The notes under the pieces are model-generated. The model ran no database searches. It was not told the DNA's origin and saw nothing but the letters and a program-made list of their open reading frames with translations. Position numbers and translations under genes: made by a program. DNA of 64,000 nt from Owenia fusiformis. Lineage: Eukaryota > Annelida > Polychaeta > Sabellida > Oweniidae. Positions 1 through 64,000 of this stretch are shown piece by piece; position 1 is the first letter of the stretch; each line of letters opens with the position of its first letter. The stretch is taken from NCBI GenBank assembly GCA_903813345.2, contig CAIIXF020000009.1:22469759-22533758 (forward strand). Direction: 5' to 3'.

Positions 1-720
1 CTGAATTTCAAGATGGCGGCCAATTTTCGTAAAAAACGTAATCTTTGATAACTCACATACCAGTGAACGGATTTGGTTCAAATTTTATATGATGATGCCT
101 AGGGACACAGTTGCTATATTCGACAAAGAATTTTCAAGATGGCCACTTTATTTCAAAATGACGGCAATTTTTCGTTAAAAAACATAATCTTTGATAACTC
201 AAATACCAGTGAACGGATTTGGTTCAAATTTTATATGATGATGGCTAGGGACACAGTTGCTTTGTTCAAAAATGAATTTTCAAGATGGCCACTGAATTTC
301 AAAATTGTGGCCATTTTTCGTAAAAAAAACACAAAATTTTGATAACTCTAATACCAGCGAACACAGTAGGGACACAGTAGCTCTGTTCGAGGAAGAATTT
401 TCAAAATGGCAGCTGAATTTCAAAATGGTTGCCATTTTTCTTAATTCAAATTTTATATGCTGATACCTAGGGACACTATAGCTCTGTTCGAGAAAGATTT
501 TCAAAATGATTGCAGAGTTGGCCGCCATTTTTAGTAAAAAAGAATGTAATCTTTGATAACTCAAATTTAATTTATGGATATGGTTTACATTTTATATGTT
601 GATGCTTAGGGACAAACAAGCTCTGCTCAAGAAGGAATTTTCAAGATGGCCACTAATAATCTAAATATGTTTTTGTTCGGTGGGATTTGCTACTCCGTGG
701 AGTTGCTGTTTTTTTCTAGT
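1..720 (-). repeat. Degenerate tandem repeat, left part of a minisatellite-bearing dispersed element
   Basis: Four to five imperfect units of roughly 100-150 bp. Each carries a motif like TTTCAAGATGGC(G/C)GCC, then GTAATCTTTGATAACTC, then CCTAGGGACACAGTTGCTC; the last motif recurs near 92, 240, 366, 467 and 606. The tail (about 675-720) reads GGTGGGATTTGCTACTCCG then GTTGCTGTTTTTTTCTAG, which matches the reverse complement of 32845-32895 and also matches 3590-3640. This is therefore one member of a repeat family with three copies in the window. The short ORFs here are by-products of the repeat. Confidence 0.75.
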
Positions 721-735
721 TGAAATCTGAGTATG

Positions 736-1551
736 TATACAGGGTGTCTCAAGAAAGGACATCGAGATTTAATTGCTTATTTCTCAAATATAAGTAATAA
801 TAGGATAATTTCATAGCTACCATCTGAGAGGTTATGATGTCCTCTTTCTTATGATACCAAACTTGTCTATTTTCTTGAACGGATGACTGAGTTTTAAGCG
901 ATTTAAGTGACCATGTCAGAAATGGATTTGTGCCACTTTTTCTTTCATGAATGACTGGACAATGAGGGATTAAAATGGCTATGCCAGGATGGTTTCAGTC
1001 ACACCCTGCAGCTTCCTCCTTTGGGGTTATCTCATGGTAAAAATGTATACAACATCACCAAGAGAAGTTGATGATCTAAGGGTCAGGATTGTTGCAACAG
1101 TGGAGGATCTAAGGGGACAGAGAGACATCATCAGGGATGCAGTATTTGCAATGAGACATTTGCATTGAAAGGAATGGGGTCATGTTGAAGGACACTGGAG
1201 TTAATATAACTTTAAATGGACATTGGCATTTAAAAGTGGTGTTAAATATGATATGGGTAACTTAAATTGGAATAAATGAGTGAAAGAGTAATATCCTAAT
1301 GTTTGTTGTTGTTACATTGTTATGATGGTAAAATTAACTAATGGCTGAAAGTGGCTCAAACCCATTTCTGACATGGTCACTTAAATCCCTTATTGCTCAG
1401 GCATTTATAGAGGAAACTAGAACATTTTGGTACCATATGAAAGAGGACATAATGACATAAATGATGGTACCTGCAAGTTTTCCCTAACATTGTTCATCTT
1501 TGAGAACTTAGCAATTTAATCTCGGTTTTCTTTTTTGAGACACCCTGTATA
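736..1551 (+). mobile_element. Non-autonomous TIR DNA transposon with a decayed transposase C-terminus
   Basis: The ends are inverted copies: TATACAGGGTGTCTCAA on the left and the complement of TTGAGACACCCTGTATA on the right. Similarity continues about 40 bp inward (TCGAGATTTAATTGC against GCAATTTAATCTCG). A second inverted block lies inside (CCATGTCAGAAATGG near 911 against CCATTTCTGACATGG near 1363). A TA-type target duplication fits the flanks. A 57-codon reading frame at 1034-1204 with one in-frame TGA ends in KEWGHVEGHW, with the upstream pattern R.RI....E and RDAVFAMRH. It resembles the C-terminal tail of IS630/Tc-mariner-related transposases (R.R+..C....G.H.E). Family assignment is inference. 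Confidence 0.75.
1034..1204 (+). pseudogene. Transposase tail remnant
   Basis: This reading frame lies inside the TIR element at 736-1551. It reads TSPREVDDLRVRI, then a helical stretch ending RDAVFAMRH, an in-frame TGA, then KEWGHVEGHW and a stop. The arrangement of Arg pairs followed by a Gly-His-x-Glu-like end resembles the C-terminus common in mariner-related transposases of invertebrates. No catalytic DDE region is recognisable in the element, so it cannot be autonomous. Confidence 0.5.
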
Positions 1552-2430
1552 GAAAAGGCATCTGTCCGTCAGTGAGTTGGTCCATCAAATTATGTGTCCA
1601 TGCAATAACCAGTTTTCAGAATTTATAGGATAATGCCTTGAGGAATTTCCATTATGGTCAAAATTGTGACAATTTTTTGTAGAAAAAATAATAACAGGTA
1701 ACTCTAGTTTCCAGATTTGGTTCAGATTGTATAGGCTTATGCTTCATGGGCAGAGAATATTAGCTTATCATGGTGACCTTGTTATCTCTTATCTAGAACA
1801 ACTTTAGTTGATTGAATATTAATCATTTATCAAATATCAAAAGACGTGTTAAGTACATCAAAATATTCAGTGAAGTTCAATCTGAAAGTGTTTCTTTCAG
1901 TGCCCCATTTCATGCAGAAATTATAATTTTTTTGTGAGAAAATATGACAGCAAGAATGTCAGTCAAATAGAATAATCATGAATGTTCATAGAGTAAAGAC
2001 CTTGAGAAAGAATTTAGAGAAAGAAAGTTTTGGCATGTTTTTAAGATTTACTACATATCTAAAGATTTTTAGATGAACTCCAAGTTGCAAATAGAATTTT
2101 AATACAAAACAGTCAGCCTCGTTGGTTTATCTGAAATATATTCACAAACATTTGTAAATGTATTTAATACTTTTGTCACTTGCCGTGACAAGATTTCATT
2201 GAATAACATGACCTTAGTCACATTTGATCTATGGCAACCTTTCGGCGGCCATAGCTTCCCAAAATTGAGAGAAATTATAATATACAGCATAAGATATAGG
2301 GAGAAGCAGTATGATATAGATTTTCTGTATCGAATTCTCATGATCACCCGTGGTCAAGGTCACTGTGTGAGCCAAAAATATATTTTTACTTAAAAGTTTC
2401 AGCTCATGGGATGCTATAAGACACTAGCAG
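1552..2430. other. Intergenic, no gene seen
   Basis: AT-rich sequence. The first 60 bases (CTGTCCGTCAGTGAGTTGG, then a cap-like flank) look like a decayed edge of the GACGGACG-type repeat also seen at 3505-3650 and 33280-33310. Short overlapping ORFs on both strands at 2099-2393 have no domain character and I leave them out. Confidence 0.5.
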
Positions 2431-2439
2431 GCCGACCAA

Positions 2440-3070
2440 CTGTCCTGCAATTTGCGTATTTGTCACGCATTTGCTTACCCTGCGTGCAGAGTCTAGTTAA
2501 ACTACACTCTGCCTAGTAGAGACCTTATTACAGTTTAGTAGCCCCGCCCCCACGACGGGTACCGTAGGTGACAGTTTGGGTAATAAATCACTTCTGACCT
2601 ATGCGCTGACCTTTCTTCCACCATTCGAGCTTGAAGAAACATACGCCAAATGCATTCTAATTAAATATGAGCATGATATTGGTCAATTCAGAAGGAATGA
2701 CCATATATAGAACGTCGGTCTAATTTGGCCAACGAACACTGATTGGCGCGGTGAGTTCACAGGTTTGTTTTTAGTTTGAAAGAGTGAAGACGAAGCTCTC
2801 TTTTAAGAAGTGAAGTCAAACGAATGCAAAGGGTAGCATTTGCTGTAAAATTTGAAGTCACATCAGTTTTTTTTGCGTGACAGAATATGTCACGCAAATA
2901 CGCATTTTACCTGATTATTGTCCAGCAAAAATATTCCTGTAGAAAAACTTTCAAAAATGATCGCCGATACAGCACAAAACAGAACGCCGAAAAAGAATGA
3001 ACGCATTACGTTCGGACTTTTCACGCGGATACTGTATATGTCACGCATTTTCCCTGAAATATTAATTATG
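2440..3070 (+). repeat. Dispersed repeat G, copy 1 (ACGCATTT-rich)
   Basis: It shares blocks in the same order with 26275-26900: CCCTGCG(T/C)GCAGAGTCTAG near 2477 and 26278, GACGAA.(C)TCTCT..TAAGAAG and GAAGTC with TGCAAAGGGTAG near 2790-2835 and 26369-26427, then a zone of scattered (T)CACGCATTTT/ACGCA motifs (2880-3055 and 26700-26830). No coding capacity is evident. It is most simply an old non-autonomous transposon family. Confidence 0.6.
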
Positions 3071-3504
3071 GCCAAGCTGTTCAGATTTTGACCAATGTGT
3101 CCAAAATTTGAACAAAGGTGTTCAACATTTGCAAGTCACTCATGTTAGGTGTTCCCAAGTTGACAGGCCTGGCTAGTTACTACAACTGTGCAAGTTTCAG
3201 TCACCAAGATGAGCTACTTAAGGTTAGGGAATTAAAAAAGGTAACTTCATTTTTTGAATGCTTCTTGTTTCCAATCCTAGCTTCCGTCCGTGATGGTCCT
3301 ATATTTGCAGTGATATCTGGTTAAATCCTCAATTTTTCAATGAGGAGTAGTATATACATGTACTATGAACTGAACACTGTATTTCTTGAACTAACAGTGT
3401 GATATATATAAAGTACCACATGCAGTTTGGACATGAATCAATTTAATAAGGTTTTATCGAATCTACATATGTAGTATGCATTAAGTTGTTCGATAATGAA
3501 TGAA

Positions 3505-3650
3505 GATATAGGGAACGTCTCCGTCTGTCAGTACGTATGTCCGAACATACATCTGTCTGTCCGTTTGTTTGTAAAAATGCAAGCCATGGCTGTTCAATGG
3601 GATGTGCTACGCTTTGGCGTTGCTGTTGTCTAGTTAGATTATTGTAACAT
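3505..3650 (-). repeat. Copy of the minisatellite-bearing element lacking the central units
   Basis: In reverse complement it matches the two ends of the 32840-33370 copy: the ATAGGGAA..TCCGTC.GTC flank with GTCCG repeats, and the AAATGCAAGCCATGGCTGTT-type block followed by GATGTGCTACGCTTTGGCG and GTTGTCTAGTT. The 'AAGATGGC' units seen in the other copies are missing. Confidence 0.65.
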
Positions 3651-4445
3651 ATGAAACAACTTTAACAAGGGAACTCCTCAATGTTTTTTATATACACACT
3701 ATATATTTATTGATTTAATTTATTCCAGATTACAATAGCAAGTTGGCAAGAGATTTTAATGTGAAAATAATAAATTCCCATAAATATCTGAACATGAGGA
3801 GGTAGTTCCAAATATCTGTTTTCAAAGGTGAAATCTGATAAATTGGACAATAATTCCACTTTGCAGTATTATTATCTTCAATATTTCTGGGTGTTGTGTC
3901 AATAAAATGGGCATCCACAGGATTTAGGTCAAACCTTTAAGCCTCATTGATTATCAAATAATACATAGTAGTACATTGTATATGATATAAAGTCTCTGTT
4001 CCAAAAGTATCGTTGTTCTCGCTCTGATGTTTGTGGCAGTACTAGATATACTAATCTTCATAATATAGATTTCTGAAGTCCTTTCATGTGCATGACTGTT
4101 ATGTCCTCAATGTTTCTTGGATGTTGTTCTCAGCTTTTATTATCAGATGTTGTTGGTGGTGGGAAGTCACTGTTCCAAGAATCTCTGTGCAATCGCCATT
4201 GTCCATTCTCCTTGCGCCATACTTCAACGGTTCTACAAAGCGCAATGTTACAGGATCGATGTGAATGAATTGTTTTCTGCATTTATCTTCAATATTTCCA
4301 CTATAGACTGTAAGATATCGATCTAAAGTTATACCTTATTTTTTTAATTTGATTACAGATCATCATTTTTCATGTAAAAGTGATGTAAAAGTCGGGAAAT
4401 CTTAAAAAGAAACAAGAAAGTTCATGAAATTGACGATCGCTAATT
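3651..4445. other. Intergenic, nothing recognised
   Basis: AT-rich, with stop codons throughout all frames apart from ORFs of 60-70 codons that show no domain character. I see no repeat shared with the rest of the window. Confidence 0.4.
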
Positions 4446-4449
4446 AGTA

Positions 4450-4540
4450 AAATGTCGAAACAAAACTCTGAAACGTGAACATTTCCTTCATTCATTATGG
4501 ATTATTTTGAGATAATATTAGCTTGAGATATGATGGCAAA
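4450..4540 (+). repeat. Dispersed repeat H, copy 1
   Basis: About 85 bp nearly identical to 7938-8022: AAATGTCGAAACAAAACTCTG, GTGAACATTTCCTTCATT, TTTTGAGATAATATTAG, ending TATGATG. The flanks differ, so the shared block is a dispersed element or a short duplication. Confidence 0.7.
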
Positions 4541-4664
4541 TGAAGAACATGTTATAGACATACGTGAGTTGGTCAACCTGCTTGCCATCTATTGTACACT
4601 TGATGAAATATGTCGCCAGGAAGGAGTCTTCCCCTATCTTCACCACCTCATGTACTTTGCTATG

Positions 4665-4790
4665 CAATTGATGCCTTTCATGGAAGGTCTTAAACACTGC
4701 AGCAATGGCTGAAATGTAAAGAATTTGATGAAGTATGTTCCCAGCTAAGAGTCTTCACCACCTCATGTACTTTGCTGTGCAATTGACTTT
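4665..4790 (+). repeat. Duplicated segment, copy 1 (paired with the satellite flank)
   Basis: It contains CAATTGATGCCTTTCA, GGAAGGTCTTAAACACTGCA, AATGGCTGAAATGTAAA and CTTCACCACCTCATGTACTT. The same order recurs at 5293-5412, immediately before the 40-bp satellite, so this segment probably marks the ends of one duplication or of the satellite-bearing element. Confidence 0.7.
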
Positions 4791-5292
4791 TTGCGATCAG
4801 AATTCAGGAATTTTGTTTATGGATACTGTTGCCACGTATTTTTCATCTTATTGGTGTGACGTCATATAGAAATGATATTAGACATGATGACATGAATCAC
4901 GAAATGGCAGACACGTGGCAGTTTTGAGCTAAAAATATTGTCGTTTCTTTGTCGGATATTTACCAGGTATGCCGATTTGACTAGATCATGAGTATATCTA
5001 TATATGCGCGAAGTTTGGGTGAAATTCATACTAAACATCGATGCCTATAAGCGCCCCCGTTTTTGTCAAAATCAGGGGGCGCTTAACCGCTATCTAAATC
5101 ATGTCAGTAAGATCTTGGACTTGGTATGTGCTTAGCATGAATGTTGATCTAGTCAAATCGAACGCTTTCATGAAAAATAAATCAATAAAGCACGAAATAT
5201 AGAAGATAATCTCTCAAAATCAAGCATCTAAAGCTGAGTGGCCTAATTGTGACGTCACTAAAAGATAGAATCCATTCGGTGACCGCAAATCA

Positions 5293-5412
5293 TCAATTGA
5301 TGCCTTTCAGGGAAGGTCTTAAACACTGCATTAATGGCTGAAATGTAAAAAATTCAAATGATATCATGTGATGAAGTCCCCAGCTAAGCATCTTCACCAT
5401 CTCATGTACTTA
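5293..5412 (+). repeat. Duplicated segment, copy 2, abutting the 40-bp satellite
   Basis: Copy of 4665-4790 with a small insertion (TTCAAATGATATCATGTG). It ends CATCTCATGTACT directly before the first satellite unit. Confidence 0.7.
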
Positions 5413-6650
5413 CATGCACCCAGCATAAGTCATCTGATACATACGCCTTTTACATGCACCCAGCATAAGTCATCTGATACATACACCATTTACATGCACC
5501 CAGCATAAGTCATCTGATACATACGCCTTTTACATGCACCCAGCATAAGTCATCTGATACATACACCATTAACATGCACCCAGCATAAGTCATCTGATAC
5601 ATACGCCTTTTACATGCACCCAGCATAAGTCATCTGATACATACACCATTTACATGCACCCAGCATAAGTCATCTGATACATACGCCTTTTACATGCACC
5701 CAGCATAAGTCATCTGATACATACCCCTTTTACATGCACCCAGCATAAGTCATCTGATACATACGCCTTTTACATGCACCCAGCATAAGTCATCTGATAC
5801 ATACCCCTTTTACATGCACCCAGCATAAGTCATCTGATACATACACCATTTACATGCACCCAGCAAAAGTCATCTGATACATACACCATTTACATGCACC
5901 CAGCATAAGTCATCTGATACATACACCATTTACATGCACCCAGCATAAGTCATCTGATACATACGCCTTTTACATGCACCCAGCATAAGTCATCTGATAC
6001 ATACACCATTTACATGCACCCAGTATAAGTCATCTGTTACATACGCCTTTTACATGCACCCAGCATAAGTCATCTGATACATACACCATTTACATGCACC
6101 CAGCATAAGTCATCTGATACATACGCCTTTTACATGCACCCAGCATAAGTCATCTGATACATACACCATTTACATGCACCCAGCATAAGTCATCTGATAC
6201 ATACGCCTTTTACATGCACCCAGCATAAGTCATCTGATACATACGCCTTTTACATGCACCCAGCATAAGTCATCTGATACATACACCATTTACATGCACC
6301 CAGCATAAGTCATCTGATACATACACCATTTACATGCACCCAGCATAAGTCATCTGATACATACATCTTTTACATGCACCCAGCATAAGTCATCTGATAC
6401 ATACGCCTTTTACATGCACCCAGCATAAGTCATCTGATACATACGCCATTTACATGCACCCAGCATAAGTCATCTGATACATACACCATTTACATGCACC
6501 CAGCAAAAGTCATCTGATACATACATCTTTAACATGCACCCAGCATAAGTCATCTGATACATACATCTTTTACATGCACCCAGCATAAGTCATCTGATAC
6601 ATACGCCTTTTACATGCACCCAGCATAAGTCATCTGATACATACGCCTTT
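5411..6650 (+). repeat. 40-bp satellite array, 31 units without length change
   Basis: Each unit is exactly 40 bp. It starts TACATGCACCCAGCATAAGT, continues CATCTGATACATAC, and ends in a variable hexamer. 31 consecutive units give exactly 1240 bp. Differences are almost confined to the last six bases (GCCTTT, ACCATT, CCCTTT, ATCTTT, one hybrid GCCATT) and to rare changes (CAGCAAAAGT in units 12 and 28, CAGTATAAGT in unit 16). The first seven units alternate GCCTTT and ACCATT, which points to an 80-bp dimer as the amplified unit. There is no unique spacer sequence, so it is not a CRISPR array. Confidence 0.97.
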
Positions 6651-6725
6651 TACGTCCACTAGCATGAGTCATCTGATACATACGCCTTTTACGTCCACTA
6701 GCATGAGTCATCTCATATTCACCCA
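6651..6725 (+). repeat. Two diverged 39-bp units at the satellite edge
   Basis: Units at 6651-6689 and from 6690 start TACGTCCACTAGCATGAGTC and are one base shorter than the main unit. They keep CATCTGATACATACGCCTTT (first copy). They look like older edge units that escaped homogenisation. Confidence 0.85.
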
Positions 6726-6888
6726 GGATATTTTTCTTGCAAAGAGCACGATGCTTTCATTTCTAAGCACCAAAAGATATAATTTAACACCTATAATATG
6801 TGTTACTTTGTTGGTCTTCATCTTGTAAAAGTATTTTATTTTTACTAGTACCAAACAAAAATTTCAAAAAGGCCTTAGTTAAGCTTTA

Positions 6889-7133
6889 ATGTCCTGTTTA
6901 AGAACCCCTATTCTAACTATTGAAATGGATTCTAGCAATACTCACCAACATGAATCTTCTTCTTGAGACTGATCAATCAACTTGAGTTCTTCTGAGAAAA
7001 TGAGGATTTCGGTAAGGGTGCCATTGACTTATAATGGGGATGCAATTGATTTCATCCTGTATCTACAGTAAATATGGTGAGTATTGCTAGAATCCATTTT
7101 CAAAAGTCAAAATAGGTGTTCTAAACAGGATAT
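6889..7133. mobile_element. MITE with about 55-bp terminal inverted repeats
   Basis: The left end (ATGTCCTGTTTAAGAAC..CCTATT, then GGATTCTAGCAATACTCACC) is the reverse complement of the right end (GGTGAGTATTGCTAGAATCC, then AATAGGTGTTCTAAACAGGATAT). It is about 245 bp with no coding capacity. Target duplication is not certain. Confidence 0.8.
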
Positions 7134-7227
7134 TGGACTTGCTTGTTAGAACTTTTCGTTGGTACTTATTTTATGCTAATCATTTGAACAAACGATTTGA
7201 TATCCAGGAGTTCATAAGAGCACTCTG

Positions 7228-7440
7228 GTTAGTTACCTTGTCTAGTGAAAGCAGGAGGATATCCTGGAGGAAAGGCTTTGCAATCTGTTGAGTACATGTC
7301 CTCAACAAACTTATCCCAATCTCTTCCTGGAATATTCCATCTTCTGTCAAACTCATCATGGTTAGCCTGGGCAATCTCTTCTAATGCTTTGATATCTCCC
7401 ATAGTGCAGTATTCCTTGTCTGTGTTGAACTTGTTTCGTG
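7228..7440 (-). CDS. Orphan exon-like coding segment, unrecognised
   Basis: Read on the minus strand from about 7440 down to 7228, one frame is open. It gives a protein-like stretch of about 65 residues, with blocks KFNTDKEYCTMGDIKALEE, then FDRRWNIPGRDWDKFVEDMY, then CKAFPPGYPPAFTRQ. It ends at AGACAAG followed by GTAACT, a fair splice donor (near 7228). A stop codon lies just upstream in frame and the acceptor is unclear. The composition (aromatic, acidic, several Pro-Gly) looks coding rather than random. I do not recognise the family and find no partner exons nearby. It could be an exon of a gene with very large introns or a duplicated relic. Confidence 0.3.
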
Positions 7441-7937
7441 TACTTTAACTGTGCTTGGCAGTATCAGTGTCCTCGACATGAAGTGCCAGTAGCCTTTCAA
7501 TAGATAAATTCTTGGGTTTTAAACGAAAAATTGAATGCGTTTAAACAAGGTCTGATTGATATGTCAATCTCCTACATATGTTCTTGTTAAAGGCCATCAG
7601 ATGAAAAATCAAATACCGTATTCGCCATAAAAGCACCCAGGGCACTTTTGAAATTGAAATTCCCAATGTAACTCATTACAAAGAGCGCCCATATATGAAC
7701 GAAGTAAAAAATTCCCCAGGAATTTCATGTATGAGAATTTTTCTTGCAAAAAATTACTTATTTGCAACATCAAATCGAAAGTAACAGCATATTTTTACAA
7801 TAATGATATGCATCATTATTGGAGAGAATATGGTAAAGATCGCAAAAATAATATTTAACTATATTGACAGTGATTGAAGAACTCCATAGCAGAGCCCCTT
7901 GAGGTGAAGGAAGTCGGTGACACTGACTATTTAGAAA

Positions 7938-8022
7938 AAATGTCGAAACAAAACTCTGAAATGTGAACATTTCCTTCATTTATTATGGACTATTTTGAGA
8001 TAATATTAGTTTAGTATGATGT
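7938..8022 (+). repeat. Dispersed repeat H, copy 2
   Basis: Near-identical to 4450-4540 over about 85 bp (AATGTCGAAACAAAACTCTG ... TTTTGAGATAATATTAG ... TATGATG). Only a few substitutions separate the two copies. Confidence 0.7.
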
Positions 8023-8029
8023 GGGAAGC

Positions 8030-9231
8030 ACCACTGAGAGATATTTATTGGGAGGATGCATCGAATTGCAAAATGCGTCACATTTTCTGCATTTTAGTGT
8101 AAGCACTCTATTATCGCCCACTATATTTCTTTGGAAATTACATTTTTTCTGATATATTCATTAATACTTAGTCATTCCTCGAAATTTCTTGAGCTCTGTG
8201 AAGTGGGGTGGGCCCTTAATACAGCGATTATGGTATGTTTTGCTTGAGATCATGTAGATCAGTGTCACTTTGCCTTGTAAAATGTTTTAAGAAATCTATC
8301 AAGAGTTTATTTATTACTTGGTGCTTAGTATGTGTACCAAAAAAAATTAACCCACTTCTGGGGCTGGCCTTTATTACACTAATGGATAAAGGGGGTAGTT
8401 TTCCCAGTCCTAGGCAGTGTTTTCAACACTGTTTTGGGGTTCTTTTATTTACTCTTTGTCTTTGCATTCTGTTCATGGCATTAGCTGCATAATTGATTAA
8501 CTTAAATGTATGATATTTGTGAACAGGCACATTTTGGGTATTATGTTTACCCCTGAGTCATTTGCAAACATTCTAATTTTTCAAGCTGTCACTTTTTCAC
8601 ATTTAGTTCACATGTACCATGCGAGCACCATGCGAGCAACAAATATTTGCATAAAAAAGTTTGCACCCACCTGAGAAAAAATTCTGGGGAGATCACTGTG
8701 TTTGTTATGTGTTAGCTATATTTTGTATAATTACATGTAATTTATGAATATGTACCTTGTCTGCCCTAATACCTAATATTCTAGAATCTTCAGTGAAGTT
8801 ATAATGTGTATGGTGGCATGTAATCTTGCCACAAACGTTAATAGTTAACCAAATGATCTTTAACATCCAGTAGCCTTTCAAAAGAGCATTGATCATTTCT
8901 GAAGTGAAATTAAATAAAGTTTTTTGTTATATTTTAGTAAAAGGACAACTTGCTTAACTTGTATTGACTTCCATTGTATTTTAAAGTAATACTGCATGTT
9001 TTATTGTCTTATCAGCAGATTTCAGCATGCCTCTAAAGGTGTTACTTAAAGAAGTGATTACCACATGCATCTTAAAGCAGATATGAAATGGTATTTTTAA
9101 CCTAAAGGAATCAATATAATTTTTTGATAAATGCATTTGGACATGTTTTCTCATCAGAAATGTGAAAATTATTTCACTCTAACGATCGTTATAGCTGCTT
9201 AATAAGCAATATTCGAATTGGTTGTGACATT
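8030..9231. other. Intergenic, no gene seen
   Basis: AT-rich. Includes GCGAGCACCATGCGAGCA (direct repeat near 8620) and no persuasive ORF. The 85-codon frame at 8235-8492 is low-complexity Cys/Leu/Phe sequence without a domain and I do not call it. Confidence 0.4.
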
Positions 9232-9428
9232 ATTGGCCCCCACGTGATCTCTCACTGGCCCCCACGTGGCCCGTTTTGGTCCATTGGATCATGACGTCAT
9301 AATGCCAAAATGTATTGTTATTTGTTTACACAACAATCCTATGGTTGCCGTGACGTTGTGATCACTAAGGAATCAATAAACCAAAGCTATATTTTGTATA
9401 TGACGTCACTAATCACGTGGGGGCCAAT
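9232..9428. mobile_element. Short foldback element bounded by perfect 17-bp inverted repeats with CACGTG
   Basis: ATTGGCCCCCACGTGAT at 9232-9248 is the exact reverse complement of 9412-9428. A further GGCCCCCACGTGG copy lies at 9258, and TGACGTCA occurs at 9293 and 9401. It is about 197 bp, non-coding, and noticeably more GC-rich than its surroundings. A MITE is the simplest reading. Confidence 0.65.
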
Positions 9429-9429
9429 T

Positions 9430-10110
9430 TGATTGATCAGTTAGTTCTATTTCGCTATCTATGACCGTTAGCAGTTATCTAACATTTATTTTATAATGGC
9501 TATCTCAAGAACTCTACGTTGGGCTTACAATGGAGAAAACCGCATTTTTGTAGCTACAAGTTGAGAAAAGCTATTTCAGTTGTCCTTTAAGCTTAATCAG
9601 ATACATCCATTGTCAGATACATCTGTAATCAGATACATTCAGTTGTAGCAATGTTAACTAATTCTTTATGAAATATAAAGACATTTATAAAATGTCTTTT
9701 TAAAACTTTATAAAATAATTTCGACTTTGAGACAGGGAAGATGCAAACAACCTACCCACATGTTTTTTCTAAAATGTTTTCTGATTTTCAACCCCTTCCA
9801 CCCTTGCTTTTTAATTTCTCTTGCATCAATATGTTGTGTTTTGACACACAGTTAACACATTTAAAGGACTCCTTTAAACCCCTTTTATCATCTCTAGAAG
9901 TGATTTTCCTGGAGGTAATGCATTGATCTAATATATGCACATGTTTAAATCCATAGAAAATAGCAAAAATCCAACATATGACTGTCCGGAATCTGTTGCT
10001 ATACTTTCCCTCCTCCTTTAGAATTAGCAGATGATTAGTCTTAACTTAGAGATAAAGTTAATGCTAATTTGTATTTTGAATCGGTGATTTTTGATATACT
10101 TCTCCTTCCT
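9430..10110. other. Intergenic, nothing coding
   Basis: AT-rich. A small direct repeat (TCAGATACAT three times within 9597-9645) is the only structure seen. Confidence 0.4.
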
Positions 10111-10112
10111 TC

Positions 10113-10225
10113 TGCCATTGTCACATTTTCTCTCATTTTTTATTATACCAGCACCTGGCTGATGAGTATTTTTTCAAAATTGCAATCAGTTTTTAACAAA
10201 AAATTTATCAGCCAGATGCCATTGT
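10113..10225. mobile_element. Diverged foldback MITE related to 18130-18270
   Basis: GCCATTGTCACATTTTCTC, then GGCTGATGAGTATTTT, and the near-complement AAAATTTATCAGCC with AGATGCCATTG, correspond in order to the ends and inner arms of the cleaner copy at 18130-18270. Divergence is high, so limits are approximate. Confidence 0.45.
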
Positions 10226-10229
10226 TAAA

Positions 10230-11920
10230 GTCCCCGTCTAAAGTTTGAAAATATTTTTTTATCATTCATTTACTCTTTGTCAGGACTTAAAAAGTGATTT
10301 TAGAGATTTTTGAACAAAAAACATTTTTTGAAAAAAAGTTGTGAGCATTTCATTTCTCAAATATTCAAATTTCCCGCCATTTTTCAAAAAAAGTTGAAAT
10401 TTCTTAATCATCAAATATTTAGGCGAAAGCGCTGAAAACGGAACAAATCGTGGAACTTTCCATATGTGACCAGACAACCTTCCTGGGTGTAAAAAGCAAC
10501 TGTGCCGAAAATTTCCTTCATTTTTTATCTACTTTTCGCAATTTTTACCCCTACCCCTAAAATTTATAGGGGTAGGCTTAATGGCCATCCATAACTTTTT
10601 AGGATTATCATTAAATAGTATCATAATTTCAATATTGGGACCTTTTACCATGATATACATGATAATGAGTGAGATTGCAGTCATTTTTTAGCAAAATGAA
10701 TATTTACTTATCTTTAATTAATTCCTTTTATCTCCAGAGTGGCATAATAAATAATGTCATTTTAATTTAAAATAAAGTTTGACGAACTATGTGACATCTG
10801 ATGAGTGACTTGAATGCAAATACAGAATAATCTAGCAAAAAGTGTATCTTTCTTAAACAACTACCAAAATCACTTCTTGTTTTTGACAAGGTCATGCTTG
10901 AGTGACAATGAGCATCAACGTTTATGATAGGATCTAGATCAGTTTTTGTAAGTATGATTTTGACCTACATGATTAATAAAAATAATCAAGAAGTAGTTCT
11001 GCTTATTTTGATGCACTGTTATGTTTTAAAATATGATATTGTTGGTCTAATAAGGGCAGTTTTGAATTAAGAAGGAGTGTTATGTGTATTGGGAGGGGGT
11101 CTTCTTACCTGGTAGATTTCAGGTAGATTACCAATCAATACAATTTTGCCTCTTGATTTTGAATCTTGGATAGATACCAGATAGCAGAGTGAAGAAACAG
11201 GGTCACCTATATTCAAATTCTGGTACATGGTACTCCAATATACCAATACGTGATAATGTTTAATTTAGTTCAGTTTAGCTACCTCCCGTTTGAAGAGCTC
11301 TCACGTATGGTACAACTTCGTCTACATCCGGGTTCTTTCCCATTGGATTACACAGGGGTGCTATTTTCAATGCCGCACTGCGACTCTATTAAACATTTAT
11401 GCAGAGTTTCATTTGCACAAATGATAGGTATGCATGTAATTAAGATATATGACAAAGCTTTTTGAACTATAATCCCCAAATCCGAAGAAATCTGTAGTTG
11501 AAAATGCCATCCAATTCCAGTGACGTCACTGATATCCCAGAAATTGCTCAGACACCATCGAAGATCGAAAAAATATAAATAATGTTACTTTGAATCTCCG
11601 ATTATCCTTCAGATTATTGAATAGATTGGATCATATAACTATGCTTGAGGGCTGATGGAAGATCAGAAGCTGAGAAACGTTCAGAGTAATCGACTTGTTC
11701 GGCGAGCCAATGCAAATTTGTCCCTTCCAAAGCGATGCATCATGGGAGATATTTATGTAAATTACCACCTGCACTCTTATCGTGAATAGGAGTATTACAA
11801 GTTCTGTGTCTAACAGATAATAACTAGAGCTGTGAGACTTGGTGACTTCAAGCTCTACAAAGAAACTATCACCTGTCCATGTAAGTGATATGTTCAGCTC
11901 AAAGAAATCCACCCTGAAGT
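10230..11920. other. Intergenic, no gene seen
   Basis: AT-rich spacer up to the degenerate ORF at 11.9 kb. 10480-10580 and 14430-14500 share an inverted short block (CAACTGTGCC with TTCCTTC, and GGCACAGTTGC), suggesting scraps of a common repeat. Confidence 0.35.
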
Positions 11921-11924
11921 TCAC

Positions 11925-13819
11925 AATTCTTTCATGAAGGGGCATTTCACTGTCAGCAAGTCAAGAAGAAGCTTCTCCCCCATGTCAATAGACCAAGCCC
12001 ATAAGCAAAATAATAGTGTGATCAAAAGTGAGGGTGGAGCTGTGGGGTTGTCCGACAATTCAATCGCATTACAGAAGTGGATGGTCGGTGGTCCAGAGAT
12101 CGCAAGAATGTTAACTGAGTTTGAGGATGAGATGAAGGATAATGATGATGAAGTCCTTGCAAACCATGAGCACAGTGTTAGTTATCAAACCAGTTTCAAC
12201 AAATATGTCAATTCCCTTACTGAGGTTATCAATGATTTAGGAAACCCCTTTATTGCAACATCAAACGAACTTTGGACACTTGATACTAAAGATGTAATGT
12301 CAAGCAGTGCAGTTGACACATTGAACACAATTGAGAATAAAAAGGGGAAAAGTCAATGTGAAGGAGAGAACTATTGAAAGATCAAAAGCCATCACCAGAC
12401 CCTATCAAGAGAAACAATTTCAAGATCTTCAAACAAATCTAACTCAATTTCAAAGCTAGCAAGCTTGAAAATGACACTGCCCTATTTTCACAACTATACA
12501 TAGCGTGCCAGAATAGAGACAGCAACTTAGATGAACTTTTCTGACATGAGAACCAGGCACCACCTCCATCCCTTTCACAAGATGGCACAATCAAGACTGG
12601 ACTCAAAGCAAATATCTTAAAACCAGTGGAAGACCTTGTTCCAAATAGAGATATCAATACACCAGATGTTGAAGCCCTGTTTCTTGATGGTGCCGTAATA
12701 GTCCACCTGCTGAAAACTCAAGAAGCAAGAACCTTCCTACAATACTCAAATGACATATTTGATAAGTATGCTGCAGATCAACTTAATAGAGTACAAAGAC
12801 TTGATATTGTATGGGATCAATATATACCAAATAGTGTCAAATCTTCAACAAAAAAAGCGTGGATCTGGAAAGCGTCAAATAGTTTATCCAGAAAACAAAT
12901 TTCCAGGGAATTGGCCAGAATTTCTACGCTCGGATGACAAGAAAAGTGATCTCTTTACCTTCCTTGCATCAAATGTCTCAGTCATTCCAGTACCAGAGAA
13001 TAAAATCCTGATTACAACAATTTGGAATTCTGCAGAGGCATATCCTAAGCAGCATGTTTCTGAGATTTCAACATCATCCCTTGAAGAGGCAGATTCCCGA
13101 ATCTTTCTGCACATATACAGTATGATGCAATGAAAAAAGGCTTCACTAAAATGACAATTAGGACAGTTGATTGAGACACTGTTGTTCTGGCAGTTAGTAC
13201 AACTTAACATTCAAATCTGGCTCGCCTTTGGCAAGGGAAAGTCCTATAGATACCTTCCAGCCCACGAAATTGCCCATGTAATGACTCCTCAGAAAGCCAT
13301 GTGTTTCCCAATATTCCATGCTATGACTGGGTGTGACACCACATCAGGCTTTAATGGAAAGTCTAAGACATCAGCCTGGAACCAATGGAGTACCTAACCT
13401 GAATTGACTACAGTATTAACAGAAATCTCAATACGACCAAATACCCTGCTTGATGCCATGCCTATTTTAGAGCAGTTCATTATTCTGGTCTACAACTTAA
13501 AACAAGCAATGAAACATCAATTAATGCTGCGAGGAAGGAGATGTTCACAAAGAGGACTTCAATAATATCACACATTCCTCCAACATTAGATGCCCTTTTA
13601 CAGCATAGGAAGAGAGTCATAAACCAAGCTGTATTTATTTGGGGGCAACCACTTACAGCGAATCCTCAAGTTCCTTCCCCAGCTGAGTGGGGCTGGATAT
13701 TTGAAGACACCAAATGGATACCAAGGTGGACAACCTTACCCCAAGCATCAAACGCTTGCCAGGCTCTCATAAGTGAAGCTGCAAATACCAATGCATATCA
13801 ACATGATGCAAGAGCCTGA
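11925..13819 (+). pseudogene. Broken ORF of an uncharacterised multicopy invertebrate family (probably mobile-element derived)
   Basis: A long coding trace runs left to right but jumps frame and meets stops. Segments are 11934-12377 (KGHFTVSKSRRSFSP, IDQAHKQNNS, GGAVGLSDN, WMVGGPEIARMLTEFEDE, LGNPF), 12440-12625 (weak), 12626-12860 (EALFLDGAVIVHLLK, QLNRVQRLDIVWDQYIP), 12860-13133 (FPGNWPEFLRSDDKKSDLF, LEEADSRIFLH), 13200-13397 (IWLAFGKGKSYRYLPAHEIA, FHAMTGCDTTSGFNGKSK) and 13541-13819 (IPPTLDALLQHRKR, SPAEWGWIFED, WTTLPQASNACQALI). From memory this block order matches uncharacterised proteins found in many copies in cnidarian, mollusc and other invertebrate genomes. Those usually continue into a Cys-rich tail, which is lost here. 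I know no established biochemical function for them. At least four frame breaks show that this copy is dead. Confidence 0.8.
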
Positions 13820-16063
13820 AAGGAAATCTTGTTTGTATAACATTATGTGTGTGTGATGGCAATTGTTCTTCATAAGGACACTGCAACATACCAAAAAGTA
13901 ACTATGATACTGATAGACACTAGTATAAATCCTTCTATTGATAAGATTAATAAAACTATGATTTAAAAATGTGTGCAAAGTGAAACCAAAGGAACTATGA
14001 ATCAGGTATAGATAGTTGATATATGGAGTCTAACTGCACTCAGAAGCCACAGGAAACCACAAGTCAAGCCGTATCTACCATTTTTTTCAGTATATCTAAA
14101 AGATGGATGTGACTCAAAACAAGCCTTTAACAGTGAAAAAGGTGAAAAATAATAGTCATGTGAAGCATTAGATATAGATGTAATTTTAAAATCATATATC
14201 ACTTATTCGATTTACTCCTGCTACTGTGATATGGTGCAAAATATTCAATACAAGAAAAGTGGGCGTCGCCCATCACCATCCTTTAACATAGCAATTGAAA
14301 ATCAATGGTATTTCACATTTTTACTTCAACATTAACTTCTTAACATGATAAGGTAATATTAAATTTGAAGTATGAGCATAATTTAGTAAAAAAATTGTGT
14401 CAAATTTTTTTTAGCCCCCCCCCCCCTCCGTGACCATGGGGGGGTAAGAATTGTAAAATTAGGGTAGTTCCTATGGAGCGATTTTTTGGCACAGTTGCTT
14501 TATTTAAAGAGTAGCAATCAGTGATCATTTGAGGAAAGTTTCACGATTTGTTCCGCAAACGGCGATTACTTTACACTATTTATCCCGCTATTAATACATT
14601 TCAAAAAAGATTATCTTTTTAACACCAATGCAAAAATTGAACAAAGGACACACTATTTCAATAATAAAATGCCATATTTAATGGGCTACTTCAATGTTTT
14701 AGCATATCAAATATATTTTGAAACATTAGTGATGTCACTAAGGTAACCAAAACTCTTTGAAAAAAATTGAAATTTTTTTTCGATGTCAATCTTTTCTAAA
14801 TATGCTAGACTTTCATAAAAAACCAATGTTGATTGTCTAACCAGGTTAAAAGGAAGAATAAATTATGTTTTAGATATCATTGTACCATTGGTTTCTATGA
14901 GAACTAAAATTTTGAAATGCATTTTTCTCAGAACCATTTTCATGCACTGATAAATTCATTTTTCGCTTGTTTATCAACCGATTTTCTTAATTTTTTCAGC
15001 AAAAACATGGGAGGATGAATGCTATGCATTGGTATGAATTGTGGCTTTTAGAAAATATGAGTGACCTCTAAAAGTTTTAAATAAATTCACAAATTTTGGA
15101 ACAAAAAGTCTTTCAAAAACCACTTTTTGAAATTAAAAAAAAACGTTTCACAAATCACACTTTGATAACATTGGGTACAATATAAGCCAAAGTGGTTTAA
15201 ACTTTACATGGGGCCTTTAAAGATCAGAGAAAATGTGACCACAGCATTGTATACGTTTTAACTGCTGGTTTTGATCATATACACCTCATATGGGACCTGT
15301 AATTGATGTTAATCATCAGAGAAGTTAATGTACCCACAATGTCAAGATGCTTTCCAGAGAGATGTGGGAAGACAGGTTCCCCTGACCACATATACCCAGC
15401 AGCATAAACTACCTGACAGATTTATGTCTGCAAGAGCTATGGGGAATAACCATGCTTGACTTTGTGGTAGCTTTGATTGCTTTGTTATGGTTTTACATTT
15501 TTTGTAATTGTTTTGAATTGTTTCTTAATTGTTTTGCATAGTAACAGAAGAAGACTTGAAGCAAGAGAACCCCCCCCCCTCCCTGAGACCTTCAAGGGAT
15601 GTATGTTGTATATTTTGTGCTGATAGACAAGACAATTATTACGTACCAAAGCCAAAATGCCCTTATAATTTATAAATATGTATAAGTACAAATTTTTGCC
15701 TCGGAACCAGCTATTGTACATCACATAAAATTCTATGAATATATAATGCTGTAATACGTTTTGTTATATGATCAGCATTGCATGTTGGGTGTTTATGCTT
15801 CCTCACAATTCTGTAAAACAAGATGTTTTGTCTGAGTTTATATTTCCTCAGCTATTTTCCAGACGTGTGTCATTTCATGTCACATCATGTCATAATGTAA
15901 AGGAGATCATTTTCAGTTGGTTTCACTCCAAGCTTTTCCATATTGTTATTGTGTCTAGCACGTTGCAATTTCCAATTGACTTCTTTATTGTATCTTATTA
16001 TTGTGATACTCATCACATCTTTCTTTTTCACTGGCAACATGACTAAGAAGAAATGAGATGATT
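13820..16063. other. Intergenic, no gene seen
   Basis: AT-rich, with homopolymer C/G tracts at 14415-14445 and 15570-15582. 15960-16050 shares a block with 25665-25700 (ATTGTGATACTCAT, GCATCTTTCT-like, TTTCAC), a dispersed repeat scrap next to CAGGCC-type MITEs in both places. Confidence 0.4.
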
Positions 16064-16234
16064 CAGGCCCATAGCCAGGGGGGGGAGTTCGATGGGTTCG
16101 AGCGAAACCCCCCCCCCCGACCAAATTTTTTTCAAAATCATGCTATTTTTTCACCATTCTGAGCACTTTTTAAGTGATTTTGACCAAGTTTTCAAAAAGT
16201 GAACCCCCCTTGGCAAATCCTGGCTACAGGCCTG
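16064..16234. mobile_element. CAGGCC-type MITE, copy A
   Basis: The ends CAGGCCCATAGCCAGG and CCTGGCTACAGGCCTG are inverted copies. The interior carries CATTCTGAGCACTTTTTAAG, GTGATTTTGACC and GTGAACCCCCCTTGGCAAA. The same internal order occurs in copy B at 25411-25578. It is 171 bp and non-coding. Confidence 0.85.
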
Positions 16235-17980
16235 CCGATTTGACATAAGATGGTACAATGTTGGTATTGAAGAAAATGTGGCGGTCTAAAATATGTAAAA
16301 AAGCTTTGCAGTACAATATTAAGATCAAAAGAAATTCAGAGTGAAAATATATGTGAAACATGTTTTGGCAATGAGATATTTTGTTTTAAATGCTCAAAAC
16401 CTAGAAACATGAAGACAGACAGGGAAACAGTCACTGGAAAGACTTTAGTGCAGTGAACCCTATATGCACTAGATGTGATAATATTTTAAACTGAATAAGG
16501 TCCCTTATGACTATACATGTATATAGGACTGTGAAATTAACAAGAATGCCATAAATTACTTTCAAAAATCCCAACCACTATTTCTGAAAATGATTGGCCT
16601 CTATTAAAACATTTGGGGCTCTTTTTCAAAAAACAAGGCCGGTAATTCCAAAAGAGGCTAACTGCTAAATTAGGCTCTTACAAGTGTCTCAGAAAAGCAT
16701 CTGAAAAAAGACTGTGGGAAATGAGAGTGGACTTGATGTTTTGGTGCTGTCTGGTATAACATGTCGTCTGGCAGGTGGAGGTTGTAGGCATTGCTGTATG
16801 GCCAGATGATCAGCAGATAAGTCAGGGTTAACAATCGGAAAGCCTTTATTTAACATTAAACGGGATTCAGGAGATTTTTGCAAATATTAAAAGAATTTCG
16901 TTATTGTTGTATATTTTATGCTATATGTTATGTTTGAATTTATAATTTTCAATGGGACAATTAATGATGAAAGAATTTGCCCTAATAATATAATATTTAC
17001 ATTGAATATCTTAATCTATGAAATAAAACTTTTGATTGATTTTTTTTTATTAAAGATTATTTTAAAATAAAATGATTATTGATGGTAGTAAAAAAAGATG
17101 GGAATGATATATTAAAAAAAAATAAAGGTTGATATCAGTTGTGTATATTATTCAAATTTTCAATGTCTGACTGTTTTCTGTGAGGGAATATTAAACATAA
17201 TGGGGGTGTGTAAGGCGGGATTTCAAGAAATTCTGGTTTTGATTATTTTGGCTTTTTTTCCTGAGTTGAACTGGCTGAGACCTACAAGGAGTTGAATAAC
17301 TTGTATGTATGTGAATAAGAAGTATCTAGGTTGAGACAAGGATCATTTACTTGATATGTTCAACAAAGTAGAGGTAGACAAAGATATATAACTGTTCGAG
17401 GTATTTTAATCATTTATTTCATGTATTATATCATGATTTTGATTGTTAATAATGATCTTAGGAATGAGGTCGGAATCACATGGATCGCATCAGCATCAAG
17501 GTATTTCTGGTTTTTTTTTTTATATATATGCATTTTGAATTTTCCTGTAAAACTATATTGCGAAATTGTGATTTTTTATTGATAACATGCGCAACATACA
17601 CAAAGGGACAATTTAACGATCACCTGGATATTATTGCAGATTAATTTTTCAAATGATCTGTTTGACTTCAATATGTTGAAATAAACAAGCTGTGTGTTTT
17701 GATACGAAACAGTGATTTTAATTGAGATGAACTATCATAATGTCAATTGAAATGTTGATTTAGTTTTGGAAAATTAAAACAAAGGGAAAATATTATCATA
17801 TTATCATATTACCCATGATCTAGTTCTCCATAGACAATACTTCTGTGACAAAAAATAGACGAAACAAAAACACATATTAAAACAACATTTAGCAAATGTA
17901 TTTGTACTGATGTAGAGAAACACTTCTTAAAATAGCAAGTTTTCATGTATGATTGTTTCAAGGTGGCTGCTAATCAATAT
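16235..17980. other. Intergenic, nothing coding
   Basis: AT-rich with poly-T/A runs (17040, 17118, 17510) and a (TA)n tract at 17520. No recognisable gene. Confidence 0.4.
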
Positions 17981-17984
17981 TAGA

Positions 17985-18085
17985 TCATGGGATCATAATT
18001 AACAATGGATAACAATATCAGATCACAAGATCATAGGATCATAAAATAATCTAAAGATCACAAGATCATTGGATCACAGGATAAT
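17985..18085 (+). repeat. GATCA-based simple repeat
   Basis: Short tandem reiterations of GATCA(C/T)(A)AGATCAT(A/T)GGATCA, e.g. AGATCACAAGATCATAGGAT then CATAAAATAATCTAAAGATC. Imperfect, about 100 bp. Confidence 0.7.
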
Positions 18086-18129
18086 GTGGCTTTTTAGGTG
18101 TATTTTGTTTTTGATGTTCATCATTCCTA

Positions 18130-18270
18130 ATGCCTTGGTCACATTTGCTCCGATTTTCACTATGGCGCCTGGCAGATTGAGTATTTTGTTCAAAATTGAA
18201 TAGAAATTTGAACAAAACACTCAATCCGCCGGGCGCCGCCGATGGATCGGAGCATATGTGACCAAGGCAT
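18130..18270. mobile_element. Foldback MITE, nearly palindromic throughout
   Basis: The left end ATGCCTTGGTCACATTTGCT is the complement of the right end (AGCATATGTGACCAAGGCAT) with one mismatch. The inner parts also pair (GGCGCCTGGCAGATTGAGTA against the complement of ACACTCAATCCGCCGGGCGCC). Truncated relatives of the same sequence lie at about 61437-61485 and 62165-62215, inside introns of the mosaic protease gene. Confidence 0.85.
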
Positions 18271-18794
18271 AAATGTGTATCCTTGAGACATATCTCAGCC
18301 ATGTTTCTTTAACAGTGATGTTATGTGTTCCTTATCACTGTTTATTTTGTTTTCATGGCCTTCAAAATATCTAGTAGGTTATAACCATTAGGGTAAATGA
18401 ACTTCAGAGTATTATAAATCTATTTAGATGTTTACTTCTTAATGAACTGGTTTATGACTAGATTGTCCTACATCTTGTACATCATCTTGTCCTACATCAT
18501 GCCTAGACTGAGCAAACTGATAAATTTTTCAAGTTTTTGGACTTCAAATAGAATTAAAGGTTACCTGTAAATGATATACCTATTGTAGTGATTAGGTACT
18601 TTTCTTTGGTATGATGAAACATGTGAGTTAAAAAATAATATGTGAAGTTTTCTTAGTGTTTGTATGAAAAATAGCCTACTCCCCACAGCTGACAAATCTT
18701 TCGATGCCAACCCATGCTTATGAGACCATTATACAACTAAACTAGGAGTATGATTCGATAAAAATATGCTACATTTAGGAGTTTAAGCTTTACA

Positions 18795-18965
18795 TTTTGA
18801 TGTCACCACAGGAAGTGGTGATACATTGTTATGATCTCCAACTTTTTATGACGGGTGGTGGTTGGGGTTCAGCATTCTGCACTTGGTGTTCGGTGGTTGG
18901 TATTCAGCATCTGTAACAAATGGCAGGTGGTGACATTTTGCATGTTAATGCCTTGTTTAGAACTT
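18795..18965 (-). mobile_element. Minisatellite-bearing MITE family E, copy 1
   Basis: It has three parts: a left block (GGAAGTGGTGATACATTGTT, ATCTCCAACTTTTTA), a short array based on TTGGTGTTCGG(C/T)(A/G)GTTGG, and a right block (AACAAATGGCAGGTGGTGAC, TTTGCATGTTAATGCCTTG). The same three-part order appears at 19484-19675 and, reversed, at 46010-46140. Single blocks occur at 31450-31495 and around the SINE at 34955-35310. Confidence 0.7.
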
Positions 18966-18967
18966 GT

Positions 18968-19110
18968 AATAGAAATGTGTAGGACCTCTGGACTAGTTTT
19001 CCTTTCATTGTATTTACTTGCCTGTTAGAGTATAAAGGTATATGGGAAAAAGGGTTGTAATTAGATGTCAGGAAAAACACAGTTGAGAGGGGAAGGTAAG
19101 CCTTGAGGGT
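18968..19110 (+). repeat. Dispersed repeat F, copy 1
   Basis: GACCTCTGGACTAGTTTTCC, TATAAAGGTATA.GG, TCAGGAAAA and TTGAGAG follow in the same order at 26930-27040 (TCCTCTATGGACTAGTTCTCC, ATATAAAGGTATACGGAAG, CCCAGGAAAAG, ATTGAGAG). Confidence 0.6.
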
Positions 19111-19483
19111 CATAATATTGAATGAATAAAGAATCCTATATCATTCTTTGAAATTTAAAAGCATGAGTGCATGTACTAACTCATACACATAATACATCAG
19201 GGATTAGTAGATTCATGAATGCTTTTAATTCTAATAAAGAATGATACATTGTTTTGTTTTTTATTGCAATGCTAATATATTATCACTCCTCTATAAAAAA
19301 TAACGTTGTCCATTTCTTAATGAAACCATTGCACTGTGATGACATTACTCTTTTACCAATAGTGGGACTGCTCAGTTCATTATAAAACCATAATGCACTG
19401 TTAAGTAATGTTTCTGCTCAGTTGAGCAGACCTACTGTTTGCTCTTGTGTGCTCAGTATCCATGGTACTGTTTAATTATATCA

Positions 19484-19675
19484 CCATCACAACTTTCTCC
19501 AACTTTTTTGTGGATGATTCGTGGTTGGTGTTTGGCAGTTGTTGTTGTTTGGTACTTGGCAGTTGGTGTTCGGCAGTTGGTTTCAGTGGTTGTTTGGTAC
19601 TTGGCAGTTGGTGTTCTGTAGTTGGCATCTGTAAATATGACATGTGGTGACATTTACATGTTAATACCTTGTTAT
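19484..19675 (-). mobile_element. Minisatellite-bearing MITE family E, copy 2
   Basis: Left block ACTTTCTCCAACTTTTTTGT, then a longer array of TTTGG(T/C)A(C)TTGGCAGTTGGTGTT-type units (19530-19625), then GCATCTGTAAATATGACATG, TGGTGACATTTACATGTTAA and TACCTTG. ORFs on both strands here are translations of the array. Confidence 0.7.
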
Positions 19676-19679
19676 AATT

Positions 19680-20200
19680 GACAGAAGAATGATGGATGTA
19701 TTTAATTAAAAAAGGAATATAGTACAATCACACATGATAAATATTATTGAATTTACAGCAGTGTAGTCACATTCCTTGTAACAACTGATAGGTGAATGAT
19801 ATATTTTTGTTTGTACAAAAAGTTATTTAATTAATCTTTTGTTGATTTATGCTTTCAGGTAGCTGATGAACAAGTAACAGCAATATTCACTTTGAGTAAT
19901 GATGTTGCGAACACGACATGATACAATGCTACAATAACACTACATGCTACAATAACAATACATGTTACAATAACACTACATGCTACAATAATGACAGGGA
20001 TATAAAAGGGAACAAGCTCCTGCCAAAATCTGGAGGTATCTAAAATATTTGATTCAGCGTTCAATGTTATAGCAGGATCTACAGACAGTGGCAGTTCTAT
20101 GACAGTGAATATGATGACGTATGAATTATGGCTATGAACCTCAATAAATATAGAGACATTATTAATGTGATAACTGATATGATGGATATTTAAAGATGAT
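19680..20200. other. Spacer upstream of the CSGALNACT gene
   Basis: AT-rich. 19925-19992 holds four imperfect copies of ACATGCTACAATAACA(C/A)TAC. No gene seen. The 144-codon minus-strand frame at 19855-20289 is a translation of this and the next repeat. Confidence 0.5.
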
Positions 20201-20204
20201 AATA

Positions 20205-20428
20205 GTATGTGACAAATGTATCCAAAAGTGGCAATGTCATATGACTGATGTATCCAAATATCACAATGTGATATGACTGATGTATCCAAAGGTGACAGTG
20301 TGATATGACTGATGATACAAAGGTGACAGTGTGATATGACTGATGATACAAAGGTGACAATGTGGTACGACTGATGTATCCTAAGATGACAATGTGATAT
20401 GACTGATGTATCCTAAAGTGACAATGCG
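20205..20428 (+). repeat. Roughly 34-bp minisatellite running into the CSGALNACT start codon
   Basis: Seven or so units of the form AAGGTGACAATGTGATATGA then CTGATGTATCC. The last unit, at 20417-20428, reads GTGACAATGCGAG, and its ATG is the inferred start codon of the glycosyltransferase. Two upstream units contain ATGTGA, an AUG followed at once by a stop codon. Confidence 0.85.
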
Positions 20429-22948
20429 AGTTAGTATTCTGCGGCTGCTACTCCTTCTGTTCTCTGTATCTTTCCTTACAATGGTGTTAGTGTCCCGATG
20501 TGGGATCAGTACTCTTGACAGCTTCTCTGAGGAGGGTAAGTTTATCTGGAAAGGTGGAGCTGGTTAAAAATATCAATGGGTCAATAGTGCTTCATTTCAT
20601 TAACAACTAATCGTTCAATATTCTTTCCACAACATTTCTGTACCCATTCTCACCCCTATGTAATTAGTTCTGCAAAAATGACACATTGATATTTTGATTC
20701 AGCCCCTTAATTGGTCATGATATATTAAAAATATTATTTCATTTTTTAGAGTGATTTTGACTTCAAAATAGATGAGTACTCTCATTGATATTCAATCAGA
20801 AATTGAAATATAGTCGATTATAAAGTATTCAGACTGCCCTCTATAAATCACACTCCAACTTATTTCCATATGATTTTTACAATATTCTCTTCAACTGATA
20901 TCATAACTGTATGTTTAAGATGCGCTGCTATCTTTTCCCCATGTCTGATAATAAAAAAATTCCTTACTCATCTTTTATGATTAATATCATATTCATAATT
21001 ATAGAAAAGCTACAAGGGATGCCATCTTACCATGAACGAAACATCCAAACAGCTAGAGAAACTCAGGAAATCCAGGAGGAGTATGAGAGAATCATACAGG
21101 TAGGTGGGGGTGATGATTTAGGGAGATGTTACTCTGGAAATAGTAATTTTGGGTGTGGTGGTCCAAGGGGAGTGGCTTGGGAGGTAGTGACTTGGGGGTA
21201 GTGCCCAAGGGTGGTAACTAAGAGGGATATGACCATGGTAAGAGGATTTAGTCAGCATTTACCATATTGATTAAAATTCAACAAACTAATTGTAAACATG
21301 AATGGAGTTGAGTAATTCTGAATAGTTTGACATTTAATCTCAAGCTACTGAAATTAACTTGGTTAAAATGATGAATACAATCGAAATTTATAATGGTATC
21401 AATTCAGTTTGCTCTATAATCAAAATATAACAATGAATGACAGGATATTTCAGTTTCATTAGTTTTGGTATTCACTCTTTGCAATAGTCAGTGTTATTTG
21501 ATTTATGCTTTACATTTAACATCTTCATTCAGGTGAAAGATGCTGACCATCTAAAATACACTGAGGCGCTGAAGGCAAAGATAGCTGAGCTCGAGCTCCA
21601 ACTGGAGAAAACACAAGCATTGACTATAAACTTCACTAAAAACCAAGCCAAAGATTTCACCTCAAGTGAGAAACATGCATTTGATGCCGAGAAATATTTC
21701 GAAGCTCGGATAAATGAAGCTGAAATATTCCACGGTGTGAAACTAAAAACTGAATATGAATTAGTGCCATTTATTCGCTTCACATACAACCGGATTTATC
21801 TGGTTGATTCTGGTTTGGGGAAGCGTGTGGTAGAAAAACCAATAGGGTATAAGAAAAAGGAGTTACATGAGGCCATAGAAAAAGCAGTGAATTTGCTCAA
21901 TAAACAAGTGTATGCTGAAAACCTAAAACTTAAAGGTGATCGTGATTTTGTGGAGGGTATATACAGGACCATTCCTAATGCTGGGACCACATATGAAATG
22001 TATTTTAAAGATACAATGAATAAATCATTCACTCCAAATATGTATCATAAAGTGATTCTAAGCCGGCCATTTGGTCCTCTACATTTGGTAGAGAAATCTG
22101 TGAGGACTACAACTAAAGAGCTCATCAACCTTATACTACCTCTCTCAGGCCGTAAAGAAACATTTAAACATTTCATGGACTATTTTGTTAAGATTTGTAT
22201 CAAATCTGACAAGCGTGTCTTCCTTACTGTAGTCTATTTTGGAACCGAGGATCTCAATTACGTTAAGTCATTGCTGGGTCAAGTCTCAAAAGCTCATAAA
22301 TTCAAAAATATAAAATTAGTGACGTTAAATGAAAAGTTTTCCAGAGGTCGCGGCCTCCAAGTGGGTGCGAAAAGTTGGACCAAAGGTGATGTGTTAATGT
22401 TCCTGTGTGATGTAGACATTGTGTTCTCCGTGGACTTCCTTGAGAGGTGTAGACTGAACTCGGAGCGGGGCAAGAAGGTATACTATCCCATGGTCTTCAG
22501 TCTATACAGCCCCAGGGTGGTATACTCCCTGCATGACATGCCTTTGCCCTCAGAGAGAGACCAACTTGTCATTAGCAAAGACTCCGGATTCTGGAGGGAC
22601 TTTGGTTTTGGAATGACCTGCCAATATCGCTCAGATTTCATCAACATCAAAGGTTTCGATGAGAAAATCGATGGTTGGGGTGGGGAAGATGTTTTATTAT
22701 ATCGCAAATATGTCAAAAGTGATTATATTGTTGTTCGTGCTACAGATCCAAGTATTTTTCATCTGTGGCATGAAAAGGTCTGTGACCCAACACTTTCTAC
22801 TGACCAGTATAGATCATGTATACGCTCCAAGGCCCTTAACGAAGCTTCACATTCTCAGTTAGGCCTTCTCGCCTTCAAAGATGAAGTTGACCTTCATAGA
22901 AGTTACAAAAAGAAGCTGCACCCTCATAAAATTGCTGGAAAACATTGA
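20424..22948 (+). CDS. CSGALNACT: Chondroitin sulfate N-acetylgalactosaminyltransferase (CSGALNACT type)
   Basis: Type II Golgi glycosyltransferase that adds GalNAc to start or extend chondroitin chains. Exons: 20424-20535, 21005-21099, 21533-22948 (phases 1, 0), giving 540 residues; vertebrate CSGALNACT1/2 are about 530-540, so this is full length. Exon 1 encodes a short cytoplasmic end and a membrane anchor (ILRLLLLLFSVSFLTMVLV). Residues about 40-105 are a Glu/Lys/Gln-rich coiled-coil stem. The catalytic part, encoded by one long exon, has FLCDVDIVFSVDFL with the metal-binding DVD at 362-364, then GFDEKIDGWGGED (GWGGED at 450-455) and IFHLWHEK (479-484), hallmarks of the CHGN/beta-4-GalNAc-transferase fold. 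The start ATG lies in the last unit of a minisatellite, and an alternative upstream exon cannot be excluded. No clear poly(A) signal is close; the nearest AATAAA on this strand that I noticed is at 24001. Confidence 0.95.
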
Positions 22949-23300
22949 GAAACGCTTTAATTTAGAGAAAGGTTTTATATTGTATTGTAAAACTTATTGA
23001 TATTTTAAAGTCAGTATTTAACTTTGATTTCTCTATTTTTATTAATAATTCAGGTCATCTATTGAGTTTTCAGTTTTATTCAAGGGCAGCATATTCATCT
23101 TGTATTAATATAGTCTCAAAATACAGTTCTTCCAGTATGTGTATGGCCATAAATCTGTATTTTACAATCAAGATGTTTAACCTTTTAAGGGGTCCATTGA
23201 GATCGGGGACCTTTGAAAGACCCCTTGTACCAACTATGAGATGATATTATAATGCCATAAATGAATCTAATTTTGATTCATAGAAATATCGGTACATTGC
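22949..23300. other. Probable 3' UTR and downstream spacer
   Basis: AT-rich sequence after the CSGALNACT stop codon, without ORFs of interest. It probably includes the 3' UTR, but no nearby AATAAA was found. Confidence 0.4.
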
Positions 23301-23303
23301 TGT

Positions 23304-23477
23304 CATGGGCATAGCCATGGGGGTGCGCTGGATGAAAAACATTAACAAATTATAGTTTTAAATGCATAGAATGCATCAAATGCATGTAGATTTTTAAAAA
23401 ATTCTGAGGGTGAACCCCCGTATCCCCCTTTTGGGGCTAACTTCGCACCCGCTTGACAATTGCTGGCTACGCCCCTG
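23304..23477. mobile_element. CAGGCC-type MITE, copy C (variant ends)
   Basis: The ends CATGGGCATAGCCA and TGGCTACGCCCCTG are inverted with two mismatches. The interior has ATTCTGAGGGTGAACCCCC, CCTTTTGGGGC and GCACCCGCTTG, comparable to copies A and B. Confidence 0.75.
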
Positions 23478-23479
23478 TC

Positions 23480-25030
23480 TGTATATGTACCTTATTATTA
23501 GTATATTGGTTCACACTTATAAAGGTTTACACATTAGACCACAATTTGAAATAGTCTTATAATGAGATAGCATAACACCTTTACACATTACACTTCTGTC
23601 AACGTTTTTGTTTTACTTTTAGCCCACAATGGGAAATATTTTATGTTGTATTATATAAATAATGTAAAGGGTGGTCCACAAAAGTAGTTCACTTTTATAT
23701 TTAGGCTTCATAATCCTAGCAGTGACCTAGATGTAAAAGAGCAGTTCTTTTTTGATCAACCCTGTTTATAGTATATTTTGAGAAGAAATATGAATTGATA
23801 TTTGCCAAACAACAAATGGAGAGTGTTAATATGTGTGTGGCATATCTTAGCAGTGGGCTGGATATGATATGTAATAATGTATATCCCACTGACTTGGAAA
23901 CATAAAATGCACAATGGGTCAAACCTTGCTAAGGTACATGTAGATCAGTCAGGATGACAAGAGAACAACTAAGTGTTCAATGGTAAATACATTTACATTC
24001 AATAAAGAGAGGAATTGATTCAATGTACATGTTATCCTGACCATATATATAGGCCAAGTTTTGCAGTGCATGTCACACCCTGACACAACTAATGGTGAAA
24101 ATATGTAGTCTTAAATAAGAGCATTTATATATTTACAAAACCACAATACCTTGAAAACTTACTTAACAATTATGTACTTACCAGGTATATGTGATAAATT
24201 GTTTCTTATTTCAATGATAAGTAGAGTTCACTGTCCATATTTTTATACACACTAGGGACCTTTTGTTTGATTAGATGTGGTGGTGCTATGGTGTTGTTTG
24301 AGGTGGAAGGTGTGGCCTGTCTCTCAGCTTAGTGCAATTCCTGTAAATTAGCCATGTCTAGGAATAGGCAAGGATAATTAAGTTCAATGTTTAGCACATA
24401 TATATCTATTACTAGTATATCAACATCTTGAAATCCAAAAATGAAAATAAAGTTATTTTCAACAAAAAAAATTTGATTGGATGTACATGTATATATTAGA
24501 TAAATTTTGATGATCTGGATATGTTCTGTAAAATATGTGCTAAACATAGTTTAATTATACTTGGCCTTAGTCTGCTTTTGTGTTTGAAGATAGTGCAATT
24601 TCTGGACAATTGACCAACCATGACCTCGAGGCATTGACCTTGAGCATGACAACGTTTCCTGATGTGCAATGAACTTGACCTTTTCAATGACCTAGACCAA
24701 TGGAAATTTTGATGCTCACTTTATTTTAGTAGAAATGCTTGGTGCTGATTTTCACAATTTATGATTCCTAGAAGTTGCTTCAAAGATCAGTTCAATATGT
24801 TTTAGGAAATTCTTCCCAAACATACCTTTTGGATTGAATGTAAAAGCCTGTTCATGTTTGGAGATTTAAAAATAATCAACCTATTGTAATAAAGGAATGA
24901 AATAAAGATCTAAACATAGGTTTTAACACTCAAATGAAGACTTCTTGTTATCAAACTAATGGTGGGGAGTGACACAGAGAGTGAACAGTGCAATGAGTTA
25001 GTACATATACTGTTTTATTCTGAGTACATA
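23480..25030. other. Intergenic, no gene seen
   Basis: AT-rich. It holds an AATAAA at 24001 and no domain-bearing ORF or shared repeat that I could identify. Confidence 0.35.
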
Positions 25031-25033
25031 TAT

Positions 25034-25141
25034 AGGTCATTCCAGTAAATCTCGCCATGTTGACAGTTTAGTTTTGCATATAAAAAACATGGAATTTTTG
25101 CATTTCTGAGTAAAATAGGGCAGGATTTACTGGAAAGGTCT
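25034..25141. mobile_element. Small MITE with about 22-bp inverted ends
   Basis: AGGTCATTCCAGTAAATCTC at the left pairs with GGATTTACTGGAAAGGTCT at the right. The element is about 108 bp. Confidence 0.7.
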
Positions 25142-25410
25142 TTAACAGCTGTTTAAGCATCCAGAATATAGCCAAAATTCAAATGTAATTTTCTCCTAGA
25201 AAACAATAATTTTTAGTCTGGAGAAATATATCTTTGGAGCAGTGAAAAGTAATAAAAACATTTGAATGGAATAAAAATAGAATGTGGTTTATGTTAAAAA
25301 TGTATTTGATATGATCTGAATATGCACAATAAAATAGTATCTATTTATCACAAAATATATTTTTTGTTGTCTTTACCATGCTGGGGGGAGGGGATAGCAA
25401 CATTTAATAT

Positions 25411-25578
25411 CAGGCCCGTAACCAGGTTTGTTTCTTTGAGGGGTGGGGCAAAAAGTATTTCAAAATCTTGCGGTTTCTCTATTCTGAGCACTTAGAGTGA
25501 TTTTGGGTCTTTGTGAAATGTAAACCCCTTGGAACTTTTTGAAAAGTGCCCCTTTGGCAAAAGTTGGCTACAGGCCTG
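25411..25578. mobile_element. CAGGCC-type MITE, copy B
   Basis: The ends CAGGCCCGTAACCAGG and TTGGCTACAGGCCTG are inverted. Inner blocks CTATTCTGAGCACTTAGAG, TGATTTTGGG and GTAAACCCCTTGG match copy A. Confidence 0.85.
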
Positions 25579-25579
25579 A

Positions 25580-26270
25580 ATAACATATAATTTCAAATTA
25601 ATCTTTTAACATGAACAATAATTTTAGGATCATAATTCAACAATTCAACAAAATTGGGTTCTAACCATTGTGATACTCATAGCATCTTTCTGTTTCACCT
25701 GAAACAACACCCAAAATCAAGCTCATTATATCATGGCATCTCAGGGCTGAGAAAAAATGAGATGTCATGGTTCATCATGATGGGTTCTAACAAAATGTCA
25801 TCATTTTTCTTTGGTGATAAAAACATCATATTTAGATCCTTGGATTCCATTGAAATATAATCACATCTTTCCAGTCTTTACCAAATAATACTCTTATATA
25901 GAAAATTAAATTGTCTAACTTTTTGCATGCTAAGAGTTTAGTTTACTTTGTGAACATAAAGTTACGGAAATCTCACCTCTGTTATCTTATTGGGAGAGGT
26001 TTCTTGAAAATTATTATTTTGACTTTCGAGGCCTATAACTTTTTAAACCAAAAGAAACACGCTACGTCGATTTTGTGTTAGATAAAGTGAACAAATCCAA
26101 TTGTAACCCGGATGTATGGATTTTATCATATGACTTGCGGCTAATCTTCCATTTCCCATTGGTTTACATGGAAATGTCGATTTTCAAATATTCATCAAAG
26201 TTTACATCAATTTTCTTCCTATAATTCGTAATTGAGCAAAAAATTATCAAATTTGGAGGTACAGGAAATA
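25580..26270. other. Intergenic, no gene seen
   Basis: AT-rich. 25665-25700 shares a block with 15970-16020. The rest has no ORF of note. Confidence 0.35.
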
Positions 26271-26274
26271 AAGC

Positions 26275-26900
26275 ACCCTGCGCGCAGAGTCTAGCTATAA
26301 TCAAGAGCTAAAAACAATGCCGTTCTTGCTATAAACTATAAAGTATAATATATATCCTAAAAACTGAAGACGAATTCTCTCTGTTAAGAAGCGAAGTCGA
26401 AAGACTGCAAAGGGTAGAAATAAAGTTAAGTTACATTTCTTCCAGCAAGATTACTTATTTGTTTGCACGTTATGAACATAAAAATTCAAATAGTGAGAGA
26501 ATTTGACACGAACGCCTATGGGGAAAAAAGGTTGCAAAACTTATGAAGGGAAGTGTACAAGTTATATTTTTCAGTAAAATGTCTCAAATGACTTTTTAAT
26601 TCAAGGAAAGCAATTATTTGAATGAATAAACTATATTTTCAAACTTTACAAGAGTCCTTTCAGGTTTTAGTTCTCGTTTCACGAATATTTTTATGCTAAT
26701 TAAAAATTGGTAAGCACGTATTTAACATGTATGACCACGCATTTTATTGTCATATTAAATAACGCATTGAATGATTTTACTTTAAAAATACGTATATTTT
26801 CCATTTTGATTTCGCATTTACTTATCATAAACATGCCAATATGCTCCGTTTTCAAAAGAGTTTGAAACATAAAAGGGAGACTAAGATACACTTTTTTTAA
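26275..26900 (+). repeat. Dispersed repeat G, copy 2
   Basis: Matches 2440-3070 in block order: CACCCTGCGCGCAGAGTCTA, GACGAATTCTCTCTGTTAAG, GCAAAGGGTAG, then scattered ACGCATTT/ACGTATTT motifs at 26700-26830. Confidence 0.6.
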
Positions 26901-26929
26901 AAAAGGTGTACTTGAACGTGTAGAATTAT

Positions 26930-27040
26930 GGTCCTCTATGGACTAGTTCTCCCATGTGAACTGTTTACTTGGCCGAGTGATATAAAGGTATACGGAAGAT
27001 ATTTGTATTAGGAGTCCCAGGAAAAGAGAATTGAGAGCAG
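26930..27040 (+). repeat. Dispersed repeat F, copy 2
   Basis: Same block order as 18968-19110: CTATGGACTAGTTCTCC, TATAAAGGTATACGG, CCCAGGAAAAG, ATTGAGAG. Confidence 0.6.
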
Positions 27041-27371
27041 AACAGTTTTTCCAAGCGCCGAAATTAACTTAACCTCCTTGTTAATGTTATCTAACGGCCG
27101 TACGTAGATTTGCTCCACGGAGTCTGTACTGAATACGAAAGAGTCTTTACTAATATCTCATTCTTACGATCTCTCGGAAAACATACTTACACGAAATAGC
27201 CAATTACGAGGTGTTTGCAAGCGCGCGATTGTTGGAGTTGTTTATAATTAGTCATTTGAATGCAAAATACAAGTGATTTAGAAAATAGAATTATTATAAG
27301 CACATCGTGTTCATCCAAGCAAAATATTAAAACAAGTATTACGTTTTTGAGCAGTTTTGACACCTGAGCAG

Positions 27372-27740
27372 AATAGCCTCGTGGCGAAGAGACTACTGTG
27401 GTCGAATGTACCGAGGGGATACGGAGGTCCCGCGTTCGAGTCCCAGGTACGGAGTTGTTGATCATTGTCACTACGGACACCCGGTCCGAAGGTCCAACCG
27501 TGCACCGGCCCTTGGCATGGGTTGGTTCTCTAGGTTCTCTGCCTGGAGACAGATTGTGAGACTGTGGTTGGTTCCTCCACTAATGTGCTTTGGTAGACTC
27601 CGGAAGTCATACAGTATGATAGCGGGCCCCCACCAAGGGCAGTAGTGGAACGATACGAATCGGTCCCAGTATGGTTGCCATGCAACTGAAGAGACTCGAG
27701 GAAATCATGCCATTCGCGGTGACCCAGAAAAGACTTTTGC
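27372..27740 (+). mobile_element. tRNA-derived SINE (long body)
   Basis: The head (about 27372-27455) has a box A-like TAGCCTCGTGGCGAAGAG and a box B GCGTTCGAGTCCCAGG with spacing typical of a tRNA promoter. The following body (about 27470-27720) is distinctly GC-richer than its surroundings (e.g. CACCGGCCCTTGGCATGGG, GCGGGCCCCCACCAAGGGC), as expected for a conserved SINE core. The 3' limit and target duplications are not clear. It is not a working tRNA gene, because a complete cloverleaf cannot be closed. Confidence 0.6.
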
Positions 27741-27744
27741 TCTT

Positions 27745-30700
27745 TGATACAAGAATCAATTTTTTGAAAATTATTATCATTTATTGAAAATAAGATGAAC
27801 ATATCTGTCCTCTCAGATCGTGAGGTACTTTCATAATTAGTCTAGTAAAGCGTGTATGCAAAATACTATAAATATATACAACTTTTATATTTTACAAACT
27901 CTGGTTTATATTTTATGGGATGAAATTAAACATGTGACATCTATATGAGTTATACATGTCATTAGACAGTTAACATGTAAACTAAGGTCACCAAACCTCG
28001 TACACAACACATACCCCCCCCTTGGGGGAGGGTTTAAGTTGAAAGGGTGCGGATTGTCATCAAACACATTACGTGCTCCAATAACGTATGGGGTGAAGCA
28101 CAAAAGTCGATCGTTAAAACCATCAATCATAATGATGGGTTTGTTGCCCCAGTAAATGCAATTACTCGGAGCGCATGTTTAATACTCTGTAATGGCAGCA
28201 AAAATTGAAAAGCTGCATAGCTGATGCTTTGGAAAAGCTGTTTTACCAAATAACATCAAGAATCAAGAAATAACTTATTTCGTGATAGGAAATACCGGTG
28301 CTCGTGTCATCAAAAAGGTTTGCTAACAAAATATCTTTGAATGCTCTAGCACTATAAAAAGATAGTGTAGTAGGTTTTTCTGAATTTATGCAGTTTCAAG
28401 AATATAAGTATGTTAGACCCATACAGTGCAGCCTTTATCCACTGAATTCAAAATGAAACATGCTTTTTTACCATGACTCTGCTGGTGGAGCTCTTCCATA
28501 AAGTGCAAAGTGATATTTACTATTGGTATCTTATTAACAGTCTACTTTTGAGTCCCTTAAAGGAAAAATTTTGGGTCCCTGAAACCCAAAAGTGGGCCCA
28601 AATTTTGAGGCCCATTTTCTTCAAAATTTGGCCTGAAATTAAAATATAAGGCCTTAAAAGGCCCAGTAATGACCAAAAAGGCCCACTTTTTGGTTTTTTT
28701 AGCCCCTGTTTTTTTTCTGGGCCCACCCCCAGATCCGCCAGTGCCTCAAATTAAAGCAGGTAAAAGAATGTCCTGTATTTGAGGACACCAGGGCAGCAGC
28801 AACTGCAACTCTTCAATCCTTGTAAGACAACGATTAAAGAAAGGAGGGAGTAAATATATTTTAACAAGATTGACACAACACTGATATTTTAATTCAAAAA
28901 TACTCTGACACAACACTGATATTTTAATTAAGAAATACTCAGTGATTAAAAATCAAGGACAGAGTCCAGAGGCCAGAGTCGAACCACCTGCACATAAAAA
29001 CAATACTTATATTGTATATATAATTTATTATTTTATTACAAATAGCCACCTATTTCAATACAGATGCATATTCTCCTACTCCATCACCAAGGATAATCAT
29101 TTTACCAAAATTTTGAAATGAAACAATAACGAAATGTCTGAGATATTTAACAACAATGACAGAATGTCTTAAAGCTACAGTCTAAAAATACAGTTTAGAA
29201 TTAACCTTTAGGTGGGTCTGCATTTTTAAATTCTAGCTGGTTACAAGTTATAACATGATAGATCCAGTCTATACACTTTATTGTAGAAAATTACAAGTCT
29301 CAACAATATTGAACATTTTGAGGTGATACATTAAATTTTAAGTTGATTGTGCTGAGGTAGGAGGACAAACTACACATCATGTGTTGGTGAATACACCCCC
29401 TATATGACTATGTCACATAGCTTCTCATCTCCCTTAAATTGAAATTCACATTGCAGTCCCCCCTCTCCCCTCTGCAATGTTCATGTTAAATTGAGCCAGA
29501 GAATACAGAGTGCATTATCAAGGCTGGGGAAAATAAATAAAATGTTTGGCATATCCTCCCTTTAAAATTCTAAATCACCTAAAAATCTCCATGGGACCAT
29601 AATTCTAGTATTAAAATTTTTTTAACGAAAATATATGTTTCATTGACAAGACAATTAGCACAACTTTGAAGAATATTATATATAATAAACCACCGCTCTA
29701 CCAAAGAAAAAACATTGAATTTAATTACCCCAGCCTGAGTGGAAGACATTCACGAAACACAGCACAACCACAATAGTTTGAAAACTTCAGACTGCGCAAG
29801 AAAAAGCATAGAATTTTAACATAAAATCTCAATACAAAATAAAATACAAAAGCTTACTCTTTGTACTCAATTTAACAGATTTCATTTGAACAGTAAAGCA
29901 CTATGAAGCAGCGAGACCTGACAAAGACTTCAACAGTGCATATATATTTACAATTACTTTACAAATGATCTAATTAACACAATAGAAATCTTCAAAATCA
30001 AATCTCATACAAAATGTTCTAAAATCTTGCTTGAGGTTAAAATAATATTTAGTCGTTTATATTATATTACTATACAGATAACCAACCTATTTAAGACTTC
30101 TCTGTTCACACTACACTCTTTTTATATACAAATATATACAACCATTTCATTTACATATATCAATCATTTATATATTAGTAATAGATATAATTCATTCCCA
30201 TTTTTACAATTGCAAATGTCAGGACATGGCTGACGTTGAATTAATCAGATTTGTAGGCATCAGGACATGACTAATGCCTAATATCAAGAATCATCAAAAT
30301 TTGGCTGATATTTAGAGGCACATACATACTACAAAATTATCAATAAGTGGGATGCTTTATTAATACACTGATATATAATTTCACATTTCTATTCTACAAT
30401 ATCACTTCAGTTATATGCATCAGTATTCAGTATATGTCAAATTATTAAGAAATCTGAGCAAAAAGTACATCTTCAGTTCAGCTCAGCATTTAGAAAATCA
30501 TAAAAACTGGGAGAAATTCAAACAATTTAGACATTCCAGGCTTGATTTAAATTAAGAAAAATTTGCATTTTCCAGAGAAAAACTCAAGGGGGAATTGTAA
30601 CTGTGTGTATTTGATGCCAGGCCTTATTCATGTAAGGAAGCCCTATTTTTGTAAACAAGGCAGATCTGATATCTTGCAAAGATCAATACTTTTAATGTAC

Positions 30701-31660
30701 TTGGCATACATTTAAATACATGATGTACTGTTGAACACATTGGTACACTTATTATAATTCATCTAAAAAACTGAAATGCATTCTTGAAACATTGATTGTG
30801 ATTGAGTACAATGCTGTAAACTATTATTCACTTATATACATGGTACATGTAAGATTTGAGTCTGACAGAGAATACTGATTCAATGTGTATCGTCCATAAT
30901 GTCTTATTACTTATAAATATATCTCTGGTTTCCATGGTATTGTAACCAATGGGAGCTCATTTTATATTTTAGCTAAATCTCATGTTTACCATATATGGTT
31001 AGATCTCAGCACTGGCGCGCTTTGACAACTTTGTCAATGTGAATGTTCATTCTCACATTTCACATGATACAATTGTACTACCTGGTTTCCATTATGTGTC
31101 TTATGTTGTATAGTTACCATGGTAACAGTGTATGACATACAAGGTATCCGTCTATGTGTTATGTTTGTGTACTTGAAACCAAGAGTTCATCTGAAGTTGG
31201 TGAACAGCCATGTGAAGCAATCGACCCTGATGTGGTTATGTGAAACAAGTGACGTTGGTGTAATAGTAGTAGTAAGTATCGATATCCAACCAAGCTGAAG
31301 TTCATGATGCAAGTCTACAGTGTCCATCCACAGACCAAGTTGATAGCTGTAGAGCCATATAGAAGGCCTACTATGATACATCTATTTCTGGAGATGAAGG
31401 TGGAGCTGAAAACACAAACCATATTTAATGAACGTAGATATTTACACACAGGTTTAACATGCAAAATGTCACCACCTACAATTTGTTTCCCTCATTTAAG
31501 TGAGCTGGTGGATGCTATCATAAAAGTAAACAAGACATGAACATGCAAAACGAGACACAAGACTATATGAGAATACTTTCACAAAACAATATTAAGCTTT
31601 TCTTCAAATGAGTGAAACAACTACTAATACTTGTATGATATCTTTGTTGTTATGCTGCTA
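27745..31660. other. Long gene-free stretch
   Basis: AT-rich. The only structures seen are a GGGCCCACCCCCAGATCCGC-type MITE end at about 28700-28745 preceded by a GGGCCC-rich zone (28540-28740), a 43-bp tandem duplication at 28869-28950 (TGACACAACACTGATATTTT in each unit), and a family E block at 31450-31495 (CATGCAAAATGTCACCACCT). Part of it might be LIN54 3' UTR, but nothing shows this. Confidence 0.4.
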
Positions 31661-31665
31661 TATTA

Positions 31666-32462
31666 CCCTACTATCACACCAAACTAGTTCTCACTACGTT
31701 CTCAAAAACGGGCTTCAATTGTGTACGAACGGACTGGACCTACTAAGAACCGTTTGGGATCTATTAACAAACTTCATCGAACGTACTCGAACGGGTAGGT
31801 CCTCTAGAACTTAGACAATGCTCAAAATGTTCTCGTGGTCGTCACGTTCTACAATTAGAACGAGTGACAACGTACTAACGACGAGCTGGACGTACTACGA
31901 ACGGAACCGTCGTACTTCAATCCTACTACGGACGTTTAAACAACGAGTTGAATTGTCTGAGGACGTGTTGAGAACGAGGTAGAACTAATTGCAAACTGGT
32001 TTAAACTGATTGAGAATGTATTTAACACTGCTTATGAACGAGTTAGCAAAAATATAGCTATCACACCAAACAAGTTGCCACTGCGTTCTTCAAAACTGTG
32101 TGCGAACGGAATGAACGTAGCTGCAACTTTCTAAGGTCTATTTACGAACTTTATGATCGTTCTCAGACGGGAATGTGATTTTAGAATTTTGAATCGATTC
32201 AAAATTCGATGGCGACCATAACGTTCTTTAATCAGGTCATGTTGACCTTCTACACTAAGGGACGCGTTCTACTACGTTGCACACCGACGTGGTGCGACCT
32301 GAACGAACTGCGAATGAGAAGGACGTATTGAAGACTGTTTAAGAACGAAGAAGCTAATTATTTCAGACATATTTCCCGACCACAGCCAGATTGAGCCCGT
32401 TTTACGAAGTTTTCGTAGGACTGGCAAGAACGGGTAAGAACGAGTTTGGTGTGATAGGGGGG
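31666..32462. mobile_element. Harbinger-like non-autonomous DNA transposon, apparently a tandem composite
   Basis: The ends CCCTACTATCACACCAAACT and (complement) AGTTTGGTGTGATAGGGGGG are inverted over about 25 bp. TTA flanks both sides (31663-31665 and 32463-32465), the 3-bp TWA target duplication known for PIF/Harbinger elements. A third copy of the terminus, GCTATCACACCAAACAAGTT, lies internally at about 32057 in the same orientation as the left end. This suggests two elements joined head to tail. The interior is dense in GAACG/ACGTAC motifs and non-coding. Confidence 0.75.
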
Positions 32463-32465
32463 TTA

Positions 32466-32835
32466 GCAATGTTACCATGTAAGCAATCACCATCATGTTA
32501 AGAGTGTTGACATAACACATCTACAGGAAGGGTTTGTGATGGTTTGTATTTTCTCAAGCATTTTTAAATTTGAGTTGAATATGTTAAACTAGATCTGCTT
32601 ATCTTGTTGTATTTTCAGTTCTAATGTCAGATTACAATCACAACACAAAATGACATGGCACAACAATGACACAACATAGCACAGCACAAAAACCTAGGCA
32701 AAACACTACATTACAAAACCAAAATAGGACCACTCAATGCAGGAGTACGGACCAAATAATTCGGCAGTGAAGTGAAAGAAATTCTTACACAATTTGTGTT
32801 CATCTTTACAGTATTTCGCAAAGTATAAAGCAGCT
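32466..32835. other. Spacer, nothing seen
   Basis: AT-rich, low-complexity CACAACA-type sequence at 32630-32700. No ORF of interest. Confidence 0.4.
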
Positions 32836-32839
32836 TGTG

Positions 32840-33370
32840 TAAAACTAGACAGCAGCAACGCCAAAGCATAGCAAATCCCATCGAACAGCCATGGCTGGCA
32901 TTTTTACAAAGTATATAGCAAAAATGGCAGCCATTTTTCAAAATGGCCGCCTTGTACCAAAAGTGCCATTAGACAGTGTGCCATGCTTATAGTATTCACA
33001 TACCAAATATGAACAAAATCGCTCCACTACTTTTCGAGTTATAGTAAAATATGTTAAAATGGTCGCCATTTTGAAAAATGCCCGCCTTCTACCAAAAGTG
33101 TCATTAGACAGTGTGCCATGCTTATAGTATTCACAAACCAAATATGAACAAAGTCACTAGACTACTTTTCGAGTTACAGCCATTTTGAAAATCGGCTTTC
33201 GAGCAGAACTTCTACCCCTATATGGTATATGTGTACAAAATATGAACAAAATCGGGCCAACGGTATTTGAGTTATTGCCTGGACAGACGGACGGACGTAC
33301 GTGCGGACGTACGGACGGATGGAGGCATTCCCTATATCCCTCCAAACTTGGTTCGATGGGATAATAAATA
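32840..33370 (+). repeat. Minisatellite-bearing dispersed element, fullest copy
   Basis: Order: a block with AGACAGCAGCAACGCCAAAG and CCCATCGAACAGCCATGGCT, then three units of about 130 bp carrying (A)AAATGG(C/T)CGCC, ACCAAAAGTG(C/T)CATTAGAC, AGTATTCACA.ACCAAATATG and CTACTTTTCGAGTTA, then a (GACG)n tract at 33285-33310 and GGCATTCCCTATATCCCTCC. Related copies lie at 1-720 (more units, reversed) and 3505-3650 (no units, reversed). Confidence 0.75.
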
Positions 33371-33422
33371 AAACAAACTAAACTAAAAGTAGAAATAACT
33401 GCAAACAACTTAACTACTTACT

Positions 33423-36400
33423 TTACTCACATTTGGTTTTGTTTGCAGATTCTATAATTTGTACAAGACATCTTCCAAACTCTTCTAGGATCATCCGTTC
33501 TTGCATCAAGTCTCTGTATCGTATCCTCTCTGCTTCCTCTGCCTGTGCAAGGAGACATGAACATGTCGCCTCAGCAACTTCTGTTGTCACAAAGGAATAT
33601 GGTAACCTAAAACAAATTATTTGTACACATACCAGATTACAAAACATTAAGCATATCTTGTGTTTAAACTTTTTTCAGATAAATCTTATTTCTACTTTCA
33701 ATGAGTTAATGTAAATCTTTCATGGATTAAAATCTCGAGTCATTTAGTTTTTCCCTGACTTTTTCCTAATGGTAAGAATACCATTTTGGTACAGTGAAAC
33801 CTGTATATCTAAATGCCTCACTTATTCAAACACCTCTCAATGTCAGAGGCATTCGGATTAGACAGGTTTTACTGTACAAGTACTAACCTTTCCCCTCCAG
33901 CTACTGGCCTGACAGGTAGGTCATCAATTTGAGAGGATAGCTTGGTCTTGGCTGCTGTCTGTTGTTGAACTCTGACCTCTGCAGCATCTGCTAAGTGCAT
34001 TAGTGTTTTCCTGTCTGGACTCTCCTCAAAGTTTTTACAACCCACACATTTACAATGTTGGCTGCACAAGATCTTCGCCTGAAAGTTAAATACATTCATT
34101 TGAAACTACTGCATTTTGAACAGTGTTGGCTGAATAAGATCTTTGCCTGAAGGTAAAATTCATTCATTTGAAACTACTGCATTTTGAACAGTGTTGGCTG
34201 AATAAGATCATTGCCTCAGGGTAAAATTCATTCATTTGAAACTACTGCATTTTGAACAGTGTTGGCTGAATAAGATCTTTGCCTCAGGGTAAAATTCATT
34301 CATTTGAAACTACTACATTTTGAACAGTGTTGGCTGAATAAGATCTTTGCCTGAAGGTAAAATTCATTCATTTGAAACTACTGCATTTTGAACAGTGTTG
34401 GCTGAACAAGATCTTTGCCTGAAGGTAAAATTCATTCATTTGAAACTACTGCATTTTGAACAGTGTTGGCTGAATAAAATCTTTGCCTCAGGGTAAAATT
34501 CATTCATTTGAAACTACTGCATTTTGAACAGTGTTGGCTGAACAAGATCTTTGCCTGAAGGTAAAATTCATTCATTTGAAACTACTGCATTTTGAACAGT
34601 GTTGGCTGAATAAGATCTTTGCCTCAGGGTAAAATTCATTCATTTGAAACTACTGCATTTTGAACAGTGTTGGCTGAATAAGATCTTTGCCTCAGGGTAA
34701 AATACATTAATTTGAGATTATTGCACTTTGGGAATAGTGTTGACTGCACAAGATCTTTGACTGATAGTAAAATACATTAATATGAAGATATTGCATTTTG
34801 AAGTGTTGACCGCACAAGATCTTTGACTGGTAGTAAAATCAATGAATTCGAAAATATTGCATTTTGAAGTGTTGGCTGCACAAATACATTACAAGGTCAG
34901 TAGTAAAAATAACTGAGCCCTCTTAGTCTTAGATCAAACAGAATTAAGTCTCCAAAAAAGTTGGAGACTATAACATCATGTCCACCCGCTGTGGCTCAGT
35001 GGCAGAGTCAAGGTTACCAATATCGCTTGGCCCCGGGTTCGATTCCTGGTTCAGACGAGTTTGTTTGTGCGTTATGTAATTCTGGGTGTTTGACTGAGTG
35101 GTTCACGACTTGTATAAAAGGCTGTGGTGTGTACCTGTATGTCTGTGTACCTGTGCACACAAAAGAACACAGGGCTCCTCCAAGGAGGGGTTTCTGGCTC
35201 TGTCTTCAAGTGTAAAATACGGAATATACCAATGTGGTATTGCTCACCAAAAATAGCGGTAACCAAGATATAAAAAATAAAAATATCATGTGACCACTTG
35301 TGGTGAGATAATAAATTATTATGTCCCTACCTCATAACATTCACAGTAGTTTTTCAGGCAGCCAGATCGCTTGCAGTTGCAGCCTTTCTGATGCCGCCTT
35401 GACCCAACATCACGGTCTTTACCTGCAACATGATTTTTTTATTATTTATTCATAGCATTTATTTCACTTTACATAATAAAGACTCAAAAAATTGTAGTGG
35501 CTTTGCAGTAGCATTATCAGCCACTTGAATGAGAATAATATTTGCAGGGTGAAGAAAATGTAAACAAGAACGGATAAAATTATATCAACTAGTGGTGAAG
35601 ATAAATAAGACATTTCTCATAGATATTATCTGGAACTCACTACAATAAGATGGACAATCAAAATTCAAATCAAACGACCAATCAGTGACTAATTGCATTC
35701 GTTTGTTCTTTTTGAAATATGATATTATATGACATTGATTATATTGTTTTAATACATTTTTAAGGTTTACTGGATGCAATCAGTGAGTAATTGTATTAGT
35801 CTATTTTAAAATTCACAACTTGAATATCAACATGATATAATATTACACTGATAAAGTGGATTGTTTCAAACATATTTTTAGGTTCATCGGATGCAGACTA
35901 GCACTGAATTCCTATCATTCAACACATGAACAATAGACCATTGATATTCAAAGATCTGACAAAAAGATTTGGAGTCCAGTTTAGCTTTAATATTTAAATG
36001 GCAAAATATGCCTATCCTTAAGTTTCTGTAAATAATTTTTATGGCAATACCTTGATGTTTTGATACTTTTCTCGCCATTTAAAAAAGTTGCACAATTTTT
36101 TTGCACACCCTGTCCTTACCAATTTTAGGATGAAAGGCTTGTGGGTTCCTATCAAGGCATTGTTTGACAGCCTTTTGCCTCTCAGTCTCATGGTCCAAGT
36201 TGTTAGCACAGTTATTACAGTTACAGTTGTGGCAGAACTCCCCATTGGCAAAACAATCACAGTACCTGTAAGAAAACAGCAATATTTTTAATATAATAAA
36301 AAACAAATAATTAAAATATATAGAATATTCTTCTAGCTTCTAGTTTAAATTTGACTAATTAAATTTGATTTTGCATGTGTTATTCATTCTATAATTTCAG

Positions 36401-39400
36401 AGAAATTAAGTAGGCTCCTACAGTATATAATTGTAAAAGTATGTCACAAATAACTACTTACAGTTTGAGACACTGTGATTTTGTACAGTTGCAGGGTTTC
36501 CTCGGTCGTGTCCCACTAGGGTCCCTGAAACATTTTCTATATTAATCACACTAACATATACGGTAAACATTTAATTTACCATATGTGAGCCACATCTTTA
36601 GATTAAAGTGACATTTGATAACACAATGGAAGAACATACTTAAATTGATTTATTACCACTGTCAGGCCAACATGAATATCTGCACAAGATATAACATGAA
36701 ATAAAGGTAGAATCAGTCTTCAAATGTTTTAAACAATACAGACATCAACTTGAAACAGTAAAACAATATATTTAAACCGATACACTAATTTAATTGTTCT
36801 TATGTATTTCATCAAGAGAAAACACTTTTTTTTCTCGTAAAAAAAAAATAAGAAGAAGTCAGCAGGGTCGGTGAGAAAAAAGATGTGGCCCCAGTCCCAA
36901 AATTCCCCTGGAATGAATCACTGATGAATCAAAACAATTTCTCTGATCACACATAAAATATAAGTGTTGCAAATGTATATAGATTCGTGTAAAATATAGA
37001 AAATGTAGATTTATATAAAATAAGCTGTCTGTTGTTTGTTTGGTATAAGTACTTACCCATTGATGTTTTGCCTGGCAGAGGCTGATGTCGCAGTTTCATT
37101 TGATGTAATAGGGATAAAGTTGCTGTCCGCCTTTGGAGCTTGAGACTTGCTAATCTGATTCTGCAACTGAAATATCAAAGCACACAATTTATATTGAAGT
37201 CTTGTGAAAAAGATTGAGTATTTACAAAACCTTATCAATGAAACTTTGTGAAAGGGTTTTGCTTTAAATGAGACTACACAAAGGGCTAAAAGAACTTAAT
37301 TCACATTAATATCACATGACCTCAAACGTTATGCACAGAGAAAAACCTTACAAAAAAGAAATGTTACTATTAAAGTAAATTGTCATTACTGCAAGGCCCC
37401 TGGTGTGGTGCACACTATATTTTGTTCGAAATATAAAATGTTCGAATAAATCATGAAGGTAAACAATATTTGGCATGTGCAGTTTTGACAAGTAAAAGGG
37501 GGAATGTTTGGAGGAAACACACAAAGTTTTAAGGATGGTCAAAAACATTCTGTATATTGTATAGCTCTTATTGTATACCTGTCATTTAACAAGAATATTA
37601 AGACTGCAAATACAATGTATTGGTCTTTTGATTTGTAACAATTAAACACAAAGTTGGGGGATTTTAACACAAACAATTTACGAAGTAAACATGGGCAAAC
37701 ATAACATGCTAGCAAATTCAACTAAATCAAACTGATTCACAATCTGCTGATGGTCATTGAAAATCATGTTACATTTGTGTGGTGAGTTGTAAGGCAAAGT
37801 ACATGTGTGCTCATTTTAAAATCATGTGAAAAATGCATCATATATTACTGATACCATTTTTTTCAACCATTGTAGATGACGTGGCTTATAGCAAGGTTAC
37901 TATTCATTTGTTAGTAAAATAAACATTCAACGCAATGACTAACACTGAAGCATCACAACAAGAGGTTTTTTGGGAGAACACCTCACCTCATTCCAGTCTC
38001 CGTGACCCTAGAATACAAAATGCATCAGTGAACACCGAATTGAAGCTTAAAATGAAAAAGTAAAAAAGTAAATGAAAAAGTTACAGATGTCCAGCAGAAC
38101 TACTTTCAGACTACATTTAGCATCATCAAATGAAACAGTTTTTGCTAGTGTTGTACAGGATCTAAACCAGAGAAGTCAGAAAAGCAGAAAAGTGAAAAAT
38201 GTTCACTCAATTTATAATTGAGTCAACCTACAATGTTTCTAGCCAACTCTGTAATTTGTTGGATGTATACGAAAACAATGTGAGATCCAACAATGTGCGA
38301 TGCAACAATTAATAATTTACCCACATGGCACTTTCACAAAAATCAATTGTGTTCAGGAATTTGCCAATACTTCGTGCTATTCCATAGCTCAACAAGGACA
38401 TCCTCCATATATATGAAATAAAATTATAGACTACATATTGCTGAGCAAATGAGAGCTTTACAATTTAGACTTTCTGTTAAGGTCATTGGAGATCAAAGGT
38501 CATCTTGACAAAATCAAAGGTCATCTTGACAAAAATCAAAGGTCATCTTGACAAAATACCAGACACTTTCTCTTTTCTTACAGTGTATTCAAACCCTGTG
38601 ACAAATAGTCACAATTCTTTTGACACATCAATGGACACATATAAACAGTAAGATTTACTACAAAATAAACCCTTACCTGGTTAACATACTGTGCAGGGAC
38701 AAGTGCAAAGCCTTGCATATTGTTACCCCCCGAGATAAGAGTTGCCCCTGGGGGAAGTCCTGCTACTGCGTTCGTTGATCCAGGGATGTTCGGCCGGATT
38801 TGAGGGAGAGTTTGAACAGGCATTGAGGTCGTAGGTCGGATCTGTATTTGGGAGGAGGCAGGAAGTAATACTCTCTGGCCTACTGCAGGCCGTAATATCT
38901 GAAATGCAACAATAATTTTGCTTGAACTGTTATGACCTACTCAGCTGACTCAATCAACAGCGTGCTGATACAAATGCTATTTTATACTGAACAAAAAGCT
39001 GTTTTTATTAATTGGTCAAATATATTTTGATACAATTTACACATTTTTACTAATATAACCACATATGTTGCTCACACACGTCTTAAAATGTATTGTGAAG
39101 ATGGATACTAAAATGAATTAGCTGTAACATTACCTGTTGCATTTGAGAGACAGGCACAGTAATCTTCATCTGTCCTGCCTGGGAAGCAGGAGCTATTGGT
39201 TTGGCCTGGGTGGCTGGAGCTATCGAAGCTGGTCGCGATACTACAGAAAAATAATAGTGTAAATTAGAGTCACATTACAGAATATAGGTCAATTGATCTT
39301 TCAAATAAACCCTAAGAAGACAGGATATATTGATCAGGTGATTCATGATGCCATATAATAATTTTATCAGTAAAACTATCAGATTCTGAAATTTAGTGTG

Positions 39401-42269
39401 AGTCAAATATAACACAGTAACTTTTTAATAACTGAGCATAACCTAGTAAAGGGGACAACACGTTTTGTGCTTCACTCTTCTATACAAAAAGTACAAAATC
39501 AGGATGCCTACCTGTGGTACTGCCCTGTGTATTAGGAGCCGTCACCAGTCTGACATAATGGAACTTGCTGCCTGGCACTTGAATCTGTTGAACATTGGGG
39601 TTGGTTACAGCTATGGACATCTGTTTGTTCTGGCCTGCCAGTTGGACTTGTTGGGGTTGACTAATCTGCTTGGCAACTACATGTTGGGTCTGCTGTTGCT
39701 GTTGCTGTAGCTATATATATGTATATATATATTGAAAAATATCATTTTACAAAGGTTCTTTAGCTGTAGATTTCATTGAGTAGATGAACTAAGAGTAAAT
39801 TCAACTGAATCAGAAACAAAATCCTCACCAATATAAGATGGAAAAAATGAAAGGAAGGTGCGATACTGGGAAATGCAAAAATGTGATAGGTGAAAAATTT
39901 AAAACATTGAGAGGGTCTGGGAAACAAGTGTAAGGGATGAAGTGTGAAAGAAAATATGGTCGAAGAAAGAGAATGAAACAGAGGTAGCGGAACCATACCA
40001 AGGTAAAGAGAAATTGATGTAAGTAATTCACCAAAGTTTAAAATTACAAGCAAAATCTACATTAGACATCATATACTTACATTAGTTTGGCTTTTTATGA
40101 TAACTTTGGAAGGAGACATGGTTATGGTTTGTCCTTTAGAAGATGCTCCATAAGTGTTACCCCCAACACCAGGCTTGGCTACCATAGCAACCATATTTCC
40201 TGAGGGTGCAGGGGCAATCCGTGTTGGTGATTTGCCTAATGACACTGGTATCATGGTAATTTTTGTAGGAGTCTTATTTGGGGATGGAAATCTATTCCCC
40301 ATTGTAACAAACTGTTTTGCCGGTGACCCAGACACTAACTTTGTAGGTGAAAGCATCTGTATAGTTCTGTTTCCAAGCTGATTGGATTCATTATCTAAAC
40401 CCGACTGACTGAGAGATGATGTCAAAGTTTGTATGGGGATCATCTGAGTCGGTTCTGACCCAGTGCCAGGTTTTAAAATAAATTTTGCTAATTGCTGTCC
40501 CTCCTGGGAACTCCCACTCAACTCGAAATGTTTCTTTGTCACATCTGTATTTTGTACTGGCTTAGCTGATGTTAAAATAGTTTGATTTCCAAGTTGATTT
40601 GAGGCTAGACTGAGCCCCTGGTTTGTTGTTGTATTCACTTTCTCAACCATAACGTTACTGTCTTGAGAATTAGCCAATGTGAACACATCTTGTCCTGTCG
40701 AGACTTGTTGTAGTTTGTCTATTTCTACATGCATAGAGGTGAGAGCCTCAAGGTCCTGTACTAACAACTGGGTCTGAGATAACTCTGGTGATGTATTAAG
40801 AGAAGGGGCTGTTAAACGACGTGTCAGCTCAGTCGTACTGTTTTGGTTTGTGTTTGTCATTTCTGATGTTGTTACTCCAATACCTATAAATTAACAAATA
40901 GACAATATTATATGTTATAGGCAATTTATCAAGAATATCAATGCATTTTATAGTGCAGGAACATTTGTGTACATTGCAAATTAGTCAACACACATAGAAA
41001 TTCTATGTTGAGTTCTTTTGACATCCTAAGTTGTACAAAAGATTTTGTGAAATTATTGTTGGAATCAGATCTCTCATCTTTGACACACAGTCAGAAATCA
41101 TGTGACATAGTTACAAGCAATGCCTACACTACTACTACCAAAACGACATAATCAGGAAAGTGTAGATTTTGATTGCTGCATTTTTAAAAGTTTTTGCAGT
41201 TATATGCATAAACGTTTTTAATGTTGACAACATGATTTCTATCCATTTGGGATATGCTGTCCAGAAATTCTGTAATGCTTAATTTAGTTCCTGTTTATCT
41301 GTTACCTAGAGTAGACGTCACAAAGTTATAGCGGGAAATTTAAATCTTTTTTTCACTATTGGTTTTGACTAGTTTGTTGAAACTTTTTCGATAACATTCA
41401 AATACTTTTAAATCTTAGCCAATGTGCCTCTTATTCATAAAAACATCAGAGCATAATCCAAAAATTACATGAAGTTTCGGAATGGCTTTTAGTCGTAATG
41501 TAACCATGAAGTAAAAACATTGCCAAGGAGTTGTAATTTGTTGTAAAAAATGTTGAAGAAGAGTGTTAACCATGCTATTTATACCTCAATTATGTGACAG
41601 ATAAGCCCTATGTCTGTTTTCAAGTTTGTAATTTACTGCAATACCAAAATCAATGATAATCCAAATTCAAGGACAAAAATGGATGAAAAATATATCAAAA
41701 AGTTGTATCAAATCCTCAAGAATTCCCAAATGGTGTATTACTATAGCAAGGGCAGTCAAAACAAATAAATTCAACCATACCTTGCTCTAAAATATTTAGT
41801 TAACTGAGAGTCTGAGTACCCAGAATGAGCGGTAAATGTGCAATTCAAATTCCATTATAAAAATATCAAATGGCCCGCCATTTGCAAGGAACAGAACCAG
41901 GGAAATTCAAACTAGATTTCACAATATTTTTGAATGCAAATAACTGACTAGTGATGCTATCAACTGATGCCAAATTCTACATACATTAAGAAAACCACTA
42001 GAACATATCAATAGCATACTTTTAGTTGTCTGATGGCTTTCGGGAAGGATTTGCGAAAAGAAAATAATTTTCAATTTTCGATGCAGTTGCTGGATCTCGA
42101 AAAATATCGACGTCACGAATCGAGCGATATTGTGTTATTTACGTCTTCTAGGCAAATATGAACAACTTTGTACAAATATATGAGTGTCATTCGATTTATC
42201 ATAGATTGCATTTATTGATTTACATCTTAATTCAGCAGAAAACTCACCATTATTCTGACTAGGCATCAT
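33423..42269 (-). CDS. LIN54: LIN54, tesmin/TSO1-like CXC protein, MuvB core DNA-binding subunit
   Basis: LIN54 binds CHR promoter elements within DREAM and B-MYB-MuvB complexes, in the nucleus. Exons on the minus strand: 42248-42269, 40081-40883, 39512-39710, 39134-39240, 38677-38898, (37987-38007), 37057-37166, 36462-36524, 36120-36265, 35331-35422, 33888-34078, 33423-33606. All phases agree: 719 residues with the microexon, 712 without (human 749). N-terminal 490 residues are Ser/Thr/Gln-rich and disordered, with the conserved island [20 protein letters not shown]1 (about 503-545) starts [22 protein letters not shown]2 (about 577-615) has [21 protein letters not shown]517 and Y590 match the human minor-groove Tyr pair (Y536, Y610). 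[20 protein letters not shown] and the C-terminal EEVAEATC-like helix are kept. Two adjacent ATGs (MMPSQ) are possible starts. Confidence 0.97.
34057..34884 (-). repeat. 68-bp tandem array that copies a LIN54 splice acceptor and exon start
   Basis: About 13 units. The motif GTTGGCTG recurs at 34057, 34125, 34193, 34261, 34329 and onwards every 68 bp. The first unit contains the real acceptor and the first 22 bases of LIN54 exon 33888-34078 (minus: CTTTCAG then GCGAAGATCTTGTGCAGCC). The other units carry near-copies (minus: CCTTCAG then GCAAAGATCTTATTCAGCC). The last three units are more diverged. The period is not a multiple of three. Confidence 0.95.
34982..35284 (+). mobile_element. tRNA-derived SINE nested in a family E repeat, with target duplication
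   Basis: The head has box A TGGCTCAGTGGCAGAGT and box B GGGTTCGATTCC; the body is about 230 bp and ends in an A/T-rich tail (ATAAAAAATAAAAAT). ATCATGT flanks both sides (34975-34981 and 35285-35291). Removing the element rejoins TTGGAGACTATAACATCATG to TGACCACTTGTGGTGA, the family E block seen at 46090-46130. It lies in the LIN54 intron between exons 35331-35422 and 33888-34078, on the strand opposite to the gene. Confidence 0.88.
37987..38007 (-). CDS. Candidate 21-nt LIN54 microexon
   Basis: Minus strand: ATTCTAG, then 21 bases encoding GHGDWNE, then GTGAGGTG. Both splice signals are good and the exon is phase 0-0, exactly as the flanking LIN54 exons (38677-38898 and 37057-37166) require. 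Including it adds seven residues between the Gln-rich region and CXC1. Microexons can occur by chance in introns, so transcript evidence is needed. Confidence 0.5.
38481..38560 (+). repeat. Three tandem ATCAAAGGTCATCTTGACAA units in a LIN54 intron
   Basis: Period 22-24 bp, three units. Each contains AAAGGTCA, identical to an extended nuclear-receptor half-site. The match may be fortuitous. Confidence 0.8.
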
Positions 42270-42276
42270 CTATTTG

Positions 42277-42293
42277 TTCAAAATCACGCGCCC
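42277..42293 (-). promoter_or_regulatory. CDE-CHR-like element just upstream of the LIN54 start codon
   Basis: Minus strand reads GGGCGCG, TGAT, TTTGAA: a GC-rich CDE-like box, a 4-bp spacer and the canonical CHR. This is the spacing described for CDE/CHR cell-cycle promoters bound by DREAM. The element ends eight bases before the first ATG. A second TTTGAA lies at 42352-42357 (minus). Short motifs arise by chance, so this is a strong candidate rather than proof. Confidence 0.5.
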
Positions 42294-42388
42294 ACCATTA
42301 CCATCCCATAATAGTTGACCTCTATACTACTCCGCGAAGCAATTTGACCTCTTCAAAAGGAGGCGTGGCACATAAATGTTGAATTTTG

Positions 42389-42395
42389 CGGGAAT
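42389..42395 (+). promoter_or_regulatory. E2F-like site GCGGGAA upstream of LIN54
   Basis: TTTTGCGGGAATATT about 120 bp upstream of the LIN54 start. A better match, GCGGGAAATT, lies in the first intron at 41331-41340. E2F sites are the other DREAM recruitment element. Confidence 0.35.
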
Positions 42396-42399
42396 ATTA

Positions 42400-43050
42400 A
42401 AAGTTTCAAACTTCTTGGGACCTTCAGTGTTACAAGTAACACACAATTAATAGTTCGTAATAGTTCGTATGAATTTTGCCTTGAATTTTATGAGAGGACA
42501 TGGGTCTCTAGAAAACGGATAGGTAGAACTTTGGGACGTACCCTACCATACCCATAAGAAAACAAAGCTCCTTGAACATAGATAAAACAGGGAGAAACAA
42601 TCACAAATCATTCCAAAGGATCTTACAGAAGCAGAGAAAAATAGAATCAAGGGACCAAGCACGCCAAAAACACAGGGGGAAAAGTGATACGATGCAAACT
42701 CTAGCATAGTGAATCTCTAGAGTTGAGGAGAAGATGAGTACGAGGACTCTGAAATCACGTAGTTGAAGAGCGAGTAGACGCAACATGACTGTCGGGGTAA
42801 AAGCCTGAAAAGTGTTCAAGTCTAGTTGATATAATATGACTAAAGGCGATGAAAGGTGATACAAGGGCCTTGCTTGGCTGAACAAAAAATAAAATGAGTA
42901 GTCAACGTTTACAAGCAAAGGAATATAAATCTGTTGAAGCAAATAAACAGTGTTAAAAGGCGTCGCACACAAGTCTATTATAATATTAGAGGAGACTGAA
43001 TGTTGTTTCTTTTTGACGATAATCACAAATTGTATAGTTTTGATTTTGCG
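42400..43050. other. LIN54 upstream region, no gene seen
   Basis: AT-rich. The 176-codon minus frame at 42601-43131 is hydrophobic low-complexity sequence that starts inside the hairpin at 43057-43116. It has no domain and I do not call it. Confidence 0.4.
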
Positions 43051-43056
43051 ATTGTA

Positions 43057-43116
43057 AAGCCAGGTATACACCAATGGGGCAAGTGGGATTTTGCTCCATT
43101 GGTGTATACCGGGCTT
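43057..43116. mobile_element. Hairpin with 26-bp arms (mini-foldback)
   Basis: AAGCCAGGTATACACCAATG, GGGCAA, loop GTGGGATT, TTGCTCCATTGGTGTATACC, GGGCTT. The arms pair with two mismatches. Confidence 0.8.
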
Positions 43117-44180
43117 AAGTTTTGTAATCACTAACGTTACAAAGGATTTAGCATTCCAAATGTGTGAAGAAAGACTAAGTCCCTTTAATCCTGTATATAT
43201 TTATTCCAACATATAGCGTATGTGACAAGAGTTAATTTATTAGGTGTTTTGTACATAGATAATGTTTGTGTTAGTTTTAATGTTTCTATTCAGACAAAAT
43301 GTTACTTTGGTTAGAATTCAGTGTTGTAAATATGATAAAAGAAGCACCAGTTGACGGTTTCACCATATCACATATGATATGACTCATTCTACGATGTTAC
43401 TATTTTTGGATCATATACTTTATCAAGGGTGTAACGATATACAAATCTCAAATAAATATTATATGGCATATCAAACTGCAATGGCTATCATTTGATTCTG
43501 AACACAATTTCGAATCAGAAAAGAAAGATTTTCATGTAATCACTGATTTTCTATAAAATTGGAATGACGAGTAGCACTTAGGTTTTGTTTGTGAAAAGGA
43601 ATGATTGGTTCACATGTAATTGTTGACGTCAATGTGAATTCTTTTCACCTATGTACCTCCAAAATGCCTGATATATGATTTAACATTAAGGCAAAATATA
43701 TCCTTATTGTTAGGTGCAAAAACAGACATGAGAATATTATGTTGATTGAAATATACGTCTAAGCTTCAACAACTTTTCGATGAAGGGGTATGAGATTGAT
43801 GAAGATATTTGCACTTAAGATACTTGACATATATTCAAATAAAAATACATCAACTTGAAACCATTTAACGCTACTTTAATTTTCGTTAGATTTATACCTG
43901 GAAGTTGCATTCTTATTGAGAAAATAATATAATACTGGACATCTGTACATATACTGCCTATATATTTATTGCGGTTAAGACGTGTAGCACGTAAGTGTTC
44001 AAATAAACAATAAATGTCGAAGCATAGAAAACTACTGAATAGATTCGTATTTTACTTTCGTTTTATATTTGATAAAGCCTAATGTAAGGGATAGGTACAT
44101 GTATGTACAATTGAACACATTTAAATCAAATTGGGACTCATTTTCTCATGTTATAATCAAAAGCAATATAACTTTTGATT
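43117..44180. other. Spacer before the TIR gene
   Basis: AT-rich, no ORF of interest. An upstream non-coding first exon of the TIR gene probably lies here or further left, because the coding exon is preceded by a good acceptor (TTTGATTTCAG, ending 44184). Confidence 0.4.
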
Positions 44181-44195
44181 TCAGCAAGTTTAATA

Positions 44196-45400
44196 ATGGA
44201 TTCTAGAAATGATTTAAATGAACAAGTACAAGAGGGAATGCTTCCCATACTTCCCAATGGCAAAAACTGGCACGTTTTCTTAGTCAGTGCTTCAAAGGAT
44301 CGAACATTCGCAAGGAATTTCAGTGCCCAGATGGAGGCATTTTCCTTTCGAACTATGTTACACGAAAGAGACTATATACCCGGGGTAACCGTGATTAGTA
44401 ATATCCAAATGGCAATAAGGAAATCAAAGGGAATGATACTGATTCTAACTGAAAATTTTGAAGTTAGTAATTGGTGCAAATATGAGGCGCAGCAAGGAGT
44501 CCAAGAAATGATCAACTCCAATGGTGAATTCAAAGTAATAGCGGTCCGTAGTGGAATAAGAGAAGTGCCTAGCTATTTGAAATGGCTTCCAACATTCGAG
44601 TCTAACAACCCCCACCTCGTGGATTTAATAGTCGCATATATGAATGGTAGGTTATTAACACTAACGGCAGAGAACGTTGGGGTCCTTTTGAAAGACAATT
44701 TCTTTAAAGATAGATCTTGATATCAAAAAGTTTGGACCATCCGTTGTTAAAAACACGCGTATCTCCTTAAAAAAAGTAGAAACAAAAATGATATTTCAAA
44801 GTATGTAGATTATCCGTTTTAGGTGATGAAAATATACTTGAGCGACAGACCAACCCCGATGAAGAAACACACCGTGGAGTTGTAGTCACCCACCAGCATA
44901 TACATAACACGTACAATTTCAATAATGTAGATGGCATGGTGCATATAGGTGACAATAGCATTCAAAACGTTTCAGGTGAGTTGCATGAGAAGCTCTAGGC
45001 ACTCATCACTTACTCATCGTCAACTCCCTTAATGTAAATAATATGGTGCCAATTGTTGACACTGAAGTACATTCGACATGTTTCGAATTCGATTTATATT
45101 GAAAATTAGAAAAAAAAAACTATTTTATAACAGTTACATGTTCTTATGTAAAATGTGAATTTTTCAGCTCGGGAACTTGCCTTATATCTGCAGGGTGCAA
45201 CTATTCAGAAGGATTTGACACGTGCCATCGAAATGACAGATAAAACGATCAATAGAAGCTTGGTGGTCACTCAGGATACACAAGATGGTGAATCATCACG
45301 TTTAGCTATAGGTTGTGAAGCAAATGATGCGTCTTATATTTTGTCCAATGATGTGCAGGAGCCATGGTACTCTTGGTTCATCTACTGGTTCAATGAATAA
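44196..45400 (+). CDS. TIR domain protein with a RHIM-like motif, TRIF-like layout
   Basis: Exons 44196-44646, 44823-44975, 45168-45400 with matching phases (1, 1) give 278 residues. TIR domain at about 25-150: HVFLVSASKD (26-35), LHERDYIPG (55-63, the BB-loop/box 2 position), KSKGMILILTENF (76-88), and SNWCKYE with E97. That Glu aligns with the catalytic Glu of SARM1-type TIR NADases but is also common in receptor TIRs, so it does not decide between enzyme and adaptor. Residues 181-200 read YNFNNVDGMVHIGDNSIQNV. The centre VHIGDNS resembles the RHIM core (I/V)Q(I/V/L)Gx.N, with His in place of Gln, and is close in pattern to the RIPK3 core VQVGDNN. The last 77 residues are not recognised. 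AATAAA lies 46 bases after the stop. Reading through the first donor would give a TIR-only form ending at 44720. Confidence 0.85.
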
Positions 45401-45445
45401 CTTCATTCAACATTTCAACACCAAAGAAAAAAATTAGAAAAGAAT

Positions 45446-45451
45446 AATAAA
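45446..45451 (+). promoter_or_regulatory. Poly(A) signal AATAAA of the TIR gene
   Basis: AATAAA 46 bases downstream of the TAA at 45398-45400, in an A-rich context. Confidence 0.6.
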
Positions 45452-45559
45452 AGATGAACACCCATACATGATTAGGCCTATGTAGTTGTGGTGAAATCTT
45501 AGCACTTGAGCTTTTTCTCATCATCTGCAATTCCATATATAAGGAAAGAGTTTTATTTT

Positions 45560-45645
45560 GAATGAATAAACACAAGGAGCACACGCGTCTCGAACTCGCA
45601 ACCTCGTGGTTACGGCGCCCAATCGCCTAGCCTGAACTGTTTAGA
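45560..45645 (-). mobile_element. tRNA-like SINE fragment, family 2 copy 1
   Basis: In reverse complement: box A-like GCTAGGCGATTGGGCGCCG, then GGTTGCGAGTTCGAGAC as box B, then GCTCCTTGTGTTTATTCATT. The same arrangement occurs at 59168-59240. Confidence 0.65.
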
Positions 45646-45649
45646 ACTG

Positions 45650-46005
45650 GTGATGATGCTATATCACATATATGTATCACGGATTTTTAAATCCGATAAT
45701 GGCGACACCATGGTTTTCAAAGCCGAATTTCACACTTACCATGAACTTAAAATGAACGAAGAGGCCTCTTGCAAAATTAAAAAAAAAATTACCATCCAAT
45801 AGTATACATCTTGACTTGATTGGTTTCAATAAAAAGAACTTAGTTTTAAAATGTAATTTTCTGCAAGTTGATTCCTCTTTTATTTTTCAGCCATTTTCAA
45901 CACAATATATACCAGGATGCACGCACGCAATAAAAGTCCTGCAAAAACATTATTTACATTATATTATATATATTATTATTTCAATCCTTCCGAAATCTCT
46001 TGAAA
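45650..46005. other. Spacer, nothing coding
   Basis: AT-rich, ending near the family E repeat at 46010. No recognised gene. Confidence 0.35.
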
Positions 46006-46009
46006 AATT

Positions 46010-46140
46010 ATACAAGGCATTAAAATGCAAGATGTCACTATCTGCCATTTGTTGCAAATGCCAAACGCAAAACACCAACCGCCGAACACAAAAAAGTTGG
46101 AGACTATGAAATATGTCACCACTTCCGGTGATGATATAAA
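46010..46140 (+). mobile_element. Family E repeat, copy in opposite orientation
   Basis: GCATTAAAATGCAAGATGTC, ATCTGCCATTTGTTGCAAAT, a short CAAAACACCAACCGCCGAAC array, then AAAAGTTGGAGACTATGAAA and TGTCACCACTTCCGGTGATG. This is the mirror of 18795-18965. Confidence 0.75.
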
Positions 46141-46144
46141 CATC

Positions 46145-46510
46145 TAAACATGAATGTGCTCTCCTAAGTATGATATCTGGCAGTTTCCCCCGATACTTGT
46201 AATGTCAAGTCACGCATGATCGGCAAAATAAGTCCAAACACTAAGTAATGTGCACGGTTTAGCAGCATTTCTTTTCGAGATAAAATCTATTCAGAATGGA
46301 CAGTCAGGACAGGGCACTTCATTATTTTGGCATATTCACCTGTTACGATGTAATGCCCCAGTGAAAGGTTTGAAAATGTTTACAGTATCATCATGTCATG
46401 ATTTAAAACCTGTCGAAAGAACTTGGGACCTTTGATTTTTTTGAATTTTCGCGCTCTTCAAACAACAGAGGGAGATAAATATATTTTTGTAACATGCGTT
46501 TATTAGACTG
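46145..46510. other. Spacer downstream of the astacin gene
   Basis: No ORF or repeat recognised apart from the astacin poly(A) region at its right edge. Confidence 0.35.
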
Positions 46511-46512
46511 AA

Positions 46513-46518
46513 TTTATT
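46513..46518 (-). promoter_or_regulatory. Poly(A) signal AATAAA of the astacin gene
   Basis: TTTATT on the plus strand, i.e. AATAAA on the minus strand, 29 bases downstream of the astacin stop codon. Confidence 0.55.
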
Positions 46519-46546
46519 CATATTAACTGTGATAAACATTATGTAT

Positions 46547-49500
46547 TTATCTGTTGCACTCGTAGAAGATCTGAACCCTACGGATGTCCAAAGCATCAAG
46601 TCGGGTCCTTTGACCAATATTGGCATTAGAATCACGTGGTACGATGGTCCTGACACGTCTGTTAATGGCAAATGCGTACGCACCATAGTGCATCACCGAG
46701 TTATAGTTGTAATTTGTACCCAGGAGGTCAATTCGTCCAACGGCAAGTTTTCTAAAGTTGCCTTCGGTTCCTATCAAAAAAGTAAGGATCATGTAATCAT
46801 AATTCCAAATGTAACTTTAATTACACATATAGCAATTTCTGGACGGACACGAAGATTGATTTATCATCATCAAATAAAATATTGTAGTAAAATCAAATCC
46901 GGAGTACTTGAACTATTTGTTTTCATTCTAGAAAAGTAATAGTAGTACCTCGTCTGATGTTGCTCCAGTTGATTGTGACAAAGTTATCTCTGTCACTGCG
47001 ACTCTGCTCGTGGTAGAACCCGAGAGCGTGGAGAAACTCGTGCATCACCGTCCCAATACGTTCACAACCACGTCCGATGGATAGAGTCTGGGCACCTCCA
47101 CTTCGGCCAATACGTGAGAAACATCTGGAAGCGTCAGAGACATATGTTATGTATGGTTTGCCAACCTACCCTATGTATGCACACGTTTTTTACGGGCGTG
47201 TAGGCGTTAATTACGTCTGTGCAGACGTAAAATTACGCCCATGCAGACGTAATTTACGCCCGTGTTGGCATTAATTACGCCCGTTAAGAAGTGAATTCTA
47301 TACACGTTAAAACAAATACAGGCGTAAACTAATGGCGTTAAAATGTTCTATAGCGGGAGTTAAGACATTATTTAACACGCGTTGAGAAACATCTATACGC
47401 CTGTCGAGTTTATTTTAGCGCCGTGAATTATGAACCAATCAGCATCTTGCTTACATAATGATACAATGCATTCTAACTAAAAGTGCAACTCCAAAATCCT
47501 TGAGCAAGTTAATAAGATACTCACGATTGTGCCAGGAACAACTATTGCAATTGATGGCATATGAAACATTATTTCTTTTCTGGGTATCTTGGTGCCTTAT
47601 TTGTGCAAATGTGAGAGATGTACTGAAAATAACATGTGAATGTGAATAACATGTGTTTTAACGCGTATAGAATTCAGTTCTTAACGGGCGTAATTAACGG
47701 CTACACGGGCGTAATTAACGCCTACATGGGCGTAAATTACGTCTGCACGGGCGTCATTTTACGTCTGCACGGGCGTAATTAACGCCTACACACCCGTAAA
47801 CAACGCGTGTATACATAGGGTAGGTTGGCAAACCATAGTTATGTCTATATTTCACATCACCGGTGTTATATATGTAGCCTAGTTGTCATGTTGGTGGCGT
47901 GATTATTATCGTGGGGCGTCCCGTTTTTTTTCATCGCGATTCCAGGAAAATCGCTCATTGGATTTTCTGATTTCTGATTTCGGAATAGTTAAAACAGATT
48001 GACGATGCATTGTAGCACCACTAACCCCTGCAGTCTTCGTACGAGAATGTAATCTCTCTCATTGGTCCTTGGTCTGATGTTAAGGCAAGCTCGTCCTCCG
48101 ATCGCCGTCTGTCTGTTCAATGTATTAATCCCATCCAGGATTCTCGTTCGTACCGCAGAAGCTAAAGCAAAATGAATTCTTAAATTGGTAATTCCTATGT
48201 TTTTCCTTTCTTACCAGGAAATCAATGAAGAAACGAAAGAAAACGATAGGACTACAAAAAATGGATCCTTCATATATAAGCGTAGACCATATACATTTCA
48301 AAAGTATGCAAGCGGCGATTTCAACCTTTTTGAAAATCAAGGCTATTCGGCCAAGTAGTGAAGTCATGCTTTTCAGAAAGTCGAGATGAAGAAAAACAAT
48401 TGACTCACGGAATTCAGAGTGGATGACGAATGGAACGACGCCATTTGCCCACCTACGAGCCCTGTTGGTCATGGCATTGAAGAGATCGGGACTCTGGAAG
48501 GTACATTATTAAGCATAATCTAGCTACAGGCCTTTGTGCTTCCCCCACAGACTACAACACTACACACCTCCCAAAATTGAAAAGTGTCATTGCCATACCT
48601 GTGTAGTTACGTAATGGAGGTCACGGGGGCTTGTAGGTCAATTATATCATGTAATATAGAATTTTAGAAAATGATACTACTATAAGAATAGAACGTAGAG
48701 TGTGCATATAACTGTGAAATTAGTCCTATATTTGAAGATTCAGGAAATGGATTCAGTTTCCAAGCCATCATTGAAAATACATTAATTTTGCAACGATTAC
48801 CTTTATATAACTTATGGTATGGAGTAAGGCAAAACCTCACCCCTTTCAAAATAATGACAAGAAAATATTCTTGTTAGTTGGATGGTCACTGTTTGTGCGG
48901 TTTTAACATAACTTTTGATGTTATTTCCAATGGTATATTATATATGCAGTTAATAGTGTTTGTGACGGATATGACAAAATTGCAGCTTAATTACTTCAAA
49001 ATTACAAGTTAATTGCTTCTCTGTTTTCATTATGACGTAATACCTGCTAATTACATAATAGCATATGTTTTTCCTAATATAGCATTTTTGTGAAATATTG
49101 TTTAAAGTAACAACAAAGATTAACAAATAAAGATGGTATATTTTGATTTTTTATTAATCGGAAAAATTATTGATATATCAATCTTATCAATTGTGGAAGT
49201 TGTTGAAAAATTAAGATCTATAAATGTCCACATTTTTTTAGAAAATAGGGGTGTCTATTTTTAGAACTATGTTTGAGTTTTTTAAGAAGGTCTAACATGG
49301 AATGTTGAGAACAAATGGTCTTACTCGTCTTTGTTACCCCTTTAATTGATTCGCATACACTTACATTTGGATCTTCATCAATATCACCCTCAAACTTTCC
49401 TGAAATAAATAAACCAATGTATTATGTTTAACTTTAAAATGATTCAATAAAATGTGCCATTGTTAAAATTGTATTGAAGATGTTACTTTCACTCTAAATT

Positions 49501-49689
49501 CTTATAGAAAACTTCTTCGCGGCCTTCATCTCTAAGAAACCGTACTAGAATTCAAAATTAATTCAAAAGCACGTAAGGTTTTGAAGTTTTACCAGCTCCT
49601 TCTTCTGCCAAGAGGGCTTCTTCGTCTGTTGGGTAGTGCTCGGCCGAAGCGGCGATCACTGCCAGTGTTAAAATAAACAGGACCTTCAT
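46547..49689 (-). CDS. Astacin-family (M12A) secreted zinc metalloprotease
   Basis: Exons on the minus strand: 49593-49689, 49365-49399, 48409-48493, 48026-48161, 46949-47124, 46547-46770; all phases agree, giving 250 residues. Exon 1 encodes a signal peptide (MKVLFILTLAVIAASA). A short propeptide carries FEGDIDEDPN, then NRARRWANGVVPFVI marks the pro/mature junction of astacins. RPRTNERDYI follows. The zinc site HEFLHALGFYHE is at residues 146-157 (His 146, 150, 156; catalytic Glu 147), and the Met-turn SVMHY is at 201-205. Four cysteines (GRACLN, GCFSR, GCERI, FYECNR) match the two conserved disulfides. There are no EGF, CUB or ShK domains, so this is a minimal astacin like digestive or hatching enzymes. 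The intron after exon 48026-48161 holds a foldback transposon. Confidence 0.96.
47152..47837. mobile_element. Foldback transposon in an astacin intron, with 6-bp target duplication
   Basis: Long inverted ends: TATGGTTTGCCAACCTACCC on the left pairs with GGGTAGGTTGGCAAACCATA on the right. The arms continue for about 150 bp as subterminal reiterations of GGGCGTAATTAACGCC(T/A)(A)CAC. GTTATG lies on both sides (47146-47151, 47838-47843). The central 350 bp is AT-rich and non-coding. Confidence 0.9.
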
Positions 49690-50590
49690 CTTCTCTTGTA
49701 ATTTGAAGACTGGGCTGAATTGATAACGTCGAACATATTGTACGTTTTACAATGTTTAAAATAACCCTGAACTTTTGAAAACATACAGAGTGGATTAACG
49801 GTCGTTATCATGGAAAAAAAATGGAGACTTTATTTACAGTAAGTGTGGATGATAATGATTGATTCTCTTTCCGGTTACATAGACAAAATATCCCATGTTT
49901 ATCCTAAATTACTGATGTCTAAGCCTGCATTAAACATACGTAACAATCCTAATTAACCGTCAGCATCCATGTTGGCTCGATAATTGCGGTCATGGAAATA
50001 GTTAGTCCCAAGGAAACAATCTGAATACGTTTGAGGTATGCATTGCCATTTTGCACCCGGCACTAGGTTAGTTCAACCACCAGACAATCCCATAACCTAC
50101 GATGGTCCATTGGAACACAGAGTAGAGTTGTCCCGAGTTGTTCACTCCTTCATGAGCGAACCTAGCTCTTATTGCCTCGTCCATTTCAGTTTACTCGTCT
50201 ATATTTGGAATCCTAGCTACACCCCTGTCTAATACCTGCTTGTAATTAATTGCACTGAAAAATAATATTTATCTTGTATACACAACCTATTTGGAACTGA
50301 TTGGACAGAACATAGAATATTGGACTTATTGTATAGGCCACCGTAATTTGATAAATGAAATGGGAGAGATTTGAAGTGTGAACAGATGGAACAATCGCGC
50401 CATGATTGAACTTAGTACATATATTTCTAATAATAATTTACATAATTTGACAATTGAAAGTGCAGTATATTGACTATAACATTTCGTCTATAGACCTATC
50501 GTTTTCACGAATTCTACGATTAATATTTTGGACTAACAGTCTTTTCTATGTACATCGTTTTTCAGAATGCACCCTTTTCTTTTTTCTTCA
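49690..50590. other. Spacer upstream of the astacin gene
   Basis: No gene recognised. A convincing TATA box for the astacin gene was not found. Confidence 0.4.
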
Positions 50591-50595
50591 TTATA

Positions 50596-51240
50596 CAGGG
50601 TGGGCCAAAAAACAATGCCAAGTTTAAAGAGGAATATCATACTGTCATATGGTATATGTTAAACTATGTGTTATGTATCATTTTAAAGATAAATCATTTT
50701 CCAACGACGTGACACCGTTTGATTGAAAAACTTAGAGTTAGAGGCTAAAATTGACATCAGGGTGTCATGAGCGACCCAAAAAATTATTCACTCCAGATAT
50801 CTTAATTGTTGAAAATGGAAGGAAAATTTGTATTTTGGAACCTTCAGAAGAGGTACATTTATACAAGCTTACTTCAAAATTCACCAATGATACTTATATC
50901 TTTTTAAACGAATATTAATTGTGTATTACTCAATAAAGGATGAGTCGGGATATGCTCTTTTGGTCCCTCACTAAACTGTTATATTTGATAAGTATACGCA
51001 CTCTTTCCTTAGATTTGATGCATAATGAACCCCCTGCTGAGAGTTAAAATAAGTATCCTAACAAAATACAAATAGTCGTTATTATAGAAAAAACACCAAT
51101 GGCAACATGTTTGACATGCAAAGTAGAAACAAATTAAGATACATGAAGAATTGAAAAGAAAATTATTCTTTTGAGATATATTTTAGATTTGTAAATTTTT
51201 TCAAACTTTTGAATTTCCCGCCAGTTTAATTTGAATGGGC
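50596..51240 (+). mobile_element. Possible mariner-type element, left end only
   Basis: Starts TATACAGGGTGGGCCAAAAA, a typical end of mariner-like elements with a TA flank. I could not find a matching inverted right end, so this may be a solo or truncated copy and the right limit is arbitrary. The remaining sequence is non-coding. Confidence 0.35.
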
Positions 51241-51279
51241 AAAACCAAGATGGCTGCCAGTCGCTTCACCTGGAACCAG

Positions 51280-52070
51280 TGTCATAGTTTAGGGATCGTG
51301 ATCTTTTATTTGAGGTATGCCTTCCTCTGTCTCTGTCTCCATTAGGGGAGTTGGACCTAGTGTGGGGATCGAGGTCTATATCCAGGGGAGTAAGGTGGGA
51401 ATATAGATCTAACAGTCTTGATGACTGCCTTGAGGAACTGCGACTGAGATTAGGAATTCTCAACAGTCCTTTTGGTCTTTCGTCTATTTCACCCTCATCT
51501 GCATCAGATGAGCTGCCGTCTTCAACATGAATAGTCTCATCAACAGGAGTTTTGCTGACAACAGGTTTCGTCTTATCTTATTGAATAGTGAGATACTCAG
51601 CTGTTCCTTGATCAACTTGTGTTTCTCATAAAAGTAGTTCAGTTCCCTGGCTGTAGATTTCACTTTTCTGAGTCAGTCGTTTTGGTTTCCAGCCACCTGC
51701 ATCTTTTTAAAGAACAAATCAGCTGCCTTCTGACCATCTGTCTTTTCTACTTTGACAGTAGGTTCCACATCTGGTGCTTTAATGGCATCATCACGGTCTT
51801 GAGACTCAATAGTTGTGTCTGTGGTTTATTGTTTAATATTAGGTTTCTCTGATGGGGTTGCTATTTGACACAGTTTTAGTAGTTGTAGATATTGACTCTG
51901 TTGTCACAATAGTAGATGGTGGATAAATTGAAGGTGATACCTCAGATATTAGTTCTATGGAGGTTGAACGTTGAACAGAGGACGGTGCAGTTGAAGTTGT
52001 ATGTGTAGGTTGCAGCCGGGATGCAGTGTTTCTAGATGGTGAAGTACCATCTATGGCAGAAATTTCCACA
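51280..52070 (-). pseudogene. Broken Ser/Thr/Arg-rich coding sequence, probably a processed pseudogene
   Basis: Coding-like pieces run along the minus strand without introns. They are interrupted by stops and frame changes. 51839-52069: IDGTSPSRNTASRLQPTHTT and Ser/Thr-rich sequence. About 51560-51800: KAADLFFKKMQVAGNQND, a TGA, then LRKVKSTARELNYFYEKHKL. About 51266-51520: KTPVDETIHVEDGSSSDADE, GEIDERPKGLLRIPN, and an Arg/Ser/Asp-rich end with NGDRDRGRHTSNKRSRS. The composition recalls the tail of a nuclear RS-rich protein. I cannot name the parent. Confidence 0.55.
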
Positions 52071-52147
52071 TGGCAATAGTATAGTTTCTAAATAGCAAAA
52101 TAAAGCTGAATAAAGCTGACATAATAGATGTCACCGTTGTTCATATT

Positions 52148-52558
52148 GGGCCAACCTTCCTTTGAGTTCTATGCTAAAAGCTTGCAATAGTCACTTAATT
52201 TCATGATTTATCAAAGAGTGCTAGTTAAATCTGTCTGAAACTTTGAATGGCATACTATTAAATGATCCTGTCAATGAACATATTGTGATTAAACATGAAA
52301 ATGTTGGTTGTCATACGATTAAACCATGGTTTTAAAGAATTTTAGCATAACATCAATGGAGATTTGGCCCAAGTTTTTTAAAATGTCATGGAGAATGATT
52401 TAAATGACATAAATGTGTCAATCAAAGCTATTATTGTAGGAAACATATCACAAAAGAAAGAAAAGTAAGTCATTAGAGGTAAAATGTGCAAATCTCTTAA
52501 AATCTCATGAAAAAACGAGAATTGACGAGATTTCAAAATCATTTAGAAACTCCTCTAT
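52148..52558 (+). repeat. Left arm of a large inverted repeat
   Basis: About 411 bp that is the reverse complement of 53529-53940 with moderate divergence. Landmarks: GGGCCAACCTTCCTTTGAGT, AAGCTTGCAATAGTCAC, GATTAAACATGAAAATGTTG, AATGATTTAAATGACATAAA, AAGTAAGTCATTAGAGGTAA. Together the arms bracket a 970-bp core containing the promoter and exon 1 of the mosaic protease. Confidence 0.88.
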
Positions 52559-53092
52559 TGGTTCAAATACGTCAATCTTACTGCTGCCATCATGACAGAA
52601 GCTCCTTTCTAGATCTAGAACTTAATGTTATCAGATCTAATGTTGCATCAGTATTAAAATTGTAATTCTTGAAAATCAGCTTTTCAAGATTTTTACCAGT
52701 GTGTCAATGGAGATTTGGCCCAACATTTTCAGAAAACTCCTAACTTCTTAGACCTTTAACTTTGTAATCAAAGTAGAAATAGAGCAAAAAGTTCAAGCAT
52801 GCCTTCAACCCTTTGATTGTCAAATATGAAAAATCTCCTTGAATCTCTTTATTAGCGGGCCATTAATCTTTATCAGTATACGTATTCTGAAATGCGGGAC
52901 CAAAGTAACATACTATATTAACGTTAATCGACGATTGGATTTTCTAATCACTAGCTAGAGATATCCGAAACCTTTGAACTCTTTACAAACAAATGTACCA
53001 ACAAAACTTTCTACATAAAGTTATCTATACATATACAACAATTACGATACTACTTCCTAAATCATCAAAAGAAAGGACATAATTAAAAACAA

Positions 53093-53100
53093 TATAAATA
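53093..53100 (+). promoter_or_regulatory. TATA box candidate of the mosaic protease gene
   Basis: TATAAATA 90 bases upstream of the inferred ATG at 53190, inside the core between the inverted arms. Confidence 0.45.
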
Positions 53101-53189
53101 GTTCTGTGTTTCGACTTTCAACAAATTTGGAAATGCACGAGGCTGACTTGTAGATTCTTTGAATAATATTTTGAGGAAAGTCGTTCACA

Positions 53190-56100
53190 ATGAAATTTGG
53201 ATATATCATTCTAGTCGTCGTTTTGATATCAACAGTATTATGTTTGGTGGATTGTAAAAAGAGGGTACGTGAATTTAAAATGAGTATATTGTATTGCGTT
53301 TAACTCTTTTTATTGTACTTTATCCTATGTATTATGTGGTATTGTATAATATTTGATTATATCGTATCTATTGAGAACCAATACTATTGTATAAAGAATA
53401 TCTCGTAAAAAATAAAACTTTGCTCTACGTTCCCTACCCCTTGGAATTGCCCTCGTGTCGATAGATCGGACAATAGCATACCAGAGCTTTTGTCGTATGG
53501 AATATTATTTGTTGTTCAACAAGAAAAATAGAGTAGTTTCTAAATAGCTTTGAAATCTCGTATTTCAAGGAATTTCAAGAGATTTGCACCTTTTACCTCT
53601 TATGACTTACTTTTTAATAGCATATTTGAATTTAGTGACAATTTTAGTGAGAATTTAGTTTTCTCCATTGATAGCTTTGATTTACACAGTTATGTCATTT
53701 AAATCATTTTCCATGACATTTCAAAAAAAATTGGGCCGAATCTCCATTGGTGAAGTGCTAAAATTTATTAAAACCTTGGCTTATTCGTATGACAACCAAC
53801 ATTTTCATGTTTAATCACAATATGTACATCGACAGGATCATCGAATAGTATCGCGTTTCGGACAGATTCAACCAACATTTTTTGATAAACCATGTGACTG
53901 TTGCAAGCTTCTAGCATTGAAGTGAAAGGAGGTTTGGCCCGAGAAAATCAAAGACAAACGCTGGTGACAAACAATTCTAACGCAAATTACAAATGCAAAT
54001 ATAACTATTCTGAAAGATTTGTGCATTATAAAAAGCAACGCCCTCAATTTGTGTCTCATGGATCATAATCGTACATACAAGTTATCGTTGTTGCAGCATG
54101 GCAAAGAACACCGCCATAAAGGGCATAAAGGTAAACATGGTAAAGGCAAAGGGAAGGGAAGATCTAAAGGCAGATATGACAGTCGTGGCATGGGAAAGGG
54201 GAGATCTGCAAGCAGTCGAACCAGACAACATGAACCTGATATCACGAACAGGTAAGCTAGTAATCATTGACATATTATTCTCATTTCCCGTCAATGCATA
54301 AAGCCCAATGCTATCAATTTATTTTTCAATGTGTTTATTTATTACTATCACAACCTGTTAAGGTATGTAAAAATTAGCACGACAACCCAGAAAGCACAAT
54401 TATTCGAAAACATTAAATTTCACCTTCAGCCAGAGCTCATGGGGTGGTTTTAGTGATGAGAACCTAGATATCAACGTCGACCCGCCAATAGAAGTGTTAC
54501 GACACATTGACAGCCTGGATCCAGATTTCACGGAGGTTAGTTTTTTCTAGGATAAAGAAAGCTGACGAACTATCGTTATTTGTTATAACTGTGATGTAAT
54601 TTTATTTTATCTTGATACGTTTTCTTTGCTCATTTTCAGGATTTACCGGTTGGAAGTGAGGGAGATGTGAGGTATGATAAAATATGCTCCCAGAATGTTC
54701 TATTTGCTCTTGCAATTTAATTTGGGTCTGGGCCATATTTGACCCACTTTCCATTGATTTACATGGTGCCCAACTACTAGTTATATTCATCAATCAATGT
54801 CAATAAAGGCAAAATTGAGAACCATAACCTCTGGGTAGACTGACCCTATAGTACCCTAAATTTGCTCGTAAACCCCGGGTCGTGAAGCACACGTCGAACG
54901 TACATCACCAACATATCGACGAGGGCTCTTTTTGATTAATTTTACTGTCATCATTTGCGCTTTTCCATTCTAGATTGGTTCCCACTTATTACAATTACGC
55001 TGGCTTGGGTCGTCTGGACGTATATAGGGACGGAAAGTGGGGATTGGTGTCAAATGAGAACTGGGGTACGAAGGAAAGTAACGTCGTCTGCAAGCAACTG
55101 GGATATAAGTATGGTCATGTGCACATTTTTTGAATCGATGGTTGAAATATTTCCTCTATAAATCTAAAAAACAATGCGCCTCTACATTATTAAACGAGTG
55201 TCATTCCACATTTTTAAACGAGTATCATTCCACATTATTCAACGAGTATCATTTCGCATTTTAAACGAGTATCATTCCGCATTTTAAACGAGTATCATTC
55301 CACATTATTAAACGAGTATCATTACACATTATTAAACGAGTATCATTCCACATTATTAAACGAGTATCAATCATTACACATTATTAAACTAGTATCATTC
55401 CACATTATTAAACGAGTATCAATCATTCCACATTATTAAACGAGTATCATTCCACATTATTAGGCAAGTATCATTCAACATTATTAGACGAGTACCATTA
55501 TGGTGTTGTACTCTATATTAACATGCAAGTGAGCAATAGCATGTTAATGTTTTAGTGGATCCAGCTCCGGTCATGTTCGACTTGCCAGTTGGTTCACTCT
55601 TCTCTTCCCGCCTTGGCAGTCTGTCCTTAGCAACGTGCGTTGTCTTGGCAACGAGAATAGGTACCAAGACTGTCAATATACAACGGTAACTACACAGAGC
55701 CAGGTCAAAAAGGGAAATGTTAATCTACAATGCGTTGAAAACAAAAGCCTTGGTATGTGACAAGTTACTTACTAATTTTTGCTATCAATACGAGTATCAT
55801 ACACTGCAAGGTAGGCCAAGAAAACACATGGCTTAAGGAATTAAGCACCGGCCTCAATGCTTTGTTTGTAAAACATATCCCAAGTGGAATGTCGCTTCCT
55901 TTGATTGGGCATCTTGATTCCCAAGGTTTCAGTTCCAACTTGTTATAACACCTTGGAAGTCGAAGATGTCGTCCGAGTAAGATGGTCGAGTTTAAGGCTA
56001 GCATACAATCCACGAGTGATATATAACACACACAATACAAAGCATTGAATCTGGTGCTAAATATTCACACTTGGTAAAATAGTTATATAGAACGAAATAA

Positions 56101-59100
56101 ATTTCAACTGCAGGCAGGGTACCGGGTGGTCATTTTCCATCCAGTTTCTAGATGCTTCCCAAAACTGTACACTGTACATTGTCCGTTTAGATCGATTTTT
56201 ACATTTTCTTTTTATTCACATTTTCTTTTTATTCGTTGTTAAATGGCATTTTGGACAATATAATACTGAGCAATGAACTGAATTATATGTCATTCATTAG
56301 GTTGCAAAAGAGGATGGTATCCCCGGTTTGGAAAATGCTACTATATATCTCAAATGCGCCGCGAACCATACAATGTCGCGAAAGAGATTTGTGAAGAAAA
56401 TGACGGTTACCTCGTGAAAATAGGCAGCACTACAGAACAAAAGACAATACTGAACATACATTCAATGAGGGATGGAAATAGACGAAGTGTAAAAGGAACG
56501 TACTGTCAAAAACTGGAGATACGAACAAATGATAGAACTGATGGCCCGTATAACAGTGAATTCATCCTTGACAGATTTGCTACACAGAAAAACGACCGCC
56601 CAGTGTACGAACACACAAGCAAGAAGTATGTGCTTTTCTATAGTGACAACAACTATTGGATGATTGGGATCAACCTGACATTACCCAATGCCTACGCCTA
56701 CACAAGGGATAGAGGGCTCTTCCCAGAGAAGCTGGGGTACAATTGGCAGGTTGTTAAAAATGGAGTATTTTTCCCCTCAAGATTGATAATAACATGTCTT
56801 CCAGGTATGCTTGTTTTAAATATATTCTGTATTATTTTTATTGAGTAAGATAAATGGTCTGGCAAGGAATACAGTATTCCTTTAACGTTTATAAATCACA
56901 TTGTGGGATCCACAGCAAGTATTGTCCTTTGGAGTACCAAAACGCTATATCGTGAGACTCAGATAAATCAAAATGTTTAAATCATTTCATATGTTGATAG
57001 ATGAGGAAATCAATGAGTTTTACATTGACGGACGAAGGGAATCTGAATGCCGTGTGCTTAAGACCAAAATTACGTCAAGAGAGGACTATATGTCATACAA
57101 GACGGTTGATTGCGATGAACCCAAAGAATTCATATGTGAGAGAGATATGAAGACTCCTGAAGGTGAGAAAGTGTGGATAAGGTATTACATTTACCAAACC
57201 AAACAAGGTCTTGTACCAAACTTGTATAATACCGAAAGCTCTGTAGCCGTTAGTAATTATTGAAGGCTGTTAAAATATGATCACAAAATTCTTTTCTTAA
57301 AGAACCTCCCACCAAAAAGCCAGTGGAAGAATGTTTAAGAGGTAAGGGACTGGGTTACAGTGGAACGCAAACCACTTCCGCATCTGGCAAGCCCTGTCTT
57401 CCGTGGAGTGACAATAGAATAGTGAACCCAGAGCGATTTCCAAACAAAGTAAAGTAACCAATATTGCAAAAGTATATGGCTAATAATGAACAGGAATCCT
57501 TATCAAAAGCTTATTTACCATTGAGATATTGTCAAAATAATTCAACTTAGATATACAGGGTGACACAAAAATGACGCCCACAAATGTTTGCAAAAAAGTC
57601 ATGCAACATTACGTGGTTGGGTGACATTTTCTGTGTCACCATGTGTTATACCTTGTAATATCAGTTATCACACGTTTCAGCATGTGATACAGGAAATATT
57701 CCACGAAAGGTAATACTGTATCATCCACGAAAGCGAAGCTTGAGTGGTGATACATTGTTACCCGAGTGGAATATTTCCTGTATCACATAAGCTGAAACGT
57801 GTGATGACGATTTTATCACATGTCTAGGAATTTTGAAGCATTTTGATTTGGTCAGTTATGATTGTGCTCAGTACCCTGTGTATTTCTGGTAACTATTATA
57901 ATTTTTGATTTCGCTTTGAAACAATATGACGTCATACCGTTGTATTCGTACTTGTTTGTGAAATAGTATGACGTCATATTGTTTTCCTTAGCTAGAAGTG
58001 ATATAATCAGTGACGTCACATCGTTGCTATTGATCATCACTGGTTGCCTCTAGTAACGTGTGAGACGGGAAAACTCACACGGTAATCAACCAATCAGATT
58101 ACTGGAATTGTGATGCTCTGTAAAATTCCAGTAATCTGATTGGTTGATTACCGTGTGAGTTTTCCCGTCTCACACGGCCGTCTCACACGTTACTAGAGGC
58201 AACCAGTGATGATCAATAGCAACGATGTGACGTCACTGATTATATCACTTCTAGCTAAGGAAAACAATATGACGTCATACTATTTCACAAACAAGTACGA
58301 ATACAACGGTATGACGTCATATTGTTTCAAAGCGAAATCAAAAATTATAGTAGTTACCAGAAGTACTGAACACAATCATAACTGACCAAATCAAAATGAT
58401 TCAAAATTCCTAGACATGTGATAAAATCGTCATCACACGTTTCAGCTTATGTGATACAGGAAATATTCCACTCGGGTAACAATGTATCACCACTCAAGCT
58501 TCACTTTCGTGGATGATACAATATTACCTTTCGTGGAATATTTCCTGACAGTATCACATGCTGAAACGTGTGATAACTGATAGTACAATAAACGTTTTGC
58601 AAAAGTGTCAAAACAATCAGCAATAACACTTATTTTCCATGAGTTATGCACAAACTTTAGAAGTACCATATGCATTTGATAAACTGTTAGTATTCTAGTT
58701 CTAAATGATTAAAAGTAATGGTTGCTGCAGTAAAACCAAAGATTAATTATATTTTCTGTAATTGTTTAGTTATGTTTTATACATGTTTTGGCATAGGGTC
58801 TTGATGGGCACAACTTCTGTCGGAACCCGGATGATGATATCTCTCCTTGGTGTTGGATATCAAGTTCAGCGTATGAATATTGTAATATTTCTAAATGTGA
58901 CGAAGTGACAGGCACACACCACGACACCAATAGTTGGGGATCGTTCTGTACTCCTAATGATAAAAAGTAAGTAGGCCTAGATATTTAATAAAAGTGTTAC
59001 AAGCCTTTGCCAGGCTTTTGCAAATCAAAGCCGGACTTGTACCATAATGTATCATGTTGACATATCTCATCTGACACAGAACGGCGAAGTCACATGTTTT

Positions 59101-62100
59101 TGGTAAGTTGATAGTTATAGTTAGATATAGTTAAAATAGCATCAGTAATTGAGGTCCTTTAAAAGTGAATGAATAAACGCAAGGAGCTCACGTGTCTGGA
59201 ACTCACGACCTTATGGTTACGTCGACAGCACCTACCTTAACTGAACATATTTTGACAATGTTAGTTCTAGATGGGTGTATAAGGACTGGAGGTGTGATGG
59301 AGAAGTTGATTGTGTTCGGGGAGAGGATGAAATGGGCTGCACCGAAAAATACCTCAGAGAATTCACACAATTTCCTAACAAAACACTGGGCTACATGTCT
59401 TTGCTGAAACATCATAACTTCTCAACTCCGATGAAAACACTTCTGGTAACAAAGTTTTGGACATATACACGTATGACTGTTTCCGATTAGTGAAACAAGT
59501 TTCTTAGTGATAGGCATATGCTTTCGTAAAATCCTATAAATAAAAAGCCACAAAACTAAAGGGGCGACATATATTTACTCAAATGCACCGGCACTCTTCT
59601 TTCAAGCCACAACAACTAAAATATTAGATATAAAAACTTTTAATATGATAAATGCTCATATTAACACATAGAGCCGAATTTGGTATTTGGCCGTTTTGTG
59701 TTTCAGTGCGCAAGAAAGTGCGTTGAGAGAGAAGGGTTTGAGTTCGCCTGCAAATCGTTCTTGCACGATAAAACTACTGGGGCGTGTACTGTGATGGGTG
59801 CCACTATATTTGATGTTGGTAAACTCATTGATGGCGCGTTATTCGACTACTTTGAATTCTTTGACGGTATGAGAACATCAATTGTATGGCTTAGTACATT
59901 TTAGCAGAACTTCTGTAACGGCCCTCCTCGTTACAGAAGATTCCATGGTTTATCTCGCAACAGTCGAGATGCCCTTTATTTGTCGATTTATTATTCCCTT
60001 GTTCCTTTTCAATTCAAGATGACAACATTGAGGTGGAAGTAGAATTTAAGAACGACAAGATCGAGGTCCATATGTCAGGAGAGGATGGGTTAAGAGGTAA
60101 TGTTTGTGGAGACGATTGGACAATTTACGAGGCTAACATCTCGTGTAAACAAGCAGGATACGATTGGTAAGTTATGTTTCAGCATCATCATTATGCAAAA
60201 TGAGAAAAGGGCGATTTCGAATATCAGAAAGATTGTTCATCGTGAATAGAGGAGGCTAAAACAAGTCCACAGTTGATTTTGATGATAGATCTCATGATTT
60301 ATTTAAACTTTGGCATGTATTCGTAGGGCTACCGATGCCCCAGTGTTTCCCGCACAGCAATATGATGATACAATTCTAGCAGGGGTGGATTGTGACGGGA
60401 GCGAGATGAACCTTCAAGAATGCCGCCATAAGCCTTGGGGAGAACAAGAATGCCTGAGCGAGACAGTGGCTGGTGCAATTTGCTACAAAGGTAGACTGCA
60501 TTTTTGGTAGAGTTACATATTGCACTGTAGTACTAATTACCCGCACCCTTCCTAGTTTTCCTTGTCTTGGATGTGATATGAACAAGTGGTGTGTTCCACT
60601 ATATTGTGCAAGAAACTGACTGTTCGAAATATACCTCTCCTTTGTATTGTGACCTGGGATTTCGGTAACTACTTATCAGTATACAAATGTGCCGACCTAC
60701 TGTATCTAGAATACATATGGGGTATATAATAATAAATACTATCTCGTATTTTCGGACAGTCAACCTGGTTCAATAATTTCATAATTATCTAAGTTATATA
60801 GTTTAACGGTTATAATTCTTACTAGTTTAATTTTATTTATGGTAAGTTCTGTTCTAGATACAGACGTAGCATTTAAATGCCCGACCCAGTTTGGTCACTA
60901 CGCACACCCTACACTCTGTTCCCACTTCTATCAATGTAACCACGGGTCACCAGTTCCAAGAACATGCAATTGGCCTTTGCATTTTCAACCACTCACCGGG
61001 AATTGTGATTGGCCAAGAAATGTAAATTGCCAATGTAAGTCACCAACAAATTCTGCAGCTTGATTCCATCATTAACTGAATTCTTAATTAATGATCTTAT
61101 GATCATTTCATATTACATTCAGATTTCCTCATGGATTTGAAATTGATAATCTCGACTATTATCAAGAAATATAGGAATTATCTTATCTGATGTGGAATAA
61201 AGTGACCAGATTTGATTTTAGCAACCGAAACTCCTGACACAACTAAACCACCACAAAGATCAACTGTTTCCACCCAGATCACTACTACAACCAAACCGAC
61301 AACAACAGGTAACATGCTTTTCAAGGATCAGAACCAGAAAATGTTTTGGTTGTGGAACATTTTTAGCGAAATTTCAATTTTCATTGAGCTCAAGGTCCGT
61401 TGATAAACATAGCCATTTTAAGGGGACTCATCGCTAATGCCCGAGTCACATTTGCTGGCGCCCGCCCGATTGAGTATTTTGCATCTCATTTGCGTTCCGG
61501 AAAGATAACCATATCATAAACCTTAGTTAAATACTAGTATACATGTTTTATATAAGTAATAATTCTCTTTGTTACCTTTATTTATGGTTAGTTCTGTTCT
61601 AGATACAGACGTAGCATTTAAATGCCCGACCCAGTTTGGTCACTACGCACACCCTACACTCTGCTCCCACTTCTATCAATGTAACCACGGGTCACCAGTT
61701 CCAAGAACATGCAATTGGCCTTTGCATTTTCAACCACTCACCGGGAATTGTGATTGGCCAAGAAATGTAAATTGCCAATGTAAGTCACCAACAAATTCTG
61801 CAGATTGATTCCATCATTAACTGAATTCTTATGATCATTTCATATTACATTGAGATTTTCTCATGAATTTGAAATTGATAATCTCGACTATTATCAAGAA
61901 ATATAGGAATTATCTTATCTGATGTGGAATAAAGTGACCAGATTTGATTTTAGCAACCGAAACTCCTGACACAACTAAACCACCACATAGATCAACTGTT
62001 ACCACCCAGATAACTACTACAACCAAACCGACAACAACAGGTAACATGCTTTTCAAGGATCTGAACCAGGAAATGTTTTGGTTGTGGAACATTTTTAGCG

Positions 62101-63788
62101 AAATTTCAATTTTCATCGAGCTCAAGGTCCGTTGATAAACATAGCCATTTTAAGGGGACTCGTCGCTAATGCTGTGTCACATTTGCTGGCGCCTGGTCGA
62201 TTGAGTATTTTGCATCTCATTTGCGTTCCGGAAAGATACACCATATCATAAACCTTAGTTAAATACTAGTATACATGTTTTATATAAGTAATAATTCTCT
62301 CTGTTACCTTTATTTATGGTGAGTTCTGTTCTAGATACAGACGTAGCATTTAAATGCCCGACCCAGTTTGGTCACTACGCACACCCTACACTCTGTTCCC
62401 ACTTCTATCAATGTAACCACGGGTCACCAGTTCCAAGAACATGCAATTGGCCTTTGCATTTTCAACCACTCACCGGGAATTGTGATTGGCCAAGAAATGT
62501 AAATTGCCAATGTAAGTCACCAACAAATTCTGCAGCATGATTCCATCATTAACTGAATCTTATGACATTACATTGAGATTTCCTCATGAATTTAAAATTG
62601 TGATAATCTCGACTGAGGCCTTTGGTCAAGAAATATAGGATTCTAATCCAATATGAGTTTGTATTATTTCTGGACTCATCTGATATTAAAGTGAGCTGAT
62701 TTGATTTTAGCAACAGAAACCCCTGACACAACTGAGCCACCACGAAGATCTACTGTTACCACCCGAAAATCAACTGTTACCACCCGAAGATCAACTGTTA
62801 CCACCCCAATACCTACTAAAACTACAACCCAACCGACAACAACAGGTACGCAATCCGTCCATTTAAAGAGATAAGATGGAACCAAGCTTTTCACGGATCC
62901 ATCAAAAATTAAAAAGGGATAGTTACTGAACCAGCAAATATATTGGTTGTGGAACATTTCTCTCCCGATTTCTCTGAAGCATCAATTTTTCAAGCTCAAT
63001 GTCCGTTGATAACCTATTGCCACTTTTAAGGGTTCTCTTACATGTAGTTTTTGCTGGCATTATTTTTTAAGAAGGTGTTAGTTGGAATTTCAGTTCAAAA
63101 TGTAGTTATTTCAATTACAGAGAGGGCTGCTCCACTACAATGTGGTATACGACCAGCTATAGCTGACAGGGCAGCATTGAAAAGTAAAAGAGACATAAAT
63201 TTAGCAGATTTTGGTCATGTATTGAGAATTGTGGGCGGAAATAACGCCTTTTACGGTCACTATCCGTGGCAGGTCAGTAAAACTATCGATGTGCCATTAA
63301 GTTTGGCAGCAGATCTTGTTTTTCCTTACTCCATCGACCAGTTTGTCATCATCAAACAAGACCGTGAGACCAATAAGCTCTATTTTGAGTATGTAAAAAC
63401 TGCATGACATTTTGGTATTGAAGAGTTATGATGCTGATCAGACGTCCCCTTTTGACAGAAGGAATATCATGGAATGAATTCAGAACTCTTGGATTTTTTA
63501 GAAAAATGTATAGATGAAATGAGATACTAAGAGATATTGTAAAGTGTCAATTTTTCGAAACTTACCCTAAACGTGTCCCTATCCTTTTGAGTCCCTTTAA
63601 TTATGAGAGATGGAAAAATAGATTGGTGAATATTCAATTTAATCAATTTGTTCATACATGTAGGTTGGTCTTCGTTACCTGAAACACAAGAACAGAGAAG
63701 TAAAGAGCACGCACTGGTGTGGGGGTACTATACTGAACGAATATTGGATCATGTCCGTCGCACATTGTGGGTGGGATAGAAATGGAAG
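53190..63788 (+). CDS. Secreted mosaic trypsin-like protease: SRCR, C-type lectin, kringle, LDLa, PAN, SRCR, 3x chitin-binding, peptidase (3' end outside window)
   Basis: 22 exons in one frame, about 1150 residues so far: 53190-53264 signal peptide; 54097-54251 basic Gly/Lys/His segment; 54430-54535 and 54640-54671 acidic linker; 54974-55108 and 55556-55752 SRCR (GRLDVYRDGKWGLVSNENWG, NVRCLGNENRYQDC); 56301-56804 and 57001-57162 C-type lectin halves around an inserted domain; 57303-57448 and 58797-58966 kringle (CLPWSDNRIV, FCRNPDDDISPWCW); 58966/59265-59445 LDLa (WRCDGEVDCVRGEDEMGC); 59707-59866 PAN; 60019-60166 and 60327-60490 SRCR; chitin-binding exons 60858-61034, 61603-61779, 62335-62511, each followed by a Thr/Pro linker exon 61222-61308, 61954-62040, 62711-62845; 63121-63272 with activation site R1094-IVGG; 63664-63788 with WCGGTIL and VAHC (His1143). 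Asp and Ser of the triad lie beyond the window. Many exons are phase 1-1, the exon-shuffling signature. No exact architecture match is known to me. Confidence 0.9.
53529..53940 (-). repeat. Right arm of the large inverted repeat
   Basis: Inverted partner of 52148-52558. It lies in intron 1 of the mosaic protease. Landmarks include TTACCTCTTATGACTTACTT, TGTCATTTAAATCATT, CAACATTTTCATGTTTAATC and GTGACTGTTGCAAGCTT. Confidence 0.88.
55186..55500 (+). repeat. 23-24-bp minisatellite in an SRCR intron
   Basis: About 13 units of CATTATTAAACGAGTATCAT then TCCA, with some units shortened (TTTTAAACG) or extended (ATCAATCATT). It lies between the two exons that encode the first SRCR domain. Confidence 0.9.
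56301..57162 (+). other. C-type lectin-like domain split by an inserted domain
   Basis: Exon 56301-56804 opens as a C-type lectin (CKRGWYPRFGKCYYIS, AKEICEENDGYLVKI). It then changes without an intron to VKGTYCQKLEI, RPVYEHTSKKYVLFYSDNNY, WMIGINL and WQVVKNGVF, ending in Cys. That second block resembles an unnamed domain (NGRPVY..., YLYY, W.IG, W.V, C) found in many invertebrate secreted mosaics. The next exon returns to a lectin C-terminus (ECRVLKTKITS, YKTVDCDEPKEFICE). The central lectin segment, including the usual WxGL region, is absent. Confidence 0.65.
57653..58588. mobile_element. Near-perfect 0.94-kb palindrome in the kringle intron
   Basis: The left arm 57653-58109 and right arm 58124-58588 are reverse complements around a 14-base loop (GTGATGCTCTGTAA). 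Differences are few, e.g. an extra GGCCGTCTCACAC in the right arm near 58180. Each arm holds three TGACGTCA motifs and CGTGTGATA/TATCACACG ends. No coding capacity. The intron sits between the two kringle exons. A small separate hairpin (GGGTGACACA and TGTGTCACC) lies just left at 57560-57645. Confidence 0.95.
59168..59240 (-). mobile_element. tRNA-like SINE fragment, family 2 copy 2
   Basis: In reverse complement it has the tRNA-like head (GGTCGTGAGTTCCAGACAC as a decayed box B) followed by GTGAGCTCCTTGCGTTTATT. It matches 45560-45645 and ends about 25 bases before the acceptor of LDLa exon 59265. Confidence 0.6.
60840..62870 (+). repeat. Tandem triplication of a two-exon chitin-binding module
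   Basis: Three copies begin at about 60840, 61585 and 62315 (periods about 745 and 732 bp). Each has a 177-bp chitin-binding type 2 exon, an intron, a Thr/Pro linker exon (87, 87 and 135 bp) and trailing intron sequence with a truncated MITE. The chitin-binding exons of copies 1 and 3 look identical, and copy 2 differs by one silent T/C (CTCTGTTCC against CTCTGCTCC). Both exon types are phase 1-1, so adding a module keeps the frame. Linker 3 is longer through extra AGATCAACTGTTACCACCCG repeats. Confidence 0.95.
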
Positions 63789-64000
63789 GTAATTCTGTGT
63801 ACTAACCGTGAACCCAGTGTAAAAGAAATGATGGTCCCCTGGGGATTATGGTCCCCTTTCCTTACGGCCCTTACTGGTCCTGACTGTGTATAAATAATAA
63901 GGAAAATAATTGTAATTTACACCGGTCAGTGTGTAAGCTTACTTTTAATTTTTTTGCAATTTCGAAAAGTAGACCACTGTTATCCACAGCGGTCTAAAAT
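63789..64000 (+). other. Intron of the mosaic protease running off the window
   Basis: Follows donor AG/GTAATT at 63788/63789. It contains a short reiteration (ATGGTCCCCTGGGGATTATG with GGTCCCC). The remaining peptidase exons must lie to the right. Confidence 0.7.

Follow-up and report, generated by a model that had tools for sequence, protein, structure and literature searches.

A TIR domain of the TIR-STING lineage joined to an insect-type, RHIM-like VHIGD motif in the annelid Owenia fusiformis: a candidate TIR-to-amyloid adaptor

Introduction

The canonical RHIM follows the consensus [IV]Q[ILV]GxxNx[MLI] (PMC9440496), and in human RIPK3 some single changes of the core tetrad (TQIG, VQSG) abolished NF-kB activation (PMC12119088). 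In the vertebrate adaptor TRIF (TICAM1), which has no receptor part, the RHIM lies C-terminal to a TIR domain, and in lancelets the TICAM RHIM is reported to be absent (PMC9440496). RIPK1 genes with a RHIM and a Death domain have been described in mussel, Lingula and lancelets (PMC12119088). In insects, the core of the cryptic RHIM of Aedes PGRP-LE and IMD is reported to read VHIG (PMC9531809), and overexpression of these proteins, as whole proteins and not as the peptide discussed below, gives ThT-positive aggregates. Finally, metazoan TIR domains are known in fusion with STING (PDB 6wt6/6wt7). Within the literature in our scope, which takes in few subscription papers, we found no description of a TIR domain combined with a cryptic RHIM outside the TICAMs.

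Here, we analyse a gene of Owenia fusiformis that appears to combine these elements. It lies in a window of 64,000 nucleotides (contig C9:22469759-22533758) of a 498-Mb genome assembled into 525 contigs, at least 12 of them chromosome-scale; an earlier note had read it as a TIR domain joined to a RHIM-like motif.

Results

When spliced, the three exons of the window gene (Table 1) yield a single open frame of 278 aa, both introns being of phase 1 with GT/AG borders, so that the three-exon reading with compatible phases holds. With a slash at the splice border, the donors are ATG/GTAGGT (intron 1) and CAG/GTGAGT (intron 2), and the acceptors TTTTAG/G and TTTTTCAG/C; the model is based on the frame, the splice sites and a paralogue on contig C8. 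Exons resembling, by eye, those of an astacin-like metalloprotease (HEFLHALGFYHEQSRSDRD) adjoin the gene on the minus strand (window positions 46547-47165).

Table 1. Features of the window gene, in window coordinates
Feature	Position	Strand	Remarks
Exon 1	44196..44646	+	start codon, N-terminal 25 aa, TIR domain; phase-1 donor at end
TIR domain	44271..44549	+	box 1 HVFLVSASKD, box 2 RDYIPG, NWCKYE; genome position C9:22514029-22514307
Intron 1	44647..44822	+	phase 1, as in the C8 paralogue (L046)
Exon 2	44823..44975	+	linker and RHIM-like motif
RHIM-like stretch	44912..44971	+	YNFNNVDGMVHIGDNSIQNV; in exon 2
VHIGD core	44939..44953	+	same in the C8 paralogue; tetrad VHIG is the insect cryptic-RHIM tetrad
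Intron 2	44976..45167	+	phase 1; donor 37 nt past the first base of the Val codon, likewise in the paralogue
Exon 3	45168..45400	+	C-terminal 77 aa, aromatic tail EPWYSWFIYWFNE last; stop 45398-45400

The TIR domain (residues 26-118) is as clear as had been claimed, scoring above the curated cut-offs of the Pfam profiles PF01582 (2.6e-12; 47.4 bits, cut-off 21.3) and TIR_2 (1.9e-11; 44.9 bits, cut-off 28). In a PDB sequence search, it matched a metazoan TIR-STING fusion at 2.4e-6, with TRAM, matched weakly (0.008-0.013), far behind TLR2, TIRAP and TIR-STING, and with no match to TRIF at E<=1. A tree of 34 TIRs, all drawn from the Owenia genome and thus without TICAM rows, paired the window TIR with that of the C8 paralogue (89/88) and united both with seven TIR-STING TIRs in a 9-row clade (100/99) apart from the TLRs. 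The next-best relatives after the C8 paralogue reside on contigs C7, C5 and C346, several of them in tandem, and are TIR-STING fusions, given that exons matching PF15009, the STING ligand-binding domain, follow downstream on the same strand. Downstream in these genes, the shared stretch LEIGLQGNDVGFGMAxGYFYSYLN was assigned to STING by eye, the PF15009 matches lying further on along the same strand. About eight such loci (L047-L051 and L055: C7:10960-10983k, C7:12832k, C5:30324-30330k, C346:219-223k) form an expanded family. PF15009 has no match near C9:22514000, so that the window gene is not itself a TIR-STING fusion. The TRIF N-terminal domain likewise has no Pfam match within the 278-aa protein, in which the TIR is preceded by only 25 aa. 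The TIR exon ends in a phase-1 donor at the corresponding position in the C8 paralogue and in three TIR-STING genes, the scan used finding none in the others. Judged by its sequence relationships, the window TIR thus belongs to the TIR-STING lineage and is not TRIF-like; the change may have run in either direction, through loss of STING or through its gain. Of the two origins envisaged in the earlier note, a distant relationship to TRIF and an independent invention, the former is rejected by the PDB ranking and the TIR tree, and the latter is favoured.

Outside the window, the genomic TIR sequence that best matches that of the window gene (C8:13975329-13975688; 41% identity, overall range 38-41%) lies on a chromosome-scale contig and belongs to a gene (L046) of the same construction. 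A TIR exon, a linker and motif exon ending in ...YYIHECDNVHIGDVIHTYFT and a short final exon share a single frame, and both introns are of phase 1. The distance from the Val codon of VHIGD to the second donor is identical in the two genes (Table 1). Over the last 30 residues before this donor, the two proteins share 5 identities, and these are precisely the VHIGD block; if the identities were placed at random, five contiguous ones would be expected with p 1.8e-4, and of about 200,000 shuffles, 10 gave an identical block of five residues at one position. Because three of the five VHIGD codons differ silently (GTG/GTA, ATA/ATT, GAC/GAT), the residues have been kept, and the block is not a recent copy. 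The Asn that follows the Asp is not retained in the paralogue. Outside VHIGD, the tails encoded by exons 2 and 3 align no better than shuffled sequences, which leaves VHIGD, its position and the phases of the introns to carry the case. Exon 3 of the paralogue is shorter and lacks the aromatic C-terminal tail; a possible common (S/A)YIL stretch, seen by eye, is not significant by alignment. No RHIM-like exon was found behind any of 12 other TIR exons scanned, those of TIR-STING genes and of more remotely related TIR genes, and a second search with the paralogue as query found no third family member, so that the conservation of the motif spans two genes of one genome. Within this scope, the recurrence of VHIGD at the same place argues that the motif is more than chance. 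The union of a TIR domain and a RHIM-like motif in one gene is accordingly borne out by the closest paralogue, and the pattern that the earlier note had named as adverse to its reading, loss of the core with conservation of the rest, is the reverse of what we observed, with VHIGD kept and the tail around it diverged. Upstream of the paralogue, a second TIR exon (L046:6369-6695, minus strand) carries an in-frame TGA in box 2 and is possibly decayed.

Compared with the RHIM consensus, the window core, VHIGDNSIQ, has His for Gln, Ser at the Asn position (G+3) and Gln for the hydrophobic residue at G+5. The RHIM-like character of the motif and its junction to the TIR domain stand, but the Asn match in the core that had been proposed does not, the matched Asn being at G+2. 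The Pfam RHIM model matched neither the window motif nor that of the paralogue, even at E 10, but did match five other stretches of the genome. When scored with a canonical RHIM profile, the window motif reached 3.5 bits, a value expected by chance ~0.09 times per tail of such length, compared to 34-38 bits for canonical members, although those sequences helped to build the profile. The identification as a canonical RHIM is therefore rejected, the three consensus residues being absent and the Pfam model silent. A PDB sequence search with the window tail returned chance matches only. By contrast with the canonical definition, the insect-type core, V-H-I-G, is present in both genes, the comparison extending over the tetrad only; among 162,741 residues of open frames in the window and the other loci examined, VHIG occurs three times, two of these in the window gene and the C8 paralogue. 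Given that the Aedes PGRP-LE and IMD proteins with this core form ThT-positive aggregates on overexpression (PMC9531809), a signalling amyloid is compatible with His at the Gln position. The substitution itself, which had been taken to make activity uncertain, is confirmed, and the worry attached to it is eased. However, some tetrad changes in human RIPK3 cost it NF-kB activation (PMC12119088), which speaks against activity of the altered core, and the four-residue match to the insect tetrad may be convergent.

Canonical RHIMs are also encoded elsewhere in the genome: NVQLGHGN and a neighbour (C3:19306-19307k), NIQIGDGN (C6:83605), NIQIGNNN (C3:21852k) and NVQIGDNN (C523). At C3:21852k, a Death domain exon (7.7e-16) lies downstream of the RHIM, and the kinase exons upstream of it, joined by eye, have RIPK1 as their best PDB match (3.7e-32); the resulting gene (L058 and L065; C3:21851-21864k) comprises the kinase exons, a disordered middle, the IQIGNNN RHIM and the Death domain. 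The two RHIMs at C3:19306-19307k (L056; VQLGHGN and VQAGNSN) are ~370 bases apart and equal in number to those of ZBP1. The IQIGDGN motif (L057) lies in a long, disordered-looking frame, and upstream at this locus a related stretch (NPSLR..., ARPK...) recurs. The exons next to the VQIGDNN exon (L059; C523:37470-37520) look by eye like those of a large RNF213-like protein, and a TRADD-N-like match beside the RHIM exon is weak (3.6e-4) and below the cut-off.

Discussion

Each of the closest described systems shares part of its design with the window gene. With the metazoan TIR-STING fusions it has in common the TIR clade, the phase-1 donor seen in three of those genes and the PDB match, but it lacks the STING ligand-binding domain and carries the VHIGD tail after the TIR instead. 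With the insect Imd-pathway proteins PGRP-LE and IMD it shares the tetrad VHIG, as reported for Aedes (PMC9531809), although those proteins have PGRP or Death domains where the window gene has a TIR, and homology is not demonstrable over so short a motif. TRIF has the same layout, with the TIR ahead of a RHIM-type motif close to the C-terminus, whereas the window TIR falls outside the TICAM group, the TRIF N-terminal domain is missing, and in the core Gln is replaced by His and G+3 is not Asn. The RIPK1 of mussel, Lingula and lancelets (PMC12119088) has a counterpart in the kinase, IQIGNNN RHIM and Death exons of Owenia, but is a kinase and not a TIR adaptor. We tentatively favour, as somewhat short of probable, a soluble adaptor with a TIR of the TIR-STING lineage, in which a putative insect-type cryptic RHIM (VHIG) stands where the fusions have their STING part, TRIF-like in function and of independent origin.

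The strongest competitor, which we regard as a serious possibility, accepts the TIR-VHIGD architecture as real and conserved but takes VHIGD for an ordinary short binding motif or a beta-strand docking site and not for an amyloid core. The failure of the canonical RHIM tests speaks for it, as do the conservation of five residues only and flanks devoid of the remaining RHIM pattern; yet the conserved tetrad coincides exactly with the core reported for insect cryptic RHIMs (PMC9531809), VHIGD is C-terminal to the TIR as is the RHIM of TRIF (PMC9440496), and RHIM signalling proteins are encoded in the same genome. Orthology to vertebrate TRIF/TICAM would account for the shared order of TIR and RHIM-like motif and for the lack of a receptor part (PMC9440496), but is highly improbable, given the affinity of the TIR to TIR-STING and TLR TIRs in the PDB search, the support for its clade with TIR-STING, the missing N-terminal domain and the reported absence of the TICAM RHIM in lancelets (PMC9440496).

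Two further explanations deny the tail a function or even a place in the protein. A decaying duplicate, that is, a TIR-STING-lineage gene without STING that is drifting and retains the motif as a relic, would fit the free divergence of the two tails and the interrupted TIR exon adjacent to the C8 paralogue; nevertheless, both genes keep three-exon open frames and well-preserved TIR boxes, and the VHIGD codons are kept in both with silent changes, which makes decay unlikely. Slightly less likely still is a TIR-only gene in which exon 1 continues to the stop at 44718-44720 (a 182-aa stop-to-stop frame) and the downstream exons are chance frames or noncoding. Exon 1 indeed has its own open frame with a stop downstream, and the donor of intron 1 is modest, but the same exon phases and the equally distant VHIGD in the paralogue speak against this reading, as do the silent codon differences within the motif.

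Returning to the cryptic-RHIM adaptor, the window protein plausibly works like TRIF or like an Imd-type adaptor, by analogy with those systems; that the gene is expressed, that its product forms amyloid, and its partners and pathway, we infer. The TIR would dock onto other TIRs, those of TLRs or of TIR-STING oligomers, and thereby concentrate the tails; the clustered VHIGD stretches would then seed a cross-beta assembly, either with themselves or with the canonical RHIM of a RIPK1-like kinase, and the signal would in this way reach the machinery of Death domains, NF-kB or cell death. The kinase-RHIM-Death protein described above is a possible partner, and the aromatic C-terminal tail could touch membranes. 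In its full form, a TIR-to-amyloid adaptor that evolved independently of TRIF from a TIR-STING-family TIR exon and a cryptic RHIM, and that links a RIPK1 amyloid signalosome to TLRs or to the sensing of cyclic dinucleotides (STING), this scenario is rather doubtful.

Outside vertebrates, most of what is known of RHIM signalling comes from the Imd proteins of insects and from a small number of RIPK1 genes. The natural replacement of Gln by His in the core of the window motif would offer a test of what a RHIM needs for assembly. If the proposed reading is true, the coupling of TIR domains to amyloid arose more than once, here in a genome that also encodes TIR-STING fusions along with a RIPK1 gene that has a canonical RHIM.
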